A DNA stretch of 64,000 nucleotides from Eubacteriales bacterium (GTDB lineage Bacteria > Bacillota > Clostridia > Lachnospirales > Lachnospiraceae), in assembly GCA_030533405.1 (NCBI GenBank), contig JAUNJF010000015.1, positions 1 to 64,000 of the forward strand. The letters run 5' to 3'. Shown piece after piece: positions 1 through 64,000 of the stretch. The position numbers and the translations under genes are program-made. Below the pieces are notes generated by a model. The model was not told the DNA's origin, did no database searches, and was given only the letters and a program-made list of their open reading frames with translations. Every line of letters starts with the position of its first letter. The stretch's first letter is position 1.

Positions 1-466
1 TACATGTCACAATATAGCTACACGATTCATAGTAATAATCCTTTAAAAAATCATCTATTTTTCTTGTAATGTCCGATACAATTGAATTTTTAATATCATT
101 TCGAAAAAACAATTCATTTTGTAATGAGTTAAACATTTCTTGTTTTTTTTCCAAATCCATATTTTTATAAAATTCAGGAGAACATACCACATCATTTAAT
201 ATAATATCTGTCACTATCGAATTTTTTGAATTAACTTCTATTACTATTTCTAACAATAAATTAGACACACAAATAGAAATAATAATCAGCAGTACATCCT
301 TGATAGCTTGTAGTTTTGCAACATCAACATTACTATAATTCATTCCCTTCAAATTAATGTAATATGTACATACACTATATGATATGCAACAAATAATTGA
401 AATGAAAATAATAAGTACTATCATATTGGGTTTTATTTTATATTTTTTTATAACTGATTTCAACAC
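1..466 (-). CDS. Membrane-anchored protein, C-terminal part outside the window
   Basis: An open frame runs leftward off the window edge with no stop in about 155 codons. It probably starts at a GTG (464-466) or the adjacent in-frame TTG (461-463), both just behind a GGGGGTG ribosome-binding site. The first ATG upstream is in another frame that closes quickly. The N-terminus is basic and followed by a hydrophobic segment (about residues 13-32). A short loop containing NLKGMNYSNVDVAKLQ leads to a second hydrophobic segment (about 58-75), and the visible remainder is hydrophilic and Lys/Glu/Asn rich. The layout suits a two-helix membrane sensor or anchored enzyme, but no catalytic domain lies inside the window, so no function is assigned. 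Confidence 0.6.
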   Translation of the reverse strand, partial: MLKSVIKKYKIKPNMIVLIIFISIICCISYSVCTYYINLKGMNYSNVDVAKLQAIKDVLLIIISICVSNLLLEIVIEVNSKNSIVTDIILNDVVCSPEFYKNMDLEKKQEMFNSLQNELFFRNDIKNSIVSDITRKIDDFLKDYYYESCSYIVTC

Positions 467-967
467 TACACACCCCCATTCAATATTTTTCTGATAAAAT
501 TAATAAACCTGTGACATCTAAATAAAAAATACACTGTAATAAAATCACAGCATGCCACCTATTTTTATATTATATAATACAACAAAAAACGACATATTTT
601 TGCTTATGTATTTATCGTTATACAATTTTATTTTTTTCGTAAAACAAAATAAGCATTCTTCCTAAAACAAATATGAAAACCATTCATATTGTTCCTAGAA
701 AAATGCTTTATCCTATTTGCATCTGCTTCCATTCAAATGTATAGTTGGATTTTGCCCTAAAACTAAAATTTTAATTCACCTTTTTTCCATTGTTTCAATA
801 ACATTTTTGCCTCAAAACCTATTAAGCCTGTTTTCTGGGATATCTCGTTTAGTGTTCTTTCAGCCTTATCAGTCATAACAGGAAATTATTGAATATGGAT
901 TTTCACCAGAATATATTTCTCTTGATTTATATCATCAATATGATGAGTTCCACACTTACAATGGTTA
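467..967. other. Mostly non-coding stretch with a long hairpin and a doubtful mini-ORF
   Basis: No recognisable gene lies here. An imperfect hairpin spans 651-708: AAGCATT pairs with AATGCTT and AACAAATATGAA with TTCATATTGTT. It could end transcription arriving from the lectin gene on the minus strand. A 37-codon minus-strand frame (763-876, beginning MTDKAERTLNEISQ) has no good ribosome-binding site. It may be a remnant rather than a gene. Confidence 0.4.
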
Positions 968-2497
968 CTATGATGATGTTGGGTATGTATAATAACTCCC
1001 ACCTTCCCACTCACAAAAGAATGGATCTGTTACGTAATTAAATCCATCATCCCAATAACCACTGCTATACATATATGCATGATTCTGTGTTGCATAAAAA
1101 TTACCATTATTAGGCTCTGCACGATCCCAGTTTGTATAAGTAACCTCCTCGTCAGTTACCCATACCCAGTTGCTCTCATTTTCTGCATCACTAAAACCAA
1201 TGGCTGTATATCCATTACCACGCGCAAGCTGTCGTTACATCTCATTTTCTTCTGCCGAACCAACGGTAGCAAGATGTCCGCCACATTCCTCACAGAAAGC
1301 TTTCGCATCATCCCACGACAGATTTTTATTAACAAACGCATATAGATTGCCATTAAAGGATGTAAAATAAGCTTTCGCATCCAAGTCCATATCAACAACA
1401 GGATTTATCGGCTTAAGCTTTGCAGAATAATGAATTTTATCTGTAGATTGATTCACAAGATTTGGATCTAATTCGACATTTATCTGTATACCTTCTTCAT
1501 TATCTGATTGGTAATGGTAGGCTACCTTCTCTCCTGTTTCATTACCATACTCAAGTACAACACTGTCATTTTCTATACGAACGTTCTCACAAGTACCCTC
1601 ATAAAAATCAGCATCCACGTCATATATCTTTGTCACATCGGCTTCGCTCCAAAGTAATTCCATGTCTTCATCTGACGCGTGCAGATTAAAGCTTGTTCCT
1701 GACAACTCAATGCCTTTCGCATAAATACGACCATTGATTGTCACCTCATCGGCATTGATTCTCACTGTTCCATTCGGCGCTGCGAGGATACCATTGATAA
1801 CAATTTTGCTTCCACTAATATTGATATCTCCATTCTCTGATAATAAAACAATACGTCCACCATCTGCATTCAATGTATCGACACTATATTGAATAGCATC
1901 CTTTGCCATCATATAACAATCCCCATGAAAATGTGTTCCACTGATTTGCAAACCACCATGAGAACGCATAAATCCTTCATATACTTCTTCATTATTGACG
2001 TTCAAATAGTATTCCTGTTCACTCCACTCCTCACTCTTTGACACAATCATCTCCTTCAAATCAGGTAATGTAACAGCCTCAACATTTTCTTCACATTCTG
2101 TTACATCGAACGTTCCACACCACTGATTCATACAGCCAGATGTTCTCATTGCTCCATCAACGGATACCGATGTACCTGAGCATGTAATATCCCCATAAGA
2201 ATATAAATCTGCATCAAAATAAGACTGATTACAGTACAACTGTAACGACCGTTCTGTTGCTACCATCCCATATCTTTGAAGATTTTCTTTCTCCATCTTC
2301 TCGCTATCTTGCCAAACATTCGGCTCCACAATTTCTGTATTATCATATGTTGTTGCATTGGCATTGGCTACCGGCGTTAACACTGCTTCAAGCACCAAAA
2401 CCATTGTCATAAAAACAGCCAGACACTGTTTTGTTAATTTCCTTGTTTTCTTTTTGCTACAAAATTTCTTTCTTTTTCTTTTGTGAATGGTTTCCAT
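968..2497 (-). pseudogene. Secreted C-type lectin-domain protein, interrupted by an in-frame TAA
   Basis: The gene starts at ATG 2497 behind CAGGAGGAAC and runs 420 codons to TAA at 1235-1237. The same frame then continues another 88 codons to TAG at 968-970. The N-terminus is a very basic region followed by a hydrophobic signal segment ending near Ala-Asn-Ala (about residue 48). The middle is a Ser/Asn/Asp-rich beta-structured region. From about residue 376 a C-type lectin fold begins: SWDDAKAFCEECGGHLATV before the stop, then GYTAIGFSDAENESNWVWV, TNWDRAEPNN and a terminal DPFFCEWEGG after it. The stop therefore cuts the lectin domain, and one base change (for example TTA to TAA) explains it. 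The gene lies immediately downstream of agrB. It could make a truncated protein, or be read through or repaired in other strains. Confidence 0.8.
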
Positions 2498-2512
2498 TCG
2501 TATGTTCCTCCT

Positions 2513-2580
2513 GATTCCTTTATAACGATATTCACAAAAAAATTCTTTATATCAATGCAAATGATATAAAGAACTTTTTT
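2513..2580. repeat. Direct repeat copy 1 (with internal terminator)
   Basis: This 68-bp segment closely resembles 8057-8125. Both contain GATTCCTTTATAA, an A-rich tract, and a shared hairpin core TATATCAATGCAAATGATATAAA. The pair is in direct orientation about 5.5 kb apart and brackets the agr and toxin-antitoxin genes. Identity is roughly 80 percent by eye. Confidence 0.7.
2543..2573 (-). terminator. Intrinsic terminator overlapping the 3' end of agrB
   Basis: Arms TTCTTTATATCA and TGATATAAAGAA form a 12-bp stem around a 7-nt loop. On the minus strand a run of T follows (2535-2542). The stem includes the last codons and stop of agrB, so it would limit read-through from agrDB into the lectin gene 45 bp further on. 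Confidence 0.75.
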
Positions 2581-3127
2581 GATTCTTTGCACCAGCAATT
2601 AAGCCAATGGCAACTAAAACAAAGGTAGCACATATTACGTTTGCACACTGATTCTTTTTGCTCAACAAAAAACAAACCAACAATAAAACTTCTCCAAACG
2701 CAATACACAATGCATTTCTCCGATAAATTTTTACTTCCACCCTGTTAAGTGGCTTATTCTCACTCTGCACAGGTACAAGCTTAATAAATATAACCATAGA
2801 TACCATCGTCAATCCCACTATCAGCCAAATAGAAAATGGCACAAAAAAAGCACTTATAATACATAGCAAAGTGCTTATATATGTTAAATAAAAACAACTT
2901 TTTTTATTCTTTGCATGATATCCGCCAGCATATATACGTAATAGCGCGTAGCTAATCTCAAAAACGATTCCAACCCACATATTACCCATGATTGCTGCAC
3001 AAACGACAGAAAATATCCAATCCATTGTTATATTCATTAGTCGGGTTAGTCCGACTTCAACGATTTTGTCATTGCTTTCGTCAACTAACCCGACTTGCCT
3101 GAGCATGTTTGTTATTCTACTCTTCAT
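2552..3127 (-). CDS. agrB: AgrB-type autoinducer-processing membrane peptidase
   Basis: A 191-residue polytopic membrane protein of the AgrB family, which cleaves the AgrD propeptide and helps form the cyclic thiolactone signal. The signature R64-x-x-AGG-Y-H71-A and C78 are present. The His-Cys spacing of seven residues matches the catalytic pair known in staphylococcal AgrB. Several hydrophobic segments follow (about residues 80-100, 103-120, 140-155 and 163-180). The ATG at 3127 lies inside the last codons of agrD (11-bp overlap) and has no site of its own, which points to translational coupling. AgrC and AgrA homologues lie immediately upstream on the same strand. Assignment to the family is secure; the peptide specificity is inferred. 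Confidence 0.93.
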   Translation of the reverse strand: MKSRITNMLRQVGLVDESNDKIVEVGLTRLMNITMDWIFSVVCAAIMGNMWVGIVFEISYALLRIYAGGYHAKNKKSCFYLTYISTLLCIISAFFVPFSIWLIVGLTMVSMVIFIKLVPVQSENKPLNRVEVKIYRRNALCIAFGEVLLLVCFLLSKKNQCANVICATFVLVAIGLIAGAKNQKSSLYHLH

Positions 3128-3260
3128 TATGTTTTTTTAATGTACAAAGCTGTGGGTCAAGCTCTTCTTGATAAAAACGATAACAACATGTTGAATTAAC
3201 AGCCAATGTTGCTACTACCATTATCATGCTGTACAAAACTTTTGAAAACTTGCTTTTCAT
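3117..3260 (-). CDS. agrD: AgrD autoinducing-peptide precursor
   Basis: A 47-codon gene behind a strong GAGGAGGTGAG site. It has the layout of an AgrD precursor. An amphipathic, positively charged N-terminus (MKSKFSKVLYSMIMVVATLA) is followed by a signal core NSTCCYRFY and then an acidic tail QEELDPQL, which resembles the DEVEVPKEL tail of staphylococcal AgrD. By analogy the signal would end at Tyr30. The ring would be a five-residue thiolactone Cys26-Tyr-Arg-Phe-Tyr30, with a short N-terminal extension that includes Cys25. The precise N-terminus and whether Cys25 or Cys26 closes the ring cannot be read from sequence. It overlaps agrB by 11 bp, so the two are co-expressed. Confidence 0.85.
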   Translation of the reverse strand: MKSKFSKVLYSMIMVVATLAVNSTCCYRFYQEELDPQLCTLKKHNEE

Positions 3261-3282
3261 GTAGTCTCACCTCCTCAGTGAC

Positions 3283-3354
3283 ACTCTAGCACATAAATCT
3301 GCAGATTCTGATTACATGGTAAAAATAACCCGTATATTGGTAAAACTGGTAAAA
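3283..3354 (-). promoter_or_regulatory. agrD promoter with direct repeats suited to a LytTR regulator
   Basis: A weak -10 (TAGAGT, plus-strand 3283-3288) with preceding TG lacks a good -35. Immediately upstream are three copies of TTTTACCA (minus strand; 3317-3324, 3338-3345, 3347-3354). The first two are exactly 21 bp apart, about two helical turns, which is the spacing typical of LytTR-family direct repeats. Further upstream ACACATTT/AAATGTGT (3359-3366, 3388-3395) form an inverted repeat. AgrA is the natural candidate activator; this is inferred. Confidence 0.5.
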
Positions 3355-3401
3355 AAATACACATTTACCACGCAATTTACACGCAACAAATGTGTATTTC
3401 A

Positions 3402-4676
3402 TTATGAATCTATGCTTTTTAAGTATAATACGATGTCAACCTTGAACATCTCCTTGTCCGTTTCAATTTGTTGTTCCCCTTCGTATCGCTTTACAACCTC
3501 GGATATATTTTTCATTCCAATCCCATGACAACCTTTTTCCTGCTTTCTTGTAAGATAGGTACTACCACGCTTCTTGACAATTCCGTCATAGGTATTATGC
3601 ACTCGTACAATCAAGACATTACAACGATAAATCAATTCAACATACAAATATCGATTTTCCGTTCGTTTTAATGCTTCCAACGCATTGTCTAATAGATTTC
3701 CCAACAATATATTTAAGTCAAATCCCGAAATAAACGTTTCCTTTGGAATCGCAATATTGGTCTCTATTTTACAATCCATATCCTGTGCTTTTTGTAACAT
3801 ACGATTTAAAATCATATCCACATCACGATTTCCTGTATCAACAAATCTTCCCGCTACATTCATAAAATCTCCGATTTGCGAAACATATGCTTTTGCGGCA
3901 TCATACTTTCCATCTTCAATGTAAGCGCTGATTAAATGTAAATGATTTTTCATATCGTGACGTATACCGTTTATATTATTTTGCGTCTGTTCCATAATTT
4001 CAAATTGCTGTGCATACATCGAAACACGTTCCTCAAACACATTTTTCTCGATTGTATTTCTATATGATTCGTTCACCTTATCATATAAGAAAAATGTACT
4101 CATATTAATCAAACCAATCACACAAAGCGCAATCCAGCTTTCCACCTTATCCCATGCTGCCAGACGTCCGATAATATGTACCAATACAATATTTCCAAGA
4201 AAAACAATAATGATATTATAATAACTTTCCTTCGAAATATATTGAGACTTGTTTCTCAGCATAAAATGTTCGAGGATTAAAATAATGCCAATCATCACCA
4301 AAGAGGTAACCAGAGAACCCATATATTCTGCTTTCTCTAACCAGTCAAACCACAAGAAAACTCTCCATACAACATCTTCCACCAAAATAGAAACAGCCAA
4401 TGTACAGCAAATCGCAAAAATTTTCCGAACAATACTTCCTTCATACAAGATTACTGCAGCAATTAACAACAAAAGAAATATAGAACCTGTTGTTAACAAA
4501 ACCTGATTATACACAAAATAGATTCCCCAATTTATAATCCAAACCAAAAAGAAAACTAAAACATTCAAATGATGCCGCAGTTTTCTTTTCTCTAAAAAAA
4601 TAGAGATAAACCGGAAATTCATATAGATTCCTAATATATTAAATACCGCACTTAAAAGTACCTCAATAACATCCAT
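3402..4676 (-). CDS. agrC: AgrC-type sensor histidine kinase
   Basis: About 424 residues. The N-terminal half has six or seven hydrophobic segments (about residues 5-205), as in peptide-sensing AgrC/ComD kinases. A linker helix leads to the phosphoacceptor motif RHDMKNHLHLISAYI (about residue 240), and then the ATP-binding domain with DLNILLGNLLDNALEAL (N box) and KGCHGIGMKNISEVV (G box). This is the GHKL subfamily that pairs with LytTR regulators. ATG 4676 was preferred over the adjacent in-frame GTG 4679 because AGGA lies at a better distance. It lies 7-10 bp downstream of agrA, so the two form one unit. It would detect the AgrD peptide and phosphorylate AgrA; the ligand match is inferred from linkage. 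Confidence 0.9.
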   Translation of the reverse strand: MDVIEVLLSAVFNILGIYMNFRFISIFLEKRKLRHHLNVLVFFLVWIINWGIYFVYNQVLLTTGSIFLLLLIAAVILYEGSIVRKIFAICCTLAVSILVEDVVWRVFLWFDWLEKAEYMGSLVTSLVMIGIILILEHFMLRNKSQYISKESYYNIIIVFLGNIVLVHIIGRLAAWDKVESWIALCVIGLINMSTFFLYDKVNESYRNTIEKNVFEERVSMYAQQFEIMEQTQNNINGIRHDMKNHLHLISAYIEDGKYDAAKAYVSQIGDFMNVAGRFVDTGNRDVDMILNRMLQKAQDMDCKIETNIAIPKETFISGFDLNILLGNLLDNALEALKRTENRYLYVELIYRCNVLIVRVHNTYDGIVKKRGSTYLTRKQEKGCHGIGMKNISEVVKRYEGEQQIETDKEMFKVDIVLYLKSIDS

Positions 4677-4685
4677 CACTGTTTC

Positions 4686-5393
4686 CTATCCGTTCTCTAT
4701 AATTTTTTTGCTTAAGTTACTTCGCATTGACCTGCTAACTGGAACACTATCCCCATTTATCATCGTAACAGAATCGCTGTTATACCCTATTACATGACGC
4801 ATATTTATTAAATATGATTTATGAACCAAGCAAAAAAAATCCGAGGAAATCTGTTCATACACCTCCGATAATTTACCATAAAACTGTTGCTCTCCATCCA
4901 ATGTAACCATCAAAATCTGCTTAGCCTGACTTTGAAAAAAAACGATATGTCGCTCATCAATTCGATGTTTACGTCTTCCGCTAATGTACTCAAAAAAACA
5001 AGGCTGAAAATCAAACAGCCTACCATACTCATCCAATATATATTTTACCCGCTCATAATTAATTGGTTTTACAAGAAAATTCATAGGTCGAATATCAAAC
5101 AACTGCATCGCATAGCTTTCTTTTGCAGAAACAAACACAATCTGCATCGCTTGTATTTTCTCATTCGAACGAATCCATTTTCCAACTTCCACTCCTGTTT
5201 CGTTCCCCAATTCAATATCTAAAAACAGAAGATCAAATCCTCCATCAGTATCAATATCCTCTAACAAATCTTGTGCGTTATAGAATGTCTGAATATCTAT
5301 TTTTATATTATTTTCCAATGAAAATCTCGATACATAATTTTCTAATTCAGAACAAAATACATCATCATCGTCACAAATAGCAACCTTGAGCAA
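4686..5393 (-). CDS. agrA: AgrA-type LytTR response regulator
   Basis: A 235-residue regulator. A receiver domain occupies about residues 1-120, with acidic pocket D8-D10, phospho-acceptor D59 in LLFLDIELG, and K109 in FLVKP. A LytTR DNA-binding domain follows (about 132-232, including FCLVHKSYLINMRHV and VPVSRSM). The start is TTG (5391-5393) behind AGGAGG; no ATG fits the receiver N-terminus. It follows the XRE regulator gene by 23 bp and precedes agrC, which indicates an XRE-agrA-agrC transcript. LytTR proteins bind spaced direct repeats, and such repeats are found before agrD. Confidence 0.92.
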   Translation of the reverse strand: MLKVAICDDDDVFCSELENYVSRFSLENNIKIDIQTFYNAQDLLEDIDTDGGFDLLFLDIELGNETGVEVGKWIRSNEKIQAMQIVFVSAKESYAMQLFDIRPMNFLVKPINYERVKYILDEYGRLFDFQPCFFEYISGRRKHRIDERHIVFFQSQAKQILMVTLDGEQQFYGKLSEVYEQISSDFFCLVHKSYLINMRHVIGYNSDSVTMINGDSVPVSRSMRSNLSKKIIENG

Positions 5394-5416
5394 CTACTTT
5401 ATCCTCCTGTATATCA

Positions 5417-6109
5417 CTACAACAACTCCAGCAATTTTTTCGCATAATCCAATACCTGCTGTCCTCGAACCCCCTTCTTGCCGTCCATAGAAAATAAAAG
5501 GAATTCCGCAATACCATACATATGCCTTCTGACATTAAAGAAGAACGATGGCCAGCAATACCCTTTTTCGTATAATCGGAGCAAAACACCTGCGTCTGGT
5601 TCTTTCTCACCATGTTCTAATTTTGCATAAGTCTTTGTATTCATATTCAATATTTCAGCCATATCTTCCTGCGAAATATTATGCGCTTTTCGAATCGATT
5701 TAAACTTTTGATCCTCTAATGTTTGCATCTGACTCAGTGTCAAAAACTCATGGTACAAATGATTGTCCTGAAGCAATGCACCATCTCCGACCTGACACTC
5801 CATGTAATACAATAAAAATCGAAAATACTTATACTCTTTGTCCTTATCTGCATGTTCCACCACACTAGAAACACCAAAATGATTCATCCATTCTATCCGA
5901 GACCCCGTGATAATATAATTAATATCCCATCCCTGTAAATATAGCCGCTTTAAAATGTCATACGACATCACCAATTTATCATTTTCAAATTTACATAAAT
6001 GGTCCTGTGAAATGCCAATTGCACTAAACATTTCTTTTTGTGTCATCCCCATTTGTTTACGACACGCTTTTAACCTTTGTCCAATTGTCTCATTTCCCTT
6101 ACTTGCCAT
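5417..6109 (-). CDS. XRE-family regulator with two helix-turn-helix domains
   Basis: About 230 residues from ATG 6109, which follows CGGAGAATGTG. The longer upstream frame to 6202 has no site and was rejected. Two Cro/C1-type helix-turn-helix domains are visible. One is near the N-terminus (IGQRLKACRKQMGMTQKEMF, then SAIGISQDHLCKFEN). The other is central (FKSIRKAHNISQEDMAEIL, then NTKTYAKLEHGEKEPDAG). They are joined by a Tyr-rich helical spacer. The duplication suggests each monomer can contact two half-sites. A TATAAT-like -10 lies upstream (near 6170) with a poor -35. Being first in the unit with agrA and agrC, it likely sets the level of the signalling system. Confidence 0.82.
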   Translation of the reverse strand: MASKGNETIGQRLKACRKQMGMTQKEMFSAIGISQDHLCKFENDKLVMSYDILKRLYLQGWDINYIITGSRIEWMNHFGVSSVVEHADKDKEYKYFRFLLYYMECQVGDGALLQDNHLYHEFLTLSQMQTLEDQKFKSIRKAHNISQEDMAEILNMNTKTYAKLEHGEKEPDAGVLLRLYEKGYCWPSFFFNVRRHMYGIAEFLLFSMDGKKGVRGQQVLDYAKKLLELL

Positions 6110-6202
6110 CACATTCTCCGATACATAATCTTTTAATGCGATTTTACGACATTTCTTTATACGTATATTATACCTAATTTGGCATATTCTATTCTGGAAC
6201 AA

Positions 6203-6271
6203 AGCGTGCTATGCACGCTAGCCGCACTGCGGCGGTTGTTCGATCATTGTCTCGTGCCTTGTGGACGAGAC
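6203..6271. repeat. Tandem-hairpin dispersed repeat, copy 1
   Basis: Three consecutive hairpins stand out as G+C-rich in AT-rich DNA: AGCGTGC/GCACGCT (6203-6219), GCCGC/GCGGC (6221-6233), and GTCTCGT/ACGAGAC (6249-6271) around loop GCCTTGTGG. A related copy lies at 12858-12930. Each copy lies just past the terminator of a minus-strand gene. Confidence 0.65.
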
Positions 6272-6308
6272 TTATAGGGATGTTCGAAGAACTTTCCTAT
6301 AAATAAAA

Positions 6309-6338
6309 AAGGCATAACGTTTTTTAACATCATGCCTT
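6309..6338 (-). terminator. Terminator of the higBA operon
   Basis: AAGGCAT (6309-6315) pairs with ATGCCTT (6332-6338). On the minus strand the stem is followed by TTTTTTATTT. Confidence 0.8.
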
Positions 6339-6347
6339 CTACATATA

Positions 6348-6503
6348 TTAATTATTCTCCAATTGTACCTTTAATTGTTGGATTTCAAGACGTAATTTTT
6401 CTATCGTATCACCCTTCTTTACAAGTTCGTCTTTTTGCTCGTCTATCACCTTCAGCGCCTTCCAGATCGTAGCCTTAAACAGATATGCCCAGTAGTCAAT
6501 CAC
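6348..6503 (-). CDS. Small coiled-coil protein, third gene of the toxin-antitoxin operon
   Basis: A 51-codon gene whose GTG start (6501-6503) overlaps the TGA of the upstream antitoxin-like gene (GTGA), so translation is coupled. The product begins MIDYWAYLFKATIWKALK. It continues as one long charged helix with heptad-like Leu/Ile spacing (IEKLRLEIQQLKVQLENN). It has no signal or membrane segment. The gene lies before a good terminator, which closes the operon. The family is not recognised. A coiled coil of this size could be an oligomerisation partner of the HigA-ImmA protein, but that is only inference from position. Confidence 0.65.
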   Translation of the reverse strand: MIDYWAYLFKATIWKALKVIDEQKDELVKKGDTIEKLRLEIQQLKVQLENN

Positions 6504-7576
6504 GCTGTCTTTACTTTATACTTATATCTTATTGGTTTCATAGTCCAGTCATCAAATCCTACCAGCCCATCATTCTGCAATCTTCCTAATACAATTCCAG
6601 GATCTCTATTAATTTCTTCTGCAAAATGAACAATATCACTTAATGCAAATTTTCTATTTGCAACAAAATCATTATACTTATCTCTTGGAATCAAACTATC
6701 TTCAGCAAATAAATCGGCTGCAAGTTCCTGTTCTCCTGATTCTTTTTCAAAGGAAATTCCATAATCCCCATTGATAATATGACCTATCTCATGGAATAAA
6801 GTGAACCAAAATGAATCTGAATTAAGTCGTCTATCATTGACCATCAGCATGATATTATCGCCAATCTTCTTAGTTGCTCCGTTAATTCTTGAGCCAGCAA
6901 TATTAGGAAGAATTACAAAGATAACCCCAGCCTCCTCGAATGCTTTTCTAGTCAATGGATAAAATTCACTATGATTCTTAGTCAAGGTCAATGCATATTG
7001 CACTGCATCTTCAAATTTCTTTTTATTGAACTTTGGCGCATCAACTTCCAGTGCTTTATTTGTCGCAATCTGAACCATAATATTTGCTTTAACTGTACTA
7101 GCCTCTTCCAAAGCCTCTGTTGAACTTCTGAAGCTTACAGCCATGTCTCTCTTGGTAAATACAGTTAATGTCGCTACATTCAAGAATTCTCTTAGTGCCT
7201 TTATCTGTTCATCTTTCTTTCTAGGTAAATCAGGAAGACCATAGTTTTCTCTGAAATACTTATAATCAAATATCTCAAATACTTTTCTTTCCTCTACTAA
7301 CTCCTCCTGAGATTTAAACTCGGCTATCAAAGCATCATAAGCATTTTGGAGATTCAACCAATAATTTACACTGGTTCCAATCATTCTAGATAGCTTCATT
7401 GCAATATCAATTGATAAACTCTGCTCTCCTCGAATCAATAAACTTAAATTCTTAGGTGTTGTATCTAATCTCTTAGCAAAATCTTCTTGAGTTAATCCGC
7501 TTTCTTCTACAATTTCTTTAATATAATATCCTGGGTGAAATGCAACCGTATCATTATATTCAATGTAATTACTCAT
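6500..7576 (-). CDS. HigA-like antitoxin fused to an ImmA/IrrE metallopeptidase domain
   Basis: A 358-residue protein. An N-terminal helix-turn-helix of the HigA/VapI type (about residues 14-75) includes SGLTQEDFAKRLDTTPKNLS and the typical GTSVNYWLNLQNAYD. A zinc-peptidase domain of the ImmA/IrrE (COG2856) type follows, with HEIGH at residues 262-266 and a downstream glutamate in EQELAADLFAED. It starts 8 bp inside the end of the toxin gene, behind GGAGGTGAG. It is expected to neutralise the toxin and repress the operon; whether the peptidase cleaves itself, the small coiled-coil partner or the toxin is unknown. Confidence 0.88.
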   Translation of the reverse strand: MSNYIEYNDTVAFHPGYYIKEIVEESGLTQEDFAKRLDTTPKNLSLLIRGEQSLSIDIAMKLSRMIGTSVNYWLNLQNAYDALIAEFKSQEELVEERKVFEIFDYKYFRENYGLPDLPRKKDEQIKALREFLNVATLTVFTKRDMAVSFRSSTEALEEASTVKANIMVQIATNKALEVDAPKFNKKKFEDAVQYALTLTKNHSEFYPLTRKAFEEAGVIFVILPNIAGSRINGATKKIGDNIMLMVNDRRLNSDSFWFTLFHEIGHIINGDYGISFEKESGEQELAADLFAEDSLIPRDKYNDFVANRKFALSDIVHFAEEINRDPGIVLGRLQNDGLVGFDDWTMKPIRYKYKVKTA

Positions 7577-7940
7577 AATGTTTGCTCACCTCCATTATTT
7601 CAACAATCCTCACATTCTGCGATATCTCATCGATATTGCACGGAACATATGGTTCCTTATTCTCATCAATTGGCTCTAATATTATACGCCACTGGTCTCG
7701 TCTCGATTTCACATCAATAGCAAAACATCCTTCTAGGTTCCTCCCACCTTTGTTTTCAAGTTTATGAAAGTGAAAGGTTGGTTGAACTATAATATCTTTA
7801 ATAGTCTCTGCCTGCTTCAAAGCATTTATCCTGGCAAAAAGGCTTTTTGCCAGTGCATCATTTCCACCAAATAGCTTCTTAGCTGCTTTTAAGCTAGTAC
7901 ATTGTTCCTCAGTTTTGGCATCTGTATAAACTAATTCCAA
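7569..7940 (-). CDS. RelE/HigB-type toxin
   Basis: About 123 residues from TTG 7940, which sits 6 nt behind AGGAGG (7947-7952). The in-frame ATG at 7970 is only a few bases from the predicted transcript start and has no site, so it was not chosen. The sequence shows the RelE-superfamily fold. There is an N-terminal helix with ALAKSLFARINALKQ, then the strand pattern FHKLENKGGRNLEGCFAID, DQWRIILEP and VRIVEIMEVSKHYE. Such toxins cleave mRNA on the ribosome. It overlaps the antitoxin-like gene by 8 bp, the toxin-first order usual for higBA. Confidence 0.87.
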   Translation of the reverse strand: MELVYTDAKTEEQCTSLKAAKKLFGGNDALAKSLFARINALKQAETIKDIIVQPTFHFHKLENKGGRNLEGCFAIDVKSRRDQWRIILEPIDENKEPYVPCNIDEISQNVRIVEIMEVSKHYE

Positions 7941-7962
7941 TGCCTTCCTCCTTTTCACCAAA

Positions 7963-8011
7963 TTACCCATCAGGTAATCTAATTATAGTCCTCAGGTGTA
8001 CTTTTTGTCAA
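7963..8011 (-). promoter_or_regulatory. higBA promoter and probable operator
   Basis: On the minus strand TTGACA (plus 8006-8011) and TATAAT (7982-7987), both consensus, are 18 bp apart. A perfect inverted repeat TTACC-n5-GGTAA (7963-7977) covers the predicted start of transcription. This suits autorepression by the HigA-like protein. Confidence 0.85.
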
Positions 8012-8056
8012 GAACACACGCGTACCTCCTTCATCCAGCAAACTACGGCATATCGT

Positions 8057-8125
8057 GATTCCTTTATAAATTAATTCAAAAAAAAACATTTTATATCAAT
8101 GCAAATGATATAAAATGTTTTTTTA
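8057..8125. repeat. Direct repeat copy 2 (with internal terminator)
   Basis: This is the partner of 2513-2580: the same GATTCCTTTATAA block, A-rich tract and hairpin core, in the same orientation. Confidence 0.7.
8084..8120. terminator. Bidirectional-looking terminator after the 8.2-kb secreted-protein gene
   Basis: AAACATTTTATATCA pairs with TGATATAAAATGTTT. T-runs follow the stem on both strands. It lies 44 bp past the stop of the gene ending at 8164. Confidence 0.8.
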
Positions 8126-8163
8126 CATGTAATTTCACACAAAAAAAGTGTTGCCCATAGAAC

Positions 8164-8976
8164 CTATTTTATTTTTATCTTACTCACCTTACTCCACTTG
8201 CTGTAATTTCTTTTGCTTTTTCCACTTAAACCATAAGTTGCCGGATTATGTGTATTATAAGAACGCACTCTTACATAATATGACTTCTTCTTTTTTGATA
8301 CCTTAATCTTTTTGGTTATTGTCCTTTTGGTCGACTTGACAGTCACCTTCTTCGCATTCTTAAATGTCTTTGATGTAGAATATTGAATCTCATACCCCTT
8401 AATTTCCGTGTATTTCATTTTCGGCATTTTTGCGGTTATTTTTATTGTATTCTTTTTTTCAAGCTTAGCCGTAACCGTTGCCTTTTTGTTTGTAATGTAT
8501 GATGCAGTTTTTTTATGAACACGTTCCTGTTCCTTTTGTTCTTTCATTTTTTCTGCTTGCTCATCTGTTGGCAATGAACCAGGTGGTAATATCATCTGCG
8601 GATCCCAATATGCATATAAATCTACATCTTCATCGAATGCAAAACCTGATTCTACAATCTTCTTTTCACCATTCTCTTCATGTATCCAATATAAAAACTT
8701 ATAGTTTTCTTTTTCAGGCATATCTTCCGGCACAACCTGCGTTCCCTCACCAGATACAACCTTAAAAACTGTATTTTCGTCTGAATAAAGTGTAATGGTT
8801 ACAATATTCTCCTTTGATTCCTCCGTCGTTTCTGTCGTAGCTTCTGTAGTGCTTTCTGTGGTAGTTTCTGTAATAACTTCTGTCGTACTTTCTGTTGGAA
8901 TCTCCTGTGCATGTGTTACCACATTGGGAAACAGCAATAATGTACTACATAATAAAATTGCTTTTAATACCTTCAT
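8164..8976 (-). CDS. Secreted protein with Thr/Glu repeats, InlB-like and Fn3-like regions
   Basis: About 270 residues from ATG 8976. An in-frame TTG at 8997 is the alternative, and neither has a strong ribosome-binding site. A signal peptide (MKVLKAILLCSTLLLFPNVV, cleavage near THA-QE) is followed by a low-complexity TTES/TTEA repeat. A short module resembling the Listeria-Bacteroides (Flg_new) repeat ends in LYAYWD. A lysine-rich C-terminal domain with GYEIQYSTSKTFKNAKK and YYVRVRSYN resembles fibronectin III modules of clostridial surface proteins. The same C-terminal module ends the neighbouring 1192-residue protein, so the two are probably related surface factors. No sortase or lipid anchor is visible. 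Confidence 0.75.
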   Translation of the reverse strand: MKVLKAILLCSTLLLFPNVVTHAQEIPTESTTEVITETTTESTTEATTETTEESKENIVTITLYSDENTVFKVVSGEGTQVVPEDMPEKENYKFLYWIHEENGEKKIVESGFAFDEDVDLYAYWDPQMILPPGSLPTDEQAEKMKEQKEQERVHKKTASYITNKKATVTAKLEKKNTIKITAKMPKMKYTEIKGYEIQYSTSKTFKNAKKVTVKSTKRTITKKIKVSKKKKSYYVRVRSYNTHNPATYGLSGKSKRNYSKWSKVSKIKIK

Positions 8977-9033
8977 TTCATCATCGTCTGTTATCAAGTA
9001 ATTCTCAACAAATCACTTCTAACTTTTCCTTTC

Positions 9034-12000
9034 TTATTTTTTGATTGCAGCGCTTTTCATAGAAGACCATGGACCAAAATATTTAACTGCTCCTATTTTA
9101 TTGGTTTCACAGCTTCTTAATGATACAAATTTATACGGTCTGATTCGAACATAATATGTCTGATATTTTTTTAAGTTTGCAAGTGTAACTTGCGCTTTTG
9201 TAATATCTTTCATCTTTGCATTTTTGAAATCTTTCTTTGTGCTATATTGAATCTGATACCCATCTGCATTCTTGATTTTATTATAACATATTGTAAGTTT
9301 TTTTTCTTTTGTATTTTTTGCTGACTTTATTTTTAGTGCCTGCAAATTTGATGTCCTTCTGCTATAACTAACCTTTTTTCCCATATCATCTGCTTTGGGG
9401 TGCATATGATTTGAAAAAATCATATTCTCGGATGTCATAAACATAAATCGATCAGAATTAGCAGAAACCCATGTATAGTCACAATAATAGGTTTTTCCAT
9501 CTAACACAACCTGATTAACACTGTGTGTCGTAGTTGTTTCATTTCCAACCGCAGTAGGTGGCGCATCATAACCATACAACCCTAATAATGCACACGCCAA
9601 CTTGGAATACGATGCACATACACCATGATGGTTCGTATGATATTGTTTATTTCTATTCGGATTAGTATCTTCTAACATCCAATGAAGATCATAAATTTGC
9701 AAAGGCGTATCATAGGCATACTCTGATGTCACAAGACTCTTGATAGCCCATAACGCATCTGTAACAGCCATATCCTTATGAAACTTTAACTTACTTGCAA
9801 TCCCTTGTAATTTATGCTCCATTCCCATACACATATTATAATATTTTACATATTTATTCTGATTAATATAATAAATAAAACCCTTTGATTCTGATGGCAC
9901 CTTACTTAGTTCAAAGTCGGCTACACTAAAATGATATCCTACTCCCTTCTTGTCCCATTTCGTCAATTGCTCTTCGTTCTCAAAATACGGCGTTTGTATC
10001 ATTTGTAAATATTGAAAATATCGACAATTCATATAAGTCAATGCACTAATGTAATCATCTAACTCTAAATTGGTTTTAATAACTTCGTATCCACTTTTTT
10101 TCAATTTTTCAACATTTACGCGATACCCCTTAGGAAGGATTGCTATTTTTTCTTTCCCAGAGCGCATAATTTTATTCTTTATATTTTCAGCATTCTTTTT
10201 ATCTGTCTCATAGAAATTAGTTTGTTCTAAATAATAACTATTCTCTGTCGTCCCATCTCCATAATCTGTTATTGTACCAATATTATTATCATTTAATCTG
10301 TAAATCGGTTTTCCATTTAATATATCTTTTGCTTTAATACTCCTCGGTTCAATCAAATCAGACTCGTAAATGGGATATAGCTTTAACAGCTTATCATTGT
10401 CAAAAAGGTTAATCATGAGAATGGTTTTTTCAGTGATTAATGTATCATGTGGCTCTATTGGATAATGCGATGACCACCCAATAAATTTGTCATTTTTCCT
10501 CTGTGGTGGATTGTATGTTGTATGTAACGTTGTTCCAAGTTTTACAGAAATGGTTTTATGAATCACCTGAAACTGAACTTTATAGGTTTTCTCTAATTCT
10601 TCTCCTGTAAATTTGAATTTTGAATATAATTTAATATTAGAATCTAAATCTACAACCTCATCCGCTTGAATCAGATGATTATCATCCGTTTCCCAACCAA
10701 CAAAATCATACCGAAGATCCACCTTTGTATATTCTAAGCCTGACAATTTCGGAAGATAGTTTCCCCAGACCGTACCATTCTCTACAGGTAAAACGGCTAT
10801 AGCATTGTTTCTGGCACGGGTATCAACAAATGTAACGGAATGCATATTTTCCTCTTGATTTGCATCAGAAGTATCCGTTGGCGGTTCAGCAATTTGCTCT
10901 GTTGATTCTTCTGTCGACTGTTCTATTTGTTGCTCTGTCGCTTGTTCGGTAATCTGCTCTGTTCGTCGTTCTGTCGATTGTTCCATCGACTGCTCTGTAA
11001 GCTGTTCCGTCGACTGCCCCGTCAATTCATGTGAAGCAACACAGCTTATATTCTTAAGCATACATAATTGTGAAGCAAATAGTTCTGATGCCACCCATTT
11101 TTCTTCATCATTATTTGTGAATTGATATAGCGGTGCAGATACCTGATCTTGGTCAATAAAATTTACCGTACAAGTCTCCCTTAATGGGAAAAATGCATTT
11201 CTCTCAATATCCATATTGGTGTCAGACGCAATGTCAAATGTAACGGTATCCAGACTTAATTCTTTTTCTTCTCCATCAGGATGTTTTTCAATATATTTTT
11301 GACATTCATAAAACAAACTTAAGGTCGATCCATAGTTAAGTAAGCTCAATGGATTGGTTTCATAATTATTCGCAAACGCGCTTTTCGGTATTTTTTTAAT
11401 TGTTGTTGGAATCGTAATATTGGTTAATCCACAATGTTCAAATGCGGATTCTTCTATGATTACATCCTCTCTTTCGTTAAATGTTATATTTTTGAGTAAA
11501 TAACAATTATAAAAAGCCCTTTTTCCAATATAGGTTACATGCTCTAAGTTAATATGTTCAAGCACATCGTGACCATTAAATGTGTCATCTACAATTGTTT
11601 TTATTGTAGACGGAAGATAAATGTTTTTTATTAGCCCTAAATTTTTATCTCTCAAAGGTAATTCAGAAGTGTCTGTTTTCGATGTAGGAAGAATCTTTAC
11701 CGTCAAAAGAGGATAATCCAGCGGAGCACCATGACTGTTAAACGATGCCAAAAAATGAATTGCACTAGGCCAATACATCTTCTCATTCGCCGACTCCTTA
11801 TACTTAGGTGTTCCAGAACAAATCATTTTACCGCCAAATCCAATCACACTATTTTTCGTATTATCAGCCATCAATAAAACTGGATTACTGCCTGTTGACG
11901 TTTTACTAATGATTACAATGGAAGAACCCTCCTGTTCTCCCGTGGCAAATGTTGATGAAACATAATCTGAATCATAAATAAAAGTTTCTCCACTCTTTAA

Positions 12001-12612
12001 TAATGCTTCTAACGACAAAAACATTTCATCTGTTAATTCCATATCTTTTGCAGATTCTTCAAAAATGTACAAATCATAATTTCTAAAATCATCTGCTTCA
12101 AGAGTGTCCGCCTGAATATATGTAAAATTTAACGTAGTGGGCTTATGCTCTCCACTATAAATTCGATCAATACACAACTGTTCATTTTGTTGGATATAAT
12201 ATGATATCGGGGCATCTGCTTCTGTATCATACAAATCTTCATTCTCATGATCCGTTTCATCACTCTCATTTGTTTCAATTCTTTCTTCATCATCCCCTGC
12301 CTGATAACAAATTACAGCAATATTTCCTGTAACATCTTTCTTATCCGTGTCAATCGGGCGATATTCATTTTGTTCATCTGTCAAAAATATATTTTCTATC
12401 CAAAACGGACTCCAAAATATATTGTAATTTTTGTAACTATGTTGCATATATGCAAAAAATTCGTTTATTAACAAGCCATCCTCTACGCTTGTTTCTTCTG
12501 TTTCTTCCGTCTCTTCTATTTCTTTTCCATGTACATAACCAATGTCAGTTGTAATCGTTAGCAAAAAAACACTAACAAACACAACGCATACTATTTTTAA
12601 CAATTTCTTCAT
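9034..12612 (-). CDS. Large secreted protein with BspA-like leucine-rich repeats and transglutaminase-like core
   Basis: 1192 residues behind AGGAGAAGCG. A signal peptide (about 1-29) is followed by an acidic TEETEET stretch. BspA-type leucine-rich repeats lie at about 325-425 (LKNITFNEREDVIIEESAFE, then GLTNITIPTTIKKI). A Thr/Glu/Gln repeat of TEQ units is at about 540-585, followed by InlB-like modules (YDFVGWETDD). A transglutaminase-like domain spans about 975-1060 with Cys in HGVCASYSKLACALLGLYG (near 997), His in THSVNQVVLDG (near 1030) and Asp in YYCDYTWV (near 1044), the expected triad. The C-terminus is an Fn3-like module (DGYQIQYSTKKDFKNAK) shared with the next gene. The triad suggests a peptidase or cross-linking activity outside the cell; the substrate is unknown. 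Confidence 0.85.
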   Translation of the reverse strand: MKKLLKIVCVVFVSVFLLTITTDIGYVHGKEIEETEETEETSVEDGLLINEFFAYMQHSYKNYNIFWSPFWIENIFLTDEQNEYRPIDTDKKDVTGNIAVICYQAGDDEERIETNESDETDHENEDLYDTEADAPISYYIQQNEQLCIDRIYSGEHKPTTLNFTYIQADTLEADDFRNYDLYIFEESAKDMELTDEMFLSLEALLKSGETFIYDSDYVSSTFATGEQEGSSIVIISKTSTGSNPVLLMADNTKNSVIGFGGKMICSGTPKYKESANEKMYWPSAIHFLASFNSHGAPLDYPLLTVKILPTSKTDTSELPLRDKNLGLIKNIYLPSTIKTIVDDTFNGHDVLEHINLEHVTYIGKRAFYNCYLLKNITFNEREDVIIEESAFEHCGLTNITIPTTIKKIPKSAFANNYETNPLSLLNYGSTLSLFYECQKYIEKHPDGEEKELSLDTVTFDIASDTNMDIERNAFFPLRETCTVNFIDQDQVSAPLYQFTNNDEEKWVASELFASQLCMLKNISCVASHELTGQSTEQLTEQSMEQSTERRTEQITEQATEQQIEQSTEESTEQIAEPPTDTSDANQEENMHSVTFVDTRARNNAIAVLPVENGTVWGNYLPKLSGLEYTKVDLRYDFVGWETDDNHLIQADEVVDLDSNIKLYSKFKFTGEELEKTYKVQFQVIHKTISVKLGTTLHTTYNPPQRKNDKFIGWSSHYPIEPHDTLITEKTILMINLFDNDKLLKLYPIYESDLIEPRSIKAKDILNGKPIYRLNDNNIGTITDYGDGTTENSYYLEQTNFYETDKKNAENIKNKIMRSGKEKIAILPKGYRVNVEKLKKSGYEVIKTNLELDDYISALTYMNCRYFQYLQMIQTPYFENEEQLTKWDKKGVGYHFSVADFELSKVPSESKGFIYYINQNKYVKYYNMCMGMEHKLQGIASKLKFHKDMAVTDALWAIKSLVTSEYAYDTPLQIYDLHWMLEDTNPNRNKQYHTNHHGVCASYSKLACALLGLYGYDAPPTAVGNETTTTHSVNQVVLDGKTYYCDYTWVSANSDRFMFMTSENMIFSNHMHPKADDMGKKVSYSRRTSNLQALKIKSAKNTKEKKLTICYNKIKNADGYQIQYSTKKDFKNAKMKDITKAQVTLANLKKYQTYYVRIRPYKFVSLRSCETNKIGAVKYFGPWSSMKSAAIKK

Positions 12613-12857
12613 ACGCTTCTCCTATCATTCATAAATATACTCACCAATACTAAAATGGGAGTTCTCTCCAATTGGAATAAAAGTCATGACCTGCTTAAGT
12701 GCGCTTATGCTAACACTTTTGTAACAGGCATGTCTATATTTATGAACACATTTTCAGAATAAACATAAAATGTTCAAAAACAGCGTTTGATTATGAATAT
12801 ACATACATAGATTTATGAAAATTTGTACATAATTTCGTATCTTTATCATTTTAGATG

Positions 12858-12930
12858 GCGTAGCTGCATGGCGGCGATTGTTCGAATTTTGTCTCGTGCC
12901 TTGTGGATGAGACCTATAGATAATTCAAAG
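12858..12930. repeat. Tandem-hairpin dispersed repeat, copy 2
   Basis: Related to 6203-6271, with blocks GGCGGCGATTGTTCGA and TTGTCTCGTGCCTTGTGGA shared almost exactly. In the last hairpin one base differs (ATGAGAC for ACGAGAC). Plus-strand RNA would keep pairing there through G-U, whereas minus-strand RNA would get an A-C mismatch. Confidence 0.6.
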
Positions 12931-12956
12931 ATTTTACTACATAACAAAGCAAAAAA

Positions 12957-12989
12957 ATAGCATGTCATTATCATCGAATGACATGCTAT
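12957..12989 (-). terminator. Terminator of the FliB-like gene
   Basis: ATAGCATGTCATT pairs perfectly with AATGACATGCTAT around a 7-nt loop. Seven T follow on the minus strand. Confidence 0.85.
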
Positions 12990-13059
12990 TTCATCACATT
13001 ATTTATTCTCTAATTGTTCCTTTCATCTCTGATTTTCATACAATAGCTTTTCAATTTAA

Positions 13060-14253
13060 TCAAGACAACAATCCAACCAAAATATTTTCCACATTCAAAA
13101 TCGGATGTGCTGACAATACAAGCTGCAGCGACTCAAAATTATTATAAGAATGCTCCACTTCCTTTGAGTAAGCATGTGCAACTAACACCTGATCCTCATA
13201 GGTAAACTGTTTTTCATGCTGCAACCAATACGCAACATCTAATTCTAAGATTACAAGAAATGAAATCACTGCAAATTTTACTTTCGTATAAGCATCTCCA
13301 TCATAAGATGCACCAAGAAAATAATTGAATATATAATATACAAGAATATGCTCATATTCATATTCTTTTTCTTTGTAGTATGTTAAAAATTCCTGATATG
13401 CCGCTTCATACTCCGCACACGGATGCATCGTCTGCATTCCATGACGCAATAAATCTGTCCACTCTTCCTTAATCGTTTCAAGACCTTCAAACATATTTAG
13501 AATTTGCTTCATCCATTCTTCTTTTTCTGCAACACGATTTGTATGTTTTGCAAACTGCGTATCCAGCTTTTCCATGTTTTCAGGATTTTGATAATCTGCA
13601 AGCAGCTTGACAATTTTATCATATTCTTTGCTGTCAATATATGCTTGCATTTCACATGCTAACATTAAAACAATTGCTGCACGTTTTGCAATTGGCATCT
13701 CGCGATTTTGCAACACATCAAACATAAATGTACGTACTTGAAAAAGCACATCAAATAATGATTTGTCCAATTTGTTTACATGTCCCTTTTTCCAAAACGC
13801 CAACGACTTAACTGGCTCGATATGTTTTAATCCATATTCCGCATCCGTTCCATCTTTACAAACAAATGTCATCTTCTCCTGTTTCGCAAGCATAATTCTG
13901 CTCGCTTCTGGACAAGACATCGTAAGACTCACTTCTTTTAAGTTATCAAATTCTTCGATATGTCTTGGGAAATTCGTACACGTTTCACAAAGGCATTCCT
14001 CGCCCATCTCAATAAAGATATCACAAAGGTTTTTATCATTTAAAAACGGACATCTTGTGCCATTTAAAATAAACTGCTTGTCCTTTACCCGCGTATTGTC
14101 TTTTAATCGTTTTCCAAATGCACCCTTTTGCTTCATATAATTTTTCAAGGATGCATCATCCAAATCAATTTCCCAATTTTCACAGCAGGAATCCTCACAG
14201 ATTCCCCCGATACATCGAAACTCTTTATAAAATGATGCTGTTCTATACTGCAT
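13060..14253 (-). CDS. fliB: FliB-like lysine-N-methylase with cysteine clusters
   Basis: 397 residues from ATG 14253 behind GAGGAAG. The N-terminal cysteine pattern is that of the flagellin lysine N-methylase family: CIGGICEDSCCENWEIDL, CPFLNDKNLCDIF, CLCETCTNFPR and SCPEA. Clustered cysteines of this kind are thought to bind metal or an iron-sulfur centre. The C-terminal half is helical without clear motifs. In other bacteria FliB methylates surface lysines of flagellin. No flagellar gene is in the window, so the target is inferred from family only. A full palindromic element (14278-14489) lies directly upstream and would form its leader. Confidence 0.82.
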   Translation of the reverse strand: MQYRTASFYKEFRCIGGICEDSCCENWEIDLDDASLKNYMKQKGAFGKRLKDNTRVKDKQFILNGTRCPFLNDKNLCDIFIEMGEECLCETCTNFPRHIEEFDNLKEVSLTMSCPEASRIMLAKQEKMTFVCKDGTDAEYGLKHIEPVKSLAFWKKGHVNKLDKSLFDVLFQVRTFMFDVLQNREMPIAKRAAIVLMLACEMQAYIDSKEYDKIVKLLADYQNPENMEKLDTQFAKHTNRVAEKEEWMKQILNMFEGLETIKEEWTDLLRHGMQTMHPCAEYEAAYQEFLTYYKEKEYEYEHILVYYIFNYFLGASYDGDAYTKVKFAVISFLVILELDVAYWLQHEKQFTYEDQVLVAHAYSKEVEHSYNNFESLQLVLSAHPILNVENILVGLLS

Positions 14254-14277
14254 TGTTCTTCCTCATTATTATCATTT

Positions 14278-14489
14278 ATAGGTAATTACAAAACTCTCTA
14301 CTTATAGATTCCACTTGTAAAAAATCAACAAGCATCTAAATTGGACTATTTATGAATGTCGGTACTTAGGCAGTGTATTTTACTGCCTTATGTACCGCTA
14401 CATTCATAACTAAGTGAAAACGTTCCAACTTGGATTTGTTGATTCTTTACAAGCGTCAAACGCTTAAATAGAGTTTTGTAATTACCTAT
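14278..14489. mobile_element. Palindromic MITE-like element, full copy A
   Basis: A 212-bp imperfect palindrome with 20-bp perfect terminal inverted repeats (ATAGGTAATTACAAAACTCT at 14278-14297 and its complement at 14470-14489). The whole length folds back, with matching internal blocks such as CTTGTAAAnAATCAACAA. A central hairpin GGTACTTAGGCAGT/ACTGCCTTATGTACC caps it. It encodes nothing and fills the gap between proB and the fliB-like gene. No clear target-site duplication was seen. Confidence 0.8.
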
Positions 14490-14500
14490 CAATATACCAT

Positions 14501-15295
14501 CTATTTGCTCTGCTTCACAAAGTGTGTTCCAATAGCTTCCCCTTCCATAATCCGATAAATATTTTCCGGATCATTTCCGTGCGCAATATGCATATCCATA
14601 CCATGTGTAGTCGCATATTCTGCTGACTGCAATTTGGTAACCATTCCACCCGTTCCACGATTTGATCCACTGCCTTCTCCAAGCGCCTTTAACTCATCTG
14701 TGATTTCATCCACACGATGAATTAACTTTGCATCTGGATTATCTTTTGGATTGCTATCATACAAACCTTCAATATCTGATAAAATGATTAAACGATTTGC
14801 CTCACACAAATTTGCAACAATAGCAGATAACATATCGTTATCACCAAACACCTTTTTTTCAGACTCAATCTCTGCATGGCTGACTGAGTCATTTTCATTT
14901 ACAACTGGAATCATTCCACTTTCCATTAACGCTTCAAATGTATTTCGAAGATTACGCTTTCTTGCCTTTACTGCGATATCATCCTCTGTGAGCAAAATCT
15001 GTCCAACAATATTTCCATACTCACCAAAGAACTTATCATAAATGTGCATTAACTCACATTGTCCCACAGCCGCCGCAGCCTGCTTCATACAAACATCGGT
15101 CGGTTTCATTGGCAATCGCATCTTATTCACACCTACTGCAATTGCTCCAGAAGAAACTAAAATAATCTGATGTCCTTCATTATGTAATGTTGATAATACC
15201 TGTGCTAATTTATCAATTGTACGGAAGTTCGGTGCACCATTTTCTCCTGTCAATGTTGATGTACCTACCTTAACCACAATTCTCTGTTTCTCCAT
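14501..15295 (-). CDS. proB: Glutamate 5-kinase
   Basis: 264 residues from ATG 15295. It phosphorylates glutamate in the first step of proline synthesis. Motifs of the amino-acid-kinase fold are present: VVKVGTSTLTG at the N-terminus, LVSSGAIAVG, VNENDSVS, FGDNDMLSAIVANL and SGSNRGTGGMVTKLQSAEYAT. The C-terminal PUA domain of many ProB proteins is absent, as in other short forms. An upstream frame to 15400 would add 35 residues, but those codons come from the defective palindromic element, so it was rejected. The start has only a weak GAGA site. No proA lies next to it in the window. Confidence 0.92.
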   Translation of the reverse strand: MEKQRIVVKVGTSTLTGENGAPNFRTIDKLAQVLSTLHNEGHQIILVSSGAIAVGVNKMRLPMKPTDVCMKQAAAAVGQCELMHIYDKFFGEYGNIVGQILLTEDDIAVKARKRNLRNTFEALMESGMIPVVNENDSVSHAEIESEKKVFGDNDMLSAIVANLCEANRLIILSDIEGLYDSNPKDNPDAKLIHRVDEITDELKALGEGSGSNRGTGGMVTKLQSAEYATTHGMDMHIAHGNDPENIYRIMEGEAIGTHFVKQSK

Positions 15296-15353
15296 TTTTT
15301 CTCTGTATGCGCAAACCCTGTGCGCACATCTTCCTCTCTTTTTTTTCTTTAAG

Positions 15354-15437
15354 ATAGGTAAGCGAAAGCGACCCAACTTGGATTTGTTTATATGGTACAA
15401 CTTTCAACCACTTAAATTGAGTTTCTCAATTACCTAT
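15354..15437. mobile_element. Palindromic MITE-like element, internally deleted copy B
   Basis: An 84-bp derivative. It keeps only the first seven bases of the left end (ATAGGTA, 15354-15360) joined to the right arm (AAGCGAAAGCG...CCCAACTTGGATTTGTTTATA...CAACTTTCAACCAC...AATTACCTAT), nearly identical to the right arm of copy C. Its right end supplies the final codon and stop (AGG TAA) of the DHH phosphoesterase gene. Confidence 0.75.
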
Positions 15438-16413
15438 TCTCTAATCCTTTTTGTTCTTTTAATGCATTCATAAATCGATTGCGAATTTCAAACTCTGGGT
15501 CCTCACCAAGCGTTGACATTTTACTAGCTATAATAACACCACCAGCCATTGTAAAATGTCCACCACCGCCGCCAAGACCATCTAACGCCTTCGCGGTAAT
15601 GCTTCCTGCATGATACTGTTCTGTTTCATTTCGTACTGAAAATTTATATCCACCATCTCTTGCTGCATAGACAACCGAAAACTCTACAACATCTAATCCC
15701 AAAATGAAATCCGAAATCATAGCAACCAATGCATCTGGACAGTCAAACGAAATTTTCGCAAATCCAATATTATCATAAATCTGAATATTTCGTATTGCTT
15801 CACCATATGCATGCAAATCTTCAATCTCCATATTGTTATGATACATCGCAATAATCTTTTGATTGTCTGCTATTTTATGTAGATATCCATACATCTCAAT
15901 ATCAAAATCCGTCACGCCACGATTGAATGAATCCGTATCCATTTTTAATCCATATAACAATGCCGTTGCCGTTGTTGCATCCATAGACGTATCACTTTGA
16001 ATAAAATAATCTGTCACAATCGAACAACATGCACCGCAAATACGAATATCACTATACTCATATGCACAAGGTATCATCGTTGGATGATGGTCAATACATG
16101 CCACCTCATCTCCGACAAAATCCGTAATGTTTGAATTATATTTTTGTGCGTCAATCGTCACAATATAATCATCTTCCACCATGTCTGGAATATCATTAAT
16201 GTGAATTGCCTGAATTCCAAAATCCTCTATCATACGCTTTGTACTATTCTTCTCAATTTTACCTGCATAACAGATTGTACTTTCCACACCATTCGCGTGT
16301 AAAAAAACTTGCATACCATACGCTGCCGACAACGCATCGGGGTCCGGAAAATTATGAGTTTGCAAATATACTTCATGACCTTTTAACAGGTCGATTAATC
16401 GTCTCCACTCCAT
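15430..16413 (-). CDS. DHH/DHHA1-family phosphoesterase, NrnA-like
   Basis: About 327 residues from ATG 16413; an in-frame GTG at 16455 is an alternative start. The DHH domain shows THNFPDPDALSAAYG (metal ligands), TIDAQ and CIDHHPTM, and the C-terminal DHHA1 domain ends in LGGGGGHFTMAGG. Proteins of this class hydrolyse short oligonucleotides or pAp (NrnA), or linear dinucleotides. No sensor or membrane part is present, so it is soluble and NrnA-like rather than GdpP-like. It precedes proB on the same strand by about 130 bp, with a defective palindromic element between them that provides its stop codon. Confidence 0.85.
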   Translation of the reverse strand: MEWRRLIDLLKGHEVYLQTHNFPDPDALSAAYGMQVFLHANGVESTICYAGKIEKNSTKRMIEDFGIQAIHINDIPDMVEDDYIVTIDAQKYNSNITDFVGDEVACIDHHPTMIPCAYEYSDIRICGACCSIVTDYFIQSDTSMDATTATALLYGLKMDTDSFNRGVTDFDIEMYGYLHKIADNQKIIAMYHNNMEIEDLHAYGEAIRNIQIYDNIGFAKISFDCPDALVAMISDFILGLDVVEFSVVYAARDGGYKFSVRNETEQYHAGSITAKALDGLGGGGGHFTMAGGVIIASKMSTLGEDPEFEIRNRFMNALKEQKGLENR

Positions 16414-16514
16414 ATCATTTTCCCAATCCTTTCCTAACCACATATGATAGCACACACATCATGAAAAGACAATATTCATCCTTTACTTCATTTATCCGAC
16501 TACATTTTTACCAT

Positions 16515-16543
16515 GCATAGTTTTTCTAAAAAAGAGCAAACTA
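16515..16543 (+). promoter_or_regulatory. Probable forespore (sigma-G type) promoter of spoVA genes
   Basis: GCATA (16515-16519) and CAAACTA (16537-16543) are 17 bp apart. They match the Bacillus sigma-G pattern GHATR / CATNHTA except for one base. spoVA genes are a classic forespore regulon. Confidence 0.5.
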
Positions 16544-16603
16544 AAATCAGCTTTGAAATCGAATGCTTTATCATGTATCAATGTTTTATTGTTAGGAGTT
16601 AGT

Positions 16604-17233
16604 ATGTCAAAAACCGTTTATTTAAAAATCGAACAATGCGTGGATGTCGAAAAAGAATATGTAAAACTCAAAGATTTTGCAACCCTATATTGCGATGAAC
16701 TGGGATTAAAAAATGAAATAGAAAATATACATTTCTTTCAATTTGAAAAAAACAAAAAATCCAAAATGGTGGTTTCCATTTTAAAAATAATCGAAGAAAT
16801 TACAAGAAAATATCCAAATGTAGAAATTCAAAACATCGGAGAAAGTGACTTTATTCTTTCCTATAATCCTACCTCAAAATGGGAAACACTCAAAGAGTGG
16901 GGTGCTACCATCTTTATCTGTGCAACTGCATTTTTAGGTGGCGGCTATGCCATTATGGCCTACAACACGGATGTCGGAGCCAAAGAACTTTTTTCCAACC
17001 TTTCTATGCTCTTTTTCGGAAATGCAAAAACAGGTGTAACAATCATTACAATCGCTTATTCCATTGGACTCTTTTTCGGTATGATTTTATTTTTTAATCA
17101 CTTAGGTGGAAAACGTTTAAATTCAGATCCCACACCGCTTGAAATCCAAATGCGTCTTTATGAACAAGATCTCAATCAAACAATCATTCAGGAAACAAGT
17201 AGAAATGGAGACAGTATCGATATAAAGGAGTAA
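16604..17233 (+). CDS. spoVAA: Stage V sporulation protein AA
   Basis: About 209 residues from ATG 16604, which follows TTAGGAGTTAGT; the upstream in-frame ATG at 16553 lacks a site. The N-terminal half is a soluble alpha/beta domain (VYLKIEQCVDVEKEYVKLKD at its start). It is followed by two membrane segments (about residues 105-128 and 147-168) and a polar tail, the SpoVAA layout. SpoVA proteins sit in the spore inner membrane and move dipicolinic acid during sporulation and germination. spoVAB follows after 3 bp. Confidence 0.85.
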   Translation: MSKTVYLKIEQCVDVEKEYVKLKDFATLYCDELGLKNEIENIHFFQFEKNKKSKMVVSILKIIEEITRKYPNVEIQNIGESDFILSYNPTSKWETLKEWGATIFICATAFLGGGYAIMAYNTDVGAKELFSNLSMLFFGNAKTGVTIITIAYSIGLFFGMILFFNHLGGKRLNSDPTPLEIQMRLYEQDLNQTIIQETSRNGDSIDIKE

Positions 17234-17236
17234 TCT

Positions 17237-17692
17237 ATGATTTATTTGCGAATGACCTTACTTTCCCTAATGGGATTATCTGCCGGCTTCGTTACAGCTG
17301 CAGCATTTGTTGCTTTTATCGCCATGCTAGGAATCTTTCCTAAAATCGCTGCCAAAACTAAAACTGCAAAAGAATGCATTTTGTATGAAAACTGTCTAAT
17401 CTACGGAATCCTGTTATCCACCCTGTTTCAGTTTTTTGTTGTCTTCGATCATGCTGGCTACAGTTCGTCACCACTGTCACCTCAATGGCTTGGAATTCTC
17501 TTTCTTTGCCTATTGGGTTTGTTCGGCGGTATTTATATTGGTTTTTTGATTGGTGGTCTTTCAGAAGTTTTAAACGTCATTCCCATTTATGCAAGAAAGG
17601 CACACATTCAAAAATGGATTGTCTTCATTATCTTTTTTCTTGCCGCAGGAAAAGCATGTTTTTCCATACTACAATTTATTGTCATAGAATGA
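17237..17692 (+). CDS. spoVAB: Stage V sporulation protein AB
   Basis: 151 residues with four hydrophobic segments (starting LLSLMGLSAGFVTAAAFVAF), consistent with SpoVAB. It lies 3 bp after spoVAA behind AAAGGAG inside the end of that gene, so the two are translated together. The conserved glycines and prolines of the LGIFPKIAAKTKTAKEC loop fit the family. Like SpoVAA it is expected in the forespore inner membrane; its precise role within the channel complex is not known. Confidence 0.83.
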   Translation: MIYLRMTLLSLMGLSAGFVTAAAFVAFIAMLGIFPKIAAKTKTAKECILYENCLIYGILLSTLFQFFVVFDHAGYSSSPLSPQWLGILFLCLLGLFGGIYIGFLIGGLSEVLNVIPIYARKAHIQKWIVFIIFFLAAGKACFSILQFIVIE

Positions 17693-17715
17693 AATTAGAA
17701 ATGCCAGCCAGCATA
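17687..17715 (+). promoter_or_regulatory. Possible second sigma-G type promoter before spoVAC
   Basis: GAATG (17687-17691) and CAGCATA (17709-17715) are 17 bp apart and match the same consensus with one mismatch. They overlap the stop of spoVAB. The 95-bp gap before spoVAC would leave room for a separate start. Confidence 0.3.
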
Positions 17716-17787
17716 TGCATATTTTTTTTATAGCTAGCAATACTATTTTTAAACACGAATAACGAATCATAAAATGGAGGTTCTATT

Positions 17788-18249
17788 ATGGAACAGAAAA
17801 TGAGTAATAAAGCGTACAACAAATACGTCGAACAAATCACACCAACCTATAACATGTGGAAAAATTGCTTCAATGCATTTTGGATTGGCGGAACCATTTG
17901 CCTGATTGGAGAATTGATTTTTCACTTTTACAAGGATTACTTAAACATGAGTGAACTGGATGCAGCCAGTTATGAATCCTTATCCTTAATTCTTCTTAGC
18001 GTTCTCTTAACTGGATTAAATGTATATGGACGCATTGCAAGATTAGGTGGTGCTGGTGCATTGGTACCCATCACGGGCTTTGCAAATTCCGTAGCCGCAC
18101 CTGCGATTGAATATCAAAAAGAAGGACAAGTCTTTGGCATCGGTGTAAAAATCTTTACAATCGCCGGTCCTGTCATTTTGTACGGTATTTTTACGAGTTG
18201 GATTCTTGGTATGATCTATTACCTTGGTAAAATGTTTGGATGGTGGTAA
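17788..18249 (+). CDS. spoVAC: Stage V sporulation protein AC
   Basis: 153 residues behind GGAGGTTC. Four membrane segments and the family motifs VYGRIARLGGAGALVPITGFANSV and AIEYQKEGQVFGIG are visible (the first is cited in part: GGAGALVPITGFAN). SpoVAC forms the dipicolinate channel in the spore inner membrane and is reported to be mechanosensitive in Bacillus. In most spore formers spoVAD and spoVAE follow at once. Here a terminator follows and the next gene is sigF on the other strand, so those partners must be elsewhere or missing. Confidence 0.9.
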   Translation: MEQKMSNKAYNKYVEQITPTYNMWKNCFNAFWIGGTICLIGELIFHFYKDYLNMSELDAASYESLSLILLSVLLTGLNVYGRIARLGGAGALVPITGFANSVAAPAIEYQKEGQVFGIGVKIFTIAGPVILYGIFTSWILGMIYYLGKMFGWW

Positions 18250-18259
18250 TAAAAATGTT

Positions 18260-18318
18260 GTACCATATTAACAACATTTCTCCACAACCCATAAAGGATA
18301 CATCTGTTAATATGGTAC
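18260..18318. terminator. Convergent terminator between spoVAC and sigF
   Basis: GTACCATATTAACA (18260-18273) and TGTTAATATGGTAC (18305-18318) are perfectly complementary over 14 bp, with a 31-nt loop. GTTTTTTC follows on the plus strand. Confidence 0.7.
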
Positions 18319-18329
18319 TCGTTTTTTCT

Positions 18330-19043
18330 CTACATTTTTTGACGTAATTTTAATAGTATCTTTTTTTCCATTCGACTTACCTGCACCTGCGAAATACCAA
18401 TCTCTTTCGCAATCTCCGTCTGTGTTTTATTTTCAAAATATCGCAACCGAATAATTAACTGTTCGGTTTCTTCTAATTGACTCAATAACTTTTCAACAAC
18501 CATTCGATTTAATAAAGTTTCATTTTCATCCTGTGCATCTGCGATCTTATCCATCAAATAAATGGCATTCCCATCCTTTTGATATATTGTTTTATGAATC
18601 GATTCCACTTCCACATTTGCCTCTAGGGATGCAACAATCTCTTCCACATCAATTTCTAACATCTGAGAAAGCTCTTCAATTTGTGGCTCCATTCCTGTAC
18701 GATTCACAATTTCATCTCTTGCCTTTTTTACCTTGTAAGCTGTTTCCTTTAGTGTCCTGCTTACCTTAATCATTCCATCATCTCTTAAAAACCGTTTGAT
18801 TTCACCACTAATCATCGGGACTGCATATGTTGAAAATTTAACATCATAGGATAAGTCAAACTTCTCTATGCATTTCATCAATCCGATACAACCAATCTGA
18901 TACAAATCCTCCAGCTCATATCCTCTTCCCATAAATCTTCTGGCAACTGCCCAGACAAGTCCCAGATTTTCTGTAACAACTCGTTCTTTTGCGTCTTGGT
19001 CTCCTTCTTTTGCAAGCTTTAAAAGTTCTAAAGTCTTGTCCAT
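18330..19043 (-). CDS. sigF: Forespore sigma factor SigF
   Basis: 237 residues from ATG 19043 behind GGGAGGCGTC; a start four codons further upstream would only overlap spoIIAB. Region 2 is visible as ENLGLVWAVARRFMGRG, YELEDLYQIGCIGLMKCIEK and FSTYAVPMISGEIKRFLRDD. Region 3 and region 4 follow, the last ending in TEIAKEIGISQVQVSRMEK. SigF is the first forespore-specific sigma factor, held inactive by SpoIIAB until septation. Gene order spoIIAA-spoIIAB-sigF is conserved. It faces the spoVA genes, which belong to the later forespore regulon. Confidence 0.96.
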   Translation of the reverse strand: MDKTLELLKLAKEGDQDAKERVVTENLGLVWAVARRFMGRGYELEDLYQIGCIGLMKCIEKFDLSYDVKFSTYAVPMISGEIKRFLRDDGMIKVSRTLKETAYKVKKARDEIVNRTGMEPQIEELSQMLEIDVEEIVASLEANVEVESIHKTIYQKDGNAIYLMDKIADAQDENETLLNRMVVEKLLSQLEETEQLIIRLRYFENKTQTEIAKEIGISQVQVSRMEKKILLKLRQKM

Positions 19044-19054
19044 GACGCCTCCCA

Positions 19055-19495
19055 CTACATTACATATTTACGTCCTATCACCTTCCTCATTGTCACCATA
19101 GTTCCCTTCCCAACTTCTGACTCAACAAACAACTCGTCCATAAACGCTTCCATAAATGCAAATCCCATTCCAGAACGTTCCAATTCAGGTTTCGAGGTAT
19201 ACATTGGTTCCATTGCTTTTTCAATATCTGCAATTCCTGTTCCATAATCCTTAACAACAATCGTTACAGTATCATCCACAATATGCGTTTCTATCCGAAT
19301 GCGACCATCCTTATTTTCATACCCATGAATAATAGAATTGGTAACTGCTTCCGACACTGCCGTTTTGATATCTGCCACCTCCTCTAAAGTAGGATTTAAT
19401 CGTGTCACAAATGCAGCAACAACAACTCTGGCAAAACTTTCATTTTTTGATACACTATCAAATTCTACGATCATCTGATTATTAAACTGTTTCAT
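19055..19495 (-). CDS. spoIIAB: Anti-sigma F factor and SpoIIAA kinase
   Basis: 146 residues. It has a GHKL ATP-binding fold with the N box VSEAVTNSIIHGYENKDG and the lid KDYGTGIADIEKAMEP, followed by ERSGMGFAFM. It binds SigF and, with ATP, phosphorylates SpoIIAA. Its ATG overlaps the spoIIAA stop by 4 bp, and 11 bp separate it from sigF, so the three genes are one transcript. No missing key residue was noticed. Confidence 0.96.
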   Translation of the reverse strand: MKQFNNQMIVEFDSVSKNESFARVVVAAFVTRLNPTLEEVADIKTAVSEAVTNSIIHGYENKDGRIRIETHIVDDTVTIVVKDYGTGIADIEKAMEPMYTSKPELERSGMGFAFMEAFMDELFVESEVGKGTMVTMRKVIGRKYVM

Positions 19496-19863
19496 TCTAA
19501 TTCCTCTCTCTTTTCTCTATTATTTTGAATAAATGCCAATGCAGTGTCCGCATCTGGGCATCTCTTTGCTACACGGTAAAGACCTGATATATCTAAAAAA
19601 CGGGCCACCTTATCATTGACTCCAACAATAAATACATTTCCTTTTAGATACCGAACCTCTCTGTATCGTCCCATCACAAGACCAATACCAGAGCTGTCCA
19701 TAAAGTATGTATGATGATAATCAAAAATCACATCACGCACCCTTTTCCCTGCAAACAGTTCATCCGTCTGTTCCCGAATTTTTGCTGCCGCATGATGATC
19801 CAACTCATTTGGCAAATAAATAATTAATGTTTCTCCTTTTTTCTCAAATAAAATCTCTTCCAT
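19492..19863 (-). CDS. spoIIAA: Anti-anti-sigma factor SpoIIAA
   Basis: 123 residues, a STAS-domain protein. The motif FMDSSGIGLVMGRY places the phospho-acceptor serine at residue 58, the same position as in Bacillus subtilis. When dephosphorylated by SpoIIE it displaces SigF from SpoIIAB. It starts behind AAAAGGAG only about 35 bp past the TPR-gene terminator. The operon promoter must therefore overlap that terminator or lie in the end of the TPR gene. I did not find a convincing sigma-H box. Confidence 0.95.
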   Translation of the reverse strand: MEEILFEKKGETLIIYLPNELDHHAAAKIREQTDELFAGKRVRDVIFDYHHTYFMDSSGIGLVMGRYREVRYLKGNVFIVGVNDKVARFLDISGLYRVAKRCPDADTALAFIQNNREKREELE

Positions 19864-19896
19864 TTTTCTACTCCTTTTCCATTCTTAAAAAATAAA

Positions 19897-19926
19897 AGAA
19901 GAGACAACAAATATGTTGTCTCTTCT
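19897..19926 (-). terminator. Terminator of the addB-addA-folC-TPR operon
   Basis: AGAAGAGACAACA (19897-19909) pairs with TGTTGTCTCTTCT. TTTATTTTTT follows on the minus strand. Confidence 0.85.
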
Positions 19927-19957
19927 TTCGTATCTAATCCATTCATTTGTAAAATAT

Positions 19958-21283
19958 CTACTCTGACAAGTAATCCTTAACTTCTTCTATATGACTACTT
20001 TCAGGATAGTTCTCTTTTAAACTAATAAAGGCCGCTTTTGCTTTTTGTTCATCCTGATTACCAATAAATGCCTTACCCAAATAGAAATATGCATCATCGC
20101 CTTCTTGAATCTCCAATGCAACATTACACATATCAATTGCATTTTCATATTGACCTTCATTAATGGCTCTCGCCGCTTCCTCACACAACGTCTTATATGT
20201 TGTATTTGGAATATGCGTTTTCACAATTCCAAATGCATCTTTCGATTCCGCTGCTTTTTGCGCTTCCTCGTCTTCTGCTTTCTTCTTATCTTCCATTTCC
20301 TTTTGTAAACTGGAAACCTGCTGTTCCAAATCAGAAATCGTTACATCTTTTCCAGATAACTCCTCGCTATACGCAATCTGTTCTTCTCGGTTTGATTTGT
20401 TCGCATGACTCAATTTTGTTGGTAACACCAACACCCAAAAAACCAACACACCTAAAATCAAACCAACCAATACATATAACAAATTAAATTTGTTATGATT
20501 CACATCTTTGTAAGATGCTATCTCCTTATCTAAATTATCGATGTTCTCCAAACTTTTCTCAACTAAAGTTTCCAGATCAGTCTTAAATGGTTCCTCATCG
20601 TTATATGCCGAATTCACATCAATTCGAACACTCGATTCTTTCATGCCCATAATCTCACGTGGCGCCATTCCCATCTCTGTGAAATAACGAATCGCAAGCG
20701 TATTATTCTTGTCAATTCGAAGAACACGTTTTAAAGCTTTTTTTGCTTTATCTTTATTACCGCTCTCCATATATAAAAGAGCCAACAATAAATATCCTTT
20801 CACAAAATGTGGATAACTTGATAAGATTCTCTTTAACTGAATAAATGCTAAATCTCTTGTTCCCTGCTTCGCGTGTAACAACGCCTGATTAAATTGTTTT
20901 GCCAACTGATTCGCTTCTTCTAATTTCAGCGGATCAGCTTGTACCTCATCAATATATTTGTGTGCAATATTCTCCTTAGATGGTAGATAATTTGCACTCA
21001 CTACCCAATGCGTTAATCCTAAAACAATCTCACCCATTTCATAATGAACAAGACCTAATAAATTCCTTGCATTGATATTCTGCTTATTATATTTGAGCGC
21101 TAAATTAAGCGCATCAATAGCCCCTGTTAAATCTCTGACACTTGCTCTGTCTAATCCTAAATTGTAATAATAATTCGATGTATTATAAGCCTTTGCCAAC
21201 AGCTTATGACTCATACCACAGCTACTGCAGTGTCCGTTCTCTAATACAGGTGCTCCACAATTCAAACACTCCATATTATTCAC
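19958..21283 (-). CDS. Zinc-ribbon and TPR-repeat membrane protein
   Basis: 441 residues. The N-terminus carries a four-cysteine zinc ribbon (CLNCGAPVLENGHCSSCG). TPR-type helices follow at about 35-100 and 130-205 (GYLLLALLYMESGNKDKAKK). One membrane helix lies near residue 270 (LLYVLVGLILGVLVFWVLVL), then a charged coiled coil (about 300-345). A further TPR pair at the C-terminus (ENAIDMCNVALEIQEGDDAY) probably lies outside. Such proteins act as scaffolds; no specific partner can be read. It is the last gene of the operon with folC and addBA. Confidence 0.75.
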   Translation of the reverse strand: MNNMECLNCGAPVLENGHCSSCGMSHKLLAKAYNTSNYYYNLGLDRASVRDLTGAIDALNLALKYNKQNINARNLLGLVHYEMGEIVLGLTHWVVSANYLPSKENIAHKYIDEVQADPLKLEEANQLAKQFNQALLHAKQGTRDLAFIQLKRILSSYPHFVKGYLLLALLYMESGNKDKAKKALKRVLRIDKNNTLAIRYFTEMGMAPREIMGMKESSVRIDVNSAYNDEEPFKTDLETLVEKSLENIDNLDKEIASYKDVNHNKFNLLYVLVGLILGVLVFWVLVLPTKLSHANKSNREEQIAYSEELSGKDVTISDLEQQVSSLQKEMEDKKKAEDEEAQKAAESKDAFGIVKTHIPNTTYKTLCEEAARAINEGQYENAIDMCNVALEIQEGDDAYFYLGKAFIGNQDEQKAKAAFISLKENYPESSHIEEVKDYLSE

Positions 21284-21286
21284 CGC

Positions 21287-21436
21287 CTATTTCTCCTGTG
21301 TACTTTTCACCTGTTGTAACATTTCTTCTAATACATCTGTAATATCTTTTACATCGTTCTTATATATTGCATCCTCAGCCTGTGAAACTTCGAGACAAGG
21401 CTGAAATTTTCTTACTTCTTCATCAAAATTAATCAT
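21287..21436 (-). CDS. Conserved-looking 49-codon acidic protein
   Basis: A short frame between folC and the TPR gene, ATG 21436 with GGGAG upstream inside the end of folC. The product starts MINFDEEVRKFQPCLEVSQA and is acidic and helical (DDITDVLEEMLQQV-like stretch), with one cysteine and no membrane part. It is tightly packed: 6 bp after folC and 3 bp before the next start. That packing, plus good codon usage, supports a real gene. The family is not recognised. Confidence 0.6.
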   Translation of the reverse strand: MINFDEEVRKFQPCLEVSQAEDAIYKNDVKDITDVLEEMLQQVKSTQEK

Positions 21437-21442
21437 AATAAT

Positions 21443-22726
21443 CTATACTCCCAATGCGAGTAAGTCACCAGCCAGATACAAAGATCCTACACAAAATAAA
21501 AACCGTTCACCAACATGGTCTCTTGCGTACAAGAAACCGTCTTTTATATCATAATAGGTGGTAATCTTACTACCCGAAAAACGTCTAAATGCATCCTCTA
21601 CCACAGACGTATCTGCGGCTCTGTCTCCACTATACCGAACTACAACAACTTCCTCGAACGCAATCTTACTTAAGCGCTCGATCATGGATAAATAATCTTT
21701 ATCCTTGGAAACAGCAAATAATAAAACTTTTCGTTTGTCACCAAACAATTCTTCTAATGTTTTGCAAAATGCTTCAATCGCTTCTTCATTATGTGCACCG
21801 TCAATATAAACATGCGGTGCAATCTCCTGCATTCTACAAGGCCATGTCATGCTAAGCAATCCTGCCTTCACCAAACCTAAACTATTCAAATCATTCTTAC
21901 GAATGTCAAGCAGTTCATATGCTTTCAACGCTAATATTGCATTCTCTACCTGATATAGCGCTGTTTTCTTAATTTGCAAACTGCTGTACTTATAATAACC
22001 ACTATCAAACGAAAAATCAATGGTTTTTTCTGTTATTTTTTCGATTTTATACTGTTTTTTTTCGACAACCTCTAATGGTGCACCTATTTCTTGTGCATAA
22101 CCTTTCATTACCTCTGTCGCGCAATCCTTACGGTCAAAATAAAGCGCAGGAACTCCTTTTTTCATAATTCCTGCTTTTTCCTTTGCAATTTGCTCTAATG
22201 TATCTCCTAAAAATTGTGTGTGATCCATTCCCACCGATGTAATAACTGAAAGAACTGGCTGAACCACATTTGTTGCATCTAATCTACCACCCATTCCCGT
22301 TTCAAAAATCACATAATCCACCTTTTCTTTTTGGAAATAATGTGCGGCCATTAAAAATACAAATTCAAAAAAAGATGGATGATCAATCCCTCTTTTTTTT
22401 ACATTAGAAACAAACTGCATTGTTTCTTCAAATGCAGCTAAAAATGACTCATCTGATATAATCTCATCATTGATTCGAATTCGCTCATTGATTCGAACCA
22501 AGTGTGGTGAAGTAAACACACCAACCCGAAAACCATCCTGCTGTAACAAGGACGCAAGAAACTGACAGGTAGAACCTTTTCCATTTGTACCAGCTACATG
22601 AATCACGGGATATGCACATTCTGGATGCCCCATATGCTCTAATATTTGTTTTAAATTATCTGTCCCTAATTTTTTTGCAAACAACGGAATTGATAATACA
22701 TATTCCACACATTCCTGATACGTCAT
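21443..22726 (-). CDS. folC: Folylpolyglutamate synthase / dihydrofolate synthase
   Basis: About 427 residues from ATG 22726 (AAGGGGCGCAGGAAT upstream). An earlier ATG at 22768 overlaps the addA stop but has no site. Motifs are the P-loop VAGTNGKGSTCQFL, the loop FTSPHLVRINERI, the metal site FETGMGGRLDATN, SVGMDHTQFLG and C-terminal YIDGAHNEEAIEAF. The enzyme adds glutamate to folates, keeping them in the cell. It sits directly behind addA in a compact operon. Confidence 0.94.
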   Translation of the reverse strand: MTYQECVEYVLSIPLFAKKLGTDNLKQILEHMGHPECAYPVIHVAGTNGKGSTCQFLASLLQQDGFRVGVFTSPHLVRINERIRINDEIISDESFLAAFEETMQFVSNVKKRGIDHPSFFEFVFLMAAHYFQKEKVDYVIFETGMGGRLDATNVVQPVLSVITSVGMDHTQFLGDTLEQIAKEKAGIMKKGVPALYFDRKDCATEVMKGYAQEIGAPLEVVEKKQYKIEKITEKTIDFSFDSGYYKYSSLQIKKTALYQVENAILALKAYELLDIRKNDLNSLGLVKAGLLSMTWPCRMQEIAPHVYIDGAHNEEAIEAFCKTLEELFGDKRKVLLFAVSKDKDYLSMIERLSKIAFEEVVVVRYSGDRAADTSVVEDAFRRFSGSKITTYYDIKDGFLYARDHVGERFLFCVGSLYLAGDLLALGV

Positions 22727-22764
22727 ATTCCTGCGCCCCTTTTCCTTCATGGGTAAATTCCACA

Positions 22765-25700
22765 TCATTTTATTTCAATTGCTTTATCTAATGCGAAAGC
22801 ATAAATATAGCTTTCTTTTACCTTTAATCCTGTTAACTGTTCTAATGTATCTTTGTAATACATCAACTGTGTTGCATATCGTTTTACCAGTTTTTCTTCC
22901 TCTCCCAGTTTTGCAAAATCTGTTTTATAATCTAGCAATACGAGATAGTCCTCTTCCTGAAAATACGCATCGATAATACCTTGTACTAAGATTAATTTAT
23001 CATTTTCATCATCCCTTGATTCCCGCATAATCTTATGCGCGGGTACACCTGCAATAAATTGTTTTTCTTTGCATAACAAACCCAATTTTGCTGCACGCTG
23101 CATTCTTTTTCCAAGTGACGACTGCAACAATGTATAGATTTTATCTGCTGAGAAAAAGGAAACAATATCCTTTGGTATTCTGCCTTCCTCTATCATATCT
23201 GTCAAGCTTTTTTGCAATTGTTCTTTTGTAAGCTCCATACCAAAATCAACCAATTCCATCGTTTTATGAACCCAGGTTCCCTGCGTTGCACGATCCATAG
23301 GAATATCCCCTTGCAAAAACTTTGGCAATGGTGCAACATACTCTTTTTCACGTTCCATTTCAATCACGTCTGAAGGTTCAAAATCTGTTTCATAAATCCG
23401 CTTAATTTCCGTAACAGAAAGCTTTGATTTTATCGTAGTATACTGACTATCATGATAGTTCCAATGCAACGCTTCCGACAAAGGCTCTTTATTACATGCT
23501 TCTTTTTGTTGCCACTGTATCAGTGCATATTCTCTGTCGTTTTCTTTTTCCAAATCTGTCTTTAAATGCTGCACAATTAAATTCATATAATCAAACACTT
23601 CAACCTTTAATCGAATCGATTCTCGAGAAATTTTTTCCTTTCTCTCGTATTCCGCACTGATAATTGCTTCCCCTTTTTTATCCATGCGTTTTCGAACTTG
23701 CTTCATTGCCATTTCAAACACTTCATTACGCATCAATCCCATCACAATAAGATCTAAATAACTACGTGCCATTTTCACATTTGCAAACGATAATTTTTCT
23801 TCCTTTCTTGTTGCAATATGTTCATATCGCTTCACCAGGGCAGGGACATCACTTGTCACACCAGTCATAATCAACTTCTCTTTTGCTCTTGTCATTGCAA
23901 CATAAAGAATTCTTAATTCCTCTGCGATATTTTCCGTGGTTGTCAACGCAACCATCGCCTTTCGAAGAAAGGTATCATTTCCACGTCGTTTTTCCGTATC
24001 ACGATACTTCGCTCCAATATAATAATCTGGATGTATAATAATTGGTGTTTTAGTATCCATCTGATTAAATGTTTTTCCAATTCCAGACAAAAATACAACT
24101 GGAAATTCCAATCCTTTACTCTTATGAATACTCATCATCCGAACAACATTTTCTGATGTATCTATACCTGGATCTCCACCTAAAGAAATCGATTTTTTTT
24201 GCAGCTTTTCAACATATCTTAAAAAGTCAAATACACTGCAAAAAGCATCAACCTCACACTTTTGTGCTTCCTGTAAAAACAGCTCCAGATTCCTTGCTCT
24301 TCGTCCTCCTTCTGGCATCCCTTTTACATAAAAATAATAATTTTCCTTCATGTAAATCTCAGATAAAATATCACCAATTCCATGGATTTCTTTTTTCGAA
24401 ATCAAATGATTTAACAACGCATACAATGCACTACATTTTTTTTCAATTTCACGAACATCTATTCCATCCAACAAGAGTTCATAATCCTGTAAAAACGAAT
24501 GAAATTCCTGTTCGTTCCAAGACACAATCTGCTTTATAACATCGTATAAATACAGTCGATACGCATCCTGTTTTTCACTTTGCATGGCTTGTATTTTTTG
24601 TTCCAATTTACGTTTTAACAAAACAATCCATGTCAGCTCGTTACTATTACATCCACCAAAATAACTGCGTAATACAGCTGCAAACTCCACATCATTATAT
24701 GGATTATCCAATACACGAAGTAAACTCAAAACAAGACGAATTTCTATGGTGTCAAAATACCCATTTTCATTCTGTACAAGGACTGGTATTCCCTTTGCCA
24801 TAAGGGTTTCATAAAACACCTGTTGATAGCTCGATGGCGCACGAAATAAAATGACAATATCACGATATTGAAGATTTCTCCATTCCCCTGTTTGCTCATC
24901 AACAACCTGATATGCTGTATCTCCCTGCATCAAATCCAAAATACGATTTGCTACCATCGTTGCCTCTAATTCTTTCTTTCCAATATCTTCTAATTCATCA
25001 TTTAACTGCTCATCATTTTGAGCTGATTCCATCTCATCCTCTGCACGAAGAAATTCGAAATCCTTTGTTTCACCAATCAGCAATTCCACACTGTCATCGG
25101 AGCCTTCTAAAAACGTCTTTCCCGGAATCAAAGCCTCGTCCTCTGTGTAATCAATACCGCCCAAATCCGCTCCCATGATTTGATAAAACAAATAATTAAT
25201 GCCTTCCAAAACATTGGCTCTGCTTCGAAAATTATTCTTCAAAAGAAGCTTTCGATTGCTACTTCCTTCCTCTAATGCATAGGTATGATATTTATCCATA
25301 AACAAATCGGGTCTTGCCATTCGAAAACGATAAATACTCTGCTTCACATCACCTACCATAAATATGTTATTTTTACCTTCTGGAACGGTAGATACACAGC
25401 GCAAAATTGCTTCCTGCAAAAAGTTACTATCCTGATACTCATCAATCATAATCTCAACAAAATCAGCAGCCATTTCCTTTCCAATTGCACTTGGAATCGC
25501 ATTGCCATCTTCATCATATCCCGCACATAAAACCTTCAATGCACAGTGTTCCACATCACTAAATTCCAATATATTCTTCGCCAATTTTTCTTCCAAAAAA
25601 CGTGCACGAAATGCATCTACTGCATCTAATAACGCAATCATCATCGGTGCCTGTTTTTGCATCTGCTCAACAACAGACGAAAATGGCAATACAAACATCT

Positions 25701-26628
25701 CCAGCAAACTTCTAATTTGCTTTTTATAATCTTCACGAAGCTTTTTTAATTCCTCTGCAAGGTCCTCATCAAATGTACCTTTTTTCCCGCGACCAATTCT
25801 TGCAAAATTTGTTTCTAACAAATCATGAAAATGTGTATATTTTTTTGCTGCTATCATGTCATCCACCATTTGAATATCTGACAAAAAAGCAGCCTCTAGA
25901 TGAATCGGTCCATCTTTTTGTCTACACTTTGATAACGCGTCTACTATTCGTTCCCGAATCGCCTGTGCACTTGCATGCATTTCATCAAATAATTTCTTTA
26001 CAACGGTCATCTCGTCAAAGGCATCCTCCTCCTGCACAAGTAACACGTTCCTTGCCTGTGCTGTCCATTCTTCTGGTCTCGGATAACTCGAACAAATATC
26101 ATATAATTTGAGTATATAATCTGCGACATTATCATCTTTTTTATCTGCGGAAAAAGCATCTGAAAACTGACAAAATGCGTTATCTTTTTGATAAAATTCT
26201 TCCATCACTTTTTCCAGCACTTCTTCTCTTAACAGACCCATTTCTCCTGTATCTCCCACACGAATATTCGGATCCAAACCCAACACATAAAAGTGCTCCT
26301 TTACTACCTTGTAACAAAAACTATCAATCGTCATAATATTCGCACGATTTACAAGATTGACCTGTCTCAACAAATGTTCGTTAGCTGAATCGGCTTCCAA
26401 TTTTTTCTCTATCGCACTTGCAATCTTTTCTTTCATCTGCGCCGCAGCAGCTTTTGTAAAAGTTACTACGAGAAGTTGATCCACATCCATTGGATGCGCA
26501 TCATCCGAAATCATCTGAATCATTCGCTCAACCAATACTGCTGTCTTACCAGAACCAGCCGCTGCAGATACTAACAAATTACAATTTCTAGAATCAATGA
26601 TCTTCTTCTGATCGGTTGTCCAATTCAT
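22765..26628 (-). CDS. addA: ATP-dependent helicase/nuclease subunit AddA
   Basis: About 1287 residues from ATG 26628 behind GGAGGAGAGCC. This is a UvrD-type superfamily 1 helicase: Q-motif NWTTDQKKII, Walker A LVSAAAGSGKTAVLVERM, Walker B MIDEYQDSN, GDVKQSIYRFR and MSIHKSKGLEFPVVFL. The C-terminal RecB-like nuclease has VQGIIDAYFQEEDYLVLLDY followed by KT. With AddB it processes double-strand ends for recombination, the Firmicute counterpart of RecBCD. Its start overlaps the end of addB by 35 bp. Confidence 0.97.
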   Translation of the reverse strand: MNWTTDQKKIIDSRNCNLLVSAAAGSGKTAVLVERMIQMISDDAHPMDVDQLLVVTFTKAAAAQMKEKIASAIEKKLEADSANEHLLRQVNLVNRANIMTIDSFCYKVVKEHFYVLGLDPNIRVGDTGEMGLLREEVLEKVMEEFYQKDNAFCQFSDAFSADKKDDNVADYILKLYDICSSYPRPEEWTAQARNVLLVQEEDAFDEMTVVKKLFDEMHASAQAIRERIVDALSKCRQKDGPIHLEAAFLSDIQMVDDMIAAKKYTHFHDLLETNFARIGRGKKGTFDEDLAEELKKLREDYKKQIRSLLEMFVLPFSSVVEQMQKQAPMMIALLDAVDAFRARFLEEKLAKNILEFSDVEHCALKVLCAGYDEDGNAIPSAIGKEMAADFVEIMIDEYQDSNFLQEAILRCVSTVPEGKNNIFMVGDVKQSIYRFRMARPDLFMDKYHTYALEEGSSNRKLLLKNNFRSRANVLEGINYLFYQIMGADLGGIDYTEDEALIPGKTFLEGSDDSVELLIGETKDFEFLRAEDEMESAQNDEQLNDELEDIGKKELEATMVANRILDLMQGDTAYQVVDEQTGEWRNLQYRDIVILFRAPSSYQQVFYETLMAKGIPVLVQNENGYFDTIEIRLVLSLLRVLDNPYNDVEFAAVLRSYFGGCNSNELTWIVLLKRKLEQKIQAMQSEKQDAYRLYLYDVIKQIVSWNEQEFHSFLQDYELLLDGIDVREIEKKCSALYALLNHLISKKEIHGIGDILSEIYMKENYYFYVKGMPEGGRRARNLELFLQEAQKCEVDAFCSVFDFLRYVEKLQKKSISLGGDPGIDTSENVVRMMSIHKSKGLEFPVVFLSGIGKTFNQMDTKTPIIIHPDYYIGAKYRDTEKRRGNDTFLRKAMVALTTTENIAEELRILYVAMTRAKEKLIMTGVTSDVPALVKRYEHIATRKEEKLSFANVKMARSYLDLIVMGLMRNEVFEMAMKQVRKRMDKKGEAIISAEYERKEKISRESIRLKVEVFDYMNLIVQHLKTDLEKENDREYALIQWQQKEACNKEPLSEALHWNYHDSQYTTIKSKLSVTEIKRIYETDFEPSDVIEMEREKEYVAPLPKFLQGDIPMDRATQGTWVHKTMELVDFGMELTKEQLQKSLTDMIEEGRIPKDIVSFFSADKIYTLLQSSLGKRMQRAAKLGLLCKEKQFIAGVPAHKIMRESRDDENDKLILVQGIIDAYFQEEDYLVLLDYKTDFAKLGEEEKLVKRYATQLMYYKDTLEQLTGLKVKESYIYAFALDKAIEIK

Positions 26629-29600
26629 GGCTCTCCTCCTCTCCCAACACACATTTTTTTGCTTCCTCTTTACTCATCTGTGGCGCTATTTTATATCCAT
26701 TTCCACCAAGTCCTGCCTCAAAACGACAAACACTTTTATAATCGCATACATTACATGGACTGCTAATTTCTCCCTTTTCAGGATTCATCGCAATCTTACC
26801 TGCAACCATATCGTTACCAATCTCTATCATTTTTTCCCTAACAAATTTTGATATTTTATTCAATTCCTCTGCCGTCACCAAAGACTTATTTGTGGCAGAA
26901 AAATCTCCATCTTTTTTGTATTTTACCGGGGTCACAGTTCCCGTTTTATGATCCATTATCTGTAAACATTCTTCATCCTTATTTACAAGCCCAGATAACC
27001 TACTACCATCGATTCGTTTTTGCTCTAATTTTTCATCATCTTCTTCCTCAATAATCGGGTCATATAAATGATAGTAATACATACCAGTTGGAATAATTTT
27101 TTTATTCGGAAATTGTCGTTTTAACAACTCTTCCATCACACTCATATATACAGTAAGCTGAAGCTGTCTTCCCTCATACATTTTTATAAAATCAATGTCT
27201 TTTGCTCCTGATTTGTAATCGATGACTTTGAAATAAACTGCTTCCTCCGTCTCTTTGATATCAACACGATCGACAATTCCACGCATCTCCATTTTTACGC
27301 CCTGCATCAATGCCATATCGATATAATCCAATTGTTTTTCTGGTGAAAAAACTTCCTCAAAATAGGTTGGCTGCATATCTCCCTGTGTCAAATGTCTACA
27401 CAAATTATCAACACTTCTTTTCGAAATCCGAACCATCACATCTAGCATATGACGGTTTCGAAAACTGCTTTCAAAAATCGTTTCATTTTCTTTTTTCGCA
27501 GCCTCTTTTGTAATATGTTCTACTCGTTCTTCTAACTGTGTTTTTTCCATGGTGCTAATATCAATTTTTTCATCTCGAACCCATGTAAAAAACGTCTCCA
27601 TTACTGCATGTAAAATGGTTCCAATATGTGTTGTTTCTATGCTGTAAATTTCATTTTTCTTTAGCTTTAATCCATATTGCAAAAAGAACTGATACGCACA
27701 TGCTGAATACGTTTCCAATCGCGAAACACTATGAATCATATGATCGCCATATAACTTTCTCGCAAGAGATTGTTCTAATATTTGCTCATTATTTTGATAG
27801 AAATATCCCTGCATAATTTTTGCATACTGCTCTGGAAATTCCTCTTTCACAATTTGTAAATAACTAGAATCCTGCTCCTCTAAAGATAACAGCTGCGTTG
27901 CAAAATCATGAATAAATCCCTGCTCCGTAACAGGGTATAGATTCTCATATTCCATCACATGTTTTATCTTATTTTGCGGAAACATCATACATATTCGATT
28001 CAGATAATAAGATGGTCGCATTGCGCCTCCCATCATATCCTTTTCGCGAAATGACAAAACAATTTTTTCGGATGCCTTGGTAATCTGCAAATAAAAATAA
28101 AACTGTTGTAAAAAAACATCCTCTTTCGCAGTTGGTGCAAGTTCCATTTGTAATCCTTTGAGCTGCTCGCGATCACGTTCTGCCAGGATTCCTTTTCCAT
28201 CTTCATTTTTAGGAAGAATTCCCTCATTGAGACCAGCAATCAAAAGCACCTTAACATTCTGTAATCTTGTTCGCTCAATATCACCAATTACAACCTGATC
28301 AAGTGTAGACGGAATAACCCCTAATTTCATATCACGAATTCCAGTCTGTATAAGCTCCATTAATATATCTCGTTCTATTTCTTCTTCACCCATGATATCA
28401 ATCATTTTATCAAAAACATCCAAACATTTTTCATACACCTGGCTATACGCTTTTGCCTCTCGAAGCATACCGTCTCTTTCAAGCTGCACACTTATGGCAT
28501 GTATTTTTTCAGCTATTCCATTGGTTGACATAAAATCATACAAGGCGTAAATATATTGTTTTGTCATAGCTTTTTTCTGACCAAAACATTCCATAAGCGG
28601 CTCCATTTTATCCATAAAGACCTGCCTGATTTCATTCAATCTTCCAAGTCCTTTTACACCACCTCGAAACGCCTGCTTCCACCAATTGTATCCACGAACG
28701 CCATACTGCACGACATAGTTTTCCAGCAAACAAATATCCGTTTTTTCCATATCAAAAAACCCTGTTTTGAGCAATCCAAATACACTTTCATAACTAAAAT
28801 CCTGCAAAAAAACATCACGCAACGCACACATAAATTCCGCCAATGGATTATGCTTCATCGGTTCGCTATAATCCATGAAATATGGTACTTTGTGACGTTC
28901 CATAGCCTGTTTAACCAGCTCATTTTTTTGCATAATATCACCATAAACAATTGCAAAATCCGAATATGCATATTGCTTTTCGCGCACACAACTTTGAATA
29001 TATTTTGCAAGAAAATCAATCTCTTCTTTTTCGTCACATGCAGTCACAATTTCTATCTCATCCGTATTTTTTTCATATGCGCAAACCGGAAAACGAAACA
29101 GAGAATTCTCTAAGTGTAACAGTGCTTTTTTATCAGATTGACGATACCGACATGCCATTGCAACATGTGGTAAAACAGGTACCTGCATATCCTGCGCTAG
29201 TTTACATAATCTATCAATCATTTGCTTACTCAGTGAAAACAATCCCTGCTCACTATAATTGTTATTTCCAAAAATTGTATCATCCATTGTAACCGAAAAA
29301 AACAAATTACACTGGAGTTTCATTAACTCCTCAATCACACAAAACTGTGCTGGTGTAAACCCTGTAAATCCATCAAAATAAATGTCCGCCCCACGCAAAA
29401 ATTGGGATTCTACTAGTACTTCCTTTAACAAGGATAACAACTGCTCTGTCACCATATAAGAATCCTGTAATGCTTCTTCAAATGCCTTCATAATCACACG
29501 CACATCCGATAATTTATGAAATAAACTTTTTTCTGGATTGAGTTTTTCAATCACATCGTCTAACTTTTTTTGTGTAATCTGATATTGATAAAACTCAGAT

Positions 29601-29977
29601 AAAATTGATTTGATTTCATCAACAAATCCTTGTTTTTTGATCATAGAACCAAAATATGTCAGATTCTCTTCCTGCTGTTTTAACACACGCATAATCAACA
29701 TACTTTTTCCAAAATCATCCAACACATCTTTGGTATGCACATTCAGTTCATCAAAAATTTTAAATGCAAGTCGCGTAAAACTAAGCACAGAAATATCCAT
29801 TGTTCCACCCTTTGGATGCACACGTATCATCTCCTGTTCTGCCGACATATTCGCCTGCTCTGGAAGCATAAACAACACCGGCTGTTCACACCCTTGCATT
29901 GTCTTTTCTATCATTTGATTATATATATATGTGGTCTTTCCTGTTCCACTTCCACCAATAATAAACTGTATCGCCAT
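26594..29977 (-). CDS. addB: ATP-dependent helicase/nuclease subunit AddB
   Basis: 1127 residues behind AAAGGAGATATCG. The N-terminus holds FIIGGSGTGKTTYIYNQM, the only strong helicase motif, as expected for AddB. The iron-sulfur nuclease has its first cysteine in ETYSACAYQFFLQYG (about 785) and the last three in CNVCDYKSVC near the C-terminus. The nuclease core is visible as VIDYKSGAKDIDF. It is the first gene of the operon; a full palindromic element (30009-30219) occupies its upstream region, about 30 bp from its start, so the promoter is inside or beyond that element. Confidence 0.97.
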   Translation of the reverse strand: MAIQFIIGGSGTGKTTYIYNQMIEKTMQGCEQPVLFMLPEQANMSAEQEMIRVHPKGGTMDISVLSFTRLAFKIFDELNVHTKDVLDDFGKSMLIMRVLKQQEENLTYFGSMIKKQGFVDEIKSILSEFYQYQITQKKLDDVIEKLNPEKSLFHKLSDVRVIMKAFEEALQDSYMVTEQLLSLLKEVLVESQFLRGADIYFDGFTGFTPAQFCVIEELMKLQCNLFFSVTMDDTIFGNNNYSEQGLFSLSKQMIDRLCKLAQDMQVPVLPHVAMACRYRQSDKKALLHLENSLFRFPVCAYEKNTDEIEIVTACDEKEEIDFLAKYIQSCVREKQYAYSDFAIVYGDIMQKNELVKQAMERHKVPYFMDYSEPMKHNPLAEFMCALRDVFLQDFSYESVFGLLKTGFFDMEKTDICLLENYVVQYGVRGYNWWKQAFRGGVKGLGRLNEIRQVFMDKMEPLMECFGQKKAMTKQYIYALYDFMSTNGIAEKIHAISVQLERDGMLREAKAYSQVYEKCLDVFDKMIDIMGEEEIERDILMELIQTGIRDMKLGVIPSTLDQVVIGDIERTRLQNVKVLLIAGLNEGILPKNEDGKGILAERDREQLKGLQMELAPTAKEDVFLQQFYFYLQITKASEKIVLSFREKDMMGGAMRPSYYLNRICMMFPQNKIKHVMEYENLYPVTEQGFIHDFATQLLSLEEQDSSYLQIVKEEFPEQYAKIMQGYFYQNNEQILEQSLARKLYGDHMIHSVSRLETYSACAYQFFLQYGLKLKKNEIYSIETTHIGTILHAVMETFFTWVRDEKIDISTMEKTQLEERVEHITKEAAKKENETIFESSFRNRHMLDVMVRISKRSVDNLCRHLTQGDMQPTYFEEVFSPEKQLDYIDMALMQGVKMEMRGIVDRVDIKETEEAVYFKVIDYKSGAKDIDFIKMYEGRQLQLTVYMSVMEELLKRQFPNKKIIPTGMYYYHLYDPIIEEEDDEKLEQKRIDGSRLSGLVNKDEECLQIMDHKTGTVTPVKYKKDGDFSATNKSLVTAEELNKISKFVREKMIEIGNDMVAGKIAMNPEKGEISSPCNVCDYKSVCRFEAGLGGNGYKIAPQMSKEEAKKCVLGEEESHELDNRSEEDH

Positions 29978-30008
29978 CGATATCTCCTTTTTTATGGTTA
30001 TATAAATA

Positions 30009-30219
30009 TAGGTGATTGCAAAACTCTCTATTATGTAGATTATAGTTGTTTAATATAAACAACTATCTAAGTTGGGATATTTCTGTATGTCGGTACTTAG
30101 GTCACATATTTTGTGACCTTATGTACCGTTACTTACAGAACTAAGCGAAAGCGCCCCAACTTGGATTTGTTTATATTATACAACTTTCAACCACCTATAT
30201 TGAGTTTCGCAATCACCTA
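30009..30219. mobile_element. Palindromic MITE-like element, full copy C
   Basis: A 211-bp palindrome of the same family as 14278-14489. Ends are TAGGTGATTGCAAAACTCT and AGTTTCGCAATCACCTA. The central hairpin is CGGTACTTAGGTCACA / TGTGACCTTATGTACCG around TTTT or so, and the arms share CAACTTGGATTTGTTTATA. It accounts for most of the otherwise gene-free gap 29978-30334 between addB and the divergent FMN-bind-like gene. The rest of that gap holds only AT-rich promoter-like DNA. Confidence 0.8.
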
Positions 30220-30334
30220 ATTTGATATATATTATACCACTTTTCTTGACCGTAGTTTGTCATTTTGAAAAAATTTGTTCTAAAAAAAATCCTCACCGCA
30301 TATTCTTTTATTAACAATCTGCAGGAGGAAAAAA

Positions 30335-30775
30335 ATGGGAACACAGACAAAAATCATCGTTATTAAAAGCAAAGAAATCATTTTCACAGGAATCTTAATT
30401 GTCCTCGGAATTCTAATGATTATTTTTATTGCTGGCATGTTAGGCAAAAATAAAAATCGGGAACGAAAAGAAACAAGTCGATTCATTCCCGGAGTATATT
30501 CCTCTACTATTACCCTTGGAGAAAACACCTTAAATGTTGCAGTCACAGTAGATGCAGATACCATCAGCGGCGTAAACATCGATAATCTTGACGAAACCGT
30601 CACCACTATGTATCCGCTTTTAGAACCTGCTTTAAATGAAATAAACAACCAAATTACTGTTGTAGACAACATTGATGATATAACATACTCCAAAGAAAAT
30701 CAGTATACCTATATCATATTAAATCAAGCTATAAAAAATGCTTTGGAAAAAGCTGTTCCAAACCAAAACCAATAA
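30335..30775 (+). CDS. Small membrane-anchored protein with FMN-bind-like domain
   Basis: 146 residues behind CAGGAGGAAAAA. One membrane helix (about 15-36, IFTGILIVLGILMIIFIAGM) is followed by an extracytoplasmic domain. That domain begins FIPGVYSSTITLGENTLNVA and contains VTVDADTISGVNIDN, LNEINNQI and a final LNQAIKNALEKA. The pattern of Gly-x-Tyr strand, charged turn and terminal helix resembles FMN-bind/NqrC-C-like domains. The usual Ser/Thr-Gly-Ala-Thr flavinylation motif is not visible, so covalent flavin is doubtful. It stands alone between opposed genes. Confidence 0.6.
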   Translation: MGTQTKIIVIKSKEIIFTGILIVLGILMIIFIAGMLGKNKNRERKETSRFIPGVYSSTITLGENTLNVAVTVDADTISGVNIDNLDETVTTMYPLLEPALNEINNQITVVDNIDDITYSKENQYTYIILNQAIKNALEKAVPNQNQ

Positions 30776-30782
30776 TGTAAAC

Positions 30783-30827
30783 AGGGATTTTCAGGATAAC
30801 ATCCAATGCAAAATCCCTATTTTTTTT
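30783..30827 (+). terminator. Terminator of the FMN-bind-like gene
   Basis: AGGGATTT (30783-30790) pairs with AAATCCCT (30811-30818). TTTTTTTT follows, overlapping the end of the opposing beta-helix gene. Confidence 0.75.
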
Positions 30828-31485
30828 GCGTAATTTCATCCCTACTTTTGTAAATCGAATGCGCTGAAACAACACCCCGCACCATACTAACAGGATATAC
30901 ATTAGAATCCTTACAAACAATGGTTCCCGGATTCAAAACTGTATTACAACCAATCTCAACATGGTCTCCTAACATTGCACCAAATTTCTTTAATCCTGTC
31001 TCCAAATCATATCCATTTCCTTTGACATGTACAAGGGTTTTGTCAGCCTTCACATTTGATGTAATCGAGCCCGCACCCATATGGGAATAAAATCCCAAAA
31101 CAGAATCCCCAACATAATTATAATGTGGAACCTGAACATGGTTAAATAAGATTACATTTTTTAATTCTGTGGAATTACCAACAACACAATCATTTCCAAC
31201 AAGTGCATTACCACGAATAAATGCACCTGGACGAACCTCTGTATGTTCACCAATAATACATGGACCTGCTATATAATTGTTCGGATATATTTTTGCAGAT
31301 TTTGCAATCCAAATATTCTCTCCCTTTTCTTCGTATATCTCTTTTGAAAGTGTTGGTCCAATTTTTTTAATAAAATCTCCAATCTTAGAAAGTGCTTCCC
31401 ATGGATAAGTCAACTCCTCTAACAACGGCTTTGCCAATGTTTCTTCTAAGGAATACAATTCCTGAATCGTTACTTCTGTCTGCAT
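30817..31485 (-). CDS. GlmU-like left-handed beta-helix protein
   Basis: 222 residues from ATG 31485 behind AAAGGAGATAGCAGC; an earlier in-frame ATG lacks a site. After a helical N-terminus (about 1-60) come hexapeptide repeats of the left-handed beta-helix: AKSAKIYPNNYIAGPCIIGE, VRPGAFIRGNALVGNDCVVG, FYSHMGAGSITSNVKA and HVEIGCNTVLNPGTIV. These match the acetyltransferase half of GlmU, with no nucleotidyltransferase domain. It may transfer an acyl group to a sugar nucleotide; the substrate is not readable. It follows topB by about 40 bp on the same strand. Confidence 0.8.
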   Translation of the reverse strand: MQTEVTIQELYSLEETLAKPLLEELTYPWEALSKIGDFIKKIGPTLSKEIYEEKGENIWIAKSAKIYPNNYIAGPCIIGEHTEVRPGAFIRGNALVGNDCVVGNSTELKNVILFNHVQVPHYNYVGDSVLGFYSHMGAGSITSNVKADKTLVHVKGNGYDLETGLKKFGAMLGDHVEIGCNTVLNPGTIVCKDSNVYPVSMVRGVVSAHSIYKSRDEITQKK

Positions 31486-31523
31486 GCTGCTATCTCCTTT
31501 CATGTTTATCACTTAATTAGGTA

Positions 31524-33542
31524 TCAACCCTTTTTACTACCTTTCGGTCTTCTCTCTTTTTCTGTTTTTTTGTAAAACTGTGCTGCATAATCAAAGTATG
31601 TACGCAACTGATATTGATTATTTAATCCTTTTACCGCATCTGTTCTCTTTTGCACAAATGCCTCTAATTTTTTCATATATTCCTCTTCCGATATAGAACC
31701 TTCTGCAACATAGGACAAACCTTTTTCCCAGCTTGCTGTCAGTTCCGGATTCAATAATGACTGTATCGAAGAAGCCACTACATCATGAATCATTTCGCCC
31801 ATCAACGTCGGTGTAATAATCTGCGTTTTCTTATTCAAATCCAAATATTTATTATTCACAAGCTTTTTGATAATTTCCGCTCTGGTCGCAGATGTACCAA
31901 TACCACTACCTTTAATCTGTGCACGAAGTTCCTCATCTTCAATTAACTGTCCTGCATTTTCCATCGCTAAAATTAAAGTTCCAGAACTGTATCTCTTAGG
32001 TGGAGAAGTTTCTCCTTCCTTAATACTATATTCATTAACTGGAAGGGTTGCACCCTTTTTCAGCTGCATCAGAGCATCCACCATAGCACTGGAATACTTC
32101 TCTTCCTCTTCCTTTTTATTTCCAAACGAATATACTGTAAGTGGCAGATATCCCGGCTCAATTAAAACTTTAAAATTCGCAAATAACTGCTCCTGATTTC
32201 TCTCCAATGTAATGGAAACCTTCTGATATACAGCTGGCGGATAAAAAATGCTTAAGAAACGTCTAACAATGATCTCATACACTTTCTTCGCTGTATCATT
32301 CACACTACCAAATGCGTTCAACCCCTGTCCTGTTGGAATAATCGCATAATGGTCTGTAATCTGTTTATCATTTACATATCGTGTCTTTGCAATCTGCTTA
32401 TAACTACCGCTTTGCAAAATCTGTTCCGCATACGCTTTCATAGACGGAATATTTTTTAATCCAGAAATGTTTTTATAAATTTCCTTACTTACCGCTGTGG
32501 ATAATACTCTCGCATCTGTTCTTGGATATGTCACCATCTTCTTCTCATACAATTCCTGCACAATTTGAAGCGTTTGATCCGGACTAATCTTAAATAATCT
32601 GGAACAGTCATTTTGAAGTTCTGCCAAATTATAAAGTAACGGTGCATTTTTATTTTCTTTCTTTTTTTCTATTTTTTGAATGACTGCATTTTGATCTGCA
32701 CCCTCTTTTAATTCCGCAACCAGTTGCTTTGCATCGTTTTCTGTCTTAAATCCATTTTCTTTATAAAGCAATGGCGAATTAAAATATTTCGTGCCCTCAA
32801 CGGCCTTCCATTCTGCCTCAAAATTGCCATCCGCAAATGCCACATCTCCAACCACACGATAAAATGGTGTCTTTACAAATTGACGAATCTCCCGCTCTCT
32901 TCGAACAATCATTCCAAGCACACAGGTCATCACTCGACCAACTGAAATAACACATCGCTCTTTTCCCAAATAATTCTTTACAATATAACTATATTTGAGT
33001 GTTAAAATTCTGGAAAAATTGATTCCCATCAAATAATCTTCTTTTGCACGAAGATATGCAGATGCACATAAATTATCATATTCCGATAATAGTTTTGCCT
33101 CTTTGATACCTCTCAATATTTCCTCTTCCGTCTGCGAATCAATCCATACTCTTCGCTTTTCTTTCGTATCAGGAACCTCTGCCAATTGATCTACCAAACG
33201 ATATATGTACTCTCCCTCACGTCCTGAGTCTGTGCAGACATAAATGCATCCCACATCCTCTCTCGTAAGAAGTCCTTTTACAATATGAAATTGTTTTGCA
33301 ACACCATCAATCACCTGATACTTAAATTGCTCTGGTAAAAATGGTAGCGTTTCTACAGTCCACTTTTTTAGTGCAGGGTCATATTCTTCCGGATAGCTCA
33401 TCGTAACAAGATGACCAACACACCAGGTAACAATACTGTCACCAGATTCAATATATCCATCTTTGCTGCCTCCACTAATCTTTAGTGCTTTAGCGAATTC
33501 CCTTGCCACACTAGGTTTTTCCGCTATATACAAATTTTTCAA
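31524..33542 (-). CDS. topB: DNA topoisomerase III
   Basis: About 672 residues. The likely start is TTG 33542 behind AGGAAAG, because NLYIAEKPSVAREFAKALK (TOPRIM start) follows at once. The upstream frame to 33587 adds an unrelated Cys-rich stretch. Further motifs are VCTDSGREGEYIYRLVDQ (metal acids), YLMGINFSR, the active-site tyrosine in MVTYPRTDARVL, and GIGTSATRAEIIKKL. It is a type IA topoisomerase that resolves linked single strands. The C-terminus ends in a short basic tail without zinc fingers, as in other Firmicute TopB proteins. Confidence 0.94.
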   Translation of the reverse strand: MKNLYIAEKPSVAREFAKALKISGGSKDGYIESGDSIVTWCVGHLVTMSYPEEYDPALKKWTVETLPFLPEQFKYQVIDGVAKQFHIVKGLLTREDVGCIYVCTDSGREGEYIYRLVDQLAEVPDTKEKRRVWIDSQTEEEILRGIKEAKLLSEYDNLCASAYLRAKEDYLMGINFSRILTLKYSYIVKNYLGKERCVISVGRVMTCVLGMIVRREREIRQFVKTPFYRVVGDVAFADGNFEAEWKAVEGTKYFNSPLLYKENGFKTENDAKQLVAELKEGADQNAVIQKIEKKKENKNAPLLYNLAELQNDCSRLFKISPDQTLQIVQELYEKKMVTYPRTDARVLSTAVSKEIYKNISGLKNIPSMKAYAEQILQSGSYKQIAKTRYVNDKQITDHYAIIPTGQGLNAFGSVNDTAKKVYEIIVRRFLSIFYPPAVYQKVSITLERNQEQLFANFKVLIEPGYLPLTVYSFGNKKEEEEKYSSAMVDALMQLKKGATLPVNEYSIKEGETSPPKRYSSGTLILAMENAGQLIEDEELRAQIKGSGIGTSATRAEIIKKLVNNKYLDLNKKTQIITPTLMGEMIHDVVASSIQSLLNPELTASWEKGLSYVAEGSISEEEYMKKLEAFVQKRTDAVKGLNNQYQLRTYFDYAAQFYKKTEKERRPKGSKKG

Positions 33543-33585
33543 TCTACTTTCCTGCCTTTTCTCTACACAATTGTTACACCGCACC

Positions 33586-33614
33586 ATTGTACCTTATACG
33601 CGCGCATTTGTAAA
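33586..33614 (-). promoter_or_regulatory. topB promoter
   Basis: Minus strand TTTACA (plus 33609-33614) and TACAAT (33586-33591) with 17 bp between them, about 45 bp before the chosen start. Confidence 0.6.
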
Positions 33615-33638
33615 TCCAGCTTTCAGTAATCCATACGA

Positions 33639-33674
33639 ATAGAATCCCCCTTATCTACGAAAGAGGGATTCTAT
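33639..33674. terminator. Hairpin downstream of eno
   Basis: ATAGAATCCC (33639-33648) pairs with GGGATTCTAT (33665-33674). It lies 50 bp past the eno stop, but no T-run follows on the minus strand, so termination is less certain. Confidence 0.45.
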
Positions 33675-33723
33675 CATTTTCTTTTACATTTCATAAAATA
33701 CTATTCATTCGTTCTAATCATTC

Positions 33724-35067
<1,344 letters not shown>

Positions 35068-35125
35068 CTAATTCCTTCTCCCCTATTCTTCCCCATTTTT
35101 TCCACGTATATTCACACTTCTACAT

Positions 35126-35154
35126 TTGATAAAATATAATGATTATGGTATGAT
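35126..35154 (+). promoter_or_regulatory. Promoter of the BMP-domain gene
   Basis: TTGATA (35126-35131) and TATGAT (35149-35154) are 17 bp apart. A small hairpin TGCG/CGCA follows in the leader before the TTG start. Confidence 0.65.
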
Positions 35155-35213
35155 TTGGGTATGTATGCGCTGGAGAACGCACAAAAAAATATTGAGGGAA
35201 AGGTTGTGAGAAC

Positions 35214-37148
35214 TTGTCATTTGAGGAATATTTAAAAGCTCAGAAATTGGGGTTAAAAGCATTTAAATCAGCAACATCAAAAGGTCAGTATCCTTATCTT
35301 CCTGTCTTAGATGAGATTTTATCCCATGTCGATATAGACGGAGAAGTAAGTCTTGGTACCATTAATATCCCATTGAATCAGGTTGTCGGTACAAGCACTG
35401 CCGGACGTACACAGGCATTCGCACATAATTTTATGCCACTGCTTGATTATCGAACTGAATTTGGTTCCAAATGGGCTCATTTATTAGATTATCAAATATC
35501 AGAAGGCATTCATGATACCATCAAAGTATTCGAATACATGAATCGCTATTATGTAATTGAGGGAAATAAACGCGTCAGTGTTTTAAAATATTTACAATCA
35601 CCAACAATTGCGGCTGAAGTCATTCGTAAGGTGCCACGTCGTACAGACGACTTGGAAAATCAGATTTACTATGAATTCATGGACTTTTACAAGTTAACCA
35701 AAATCAACTACTTACAGTTTACCAAACTTGGAAGTTATGAAAAGCTACTATGTGCTGTTGGGAAAAATACAACCGATGTTTGGACCGAAGATGAATGCAT
35801 GGATTTTTCATCTTTTCATGTTTCCTTTTATAAAGCATTCAAAGAAAAAGGCGGTCTGAAATTAGATATTACAACTGGTGACGCCCTACTCTTTTATCTG
35901 TCACTTTATCCATATGAACAGGCAAAAGAAATGATTGGCAGTGAAATCAAAGCCAATGTTGAAAAAATCTGGTCTGAGATTGTGTTGTTAGGTGAACAGG
36001 ATTCTGTGGAATTATTAATGGATCCAACCGAAGAAAAACCGATTGTAAAAAAAGTGTTAAATAAAATCATATCTACCAGAAAGAAAAAGGTTGCATTTGT
36101 TTATGACAAAAATCCATCTACCTCTAACTGGACATATGGTCATGAATTGGGACGTCTTCATCTAGATGATGCGATGGGAGATTTAATTGATACAGAAAGC
36201 TTTATCATTTCAGATATTGACGATCATGCAGAACAAATTTTGGAAGAAATTTGTGACAAAGGTTTTGATATTATTTTTACAATTACACCTAAATTAATCA
36301 AAGCCAGTCTGGTTGTTGCTGCTGCACATCCGGATATCAAAATCTTAAACTGCGCACTCAACTCCTCTCATAATACACTTCGTACATACTACACAAGAAT
36401 GTATGAAGCAAAATTTTTGACTGGTATGATTGCTGGTGCAATGTGTGAAAACGACCGAATTGGTTACACAGCTGATTATCCTATTTTTGGTGCGGCTGCA
36501 AATATCAATGCATTTGCGCTTGGCGCAAAAATGACGAATCCACGTGCCAAGGTTTACCTGACATGGTCTTCGGTCAAAGATTTAGATATACCAGCATACT
36601 ATAAAGAGCATCAGATTACTTGCATCTCCTCACAGGATATGATTACACCAGATACCGATAATCGCCAATATGGTCTTTATATGGATACAGATGATACACA
36701 AATCAATCTGGCGGTTTCTATCTATCATTGGGGTGCGTTTTACGAAGAACTCATTAACAGTATTTTCAGAGGTTCCTGGAAAGTGGAAGAATCAAGCGAA
36801 AGTAAAGCGCTTAATTACTGGTGGGGATTATCGGCCGGTGTTATCGATGTCATTTGTTCGAACCACCTTTCGGTGGATACACAAAAACTGGTGAATCTCA
36901 TTAAACACGATATCTCCAATGGATTATTCCATCCATTTACAGGTCCTTTAACCGACCAAAATGGCAACATGATATGTGATGAGACGGATATTTTAAAACC
37001 AGAAGAAATCATTACAATGGATTGGTTAGTGGATAATGTTATTGGTACGATTCCTACGATTAATGAATTGCAAGAAGATGCACAATCGATTGTAGAACTT
37101 CGAGGTCTTGATGCAACCACAGACAAAGGAGGAGCATCTGTACTATGA
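35214..37148 (+). CDS. Cytoplasmic BMP-domain protein with ParB-like N-terminal domain
   Basis: 644 residues, TTG start behind GGGAAAGGTTGTGAG. The N-terminal third contains a ParB/DndB-like region: LNQVVGTSTAGRTQAFAHNF, then YYVIEGNKRVSVLKYLQ. The C-terminal half (about 290-620) is a BMP-type (Med/PnrA) periplasmic-binding fold: KVAFVYDKNPSTSNWTYGHE, GFDIIFTITPKLIKASLVVA and FLTGMIAGAMCENDRIGYT. BMP proteins normally bind nucleosides outside the cell. No signal peptide or lipobox is present, so this one is probably an intracellular sensor. Its stop overlaps the start of the phosphoesterase gene. Function unknown. Confidence 0.78.
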   Translation: MSFEEYLKAQKLGLKAFKSATSKGQYPYLPVLDEILSHVDIDGEVSLGTINIPLNQVVGTSTAGRTQAFAHNFMPLLDYRTEFGSKWAHLLDYQISEGIHDTIKVFEYMNRYYVIEGNKRVSVLKYLQSPTIAAEVIRKVPRRTDDLENQIYYEFMDFYKLTKINYLQFTKLGSYEKLLCAVGKNTTDVWTEDECMDFSSFHVSFYKAFKEKGGLKLDITTGDALLFYLSLYPYEQAKEMIGSEIKANVEKIWSEIVLLGEQDSVELLMDPTEEKPIVKKVLNKIISTRKKKVAFVYDKNPSTSNWTYGHELGRLHLDDAMGDLIDTESFIISDIDDHAEQILEEICDKGFDIIFTITPKLIKASLVVAAAHPDIKILNCALNSSHNTLRTYYTRMYEAKFLTGMIAGAMCENDRIGYTADYPIFGAAANINAFALGAKMTNPRAKVYLTWSSVKDLDIPAYYKEHQITCISSQDMITPDTDNRQYGLYMDTDDTQINLAVSIYHWGAFYEELINSIFRGSWKVEESSESKALNYWWGLSAGVIDVICSNHLSVDTQKLVNLIKHDISNGLFHPFTGPLTDQNGNMICDETDILKPEEIITMDWLVDNVIGTIPTINELQEDAQSIVELRGLDATTDKGGASVL

Positions 37149-37738
37149 AAATACTTGTGCTATCCGATGAAGAATCAAAATACTTATGGGACTATTTTGA
37201 AAAAAGCAAATTAGACGGAATCGATTTGATTATTTCCTGTGGTGATTTAAAGCCCGCCTATCTTTCTTTTTTAGCTACCTTTACCAAAGCACCAGTTCTT
37301 TATGTACACGGAAACCATGATGGTGTTTATGATAAAACGCCACCTGATGGTTGCGTGTGTATTGATGATGATCTGTATATTTTTAATGGAATCCGCATTC
37401 TTGGACTTGGGGGATGCATGAAATACAATGGTTCCGGTTATCAATATACTGAAAGAGAAATGAAACGCAGGGTACGCAAATTACGATTTAAGCTGTGGCG
37501 TCATAAGGGCTTTGATATTTTAGTAACCCATGCTCCAGCCAAGGATTTTAATGATGGTGAAGATTTACCACATATGGGATTTGTTGTATTCCGAAAGCTA
37601 CTTGACAAATACAAACCCAAATACTTTGTTCACGGTCATGTGCATTTAACCTACAAATGGAATCAACAACGCGAAAGCACATACAATGAACACACAACAG
37701 TGGTGAATGCGTATGAACGCTATTTAATCGAATATTAG
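37145..37738 (+). CDS. Calcineurin-like metallophosphoesterase
   Basis: 197 residues, ATG overlapping the previous stop by 4 bp behind AAAGGAGGAGC. Metal-binding motifs are complete: ISCGDLKPAYL, YVHGNHDGVYD, LVTHAPAKDFNDG and FVHGHVHLTYKW. The initial Asp-x-His is replaced by LSDEES, so one usual metal ligand differs. The coupling suggests that the BMP-domain protein controls or reports on its activity, possibly on a nucleotide. That is inference from context. Confidence 0.85.
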   Translation: MKILVLSDEESKYLWDYFEKSKLDGIDLIISCGDLKPAYLSFLATFTKAPVLYVHGNHDGVYDKTPPDGCVCIDDDLYIFNGIRILGLGGCMKYNGSGYQYTEREMKRRVRKLRFKLWRHKGFDILVTHAPAKDFNDGEDLPHMGFVVFRKLLDKYKPKYFVHGHVHLTYKWNQQRESTYNEHTTVVNAYERYLIEY

Positions 37739-37777
37739 TAAGTATTTTCCTATCCCACGAAAAGTCTTACTACAATA

Positions 37778-37810
37778 ATATGCCCCCTGTCATATAGACA
37801 GGGGGCATAT
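37778..37810. terminator. Convergent terminator after the phosphoesterase gene
   Basis: ATATGCCCCCTGTC and GACAGGGGGCATAT form a perfect 14-bp stem around ATATA. It is G+C-rich and sits between converging genes. T-runs are short. Confidence 0.75.
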
Positions 37811-37838
37811 CTATTATCGCCATAAAATTTTTTGTGCT

Positions 37839-38660
37839 TTATTTTTTCTCTTTCTGCTGATCCACAATACGATGTACCTGCTCTTTAAAATCTTCAGCAT
37901 CCTCATAATCATCAATGTTCTCTAATTCATTCAACAATTCATTATATGCGTTTTCAAGTTCCTCATCCGATATAGATTCATCTATTGTAATACCACATTT
38001 CTCCATCAATGTTCTCAACGATTTGGTATCAATATCGACAGTCCCATTATTTCCATCTACATGAATCAAACTGTTTCCATCTTCATCTTTGATGAAAACC
38101 TCCTCGCCATCCACACGAACGCGAATGCCTTCCTCTCCTAACAAGGCATCTAAATCTGACAAGGATTCTATCACTTCTGGTGTAACCACCTTCTGCACAT
38201 CTGTCGCAACATCAACTGCTTTATCCACAATTCCTACTACACCAGCTAACAAAAATGCAATCATAAAAATGATAGCTAAAATCATTGCACCAATGCAAGA
38301 GAAAAAGCCAATCAAAATCTTTTTCTGCGATCTTTTGAAGGTTTCTGAACCTTCCGAAACCTCAACAACTGGAATTAGCTCCTGACCACAGTTCGAGCAA
38401 TATCTACTATTGCCATTTACCTGTTTCATACACTTTGAACAGGTTACCTTTTTCGAATCATATCTCACACATAAATATACAATCAAACCAATATAACTTG
38501 GTACCAGTATAACAATCAGTGTCCACATGATTCCATTTAATCCTTTTTCATTTGCATCCCGATATGTCCATACCGCTAATAATACTGTCATCACGATTGC
38601 CGCAATCGGAATAATTACTCCCATAAAAATACTTAGTGCCATTGGCATTGCAATTCCCAT
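37839..38660 (-). CDS. Zinc-ribbon membrane protein of the ECF sigma operon
   Basis: 273 residues. Two membrane helices (about 10-30 and 42-62) flank YRDANEKGLNG. A four-cysteine zinc ribbon follows (CSKCMKQVNGNSRYCSNCGQ). A third helix lies at about 112-140, with an acidic tail of about 120 residues outside or inside, including VRVDGEEVFIKDEDGN and a Glu/Asp-rich helix. Family not firmly recognised; the first part resembles PLDc_N/phospholipase-leader membrane domains. It is the last gene behind the ECF sigma and its presumed anti-sigma partner, so it may take part in envelope-stress sensing. Confidence 0.7.
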   Translation of the reverse strand: MGIAMPMALSIFMGVIIPIAAIVMTVLLAVWTYRDANEKGLNGIMWTLIVILVPSYIGLIVYLCVRYDSKKVTCSKCMKQVNGNSRYCSNCGQELIPVVEVSEGSETFKRSQKKILIGFFSCIGAMILAIIFMIAFLLAGVVGIVDKAVDVATDVQKVVTPEVIESLSDLDALLGEEGIRVRVDGEEVFIKDEDGNSLIHVDGNNGTVDIDTKSLRTLMEKCGITIDESISDEELENAYNELLNELENIDDYEDAEDFKEQVHRIVDQQKEKK

Positions 38661-38676
38661 TTTTTTATCCTCCTAA

Positions 38677-39066
38677 TCAAAAAATATGTGCTTTTTTTCG
38701 GAAATTTAATTTCCACATAATAATCACTGTAAACAACCAACTAACCAAAATATGTCCTAATGCCATCGCACACACTACATAAACAAATCCTTTTGATAGT
38801 AGATGTGTTAAATTCGGCATCAGAAACCAATCTTTTTTCAGTTCTAAAATAACATACAGCCAGCCTGTCATTCCACAAAACGCAATCATAAGAAATGTAC
38901 TAATGGTTGCTGGCAACCACCAAAAAGAAATGCTTTTTTCCTGCATAGATGCTTTACAGGCAATTTGATTTTTTAAACGAATATTTACTCCATCTGGTAC
39001 AGATTCACTTGCATATGTCTGAACCAACAACTGATCAATATCCACTTGCTTATTTTCATTCGCCAT
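38677..39066 (-). CDS. Putative anti-sigma factor, two membrane helices
   Basis: 129 residues overlapping the sigma gene by 11 bp. A short cytoplasmic N-terminus (DIDQLLVQTYASESVPDGVN) resembles the sigma-binding helix of small anti-sigma factors. Two membrane segments follow (about 52-72 and 93-118), the first with FWWLPATISTFLMIAFCGM. No zinc-binding HxxxCxxC is present. Assignment rests on gene order and topology, so it is an inference. Confidence 0.6.
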   Translation of the reverse strand: MANENKQVDIDQLLVQTYASESVPDGVNIRLKNQIACKASMQEKSISFWWLPATISTFLMIAFCGMTGWLYVILELKKDWFLMPNLTHLLSKGFVYVVCAMALGHILVSWLFTVIIMWKLNFRKKAHIF

Positions 39067-39586
39067 ATCCTTGCACCTCCATTTCTTCCTTCAACATTGC
39101 CCTGGCTTTATTCAGACGACTCTTCACCGTTCCTTTGGGAATCCTTAATATCTTTGCAATTTCTTCTATCGATAACTGCGCTGCATAAAAAAGTACAATG
39201 ACCTGTCTTTGCTTGTCAGGTAACTTTGCGACACAGGACCTGATTTGATCATTCAACTCATTTTGAACAACCTGATTTAACAAGTCATGTTCTGCTTTGA
39301 TATCTTCCACCTGCACCCCTTCTTCCTCTGTAGAAATTGTCGGTGCAATTCGCTGCCTTCTTGCATATTGGCTTTTGTGATTCTTCCATAAATTGGTAGC
39401 AATTGACATCAAATACGCTTTTGGATTCTCTTCTTTTTTAATTTTCTTTTGCAATTCAAATGCCTTTAAATAGGTCTGCTGGTAAAGATCCTCTGCATCA
39501 TCTAATGTATATGTAATGCTTTTACAATACCGATATACAGATTCTCCATATTCATTTACCAGAAAATCCATATCTTTTTCGTTCAT
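39056..39586 (-). CDS. ECF-type RNA polymerase sigma factor
   Basis: 176 residues from ATG 39586 behind AAAGGAA; a TTG six codons upstream is the alternative. Region 2 is YGESVYRYCKSITYTLDDAE followed by DLYQQTYLKAFE. Region 4 is LPDKQRQVIVLFYAAQLSIE followed by EIAKILRIPKGTVKSRL. It is a group IV sigma factor. Its own start is preceded by a good vegetative promoter rather than an obvious ECF-type one. It heads an operon with two membrane-protein genes, which suggests control by an envelope signal. Confidence 0.9.
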   Translation of the reverse strand: MNEKDMDFLVNEYGESVYRYCKSITYTLDDAEDLYQQTYLKAFELQKKIKKEENPKAYLMSIATNLWKNHKSQYARRQRIAPTISTEEEGVQVEDIKAEHDLLNQVVQNELNDQIRSCVAKLPDKQRQVIVLFYAAQLSIEEIAKILRIPKGTVKSRLNKARAMLKEEMEVQGYGE

Positions 39587-39658
39587 ATAACAATTCCTTT
39601 TCAAGACACATTTTGTCTATCTTATTCCTTGACATTGGCCTATGTCTCATTATGAGGT

Positions 39659-39687
39659 ATCATACCCTCTACTTTATATTGTTGCAA
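39659..39687 (-). promoter_or_regulatory. Vegetative promoter of the ECF sigma operon
   Basis: Minus strand TTGCAA (plus 39682-39687) and TATGAT (39659-39664), spacing 17 bp. Confidence 0.6.
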
Positions 39688-39730
39688 GTCAAAAAAAGGT
39701 TCAAAAAAATTTTCAAAAAAACAAATAAAA

Positions 39731-39767
39731 AAAAGCTATCCTATGGATGATCCATAAGATAGCTTTT
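39731..39767 (-). terminator. Terminator of glnN
   Basis: AAAAGCTATC/GATAGCTTTT with an inner TATGGA/TCCATA stem; T-rich tract follows on the minus strand. Confidence 0.9.
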
Positions 39768-39779
39768 CGAATGCATATT

Positions 39780-41894
39780 TTATACGTAGAATAACATATC
39801 TTCATACTGTGGGAATGGCCAATATTTCTTATCAACCAACTCTTCAAGCTTATCAGCAGGCTCTCTTACCTCTGACATAGAAGCAAATACTTCGTCATGG
39901 AAGCATCTAGCTGCCTGTTCCATATTATCCTCTAAACTTAATGCTTTTTCATCAAGCTCTTCTAATTTTGCTACTGCTGCAGTCAATGTCTTCAACTGTG
40001 TTGCAATATCGTTTAAGATACCGCTCTGTACAGATGTATCTACACCAACAGCCTTCAAATCAACAACACCCTTTGCCATTGCTGCTGAGTATTCCATAAC
40101 AGCAGGAATAATCTCTTTCTTAGCCATATCAAGCATTGTCTTAGCCTCAATATTAATCTGTTTAGCATAGTTCTCATAATAGATTTCTGCACGTGATAAC
40201 ATTTCTGCTTTTGAAAGAACACCATGCTTCTCAAATAATGCAATATTATCTTCATCCTTAAATGCTGCTACTGCATCTACCAAACACTTGATATTTGGAA
40301 GGCCACGTTTTTCTGCCTCTGCTACCCACTCCTCTGAGTAACCGTTACCATTAAAGATAATTCTCTTATGCTTTCCGATCAACTCTTTAATCTTATCATG
40401 TACTGCCATTTCGAAATTCTCAGCCTTCTCAAGCTCATCAGCAATTTCACAAAATGCGTCTGCAACGATTGTATTTAAAATGATGTTTGGTGTTGCAATT
40501 GATTGTGTTGAACCAACCATACGGAACTCAAACTTATTACCTGTAAATGCAAATGGTGATGTACGGTTACGATCTGTTGCATCCTGCATAAAGTTTGGAA
40601 GAGAAGCAACACCTGATTCATACTCCTTACCCTGTAATGAGCTTGTAGCCTCACCTGTTGTATCTAACTGCTTTAATACATCATCTAACTGCTCACCTAA
40701 GTATACAGAAATGATTGCTGGAGGTGCCTCATTTGCACCTAATCTGTGATCATTTCCTGCACTAGATGCAGAAAGTCTTAAAAGATCTGCATGCTCATCA
40801 ACAGCTTTCAAAACTGCTGTAAGCACTAATAAGAACTGTACATTTTCATGAGGTGTCTTACCTGGCTCTAACAAATTGATACCATCATCTGTACACATTG
40901 ACCAGTTGTTATGCTTACCAGAACCATTTACACCAGCAAATGGCTTCTCATGTAACAAACATGTCAAGTCATGACGCTCAGCAACACGCTTCATTGTCTC
41001 CATGACTAACTGGTTATGATCTGTACCAACATTTGTAGTACCATAAATTGGTGCTAACTCATGCTGACATGGAGCAACTTCATTGTGCTGTGTCTTTGCT
41101 GTTACACCAAGCTTCCATAATTCAATATTTAAATCTTTCATATAAGAAAGAACACGTTGTCTTACAGTTCCAAAATAATGATCATCTAACTCCTGACCCT
41201 TTGGAGGCATTGCACCAAACAATGTACGTCCTGTAAAGATTAAATCCTTACGTTTTGCATAATCTGCTTTATCAATTAAGAAATACTCCTGCTCAGGTCC
41301 AACAGATGTTGTAACCTTTGTTGAAGTTGTATTTCCAAAAAGTTTCAAAATACGCATTGCCTGCACATTAATTGCTTCCATAGAACGAAGTAATGGAATC
41401 TTTTTATCAAGTGCCTCACCTGTGTAAGATGAGAACGCTGTTGGAATACAAAGAATCGTACTTCCATCTGGTGACTCCTTGATAAATGCTGGTGATGTAC
41501 AATCCCATGCTGTATATCCTCTTGCTTCATTTGTTGCACGAAGTCCACCTGATGGGAAGGAAGATGCATCTGGCTCACCTTTGATTAACTCTTTTCCAGA
41601 GAACTCTAAAATTACTTTTCCATCCGCTGTAGGATTGATGAAGGAATCATGTTTCTCAGCTGTGATACCTGTCATTGGCTGGAACCAATGTGTATAGTGT
41701 GTCGCACCCTTTTCTACTGCCCAATCTTTCATCGCATTTGCAACGGTATCTGCAATTGCTGGATTTAACTCAGTTCCTAACTCAATTGTTTTCTTGAGTT
41801 CTTTATAAACGGTCTTTGGCAAACGCTCTTTCATAACGGAATCATTAAACACGTTACTTCCAAAAATCTCTGTTACATTAACATTTTCACTCAT
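39780..41894 (-). CDS. glnN: Type III glutamine synthetase
   Basis: 704 residues from ATG 41894, with AAAGGAAG upstream; seven codons earlier is a weaker ATG. The length is that of GSIII, not GSI (about 440). Visible motifs are [53 protein letters not shown] (glutamate and metal site), [31 protein letters not shown] and [20 protein letters not shown]. It makes glutamine from glutamate and ammonia with ATP. The gene stands alone behind a leader with a terminator and antiterminator-like hairpins. Confidence 0.95.
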
Positions 41895-41950
41895 AACACA
41901 TACTTCCTTTCTCATTTCCTTTTTGCGATAATTGGCTTATTATGTAAAAA

Positions 41951-41980
41951 AAGGGTATTCTCCTATCCGAGAACACCCTT
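41951..41980 (-). terminator. Intrinsic terminator inside the glnN leader
   Basis: On the minus strand AAGGGTGTTCTC pairs with GAGAATACCCTT (one G-U) around a six-base loop, then TTTTTTT. It lies about 55 bases before the glnN start, so it can only act as an attenuator. Confidence 0.85.
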
Positions 41981-42011
41981 GTCCTTACTACTTTCTATAT
42001 CGCTTTGATAG
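41970..42011 (-). promoter_or_regulatory. Candidate ANTAR-type antiterminator hairpins
   Basis: Hairpin P2 (41970-41985): AGGAC and GTTCT enclose the hexaloop AAGGGT, with A1 and G4 as in ANTAR RNA targets. It uses bases of the terminator's first arm, so the two folds exclude each other. A weaker upstream hairpin P1 (41995-42011) has stem TATC/GATA and loop AAAGC, again with A first and G fourth, but five bases only. ANTAR regulation of glutamine synthetase is known in clostridia. Confidence 0.55.
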
Positions 42012-42213
42012 TTGTAATATAAACCATGCTTTTAAAAAATGCAAGCGTTTTTTTGTAATTTTTCACTTTTTTCTATTTTCACTTAAATTTCGTAAGTAAA
42101 ATTGTAATTTTTGTATAACATTACCCAGGTTGCGCATAATATAATAAGGTTATACCCCTTTCATATTACAAATATCGTTTTTCCATACTTAATAAAATTA
42201 AGTCATTGATATC

Positions 42214-43329
42214 CTACATCAAAAATTCTAGCTTTTCTTTTAATGTCACTCCTAATTCTTCTAGTGTTTTTTCTAGTGCATCCAGCGTTTCTATCATATT
42301 TTCTTTTGTACAATTTTCTCCCATATGACCAATTCGAATGACGGTTCCTGCCATAACATCAAATGAACCAGCTAACATTATATTATGCTCCTTTTTCATA
42401 ATGGTTAATATATCCTGTGCTTTTACACTACCAGGTACTGAAAAAACAGTCACTGTATCGGAGTATCCATTTTCTGCATATAATGAAAGCCCTGCTCTGA
42501 CAATCGCTTCTCTTGTCGCCTTCGCAATCTCATGATGACGCTCTAAATGGTCAGGATCTGCTTTCAGATTTTCCAATGCCTGTCGCAATCCATAAATGTC
42601 ACTAATTGGCATAGAATATGGGAACCATTTCTTTTCATAATAATCTTTAAATATCATTAAGTTCGAATAGAATGCTGGAATCTTTGTTTTACGCTGCTCC
42701 ATTGCCTGCTTTGCATCCTCACTGATGGTTATCAGCGTAAGACCAATTGGTGCAGAAATGGCTTTTTGAGAACCACCACAAAGAATATCAATCTGATCAT
42801 GGTCCACATTTATTGGATTACCAAACATACCAGATACAGAATCCACAACTGTCATAATTCCGAATTCTTTCAATAACGGACAAATCTGACTAACATCATT
42901 TAACATACCACTTGGTGTATCACAGTGCACAACTGTTGCATATTTAAAATCAGAATCCTGCTCTAAATAACTTCTTAACTGTGCAACATCAATTGCGCGT
43001 TTGTAATCGGTAGAATATAATACAGACTTTCCTCCATACATATCCACAAAGTCCGCAAACCCCTTTCCAAACACACCATTATCCAATACTAATACACGGT
43101 CACCCGATTCTGTCAGCGATACAATCGCAGCCTCCAAACCTAAGATTCCTTCTCCACTTAGTATCAAACTTTCATTCTTTGTATGTAACAGTTCACTATA
43201 TAATTCACAAGTTTCCTTATAAAAATCAAAAAAATCCAAATCCAAATCAGGATTTCCAACCTGCAAGCTTCTTGCCATTCTAACGTTTTCTGCAACCATA
43301 GTAGGTCCAGGCGTCATCATTTTATACAT
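42214..43329 (-). CDS. PLP-dependent aminotransferase, alanine-glyoxylate/PucG type
   Basis: 371 residues behind AGGAGGAAGAAA. It is a class V aminotransferase: MTPGPTMVAENVRMARSL at the start, SGEGILGLEAAIVSL, HCDTPSGMLNDV, VDSVSGMFGNPINVD and the PLP lysine in CGGSQKAISAPIGL. Relatives are serine-pyruvate, alanine-glyoxylate and ureidoglycine-glyoxylate aminotransferases; the substrate cannot be decided. It follows the ECF-transporter gene by 44 bp on one transcript and lies near a pyridoxal kinase gene, consistent with a PLP-linked group. Confidence 0.88.
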   Translation of the reverse strand: MYKMMTPGPTMVAENVRMARSLQVGNPDLDLDFFDFYKETCELYSELLHTKNESLILSGEGILGLEAAIVSLTESGDRVLVLDNGVFGKGFADFVDMYGGKSVLYSTDYKRAIDVAQLRSYLEQDSDFKYATVVHCDTPSGMLNDVSQICPLLKEFGIMTVVDSVSGMFGNPINVDHDQIDILCGGSQKAISAPIGLTLITISEDAKQAMEQRKTKIPAFYSNLMIFKDYYEKKWFPYSMPISDIYGLRQALENLKADPDHLERHHEIAKATREAIVRAGLSLYAENGYSDTVTVFSVPGSVKAQDILTIMKKEHNIMLAGSFDVMAGTVIRIGHMGENCTKENMIETLDALEKTLEELGVTLKEKLEFLM

Positions 43330-43373
43330 TTTCTTCCTCCTATCTGTTCTACCAGAGAACAGAACACATTTAT

Positions 43374-43913
43374 TTACATATCGATTGCATGTAATCCCTT
43401 TTCTAACGGTTTAATCACCACAAGAACAATGATACCAGCCATCACAACCTGAATCACATTTCCCGGAATTGATTTGAATGCTGCCGCTACACCATTTCCC
43501 ATCATGAAACCTTCAAAAATAAAGTATCCTGTTATCTTAATTACAACGGCTGCAAGAATAGATAACACACGCATCACAAACGAAGTCTTTTTTGCATTCA
43601 TCAAACCAACAACAAATCCCATAAGTCCACAGGTAATCACTGTACATGGTGCCCACATTGCCCAACCACTGAGCAAATCAAACAATCCCATTCCAAGACC
43701 CCCAGCAAGCGCTCCCGTTCGCTTTCCAAAGAGCATTGCTGCTAATAACAATGGTACATTTCCCAAATGTATCAATCCACCAGCTCCGCCAAATGATGGC
43801 AACTGAATATTAATAAACGCTGTAAACACCAATGTCAATGCTACAAACATAGAATCCAATGCAATCTGTTTTGCCTTACTTCTTCCACCTTCTATCGTCT
43901 TTGTCTTTTCCAT
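43374..43913 (-). CDS. ECF-transporter S component, probably for vitamin B6
   Basis: 179 residues from ATG 43913 behind GAGGAGATTGC. It is a six-helix membrane protein with the S-component pattern: an N-terminal helix with IALDSMFVALTLVFTAFINI, then GGLIHLGNVPLLLAAMLFG and GGLGMGLFDLLSGWAMWAPC. S components bind one vitamin and use a shared EcfAAT module, which is not in the window. Divergent pyridoxal kinase gene 230 bp away suggests pyridoxine or a relative as substrate (PdxU/PdxU2-like). That is inference from context. Confidence 0.75.
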   Translation of the reverse strand: MEKTKTIEGGRSKAKQIALDSMFVALTLVFTAFINIQLPSFGGAGGLIHLGNVPLLLAAMLFGKRTGALAGGLGMGLFDLLSGWAMWAPCTVITCGLMGFVVGLMNAKKTSFVMRVLSILAAVVIKITGYFIFEGFMMGNGVAAAFKSIPGNVIQVVMAGIIVLVVIKPLEKGLHAIDM

Positions 43914-43960
43914 AAGCAATCTCCTCTCATAAAACAATTCCCTAAACAGAATATTTTCTT

Positions 43961-43989
43961 ATTATATGCTCTGTTTTTCTTAATGTAAA
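43961..43989 (-). promoter_or_regulatory. Promoter of the S-component operon
   Basis: Minus strand TTTACA (plus 43984-43989) and TATAAT (43961-43966), spacing 17 bp, about 50 bp before the start codon. Confidence 0.65.
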
Positions 43990-44143
43990 GTCTATAATCT
44001 ATATTTTTCAACGCGCAAACACCTATCAACTCCTTTTGTAGCCGAATACAGGATGACAGATTCTAAAAAAAATGGTAATATGGAGCGTAACGAAAATCAT
44101 CCCAATTGCGATCAAACGGGATTTTAGAAAAGGAAAAAATATC

Positions 44144-44962
44144 ATGCAAAAAAAAATCGCTATCATCAACGACATATCTGGATTTGGACGCTGTTCTGTC
44201 ACAGTTGCCCTTCCAATTCTATCCGCTATGGGAATTTCTTGTGGCGTAGTTCCGACTGCCATTCTTTCCAATCACACAGAATACCCAGACTATAGTATGC
44301 TTGATTTTACACCTTATATGGAAGACTATATTTCCAAATGGAAACAATTGGAATTACAATTTGATGCCATTTATACTGGTTTTTTAGGTTCTGCAAAACA
44401 GATTGCTATCATCAAACAAATGCTATCTGACTTTCATTTTCCGCACGTGATTGTAGATCCTGTCATGGGCGACCATGGAATCATTTATGATTCCTACACC
44501 AAAGAAATGTGTGCACAAATGAAAGAATTGGTTCGTCATGCAACCATCATTACACCAAATGTCACGGAACTTTGTGTACTAACTGACCACACATATTGTG
44601 ATAACTTAACAGATATTCAAATTCAAAATATGTGTACGCAAATTGCTAAAACAGGACCTAAGCAGATTGTGGTAACCGGAATTGAAACAGAGGATAAAAT
44701 AGGAAACGCCATCTATGATGACGGCGATTTCGAAATACAATATACCAAAAAAATATTACCACTTCGTCCAGGAACTGGTGACGTATTTGCTTCGATGATA
44801 GCCGGTTATAGTTTACATAACACTAATTTGTCACAGGCAACCAAAAAAGCTTCTCGTTTTATTGCCACCTGCCTTGAAACATCAAAAGAATTTAATATTC
44901 CAATTAACGATGGCGTTTGTTTTGAAGAACATTTGTCGTTATTGTTTCAAAAAAATAAATGA
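44144..44962 (+). CDS. pdxK: Pyridoxal/pyridoxamine kinase
   Basis: 272 residues from ATG 44144 behind AAAGGAAAAAA; the earlier frame from 44072 is non-coding leader. Ribokinase-fold motifs are present: IINDISGFGRCSVTVALPIL at the N-terminus, the loop VVPTAILSNHTEYP, VDPVMGDHGIIYD, ITPNVTELCVL and the C-terminal anion hole RPGTGDVFASMIAGYSL. The residues fit the PdxY/PdxK group, which salvages B6 vitamers to phosphates. It diverges from the putative B6 transporter gene. Confidence 0.9.
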   Translation: MQKKIAIINDISGFGRCSVTVALPILSAMGISCGVVPTAILSNHTEYPDYSMLDFTPYMEDYISKWKQLELQFDAIYTGFLGSAKQIAIIKQMLSDFHFPHVIVDPVMGDHGIIYDSYTKEMCAQMKELVRHATIITPNVTELCVLTDHTYCDNLTDIQIQNMCTQIAKTGPKQIVVTGIETEDKIGNAIYDDGDFEIQYTKKILPLRPGTGDVFASMIAGYSLHNTNLSQATKKASRFIATCLETSKEFNIPINDGVCFEEHLSLLFQKNK

Positions 44963-44984
44963 TACACTAAAGTATCATTTATTT
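44953..44984. terminator. Bidirectional terminator between pdxK and the next gene
   Basis: AAATAAATGATAC pairs with GTATCATTTATTT; TTTT follows on the plus strand and TTTTTG on the other. It overlaps both stop-codon regions. Confidence 0.8.
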
Positions 44985-46084
44985 TTTTGCACTCTGCTAC
45001 GCACATCTGTGTAATGGTCAGCATATTCATCTGAAATGAATCTTGCTTTCACCAGATTTTCTAACGTCATTGCAAACTCCCGATACGGCATATCCATATA
45101 ACACATCTCTTCTAATACCTTTTCAACTAGATCCTTATATTCTGTAATACTATACACACGATCCTTATACAAAATATTGGCTGCATAAATACGTTTAAAA
45201 TATTGATTTACTTTATCGGATTCTGTCAAACGATCCTTTGGAACAAAATCAATACAAAGCAAATCCATCACCTGATAAATCGAGCGATTGCTAATCTGAA
45301 TATCTGGATAAATCTGATAAAGATTTTTGTATTTGAGATTTCCCTCACCTGCATTGGCATTCAAATAATCTGGTAAATACCCCTCAAACACACTCGTAAT
45401 CAAATTCTCTTTTTGAAATGCCAAATATTCTTTCTCACGATTTGCTCTTACCTTCGGAACATATTCCACACATGAAATCATATCTCTTGAAATACGAATT
45501 CTACGAGGTTCTTTTTCTAACAGCAAAAGATTCACTTTACTATGTACTCTCCAAATAAAAGCTGGACATTCCTTAATGTTGTAGGTTTGAGAATTATCAA
45601 TCATAATCGGTCTATGATCTTTTTTTACGTGATATTTACGTTTTATTTTCTTTAATACCTGTTGATTGATTCCAGAAAAGTCTGTTACTTCAACTGCAAC
45701 ACCCCGCTCGCGTTGTTCTCTGCCTGGACGCATGCGTTGCATTCCTTTTTTTTCCTCCTCCTTGTCCTCTTTTTGTTTCTCACTGTTCTGTGACTTCGTA
45801 GAAGAACTTACCCCATTTTTTACGACAGAAACAGATTTTACAGTCTCTTTCTTTCCCTCCTGATCCACCTCTGCTACAAAGTCATCATCAACCAATGTAA
45901 ATGACTGCGATAATATCAACGCAACCACACCAGCCAACATTCCCATAATAAACAAATAAAACTGACCAGAAAAACCCGAAACAATAATCAATATAATGCC
46001 TAACAGACAGAAGAAAATAACACCACCTATTGATTTTCTAGTTTCAAAATCTCCATATCGTAATGCATTCCACACACGTCCCAT
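44975..46084 (-). CDS. Membrane-anchored protein of unknown function
   Basis: 369 residues behind GGAGGAAATATT. Two adjacent membrane helices (about 20-38 and 42-62) are followed by a charged, low-complexity linker (about 80-125, SSTKSQNSEKQKEDKEEEKK). A large cytoplasmic domain comes next, with IMIDNSQTYNIKECPAFIWR, RIRISRDMISCVEYVPK and TESDKVNQYFKRIYAANILY. The domain is rich in aromatic and basic residues and is not recognised. It is a single-gene unit with its own terminator shared with pdxK. Confidence 0.7.
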   Translation of the reverse strand: MGRVWNALRYGDFETRKSIGGVIFFCLLGIILIIVSGFSGQFYLFIMGMLAGVVALILSQSFTLVDDDFVAEVDQEGKKETVKSVSVVKNGVSSSTKSQNSEKQKEDKEEEKKGMQRMRPGREQRERGVAVEVTDFSGINQQVLKKIKRKYHVKKDHRPIMIDNSQTYNIKECPAFIWRVHSKVNLLLLEKEPRRIRISRDMISCVEYVPKVRANREKEYLAFQKENLITSVFEGYLPDYLNANAGEGNLKYKNLYQIYPDIQISNRSIYQVMDLLCIDFVPKDRLTESDKVNQYFKRIYAANILYKDRVYSITEYKDLVEKVLEEMCYMDMPYREFAMTLENLVKARFISDEYADHYTDVRSRVQKNK

Positions 46085-46278
46085 AATATTTCCTCCAAAA
46101 TTTCCGATTCAAAGAAATCTCTTCTTTCTATTTTACACCAAAACAAAACACAATTACAAATACTATTTGCCTTTTTTATAAGTTTGGTATACACTATTTC
46201 TAAATGAATTTATAGGCATAACTCACGAAACGGGTAGCTGCCTTATCACTTACATATTACACTTAGGAGGATATATTT

Positions 46279-46548
46279 ATGGATACAAGAACAACAGGCA
46301 TTGTCGCTTATATCACTTGGATTGGCCTTGTGATTGCATTATGTGTCGGCGATAAAGAAGGTGCTAAGTTTCACCTAAATCAGGCACTTGTTATTTTTAT
46401 TTTTGGTTTTGTCGGCGCCTTGATTCCATGCATTGGATGGATTTGGGATGTATTTATTCTTGTTTGTTGGGTTATGGGATTAATCGCAGCTATTAACGAA
46501 GAAGAAAAACCTGTTCCTTTGATCGGTGGAATTACGATTATCAAATAA
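46279..46548 (+). CDS. Small membrane protein, DUF4870-like
   Basis: 89 residues behind TTAGGAGGATATA. Two or three hydrophobic segments and the phrase GDKEGAKFHLNQALVIFIFG, followed by PVPLIGGITII, resemble small DUF4870-type proteins, which share the xxKFHxNQAL core. Function unknown. It forms a monocistronic unit followed by a terminator. Confidence 0.75.
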   Translation: MDTRTTGIVAYITWIGLVIALCVGDKEGAKFHLNQALVIFIFGFVGALIPCIGWIWDVFILVCWVMGLIAAINEEEKPVPLIGGITIIK

Positions 46549-46567
46549 CATGATTTAGACTATGTAC

Positions 46568-46611
46568 GAGCTTTTGTGTATGGGACTATGATTTGTCCAT
46601 TACAAAGGCTC
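46568..46611 (+). terminator. Terminator after the DUF4870-like gene
   Basis: GAGCTTTTGTG...TGG pairs with CCA..TACAAAGGCTC (one mismatch region), followed by TCTTTTTGTT. Confidence 0.65.
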
Positions 46612-46676
46612 TCTTTTTGTTCTAAACCAACATATCTTCCATATACTATAATAAATTTCTCAATCAGGGTTTCGGT

Positions 46677-47450
46677 ATGTCAAATCCACATTCCAATCTA
46701 TTCATGAAGTACCTTTCACTTGCACTACTATTACTCGTCACCATTTACGGAATCCAATATCAATCTCAAAATCCACAAATCACCTCCACTTTTTCCGTCA
46801 CCAAAAACGAACTTCCTATTTATAGCGTTGATACCAGAGAAAACGTTCTTGCCCTTACCTTTGACAGTGCATGGGGGACCGAAGATTTAAATGATATTCT
46901 CCAAATTCTAAAAAGTCACAACGCACCCGCTACTTTTTTTGTCACTGGTGAATTTGCAAAGAACCATCCAGAGGCCATCCTTGCAATAGACCATGCAGGA
47001 CACGAAATAGCAAACCACGGTAACACGCATAAACACATGCCGCAGCTTTCTAAAAAAGATATGATGAAAGAAATCAAAGATTGCGAACAAACCGTTTATA
47101 CAATCACCCACAAAAAAATGCACTTATTTCGAGCACCTTATAGCGACTGGAATGATGATGTTGTTGATGTTGCTCACATTCTTGGATATATGTCCATTAA
47201 TCATTCAGTCGATAGCTTAGACTGGAAAGATTATGGTGCATCTTCTATTGTAAAAACCGTCTGCGAACACCAAAATCTGGAACAGGGAAGTATTATTCTT
47301 CTTCATAATGGCACAACCTACACAAAGGATGCACTTGATCAAATGCTAACCAAATTAGAACAAAAAGGCTATTCCTTTGTTCTCGTATCTGATTTAATCT
47401 ATTATGACCACTATTCTTTTGATCACACAGGAAAACAATTTCAAAAATAA
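46677..47450 (+). CDS. Polysaccharide deacetylase of the sporulation PdaB-like type
   Basis: 257 residues. An N-terminal signal anchor (about 9-28) precedes a NodB-homology domain. Motif 1 reads ALTFDSAWGTED (the SAWG form is seen in PdaB/YlxY relatives in place of DDG). Motif 2 is GHEIANHGNTHKHMPQL, motif 3 is LFRAPYSDWNDDV and motif 5 is SIILLHNG. It probably removes acetyl groups from peptidoglycan or acts in spore cortex formation. Site before the ATG is only AGGG, so expression may be modest. Confidence 0.85.
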   Translation: MSNPHSNLFMKYLSLALLLLVTIYGIQYQSQNPQITSTFSVTKNELPIYSVDTRENVLALTFDSAWGTEDLNDILQILKSHNAPATFFVTGEFAKNHPEAILAIDHAGHEIANHGNTHKHMPQLSKKDMMKEIKDCEQTVYTITHKKMHLFRAPYSDWNDDVVDVAHILGYMSINHSVDSLDWKDYGASSIVKTVCEHQNLEQGSIILLHNGTTYTKDALDQMLTKLEQKGYSFVLVSDLIYYDHYSFDHTGKQFQK

Positions 47451-47572
47451 ATGATTTCATCATATAAAATGTATAATCTTTCTATTCATAGAACATACTA
47501 GAAAAGACAAACGAGTGATTATCACTCACAGACGCATTCTGTGTCAATATTACAATGAAAAGGAGCACATTT

Positions 47573-48241
47573 ATGAAAAAAACAAATCATTTATTCAGAT
47601 TAACCACATTAGGTCTCGTGCTTTGTTTCTCTTTGGTGGGTTGCGGAAATACATCCGGTTCCACAAGTGGAAATAACGACAACAATACAACCGATAATGC
47701 TGCAAACGATATGGGAACCGATGTCGGAAATGCAGTTGGTGATTTAGCAAATGGAGCTGGTGACGCGGTTGGTGATGTTGCAGATGGTGTTGGAAATGCT
47801 GTCGACGATTTAGTTGGAAATGGTGGCTTTGATAACTACAATGATGCCCATGACTATTTTATGGACACCATGAGCGCTTATCATTCTGATGCGAAATTTG
47901 AAATTCGAGATGAGGACAAAGAGTTAAACGACTATCAGGAAGGTTCTAAGGGATACCGATTTAAATTGTATGACACAAGCAAAAATGATAGTGGCGATTT
48001 ATTCGGTGAATTCTATGTCGATGCAAATTCTGGTCAGATTTATCAAAAAGACAAGTCTGGTAAAATCAATGAATACCCTGGCACAAACAATGATAGTGCG
48101 TCTGGCAGCACTACAAATAACGGAACTAATAAAAACGCTGGAACCAACACAGGAATGCGTTCCGCTAACAACAATCGTTCCGGAAATGACGAAACCAACA
48201 ATCAACAAAACATGGGTTCCGATACTGGAATGAATCCATAA
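47573..48241 (+). CDS. Lipoprotein with Asn/Gly-rich linkers
   Basis: 222 residues from ATG 47573 behind AAAAGGAGC. A lipobox FSLVGC (Cys near 25) follows the signal peptide. A low-complexity Asn/Asp/Gly/Ala region has VGNAVGDLANGAGDAVGD-type repeats, and a compact domain follows (about 85-160: DYFMDTMSAYHSDAKFEI and GDLFGEFYVDANSGQIYQK). The tail is Asn/Thr-rich. The compact domain resembles PepSY-like or unknown lipoprotein domains; not assigned. Confidence 0.75.
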   Translation: MKKTNHLFRLTTLGLVLCFSLVGCGNTSGSTSGNNDNNTTDNAANDMGTDVGNAVGDLANGAGDAVGDVADGVGNAVDDLVGNGGFDNYNDAHDYFMDTMSAYHSDAKFEIRDEDKELNDYQEGSKGYRFKLYDTSKNDSGDLFGEFYVDANSGQIYQKDKSGKINEYPGTNNDSASGSTTNNGTNKNAGTNTGMRSANNNRSGNDETNNQQNMGSDTGMNP

Positions 48242-48274
48242 GATCAATGGAATCTAATTATATAGGAACGAAAA

Positions 48275-48307
48275 ACATCAAGAGACTGTCTCCTTTTCTC
48301 TTGATGT
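48275..48307. terminator. Hairpin between the lipoprotein and pyrophosphatase genes
   Basis: ACATCAAGAGA pairs with TCTCTTGATGT. A T-run follows closely only on the minus strand, so its role for the plus-strand genes is uncertain. Confidence 0.45.
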
Positions 48308-48404
48308 ACTACATATCTAATCTATTTTTTCTATTCTTTCCCCTTGCTTTTTTATGAAATTCCTACTATTATTTTTAAAGATAAAAAGAAAGAGGACTAA
48401 TATT

Positions 48405-50054
48405 ATGGAACAAGCACCAATGATTGTGGTTGGACACAAGAATCCAGATACAGATTCCATCTGTTCTGCCATTGCTTATGCAAACCTGAAAAATCTAATA
48501 TCACCTGGGTGTGCCATACCCAAACGAACAGGAAAAATCAATAACGAAACAGCATTTGTATTAAACTATTTCCATATCGATGTTCCTGAACTCATTGAAG
48601 ATGTGAACACACAGGTTATGGACATTGAATATCGAAAAACACCAGGTATCAAAAAAACAATTTCTATCAAAGAAGCATGGAAAATGATGCGCGAATTAGA
48701 TGTTGTTACATTACCTGTTGTATCAGACAATAATAAACTGGAAGGTATCATTTCTATTAATGATATTGCGCAATCCTATATGGATGAATTTGATAATACC
48801 GTTTTAGCAAAAGCAAGAACACCATATTCCAATTTGGTAGAAGTCTTAGAAGGCACACTGGTATCAGGTAATCCACATAACCACATTGTAAATGGAAAAG
48901 TAACCATTGGTGCTGCCAACCCACATATGATTGAACAATGGATTGGAAAAGATGATATTATGATTGTTGGGGACCGTGTTGATACGCAGATTTGTGGTAT
49001 TGAAATGGGCGTTGGATGCCTGATTCTCTGTTTGGATTCCCCTGTCAATCCTCTCGTTTTGCAATTGGCAAAAGAACGAGAATGCAGTGTAATTACAACC
49101 AAGTTAGATACTTATTCTGTAGCACGACAAATCAATCAGAGTATCCCTGTCCGCTATTTTATGAGAAAAGATAATTTAGTAACCTTCGAATTAGATGAAA
49201 CGGTAGAAGCCATCAAAGAGATTATGTCAACCAAACGACATCGTGATTTTCCAATTATAGATGATATCGGCAATTATTATGGAATGGTATCTCGTCGTAA
49301 TTTACTTGCACTCCGCAAGAAAAAAGTAATATTGGTAGATCATAACGAAAAATCTCAGGCAGTAAACGGAATCGAAGATGCTGAAATATGTGAAATCATT
49401 GATCATCACAGACTGGGTTCTTTACAGACAATTTCTCCAGTCTACTTCCGAAATCAGCCAGTAGGCTGTACTGCAACAATAATCTATCAAATGTATCAGG
49501 AAAACAACCAGGTTATTGATAAACCAACTGCTGGCATTCTTTGTGCCGCTATTCTTTCGGATACATTGTTATTCCGTTCACCAACCTGTACACCACTAGA
49601 TGAGGCCACTGCAAAAGCGCTTTCCCAAATTGCAGAAATCGATTTAGAAAATTTTGCAATGGAAATGTTTGAGGCCGGAAGTAGTTTAAAGAATCGTTCT
49701 GCAGAAGAATTATTCAATCAGGATTACAAGACCTTCCAAGTAGAGAAAACTGGAATTGGTGTTAGTCAGATTAGTTCGATTAATCAGCGAGAATTAGATC
49801 ATGTTGCAAGCATGATGAAAGAATATGTACCAACGATTTTGTCTGGTTTATCTGTTCAGCTTATATACATTATGTTAACCAACATTCATGACCAAAGTTC
49901 AACGCTATTAACGTTTGGCCCAAACGCCGATGCATATGCTGGCGAAGCATTTCAGGTAACACCAGAGAATAATATCTGTCACTTACCAGGTGTGGTATCC
50001 CGTAAAAAACAGGTTGTACCCGCTTTGGTTGCAAGACTACAGGAGGAGCTATAA
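48405..50054 (+). CDS. ppaC: Family II inorganic pyrophosphatase with CBS and DRTGG domains
   Basis: 549 residues from ATG 48405 behind AGAGGACTAATATT. The DHH catalytic domain begins IVVGHKNPDTDSICSAIAYA. It is interrupted by an insert of CBS, DRTGG (VGDRVDTQICGIEMGVGCLI) and CBS (about 70-300). The domain resumes with ILVDHNEKSQAVNG and EICEIIDHHRLGSLQT, and a DHHA2 domain ends it (ADAYAGEAF and VSRKKQVVPAL). CBS-pyrophosphatases are manganese or cobalt enzymes controlled by adenine nucleotides and diadenosine polyphosphates. The product pulls biosynthetic reactions forward. Confidence 0.94.
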   Translation: MEQAPMIVVGHKNPDTDSICSAIAYANLKNLISPGCAIPKRTGKINNETAFVLNYFHIDVPELIEDVNTQVMDIEYRKTPGIKKTISIKEAWKMMRELDVVTLPVVSDNNKLEGIISINDIAQSYMDEFDNTVLAKARTPYSNLVEVLEGTLVSGNPHNHIVNGKVTIGAANPHMIEQWIGKDDIMIVGDRVDTQICGIEMGVGCLILCLDSPVNPLVLQLAKERECSVITTKLDTYSVARQINQSIPVRYFMRKDNLVTFELDETVEAIKEIMSTKRHRDFPIIDDIGNYYGMVSRRNLLALRKKKVILVDHNEKSQAVNGIEDAEICEIIDHHRLGSLQTISPVYFRNQPVGCTATIIYQMYQENNQVIDKPTAGILCAAILSDTLLFRSPTCTPLDEATAKALSQIAEIDLENFAMEMFEAGSSLKNRSAEELFNQDYKTFQVEKTGIGVSQISSINQRELDHVASMMKEYVPTILSGLSVQLIYIMLTNIHDQSSTLLTFGPNADAYAGEAFQVTPENNICHLPGVVSRKKQVVPALVARLQEEL

Positions 50055-50070
50055 GCTCCTCCTGTTTTTT
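50040..50070 (+). terminator. Terminator of ppaC, overlapping its stop codon
   Basis: CAGGAGGAGCT pairs with AGCTCCTCCTG around ATA, and TTTTTT follows. The last codons and stop lie in the stem. Confidence 0.9.
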
Positions 50071-50094
50071 ATTTTCATTATAGATTTTTTCGTA

Positions 50095-51081
50095 TTAAAC
50101 ACGATTCCCTTCTTTAATCTGTCCCTTCTCAAAATCCATTGCATTTTGAAGCGTAATCTCACTAATTGCTGCCAACGCTTCCTTCGTTAAAAATCCCTGA
50201 TGCGATGTTACAACCACATTTGGAAATGATAGCAATCTGGCAGTAATCGAGCTTTCTAACAATTCATCCTCTCTGTTTTCAAACACATTGGCACTCTCTT
50301 CTTCGTATACATCCAATCCCACGCCAAAAAACTTACCAGAACGAATTCCCTGAATCAAATCCTCTGTATGAACCAATGCGCCTCTTGAAGTATTAACAAA
50401 AACAACATTATCTTTCATCATACGAATTGTCTCTGCATTTACCAAGTGATGCGTTTCCTCTGTTAACGGACAATGTAAAGAAATCAAATCACTTTCCTTT
50501 AACACATCTTCAAGTTCTTTATATTCGACAAAATCCAAATCCGGATTATGATACATATCATAGGCAATCACACGCATTCCAAATCCACGACAAATCCTGC
50601 ACATGGCAGCGCCAATTTTTCCTGTTCCAATAATTCCTGCCGTTTTACCATAAAAATCAACACCTGTTAAGCCAACCAAACTGAAATTATTCTCTCTGAC
50701 CTTGATATAGCTTTTATGAATATGACGATTTACACAAAGAGCTAATGCCATTGCATGCTCTGCAACAGCTTCTGGCGAATACCCTGGAACACGTAACACA
50801 GTAATACCATACGCCTTTGCTTTTTCTAAATCCACATTATTAAATCCTGCACAACGTAAAAGAATTAATGATATTCCTATTTCATGTAATTTTTCCAATA
50901 CTCCTGCACTTAAATCTGAGTTCACAAATGCGCAAATCGCGTCATAACCTTCTGCAAGAGAAACCGTTTTTTCAGAAATATCTGTCTCCTGATAAGTAAC
51001 TTCAATCTCCTTAAAATACTCTAACTCCTTATCAAACGATTCCTTATCATAGCTTGTTGCATCATAAAACAAAATTTTCAT
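50095..51081 (-). CDS. ldhA: D-2-hydroxyacid (D-lactate) dehydrogenase
   Basis: 328 residues behind GGAGGAATAAC. NAD-binding motif TAGIIGTGKIGAAMCRICRG, then substrate-site elements LLRCAGFNNVDLEKA, VRVPGYSPEAVAEHAMAL-like (LRVPGYSPEAVAEHA), FVNTSRGALVHTEDL (catalytic Arg), GVGLDVYEEE (Glu) and VVVTSHQGFLTKEAL (His). The His-Gln-Gly-Phe form is typical of D-lactate dehydrogenases of the LdhA group. It reduces pyruvate to D-lactate with NADH during fermentation. Confidence 0.9.
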   Translation of the reverse strand: MKILFYDATSYDKESFDKELEYFKEIEVTYQETDISEKTVSLAEGYDAICAFVNSDLSAGVLEKLHEIGISLILLRCAGFNNVDLEKAKAYGITVLRVPGYSPEAVAEHAMALALCVNRHIHKSYIKVRENNFSLVGLTGVDFYGKTAGIIGTGKIGAAMCRICRGFGMRVIAYDMYHNPDLDFVEYKELEDVLKESDLISLHCPLTEETHHLVNAETIRMMKDNVVFVNTSRGALVHTEDLIQGIRSGKFFGVGLDVYEEESANVFENREDELLESSITARLLSFPNVVVTSHQGFLTKEALAAISEITLQNAMDFEKGQIKEGNRV

Positions 51082-51181
51082 GTGTTATTCCTCCATTCCT
51101 ACCTATAGTATTCCTGCTTTTTCCACATTTATACATTCCACTTCGCTACATGCTCAAGAACCGATGATACTTCGTGCCTCT

Positions 51182-51838
51182 TCAGTTCAATTCTTTCTTT
51201 ACACCCTCCATACGCTCCCCAAACTGTTCATAAAAATCTCTGTTCTTCTCATAAAGCGTCATAAAAAACACATTCAAAATAACCATGTTTATTCGTTTCA
51301 TTTCTTCAGCAGAATACTGTGCTAACTGGCTTGTAATATGCTTTAAAAAATAATGCCATTCATTGACAAAATTCTCATATGACGCAATATTAGGCAAATC
51401 AAGCCATTTCTTTATTTTCACTTTTGTCCGATTTCTACCGCATTCATTTACCTGTAAAAAATATTGAAAACCTCCGTCTTCATAAATACGTCCAAGCGGA
51501 AACATTCTACAAAAACCAGGTCGATGCACATGTACACTACATCTTCCATGTTCATCCAAAAATCCACATTGTAACTTTGGACCTGTCATCTTTAAATTCG
51601 GTAAAATAATCCCTTCATACACATTCAAATCCAGCTTATCTGCTAATAATGTCTCAAATGTACAATTCAAGCCAGTTGTTAACTGATACACGTCATACGG
51701 GTCCAGCACAATTGAGTTTCCCATGTTTGTACAACATTCAGAACACCCTTCACAATCATTACATCCTAATTTGGCCATATCCTGTACGCTATATCGCTTT
51801 CCGTCGGATACCTCCGCCATATCTACTTGTCTCTCCAT
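51182..51838 (-). CDS. YkgJ-type cysteine-cluster protein
   Basis: 218 residues behind GGGAGAAGAT. The cysteine pattern LGCNDCEGCSECCTNMGNSI, then GFLDEHGRCSVHVHRPGFCR, is that of the YkgJ (UPF0153) family, thought to bind zinc or iron. The C-terminal half is helical. It starts 22 bp after the triple-VWA gene, so it is probably the last gene of that operon. Such proteins may modify or load metals onto a partner, but the role is not established. Confidence 0.82.
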   Translation of the reverse strand: MERQVDMAEVSDGKRYSVQDMAKLGCNDCEGCSECCTNMGNSIVLDPYDVYQLTTGLNCTFETLLADKLDLNVYEGIILPNLKMTGPKLQCGFLDEHGRCSVHVHRPGFCRMFPLGRIYEDGGFQYFLQVNECGRNRTKVKIKKWLDLPNIASYENFVNEWHYFLKHITSQLAQYSAEEMKRINMVILNVFFMTLYEKNRDFYEQFGERMEGVKKELN

Positions 51839-51860
51839 ATCTTCTCCCTCATATGTATTC

Positions 51861-54800
51861 TTATTCTCTATCCTTTTTCTTCTTCAATAACTGATTCATA
51901 TCAATCATTTCAGGTGAAGCTGCCTCCTGCTTCTTTGTATCCTTTTTTTTCGATTCTTTTTTCTTCGCATTTGAAGATTTCTTCTGTTCAACATCATGTA
52001 TCGCTCCAAAATCCTCTGCCTTTGATATTTCCTTATCCTGTTTTTCCTCATGTTGACTTTTTATCACATGTGCTGATTTCTGTATAGCAATTTGGTTCTG
52101 TATTCCATTCAAAAATCGTCTAATATAGCTATACACATCTATCGATAATCTACGAATCACAATATCAAACATCAAAAAGAGTATTGCCAAAATCAGGAAA
52201 AATGTAGTAAGTGACACTCTGCTTTTTACTGTCTCCTGCTTTTGCTTCCAAACAGAATCCTCCATTGAAATCATCGTTCCGTTTGCCTGTTTTGTAAATG
52301 TGGTAACATCGTTTACACTGTCATGAAACTGATACTCAGCAGAATATTGATTGGCATATGCTGAATTATAATTGCTCACCAGTTCTTCGCCATTCTTCTT
52401 TCGCATACTGATATTATAAATACCAATTTGTTCGGTATCAAGGTTTGTTTCAAAAACACCTGGCTTTACTGCATCCAACATAACCTCTCTTGCATTACCT
52501 TCTTCATCTGTCACAACCGCTGAAACCTTTGTTTCTTTTTCATATTCCTTCGTCTCGTAATGAATTTTTGCACTATTTCCAGCTTTTTGAATCTCTAAGG
52601 TATCTCCTGCCAATTCCGTTTCTGTCATGACATAATGAATCAAATTCGACCAAAGCAAAGTATTATTTTCCCACGTTGCATATTCCGCAGTCCACTCATT
52701 GCTGACATCACTGTTCCATGCCACAGTTTTTCCCAAACCATATTGCCATGTACTTAAAATTGGATCTTCTCGATCAGACATCAATAACACATCTGCTGTC
52801 TGCTTCGGCGTTGCTGCAATATATCCATATAATGCAGGACATCCCTCATCAAACACACCTGATAGCACCTGGTTTCCACTTGTAATTGTTGGATAAAATG
52901 GTTCATTAATCAAATACGTATTGGTTGATAAATATACCTCCTGCGCAAAGATTCTTGGAATAGAATTATTCACATCTGTATAATAATATCTTCCTCCACA
53001 TTTCTCTGCAATTGATTGCATCAGCTCAATATCTGCCTCCGTACCAACTGCAACAGAAGATACTGTAATACCTGCCTCATTGATTAAATTGAGCAATCCA
53101 TCATATTCTCTAAATCCGTCCTGTCCATCTGTAAGTAAAATAATATGCTTTAGCTTCGCATCACTTTTTAACAGCTTTTGATACGCTTCCTGAATTGCAG
53201 GATAAATACTCGTTCCACCACCATATGCAATACTATAAATCTTATCTTTGATTTCAACCAAATGATCCGCCATCTGAATCGGAACGATCCAGTTATAAGA
53301 ATCATCAAACGCCAATACACCAATTTCGTCTGTTTCTCTTAATTGATCCACACCTGATAACGCTGCCTGCTTTGCCAAATCCAAGCCAGTCATACTAGAA
53401 TTATCAATTGCTGGAGAACACATACTTCCAGATTGATCGATTACCATTGCCATTGCCATTTTGGGAATTTCTTTTTCACCCTGCAAATCCATATTGACTG
53501 GAAGAATTTCTTCCAAAATGGTATCTCGATATCCACCTAATGCGTAACTATTATCTCCACCAATACAAATGTAACCACCTGCAAAATCCTTTACATAGGA
53601 AGCAAGTGCCTTATCAAATCCATCACGCAAATCATCATGATGCACATTTACGGAAATAATTGCCTTATACTGATTTAGTTCAGACACAGATGTAGGCACA
53701 CCCTTTGCCGTGACACAATCATAATCCATATTAATCGCATCTAATACATTTTTAAACTCTTTCGCCTCTTTCGCTTTTCCCTCTACAAGCAATACTCTCG
53801 GTTTTGCTTCAATTTGAGAAAATGCAACATAGCTATTATTATCTCCTATGGTATCTTCCTCTGCCTCTACAATTGCTCGATAATTTGCGATTGTTCCATT
53901 TACACCCTCATCCTCAAACACAAACTGATTTCTACCCTTGTTCAATCGTACATCCTGCTGCCCCTTTAATGTTCTTCCAGCATACAAAGAAATCACTGCA
54001 TTTGTTTCAATATTGGAGGTTACCGATACCGTAATATTATAATGATCTCCAACATGTACTACAGCTGGTACATCCAAGCCATCGATATAAACTTCCTGAT
54101 TACTTGCAATACTATCTTCTAGGGCAATCGTATAAAGCGAAACATCCTTTCCCTTAATCGTGGTTGCTGCCACACTCATACTGCCTTCATTTTCACTACC
54201 ATCCGTGATGAGTACCAATTGCTTGGAAACATCATCATGGAACAGCGAACAAGCATTTTGTACTGCTTTTTCAATATTGGTTGCTGTTGTAATTGGTGCA
54301 ACCGTAAAATCAGTAAATACTTTTTGATCTGTAATAAACTGATCCACAACACTGTCCTTGCCAAAAGCGACTACTCCCGCCATATTATGCTCTGGCATTG
54401 ACTGAATCATCTGTTGCAAATAAACCTCTATTTCTGGCACATTAGCCGCCATACTATCCGAAACATCCACTAGAAAAATAGTTTCACTCTTCAATTGCTT
54501 TTTTGTAATAGATAATCCCAGCATTGCACAAACAATAACAAGCATCAACAATAATCTTACAACCAAAAACTGACGTTTTTTTGAAGTATTTACCTGTCTG
54601 ATATAAACAATCCACTCTATTACTAATAAAAGAAGTGCAACAATCAATATCAAATTTCGAATGGCTCTGCCACCTGTTTTAGCAAAACCTTTCTCTCCAG
54701 TTACATCAGTTTCCTGTACGGGTTCTACCATCGACTCACTTTCCGGAAAATTCTTAATTTCCTGATGCTGCTCTGACACATGCAGTAAAACATCCGTTAA

Positions 54801-56252
54801 CTGCGACATAAAAATAGGATATTCTGTTTGCAATGCAAGATCGGTGTTATGAATATCAAATCCAATTACGCCAATTTTTCGATTTTTTAGTGTACCATAA
54901 TAGGAAACAATCTCTCCGTTTTCTGTACAAATAACGGGTGTTGCCCACTCTGGTAAATCATATATGTTTGCTGATGTAATCCCAAACGCATACTGTGCAA
55001 CATACTCTGTGACAGGACTCTCCACAAAACTTAACATACTATCCTTTATTTTTGATGCATGTAGTATGATATCCTTAAGCACCTGTTGTTCTTCATAATC
55101 CACAAACAGACAAGATGCATCCTCGTATGGTAATACAAAATCTTCCGGAAGCTTAACACCGTCAAAAACATATAAATCATACTGATCTTCTGTTTGGTTC
55201 AATACATTGATATCGTCCGCTTTATATACTTCGATGGTATCTTCTAAAGATAATGCTTTTTCTAAAAACACATTACCTTTTGACATCAACAACACCTTTT
55301 TGATTTCGTTCGATGTCACCTCTATGCTTTGACTGTTATCCGCTAAGAGGCTATCCTTTTCGCTCAATTCTGCTTTCATCACAACCCCTGCATCCACTGC
55401 AACTGGTTGCTCCTTAAAATAAACGACCTCGCTCTCTCCCGCTTTTACAAAAACAGATTGCACATCTACAATCTTGTTATTAAGATACAGACTTACATCT
55501 GTTGTAACGTCCTGCTCACCATAATTTGCCACCTTACAAAGTGCATGAATTCCATCTTTTTCAACATTATAGTTTACATAACACACCGAACAATTTTCGC
55601 CCTTGGAATACAGATTTTCGACTCGCAATGATGCATGTTCGTGATTCTTAATCCACTCCTCACTTTCAAACATGGTATCCGTATATCCAACTACCTGAAC
55701 CTGCTCCATCCCATTTACTAATGAGTTCACAACACTATTTGCCCCATTCAACGTACCTGGCAAAAGACTGGACTTTAATTCTCCCAGTCTCTTTTTTACC
55801 ATAATTTTATCACGTCCCTGATACACAACACTTGCATTTTCATCGCAGGCAATCAATGTTACCATCGCATTTTCCGAGAGCTGGTCTACCTGTTTTTTCG
55901 CACGGTCCACACTCTCTTCCAGGCGAGTTTTATTTCCTTCATATAAATGCTCCATACTCGCACTGGTATCTACAACAAGCACAATATTCTCTTCTACTTT
56001 TCCGCCATTTTTCATTACAGGTGCCATAAGCGCAAAAATCAAAAGAAACATTAATAGTATCTGTAAATACATCAATATATTTTGTTTTAACTTTTCAAAG
56101 GGAGTCTTGGCCTCAAGATTTTTGTAGATTTCCTGCCAAAGCATGATGGAAGAAAACGGCATATCCTGCGCTTTCTGTTTTAAAATATATAACAAAATAA
56201 TAACCGGCACCAAAATTAGAAATGCCAATGGCCACATATTCTGTACTGTCAT
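51861..56252 (-). CDS. Giant membrane protein with three VWA domains
   Basis: About 1463 residues from ATG 56252 behind AAAGGAAAAG; a 50-residue upstream extension was rejected. The N-terminus is BatA-like (WPLAFLILVPVIILLYIL, then PFSSIMLWQEI). VWA domain 1 starts near 88 (IVLVVDTSASMEH). A double membrane helix lies at about 531-583. VWA 2 starts near 587 (IFLVDVSDSMAAN, VLITDGSENEG). VWA 3 starts near 930 (AMVIDQSGSMCSP, HIILLTDGQDG). A last helix is near 1344-1366, then a Lys/Glu-rich cytoplasmic tail. All three carry Asp-x-Ser-x-Ser metal-ion sites. In other bacteria these parts are split among two or three proteins. It is the main surface output of the MoxR operon. Confidence 0.85.
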   Translation of the reverse strand: MTVQNMWPLAFLILVPVIILLYILKQKAQDMPFSSIMLWQEIYKNLEAKTPFEKLKQNILMYLQILLMFLLIFALMAPVMKNGGKVEENIVLVVDTSASMEHLYEGNKTRLEESVDRAKKQVDQLSENAMVTLIACDENASVVYQGRDKIMVKKRLGELKSSLLPGTLNGANSVVNSLVNGMEQVQVVGYTDTMFESEEWIKNHEHASLRVENLYSKGENCSVCYVNYNVEKDGIHALCKVANYGEQDVTTDVSLYLNNKIVDVQSVFVKAGESEVVYFKEQPVAVDAGVVMKAELSEKDSLLADNSQSIEVTSNEIKKVLLMSKGNVFLEKALSLEDTIEVYKADDINVLNQTEDQYDLYVFDGVKLPEDFVLPYEDASCLFVDYEEQQVLKDIILHASKIKDSMLSFVESPVTEYVAQYAFGITSANIYDLPEWATPVICTENGEIVSYYGTLKNRKIGVIGFDIHNTDLALQTEYPIFMSQLTDVLLHVSEQHQEIKNFPESESMVEPVQETDVTGEKGFAKTGGRAIRNLILIVALLLLVIEWIVYIRQVNTSKKRQFLVVRLLLMLVIVCAMLGLSITKKQLKSETIFLVDVSDSMAANVPEIEVYLQQMIQSMPEHNMAGVVAFGKDSVVDQFITDQKVFTDFTVAPITTATNIEKAVQNACSLFHDDVSKQLVLITDGSENEGSMSVAATTIKGKDVSLYTIALEDSIASNQEVYIDGLDVPAVVHVGDHYNITVSVTSNIETNAVISLYAGRTLKGQQDVRLNKGRNQFVFEDEGVNGTIANYRAIVEAEEDTIGDNNSYVAFSQIEAKPRVLLVEGKAKEAKEFKNVLDAINMDYDCVTAKGVPTSVSELNQYKAIISVNVHHDDLRDGFDKALASYVKDFAGGYICIGGDNSYALGGYRDTILEEILPVNMDLQGEKEIPKMAMAMVIDQSGSMCSPAIDNSSMTGLDLAKQAALSGVDQLRETDEIGVLAFDDSYNWIVPIQMADHLVEIKDKIYSIAYGGGTSIYPAIQEAYQKLLKSDAKLKHIILLTDGQDGFREYDGLLNLINEAGITVSSVAVGTEADIELMQSIAEKCGGRYYYTDVNNSIPRIFAQEVYLSTNTYLINEPFYPTITSGNQVLSGVFDEGCPALYGYIAATPKQTADVLLMSDREDPILSTWQYGLGKTVAWNSDVSNEWTAEYATWENNTLLWSNLIHYVMTETELAGDTLEIQKAGNSAKIHYETKEYEKETKVSAVVTDEEGNAREVMLDAVKPGVFETNLDTEQIGIYNISMRKKNGEELVSNYNSAYANQYSAEYQFHDSVNDVTTFTKQANGTMISMEDSVWKQKQETVKSRVSLTTFFLILAILFLMFDIVIRRLSIDVYSYIRRFLNGIQNQIAIQKSAHVIKSQHEEKQDKEISKAEDFGAIHDVEQKKSSNAKKKESKKKDTKKQEAASPEMIDMNQLLKKKKDRE

Positions 56253-56286
56253 ATGAATTCTTTTCCTTTCTAAGTGATCTGTGCAT

Positions 56287-57162
56287 CTACTTTCCCTGTA
56301 ATACACCTGAAAAACCATGTAACATCGCAGACACAATCGATTCATCTGATTGCATACACATATAAACTGCATGATATTTTCTTGCCAGCTGTGACAATTC
56401 ATTTTGCATCCTCAAAATCCGTTCACGATACTTCGCAATTGTTGTATTAGACATTGTAATCTTAATTGCCTCACTAGTTTCCATATCAATCATATTCAAT
56501 GTCCCTTCATAATCCGCAGTCAGTTCTTCTTTCGATAAAATCTGTATGAGCACAATTGTTTGTTTTTTGAAGGATAAATACTTGATTGCTTCCTCTATAC
56601 CATTCTCATCTAAAAAATCACTAATAATAAAGGAAACACCACCACCTTGAATTGGTCTTTTACGAATTGCCGTATTCAGTGTCGTCTTTCCATCAAATTG
56701 AATTCGCTCCAAGTCCTTTAAAATCGTACCAAAAGCCGCTTTCCCTGTCACACCTTTTCCCTTAGTGACAGAGTTTTCATGCATTTCATTGATACAAACA
56801 CGATCCAAATTATTCAATATCACATAGGACAGCGCTCCAGCTAACTGCAATGCCATCTTAGACTTTGGATATTCCCCAAATTCCATCGACTTACTTGTGT
56901 CAATAAAGATTTGAAAAATAGCCTCTTTTTCTTCCATGAACTGTTTGATATATAATTTGTCCGTTCTTCCATACGCATTCCAGTCAATTCTTCGAATATC
57001 ATCGCCAAGCATATACTCTCGAAAATCCGAAAATTCAACAGAATTACCCTTCGCACTGGATTTACGCACACCACTCATTCCTACGGACAGTTTCATGTTC
57101 AAATTCATTTTCAGCGTATTTAATTTCCCAAAAAAGTCTTTATCAAAAAGCTGTGTTTCCAT
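56287..57162 (-). CDS. DUF58 protein of the MoxR system
   Basis: 291 residues from ATG 57162, with GGAG six bases upstream. DUF58 signature: GMSGVRKSSAKGNSVEFSD, then FREYMLGDDIRRIDWNAYGR and DKLYIKQFMEEKEAIFQIFI. A VWA-like half follows with DTSKSMEFG and ISDFLDENG. It has no membrane segment. DUF58 proteins work with MoxR ATPases, usually to assemble or activate a metal-dependent partner. The gene lies between moxR and the triple-VWA gene. Confidence 0.92.
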   Translation of the reverse strand: METQLFDKDFFGKLNTLKMNLNMKLSVGMSGVRKSSAKGNSVEFSDFREYMLGDDIRRIDWNAYGRTDKLYIKQFMEEKEAIFQIFIDTSKSMEFGEYPKSKMALQLAGALSYVILNNLDRVCINEMHENSVTKGKGVTGKAAFGTILKDLERIQFDGKTTLNTAIRKRPIQGGGVSFIISDFLDENGIEEAIKYLSFKKQTIVLIQILSKEELTADYEGTLNMIDMETSEAIKITMSNTTIAKYRERILRMQNELSQLARKYHAVYMCMQSDESIVSAMLHGFSGVLQGK

Positions 57163-57177
57163 ATTGTTCTCCACAAA

Positions 57178-58149
57178 TTAACGAATACTTCCTATCATTT
57201 CTTTAATTACTGCATCTGCTTGTATACCATCCGATATTGCTTCAAAGTTCAATGCCAAACGATGACGCAGTGCTGGATATGCTACAAATTCAACATCCTC
57301 AAATGCAACATTGTATCTTCCTTCCATAAATGCTCTCGCCTTTGCTGTTTTCACAATTGCCTGCGCCGCACGTGGGCTGGCTCCCGTTTGAATATATTTT
57401 TTTGTAACTTCTGGTGCACCAGCAACCTCTGGATGTGTTGCAACAACAATGGATAATGCAAAATCCATGACTGCATCTGCAATCGGCATTTCTCGAATCA
57501 CTTCTCGTATTTTCAAAATATCATCACCTGAAATGATACTGCGAAGTTCCACTTTCTGATTCATAACTGTAATGTTCATAATATCCTTTAACTCATCTTT
57601 ACTTGGGAAATCAACCAACAACTTTAACAAAAAACGGTCCAATTGGGCTTCAGGAAGTGGATAAGTTCCTTCATTTTCAATTGGATTTTGTGTTGCCAAT
57701 ACCATAAATGGTTTCGGTAATTCATATGTCGCCTTTCCCACTGTTACCGTTTTTTCCTGCATTGCCTCCAATAATGCAGACTGCGTTTTCGGTGTCGCAC
57801 GATTAATCTCATCTGCCAACACAATATTAGAAAAAACTGGACCCGCTTCAAATTTGAATACATTGTTACCATTTTCTTTCATAATCAGATTGGTACCAGT
57901 CACATCTGCCGGCATCAAATCTGGCGTAAACTGAATTCTTGAAAAGCTCGTACTTAAAACCTTTGAAATTGCCTTAACAAGCTCTGTCTTTCCAAGTCCT
58001 GGCACACCTTCTAACAATATATTACCATCTGCTAAAATCGCCAATAGCACTTGTCTGATAATATCTCTTTGACCAATAATACCTTTTCCGATTTCTTCCT
58101 CACAAGCTCGAACCTGTTCGATCATTTCCTGTAACTTTTTCTCGTCCAT
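57178..58149 (-). CDS. moxR: MoxR-family AAA ATPase
   Basis: 323 residues from ATG 58149 behind GGAGTTATAGT. Walker A NILLEGVPGLGKTELVKAI, GTNLIMKENGNNVFKFEAGP, Walker B IVLADEINRATPKTQSALL, sensor 1 VLATQNPIENEGTYPLPEAQ and the C-terminal TGASPRAAQAIVKTAKARAF are all present. MoxR proteins act as chaperones for VWA-domain partners, here probably the triple-VWA protein two genes downstream. The gap to the coiled-coil gene upstream is 51 bp. Confidence 0.95.
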   Translation of the reverse strand: MDEKKLQEMIEQVRACEEEIGKGIIGQRDIIRQVLLAILADGNILLEGVPGLGKTELVKAISKVLSTSFSRIQFTPDLMPADVTGTNLIMKENGNNVFKFEAGPVFSNIVLADEINRATPKTQSALLEAMQEKTVTVGKATYELPKPFMVLATQNPIENEGTYPLPEAQLDRFLLKLLVDFPSKDELKDIMNITVMNQKVELRSIISGDDILKIREVIREMPIADAVMDFALSIVVATHPEVAGAPEVTKKYIQTGASPRAAQAIVKTAKARAFMEGRYNVAFEDVEFVAYPALRHRLALNFEAISDGIQADAVIKEMIGSIR

Positions 58150-58200
58150 ACTATAACTCCATTCTCTGATTGGTATTGTCACAAAATCACGTACAATCCA

Positions 58201-59736
58201 TTAGTTTAATCCATCAAAATAATTTTTAATTTTATCCTTCATATCACTCGGATAACCAGACTCATTTACCTTTGTATATGCCTTTTGCTTATATTGTCCT
58301 GATACAGAACCGTAACTGACTTTATTACCTGACCACGCCTTTGACTCATTTGATTTTTGACGTATAGATGAATCATTTCCATTGGCCTTTCCAGTTAAAT
58401 TATCATCATTTCCCAACATACCGTCTGGAACTGTAATATTCTCATCTGTCTTGGCAGCGCCTTCTCGACCATCCTTACTTCCGTAATTCCATCCTGCTCC
58501 AGGTCCATTGCCATTCCCGGAACCGTTCCCTTTGCCGTTGCCTCCACCATTTCCATTCCCATTTCCATTGTTTCCAGCATTTCCAGGACCATTTTGATTT
58601 GCCTGATTTTGCTGATTGGATGCCATCTGTCCAGTGGTTGCATTTTGATTCGATGCGCTCTGATTTGACGCATTTTGATTTGATGCATTCTGGTTCGCCC
58701 CATTTTGATTCGATGCATTTTGGCTATTCAACTGCTGATTCATTGCATTTTGTACTGCATTTTTCGCTTCAGCATAAGAAGCATCTGTCGGTTGTGCTTC
58801 CTGATAATTGTCTGCAGCCTGCTGTAATGCATCATCACTCATTTGTGCAGCCAGCTCTGCCATCTTCTCATATGCCTTTTTCTGATCTTTTTTATTTCCA
58901 TTCTTTGCCTTTTCCAACGCTTCTAATGCTTCTTTTGCAAGCTGATCTTTTTTATCCTGTTCCTGTTTTCGAGTTTCCTCTGCTGCTTTTTTTAAGGTAT
59001 CACTCACACCCTTGTTCTTTGACTTATCCGCTGCCAGTTCCATTTTCTTTGCCAAGCGCTCCTTCATTTTGGCAAGTTCTGCGCTAGAATCCGCTTCTTT
59101 CAATTCCTTTTTGGCATTTTTTAATTGCTCGCTTAATTCTGCCATCTCTGTTTCAGATATTTCATGCTTATCTTTTAATTCTTTTTCCAGCTTTTCTAAT
59201 TTTGCAATTTCTTCTTTTGCCTCTTTGGTTACTTCATGACGCATATTTGCAATCCGTTTGGCTGGTGTGTCCAATGTACTACAAACCAAAAATAAAAATG
59301 CCAAACTAATAAAAACAAGCATCTGTTTTTTCCCAATTCGGATTGGAAATTCCTTTCGAATATCAAAATGCTCCGTAATCTTTATCGCATCTTTTTTCTG
59401 TAATGTTGCAAATGCATCATTTCTCCCATTTAAAAATAACGCCGTTGAAATCTTTTCCTGATATCCCTTTGCGTCAACCAAAAGAGCAGACTGCTCCATG
59501 GTTGGTGTCCTTTGAATCCCTCGAATCCATCCAGCAATCACACAGCCACCAATGACAATAGCAGCTAGGATAATGGAAGCATAAAATGGAACAATAAGCG
59601 CTATGCCACACAAAATATTCGCAACAATCAATCCCATCGTACAAATCTCTATTAAATTGGTAATGATACTTTTTTCACTTTGTCGCTTTTTTACGCGCGT
59701 CACAAAACGCTTAATATTTTGATCAAGCTCCATCAT
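58201..59736 (-). CDS. Membrane coiled-coil protein with Asn/Gly-rich repeat region
   Basis: 511 residues overlapping the permease gene by 14 bp. Two membrane helices (about 32-52 and 54-72) and a third near 138-155 precede a long coiled coil (about 165-320) rich in Glu and Lys. A repeat NQNAS, Gly-Asn and Gly-Pro-rich linker follows (about 325-430), then a Ser/Lys-rich end with VSYGSVSGQYKQKAYTKVNE. The family is not recognised. The architecture suggests a scaffold reaching from the membrane through the wall. Confidence 0.75.
   Translation of the reverse strand: MMELDQNIKRFVTRVKKRQSEKSIITNLIEICTMGLIVANILCGIALIVPFYASIILAAIVIGGCVIAGWIRGIQRTPTMEQSALLVDAKGYQEKISTALFLNGRNDAFATLQKKDAIKITEHFDIRKEFPIRIGKKQMLVFISLAFLFLVCSTLDTPAKRIANMRHEVTKEAKEEIAKLEKLEKELKDKHEISETEMAELSEQLKNAKKELKEADSSAELAKMKERLAKKMELAADKSKNKGVSDTLKKAAEETRKQEQDKKDQLAKEALEALEKAKNGNKKDQKKAYEKMAELAAQMSDDALQQAADNYQEAQPTDASYAEAKNAVQNAMNQQLNSQNASNQNGANQNASNQNASNQSASNQNATTGQMASNQQNQANQNGPGNAGNNGNGNGNGGGNGKGNGSGNGNGPGAGWNYGSKDGREGAAKTDENITVPDGMLGNDDNLTGKANGNDSSIRQKSNESKAWSGNKVSYGSVSGQYKQKAYTKVNESGYPSDMKDKIKNYFDGLN
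58620..58740. repeat. 15-bp tandem repeat inside the coiled-coil gene
   Basis: About seven degenerate units coding NQNAS or NQNGA, with a period of 15 bp. Such repeats can change length by slippage, in frame. Confidence 0.7.
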
Positions 59737-60649
59737 TTCCTTTTCTCTTTCCCTTTACTTTTTTTGTTTTCGTTGCAACAACCGAACGTGCAGCTAACTT
59801 TAAAAATCCAAAAGAAACCAATAAATTGAGAATCATAGAAATCGGAATCCATGCCCGATAAATTGTCTGCAAAATCGTACTTGACTTTCCTGATGATTTC
59901 CACAATTCAAACACACTTGTTCCAGATACCGAGCGAAGTATAAAGTCAAAAAATGGTGCATATGGGTTCAGCATTAATACCATTAATTCTGCTCCTATTT
60001 TATAATTATAGCCATCTCCATATTTCATATAACCAACATAGTTCTCGATACCAATCCATACACCGCTAATAATCCCTGTACCTGCAATAATACCAATCCC
60101 GATTGCAATGGTTAGGATTGTTGCTGCCACAGACTTCTTTACCACACTGGAACAAAAAATTCCGACACTACCCACATATATCCCTAAGTAAAATAGCATT
60201 CCAACCTGGAAAAACAAAGCGCTCCAATTCATACCACCAAGTACAAAGGATATTGCCAAAAGTGGCACGCTCGCAATAATGTACATCATCGTTACAATGA
60301 CTGCCGACTCCAGCTTACCAAATACAATTTTTAATGGTTTTACCGGCGTGGTTAACATAATATCCAACGTTTGCCGTTCTCTTTCACCTGAAATTGCACT
60401 CGATGTAAATACTGGCACAACCAGACTTAAGAGCCCACATTCTAAACATGCTAATGTTGGAAACAATTGTAAAAGACTTTGATAATCATATACACTGGTA
60501 TTTACTTGTGCAATCACCATTACAAACACCACAATCAGTGTAAGCAACAAATTAATTCCCATAATCAGAAGTGGCATCTTGATACTTCTGGATCCTACCA
60601 TTAATTCTCTTTTTAAAATCGGATTGATTTGTAATTTATGCTTCATCAT
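59723..60649 (-). CDS. ABC-2 type transporter permease
   Basis: 308 residues behind GGAGGACAGA. Six membrane segments (first about 27-50), with the ABC-2 motif SGERERQTLDIMLTTPVKPL in the first cytoplasmic loop. It resembles GldF/NatB/CcmB-type permeases. It overlaps the ATPase gene by 14 bp and the next gene by 14 bp, so translation is coupled. Substrate unknown. In Gram-positives, neighbours of this kind occur with MoxR/DUF58 operons. Confidence 0.88.
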   Translation of the reverse strand: MMKHKLQINPILKRELMVGSRSIKMPLLIMGINLLLTLIVVFVMVIAQVNTSVYDYQSLLQLFPTLACLECGLLSLVVPVFTSSAISGERERQTLDIMLTTPVKPLKIVFGKLESAVIVTMMYIIASVPLLAISFVLGGMNWSALFFQVGMLFYLGIYVGSVGIFCSSVVKKSVAATILTIAIGIGIIAGTGIISGVWIGIENYVGYMKYGDGYNYKIGAELMVLMLNPYAPFFDFILRSVSGTSVFELWKSSGKSSTILQTIYRAWIPISMILNLLVSFGFLKLAARSVVATKTKKVKGKRKGNDGA

Positions 60650-61589
60650 TCTGTCCTCCTGTAATCTTCAAGAATAAGGATTCCAAATCTTCCTTTTCAC
60701 GGTAAAATTGACTCACCATAATATGTTTGTCAAATAACGCCTTCAAAAGCTCAGCAGACTGTTTCTCATCTCCACCAAAGGTAACAAGCAACTCATCTTC
60801 TGTATAGTTTAATTTTGACACCAATGGTTGTTCCTTCAAAAATGTTGCAATATAATTCTGTGCTTCTTCTTTTTCCATATTTTCAACATAAGCTTTGATT
60901 TTAATAGGCTGCAATCCCTGTGTTCTTTGCATAACCTCTTCCACTTTACCACTTGTAATCAGTTTTCCATGTTCCATAATACCAATGCTGGTACACATTT
61001 CTGATAACTCAGGCAAAATGTGCGAACTAATAATAATGGTTTTTCCCATTGCACTTAAGTTCTTTAATACTTCCTTCATCTCAAATCGGGCTCTTGGATC
61101 CAATCCAGAGTTTGGCTCATCTAACACCAACAAATCTGGATTATGTATCAACGCTCTTGCAACACATAAACGCTGCTTCATACCACGAGACAAGGTATCC
61201 ACAAATTCATCTTCCTTGTCTGATAAATTCACAAGCTCCAATAATCCTTTGGATAACTCATCTACCGTTTTTTTGTCCATTCCATACATGGAACCATAAA
61301 ACTCCATGTATTCGCTGACCTTTAAATTATCGTATACACCAAAGAAATCTGGAACATAGCCAACCTTTCGCTTGATGTCCTCCTGATTCTTTATGGCATC
61401 TATCCCATCTACATATACATTTCCGCTAGTAGCTTTTAATAGACCACACACAATTCGCATAGTTGTTGTTTTACCTGCTCCATTTGGTCCAACAAATCCA
61501 AACAACTCACCCTTTTCAATATGGAGGTTCAGCTGATCTAATGCTAAAAACTTTCCATATTTTTTGGTTAAATTTTCTATTCTTAACAT
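60636..61589 (-). CDS. ABC transporter ATP-binding protein
   Basis: 317 residues behind AAAGGAGGAACAG. Walker A VGPNGAGKTTTMRIVCGL, signature LSRGMKQRLCVARALIHNP, Walker B LLVLDEPNSGLDPRARFEM and switch SSHILPELSEM are present. A C-terminal domain of about 90 residues follows. It is the DrrA/GldA-type ATPase that pairs with ABC-2 permeases. It starts directly at the end of the amidotransferase-like gene (1 bp apart). Confidence 0.94.
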   Translation of the reverse strand: MLRIENLTKKYGKFLALDQLNLHIEKGELFGFVGPNGAGKTTTMRIVCGLLKATSGNVYVDGIDAIKNQEDIKRKVGYVPDFFGVYDNLKVSEYMEFYGSMYGMDKKTVDELSKGLLELVNLSDKEDEFVDTLSRGMKQRLCVARALIHNPDLLVLDEPNSGLDPRARFEMKEVLKNLSAMGKTIIISSHILPELSEMCTSIGIMEHGKLITSGKVEEVMQRTQGLQPIKIKAYVENMEKEEAQNYIATFLKEQPLVSKLNYTEDELLVTFGGDEKQSAELLKALFDKHIMVSQFYREKEDLESLFLKITGGQNDEA

Positions 61590-64000
61590 TTACTGTTCCT
61601 CCTTTACACTGATTCTTGGTATACGATTGCTATATCCCATCTTTGTCTTATATCGCAGCATTAAGATATTTCCCTGGATATATTTTTCAAGGTCCTTTCC
61701 AGATAATGTATCACTATCTGTAAAGATTTGCTCATAATCTCCTATTTCCGCATTATACGCATAAACATCCGCAATATAATAGTCATTATCCACTAATCCT
61801 GCAGATGCTTTTTCATAATCTTCATGAACAAGTTCTTCTACGCCTCTCATATCCTCGAAGTTATAAGTGATCGTAGCAAAATCTCCATAAACATACGCCT
61901 CATCGCGATCATAATCTCCATCCACTGAAACAATTTCAGTCTTAATATCTGGATGATATCCAACAACATCCACATAATCACCAGTAAATTGCTGAAATAC
62001 AACTGCACCGCCATATTGTTTTACTTTATCATTCTTGAATATATTCGGCAAATAAGACCCAACATTACCCCAAATATATCCTTTTCCAAAGCTGGACTTA
62101 TCTATATACATCTGTTCCATTCCAGATGCAAGTGAATAATCACGATAATTTGTTTTTTCCAAATCACGGAAACAATCATATGCCTTTGCATCCACTAATT
62201 GCGCCTTATCCAGCGTAACGCTCTCTCCTTTTTTTAACTCTGGAATGATACAAAAACGATTGTCAAAATACACAACCACATTGGTTAAATCATATATTGT
62301 ATTATTGGTAAGTTGTCCATCAAAACCATCCGTATAGCATGTAATATTATGCTCCAACATTCCTATATCATTATTACTAACACGATTGAGTACAAAATTA
62401 CGCTCTTCAAAAGAAGCTGTATTATGCGTCATGAACTCGGTTCCCTCGTTGGTTTCCTTTATCATATAAGAATATGATTTTTCATCATTTACTTCTCTCA
62501 TAATACCCATAAAATTATAATTCGCATAACTATAACGCATTGAAATATCACGATACTCGTCTTCCAATGTAAATGAATAATCCTTTGCTTTTGGGCATGT
62601 TAAATTCACATATACTTTTTCTGATTGTATATCCTGTTCAAGAGAAAGCACCGCAAAAGAATTTACCATTGGCTTGCGCACTCTGTAAATGGAACTTAAA
62701 CCAAAAATAATTAGTGTAAATAGCAAAGACGTCACTGGTACTGCATACCAAATACATTCTCTCTTATTTAACTTCTTTAAAACCAAATACAACACAGGTC
62801 CCACAAAAATAATGTAACATAAAAAAACAAGACCAAAGAGCAATGCACTCGGTTTTGGCGAGTCATTCATTTTTTTTGCTATACTGTCCCCGCTATCATC
62901 ATAATATATACCTCTATAACCTCTCGTATCCTGTATATAAGTAGCATCTATAAATGCCTGCGCAATTTCGCTTTTTTGTGCATCACCAACAATCGGCTCC
63001 ATTGCAAAATCATACGCCAATACAATCACACGTCCATTACCGATTTTCTTCACATATGCAGTTTTTCCATCCGAAAATCCAGAAAGTTCTTCTGCTCCAG
63101 GCATCTCGAACTCCACTACATCCACAGCATCAACAACAATCTGGGCAGCATCCTCTTTCTCTGTATCCACTTCAGTTGCCATGCTTCCCGTAAGCTGTTC
63201 CTCACTTAAAGAAAATGCAACTTTTTTCTTTTTTAATTCCTGAACCGATCCACTTAAGAAATCATCCGAAAAACACTGCAATACGTTTTTGGCATTCGCA
63301 CCTAATGGTAAAACAAGCGTACCACCATCTGTAACCCACTGTTTTAATACATCATATTGTTGTTGTGTCAACTTTCCAGTATCATAATTATCAATTATGA
63401 TATATTTCAATGCTTTAATCACACTTGCTTTTTTCGGGAAATCCGTATCTTTCAACTCCAAAATACTCGTTGACGTTTCATCCGTACTTTTTCCCACTCT
63501 CAAGCCATCAAAATATGTCAATCCACCAAAATCATCACTTAATATTGCGATATAACCACATTCACCAGCCCATTTTGTGTAAACCATATCGCTTTCAGAA
63601 TAAATCAATTCCTCATTCTCATCTAACAGATCAATAAAATAAGAAGTTTCACCCTCTGCATTATCTAAAACAAAGGTAAATGTCTTTTCTGTATCCTTTG
63701 CAATGGAAATATCTTTACCAATCGCACCTCTTTGACCATTGTAAGTGCCAAGCGACATCAAACGCAAAGAACCTGAAAAATCCTTCTTACCCTTCAATGT
63801 AACTTGAACCTGCAACGGATTGTCCTCAAACGCAATGCCACCAATACCATATTGAATCTCCAATGTAATATCTTTATTTGCCTTACGAATGGTTCGACTT
63901 ACATTCCCATCCATAAATGCCTGTGCTGTTGCCTGCGCTGTTTCCTGCACGGTCGTTGCATGTACTCCCATCGCACTTTCCATAACACCTACCAGTACAA
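61590..64000 (-). CDS. Membrane protein with glutamine-amidotransferase-like domain, N-terminus outside the window
   Basis: At least 803 residues. The frame stays open to the edge, and the codons before the first ATG (63983) encode VLVGV, which looks like the end of a signal segment. So the true start lies beyond 64000. After a beta-rich extracellular domain comes a flavodoxin/amidotransferase-like region (KYIIIDNYDTGKLTQQQYDV, then VTDGGTLVLPLG, about 190-240). Two membrane helices lie at about 378-400 and 408-432. A second extracellular domain of about 340 residues ends the protein. No catalytic Cys-His-Glu triad is evident. Same family organisation as membrane partners of GldA/GldF-like exporters; function unknown. 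Confidence 0.8.
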   Translation of the reverse strand, partial: VLVGVMESAMGVHATTVQETAQATAQAFMDGNVSRTIRKANKDITLEIQYGIGGIAFEDNPLQVQVTLKGKKDFSGSLRLMSLGTYNGQRGAIGKDISIAKDTEKTFTFVLDNAEGETSYFIDLLDENEELIYSESDMVYTKWAGECGYIAILSDDFGGLTYFDGLRVGKSTDETSTSILELKDTDFPKKASVIKALKYIIIDNYDTGKLTQQQYDVLKQWVTDGGTLVLPLGANAKNVLQCFSDDFLSGSVQELKKKKVAFSLSEEQLTGSMATEVDTEKEDAAQIVVDAVDVVEFEMPGAEELSGFSDGKTAYVKKIGNGRVIVLAYDFAMEPIVGDAQKSEIAQAFIDATYIQDTRGYRGIYYDDSGDSIAKKMNDSPKPSALLFGLVFLCYIIFVGPVLYLVLKKLNKRECIWYAVPVTSLLFTLIIFGLSSIYRVRKPMVNSFAVLSLEQDIQSEKVYVNLTCPKAKDYSFTLEDEYRDISMRYSYANYNFMGIMREVNDEKSYSYMIKETNEGTEFMTHNTASFEERNFVLNRVSNNDIGMLEHNITCYTDGFDGQLTNNTIYDLTNVVVYFDNRFCIIPELKKGESVTLDKAQLVDAKAYDCFRDLEKTNYRDYSLASGMEQMYIDKSSFGKGYIWGNVGSYLPNIFKNDKVKQYGGAVVFQQFTGDYVDVVGYHPDIKTEIVSVDGDYDRDEAYVYGDFATITYNFEDMRGVEELVHEDYEKASAGLVDNDYYIADVYAYNAEIGDYEQIFTDSDTLSGKDLEKYIQGNILMLRYKTKMGYSNRIPRISVKEEQ

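Follow-up and report, generated by a model that had tools for sequence, protein, structure and literature searches.

Which peptide signal is encoded by a gene of only 47 codons beside agrB in a member of the Lachnospiraceae, and which of its two adjacent cysteines would close the ring? In this work we have examined a stretch of 64,000 nucleotides (positions 1 to 64,000 of contig JAUNJF010000015.1, here called the window), in which four genes follow one another on the minus strand in the order agrA, agrC, agrD and agrB and form a complete agr set:

2552..3127, minus strand: agrB, peptide-processing membrane peptidase (PF04647, 99.8 bits, cut-off 23), with the motif HX6C at residues 71-78
3117..3260, minus strand: agrD, AgrD precursor with leader 1-24, predicted ring Cys25-Phe29 (CCYRF) and tail 30-47 (TIGR04223 and relatives)
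3402..4679, minus strand: agrC, GHKL-type sensor kinase and probable receptor (PF14501, E 1.2e-22; proteins 42-45% identical in four congeners)
4686..5393, minus strand: agrA, response regulator with a receiver and a LytTR DNA-binding domain (PF00072, PF04397)

With AgrB, a GHKL-type AgrC and a LytTR-type AgrA together, the locus is an ordinary complete agr system. The NCBIfam AgrA and AgrB-like models scored far under their cut-offs here (34.2 against 400 bits and 33 against 282 bits, respectively). The HX6C motif of AgrB supplies His71 and Cys78, which we take to be its active-site pair. Three further AgrB places are found in the same genome, on contigs C5, C27 and C74 (L074, L075 and L076), and the AgrD-like ORFs there have other cores, two of them lying upstream of agrB and one downstream. 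As for the surroundings of the locus, within 968-2497 (minus strand) the gene that follows agrB stops partway through a weak C-type lectin match, which covers 29 of 107 profile positions and scores below the cut-off. Lectin-like sequence, judged by eye, continues in the same frame past that point (ORF 968..1072), so an in-frame stop seems to have interrupted the gene. At 6500-7970, also on the minus strand, there are two adjacent ORFs which by eye resemble a helix-turn-helix/peptidase regulator (6500..7576) and a small partner of the toxin-antitoxin type (7569..7970).

The sequence-only reading had proposed a 47-codon gene with a strong ribosome-binding site, overlapping agrB by 11 bp, and all of this was borne out. 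The ORF runs on the minus strand, which that reading had not given, from an ATG start at 3260 to 3117 (MKSKFSKVLYSMIMVVATLAVNSTCCYRFYQEELDPQLCTLKKHNEE), and it is preceded by CACTGAGGAGGTGAGACTACATG, a strong ribosome-binding site. Its product scored 24.2 bits against NCBIfam TIGR04223, the AgrD cyclic lactone autoinducer family, the cut-off of which is 19 (hmmscan); when the whole genome was searched with this model, six places were returned at E up to 10 and only agrD exceeded the cut-off (23.1 bits there). No Pfam family, that of the staphylococcal AgrD included, matched the agrD product at E up to 1, which sets it apart from the Staphylococcus aureus agr system. The relatives G308, G303 and G241 have this frame open too, and the differences at codon positions 1, 2 and 3 number 19, 12 and 26 between the window and G308, 20, 8 and 23 between the window and G303, and 20, 12 and 29 between G308 and G303. 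The gene is real and is a member of the AgrD cyclic lactone autoinducer family; gene, family and locus are directly established. A second, weak AgrD match in the window (23478-23567, E 0.26) was dismissed, there being no AgrB place at that site.

The overlap of the two genes covers 3117..3127, with agrD upstream. Because agrB begins within the 3' end of agrD and has no evident ribosome-binding site before its start, we infer that the two genes are probably translationally coupled. It had also been claimed that the product has the three parts of an AgrD precursor, a basic amphipathic leader, a core and an acidic tail, and this division is supported by TIGR04223 and by the adjoining agrB. The leader (residues 1-24) is indeed basic, with a net charge of +3, and the tail is acidic (net charge -3 over residues 30-38). 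The case for an amphipathic leader is weak: of the four stretches tried, three had a helical moment that 815 to 912 shuffles out of 5000 equalled (896 for residues 1-18), and that of the best stretch, residues 4-21, was reached in 191 of 5000.

To which residues should the ring be assigned? In a sample of 397 genomes of the bacterial family, its own genome included, AgrB matches at E 1e-8 were found in 57 genomes, at 77 places, and 58 AgrB places were examined, namely the window, three more in its own genome, four in the genus and 50 of the 76 other places in the family. From these, 39 AgrD-like sequences were chosen by eye under the condition that a C or S is followed by a P 6-14 residues later; this set excludes the window itself, one duplicate peptide and 17 places where no candidate was convincing. 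Of the 39, 32 have agrD upstream of agrB and seven have it downstream. A tail motif, [QEDH][PEDL]xxP, is present in 37 of the 39 sequences (beginning with Q in 35, with E in one and with D in one), and the residue six before it is cysteine in 28 of these 37 and serine in the other nine. Counted six back from Gln31 of the window, this residue is Cys25. The window's tail, QEELDPQL, has its proline one place later than Gln-(Pro/Glu/Asp)-x-x-Pro, as do the tails of G308 and G303, so that this motif, which is a description drawn from the relatives in this analysis and not a curated criterion, is absent from it.

The nearest relatives are those of G241 (NSTCFYKLYQEELPEEL), G308 (NSTCAYHFYQDELSPEL) and G303 (NSTCFCRFHQEKMDPQL); over N22 to L38 they align with the window and no gap is needed. 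Their cores read NSTCFYKLYQ, NSTCAYHFYQ and NSTCFCRFHQ, respectively, and that of the window NSTCCYRFYQ. N22, S23, T24, C25 and Q31 are invariant in all four, and position 26 is Cys in the window, Ala in G308 and Phe in both G303 and G241. In a profile of 38 AgrD-like sequences, from which G241 was left out, Cys25 falls in the conserved Cys column. We place the ring cysteine at Cys25, because both the anchoring at Gln31 and the three relatives aligned gap-free through the core point to it. This conserved spacing, which is observed directly, suggests a ring running Cys25-Cys-Tyr-Arg-Phe29 (CCYRF), in which case Tyr30 would be the first residue of the discarded tail.

This differs from the ring first proposed for the gene, a thiolactone between Cys26 and Tyr30 (CYRFY) that would leave Cys25 in the peptide's tail. 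The late proline offers that ring some support, since ten residues back from Pro36, which is the usual distance from the cysteine to the proline and the distance between the six-before residue and the motif proline in the 37 sequences, one arrives at Cys26. Moreover, two of the AgrD-like sequences (L085 and L052) have Ser-Cys at the same two places, Ser being the sixth and Cys the fifth residue ahead of the Gln, and there the ring residue may be the later one. However, G308 retains the same late proline and has a single core cysteine, which aligns with Cys25, and in the four nearest sequences it is position 26 that varies, not Cys25. The CYRFY ring is therefore not supported and we consider it unlikely.

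Could the ring extend by one residue, from Cys25 to Tyr30 (CCYRFY)? Six-residue rings have been reported or predicted for the autoinducing peptides of C. acetobutylicum and some relatives (PMC4916163, PMC10301443), but five-membered rings are termed far commoner (PMC10301443), and in the AgrD described from Clostridium thermocellum, Clo1313_2818, the ring ends before the tyrosine (PMC5322536). The larger ring thus seems improbable to us, and CCYRF remains the predicted ring. Autoinducing peptides without an N-terminal tail can, according to one account, rearrange into all-amide rings (PMC11297923). By analogy, the window's peptide might do the same if its trimming reached Cys25.

The S. aureus agr system has the same four components and the same processing logic as the locus in the window. 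The staphylococcal gene order, agrBDCA, is reversed relative to that of the window, and it is likewise described as the reverse of agrACDB, the agr2 locus of Clostridioides difficile, which shares both the order A-C-D-B and the components with the window (PMC3754575). In C. thermocellum the ring of Clo1313_2818 was described as Ser25-Phe29, confirmed by LC-MS/MS, so that, as predicted for the window, it begins at residue 25 and ends at Phe29, with Tyr30 following (PMC5322536). The two differ in that Clo1313_2818 forms a serine lactone, whereas a cysteine thiolactone is predicted here, and its conserved proline is at 35 rather than 36 (PMC5322536); moreover, it is described as lying outside an agr operon, unlike the window's agrD. 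A five-residue thiolactone made from AgrD, which for the window is a prediction, is also described for Listeria monocytogenes (CFMFV; PMC4916163), where the residues are different from those of the window's core and only one of them is a cysteine; whether the Listeria peptide carries a tail of one residue is debated (PMC11297923).

The signal had been thought to look new, and our searches are consistent with that. CYRFY did not occur in a literature text search and CCYRF was found in only two works which, judged by title, concern other subjects. We compared 41 related cores (the 39 AgrD-like sequences, G308 and G303) without meeting an identical one, and among the matches listed for agr peptides of gut relatives, judged by titles and the beginnings of abstracts, none describes this peptide. 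The precursor is of a known kind, and the text search turned up no published agr peptide with its core.

Relatives were also sought outside the family sample. The AgrB query gave none in a collection of genome contigs (83 pattern matches) or in viral contigs (29 pattern matches). An alignment of two AgrD sequences gave one relative in the genome contigs (83 pattern matches), very probably identical to the G241 contig, and none in the viral contigs (130 pattern matches), where an alignment of four found none either (55 pattern matches). Phage records held three distant matches to AgrB (23-26% identity), and plasmid records gave no match to the AgrD query.

We think it quite probable that AgrB matures the agrD product into a cyclic autoinducing peptide with a CCYRF ring, which is sensed by AgrC and linked to its own expression through AgrA; these four points, processing, ring, receptor pairing and autoinduction, we infer. 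The leader would position AgrD at the membrane, where AgrB, through His71 and Cys78, would cleave after Phe29, discard the tail Tyr30-Glu47 and close a five-residue thiolactone between the thiol of Cys25 and the carboxylate of Phe29. Another peptidase would trim the N-terminal side, leaving between zero and a few residues of ...NST. AgrC would then sense the exported peptide and phosphorylate AgrA, which would bind repeats spaced by 21 bp upstream of agrD and raise the expression of agrDB. Three further features bear on this last step and on the limits of the transcription units:

3317..3345, minus strand: direct repeat, TTTTACCA twice, 21 bp apart, upstream of agrD; candidate AgrA site (repeat comparison with congeners)
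3345..3405, minus strand: hairpin and T run after agrC, possible terminator (-20 kcal/mol, z -4.1)
2530..2582, minus strand: strong A+T-rich hairpin with T run where agrB ends, likely terminator (-21 kcal/mol, z -7.6)

Sites of the AgrA type have a period of 21 bp. In S. aureus, AgrA is described as binding a pair of direct repeats that lie upstream of its promoters (PMC4227749). The repeat in the window is directly observed, and similar repeats at 21 bp are present in G308 (ATTTTGACAA and TTTTTGACAA) and in G303 (AATTTTTCCA and ATTTTTACCA). The 21-bp spacing was spotted by eye and tested afterwards: with words of 12, the joint score of the window, G308 and G303 at 21 bp was reached by none of 400 dinucleotide shuffles, and the joint best at any distance of 15-30 bp by 10 of 400. 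Taken singly, with the same word length, the top distance is 30 bp in the window and 16 and 20 bp in G303, and in G308 21 bp ties with 26 bp; in G241, which the joint score does not include, 21 bp scores best. In its exact form the repeat pattern occurs once in the genome, at agrD. Further AgrA targets were not evident, as with up to one mismatch there are 18 places in the genome (1 exact) against 12 for a reversed control. In the window alone, when as many as two mismatches are allowed, 15 places (1 exact) carry the pattern, compared with 3.03 on average and 7 at most in 100 shuffles. The comparison gives modest support to 3317..3345 as a candidate AgrA site. A terminator scan that requires at least 3 G-C pairs found 0 sites where 1.4 were expected and listed neither hairpin, and a promoter scan was uninformative (20 sites, 18.2 expected). 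The stretch of the hairpin after agrC is gapped in the alignment with G308 and G303.

Among 26 genomes of the genus, the window's own included, 21 have an AgrC match at E 1e-20. Those of G308, G303, G313 and G302 are 42-45% identical and near full length, and the others, among the matches listed, reach at most 33%; we treat the agrAC pairs of the four as close homologues and not as proven orthologues. G308 has agrA, agrC, agrD and then the first 64 residues of AgrB up to the end of the contig (41% identity across 61 positions; the Pfam AgrB score, 16.6 bits, falls short of the cut-off, 23). In G303 (L100), a genome 70% complete, agrA, agrC and agrD lead, without an intervening agrB, to a gene for a protein with a cellulose-binding domain. 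G313 (L101) and G302 (L102) have agrA and agrC with neither agrD nor agrB adjoining; the G302 contig measures 5 kb and a C39-peptidase ABC transporter follows agrAC there. The AgrD profile at E 0.1 found no place on the agrAC contigs of G302 and G313, and elsewhere it matched G302:C53 (E 4e-6) and G313:C152 (E 0.08). AgrB genes lie elsewhere in G303 (one), G302 (two) and G313 (one), so processing or signalling in these three may proceed from another place.

The pairing of AgrC with AgrD is something we do not read directly from the locus, because close agrAC homologues without adjoining agrD or agrB exist in G302 and G313. Is it possible that AgrD is made and processed but that the adjacent AgrC responds to some other peptide or to a foreign one, with agrDB as a separate unit beside it? 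The receptor genes that stand alone in G302 and G313, the agrD without an adjoining agrB in G303 and the hairpin with its T run between agrC and agrD would all fit such an arrangement. However, G308 keeps the order A-C-D-B up to its contig end, both it and G303 have a like repeat upstream of agrD, and we regard a foreign ligand as doubtful compared with the self-sensing circuit described above. A broader reading would be that agrAC outlives its signal in this genus, with some species keeping the full locus, one an agrD without adjoining agrB and others only the receptor, which might listen to the peptides of neighbours, and that the second ring cysteine of the window's peptide might allow the thiolactone to alternate between two ring forms. 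We hold this joint reading to be rather speculative, and its probability is lowered because the receptor-only congeners have AgrB genes elsewhere.

For synthesis, CCYRF is a better-supported ring than CYRFY, and the agrC product is a candidate receptor. For the AgrDs of this bacterial family in general, our comparison offers a rule of thumb: the ring residue stands six positions ahead of the residue that opens the tail motif. Signal specificity, and receivers that send no signal themselves, could be tested directly in the close relatives, whose cores and gene content differ.
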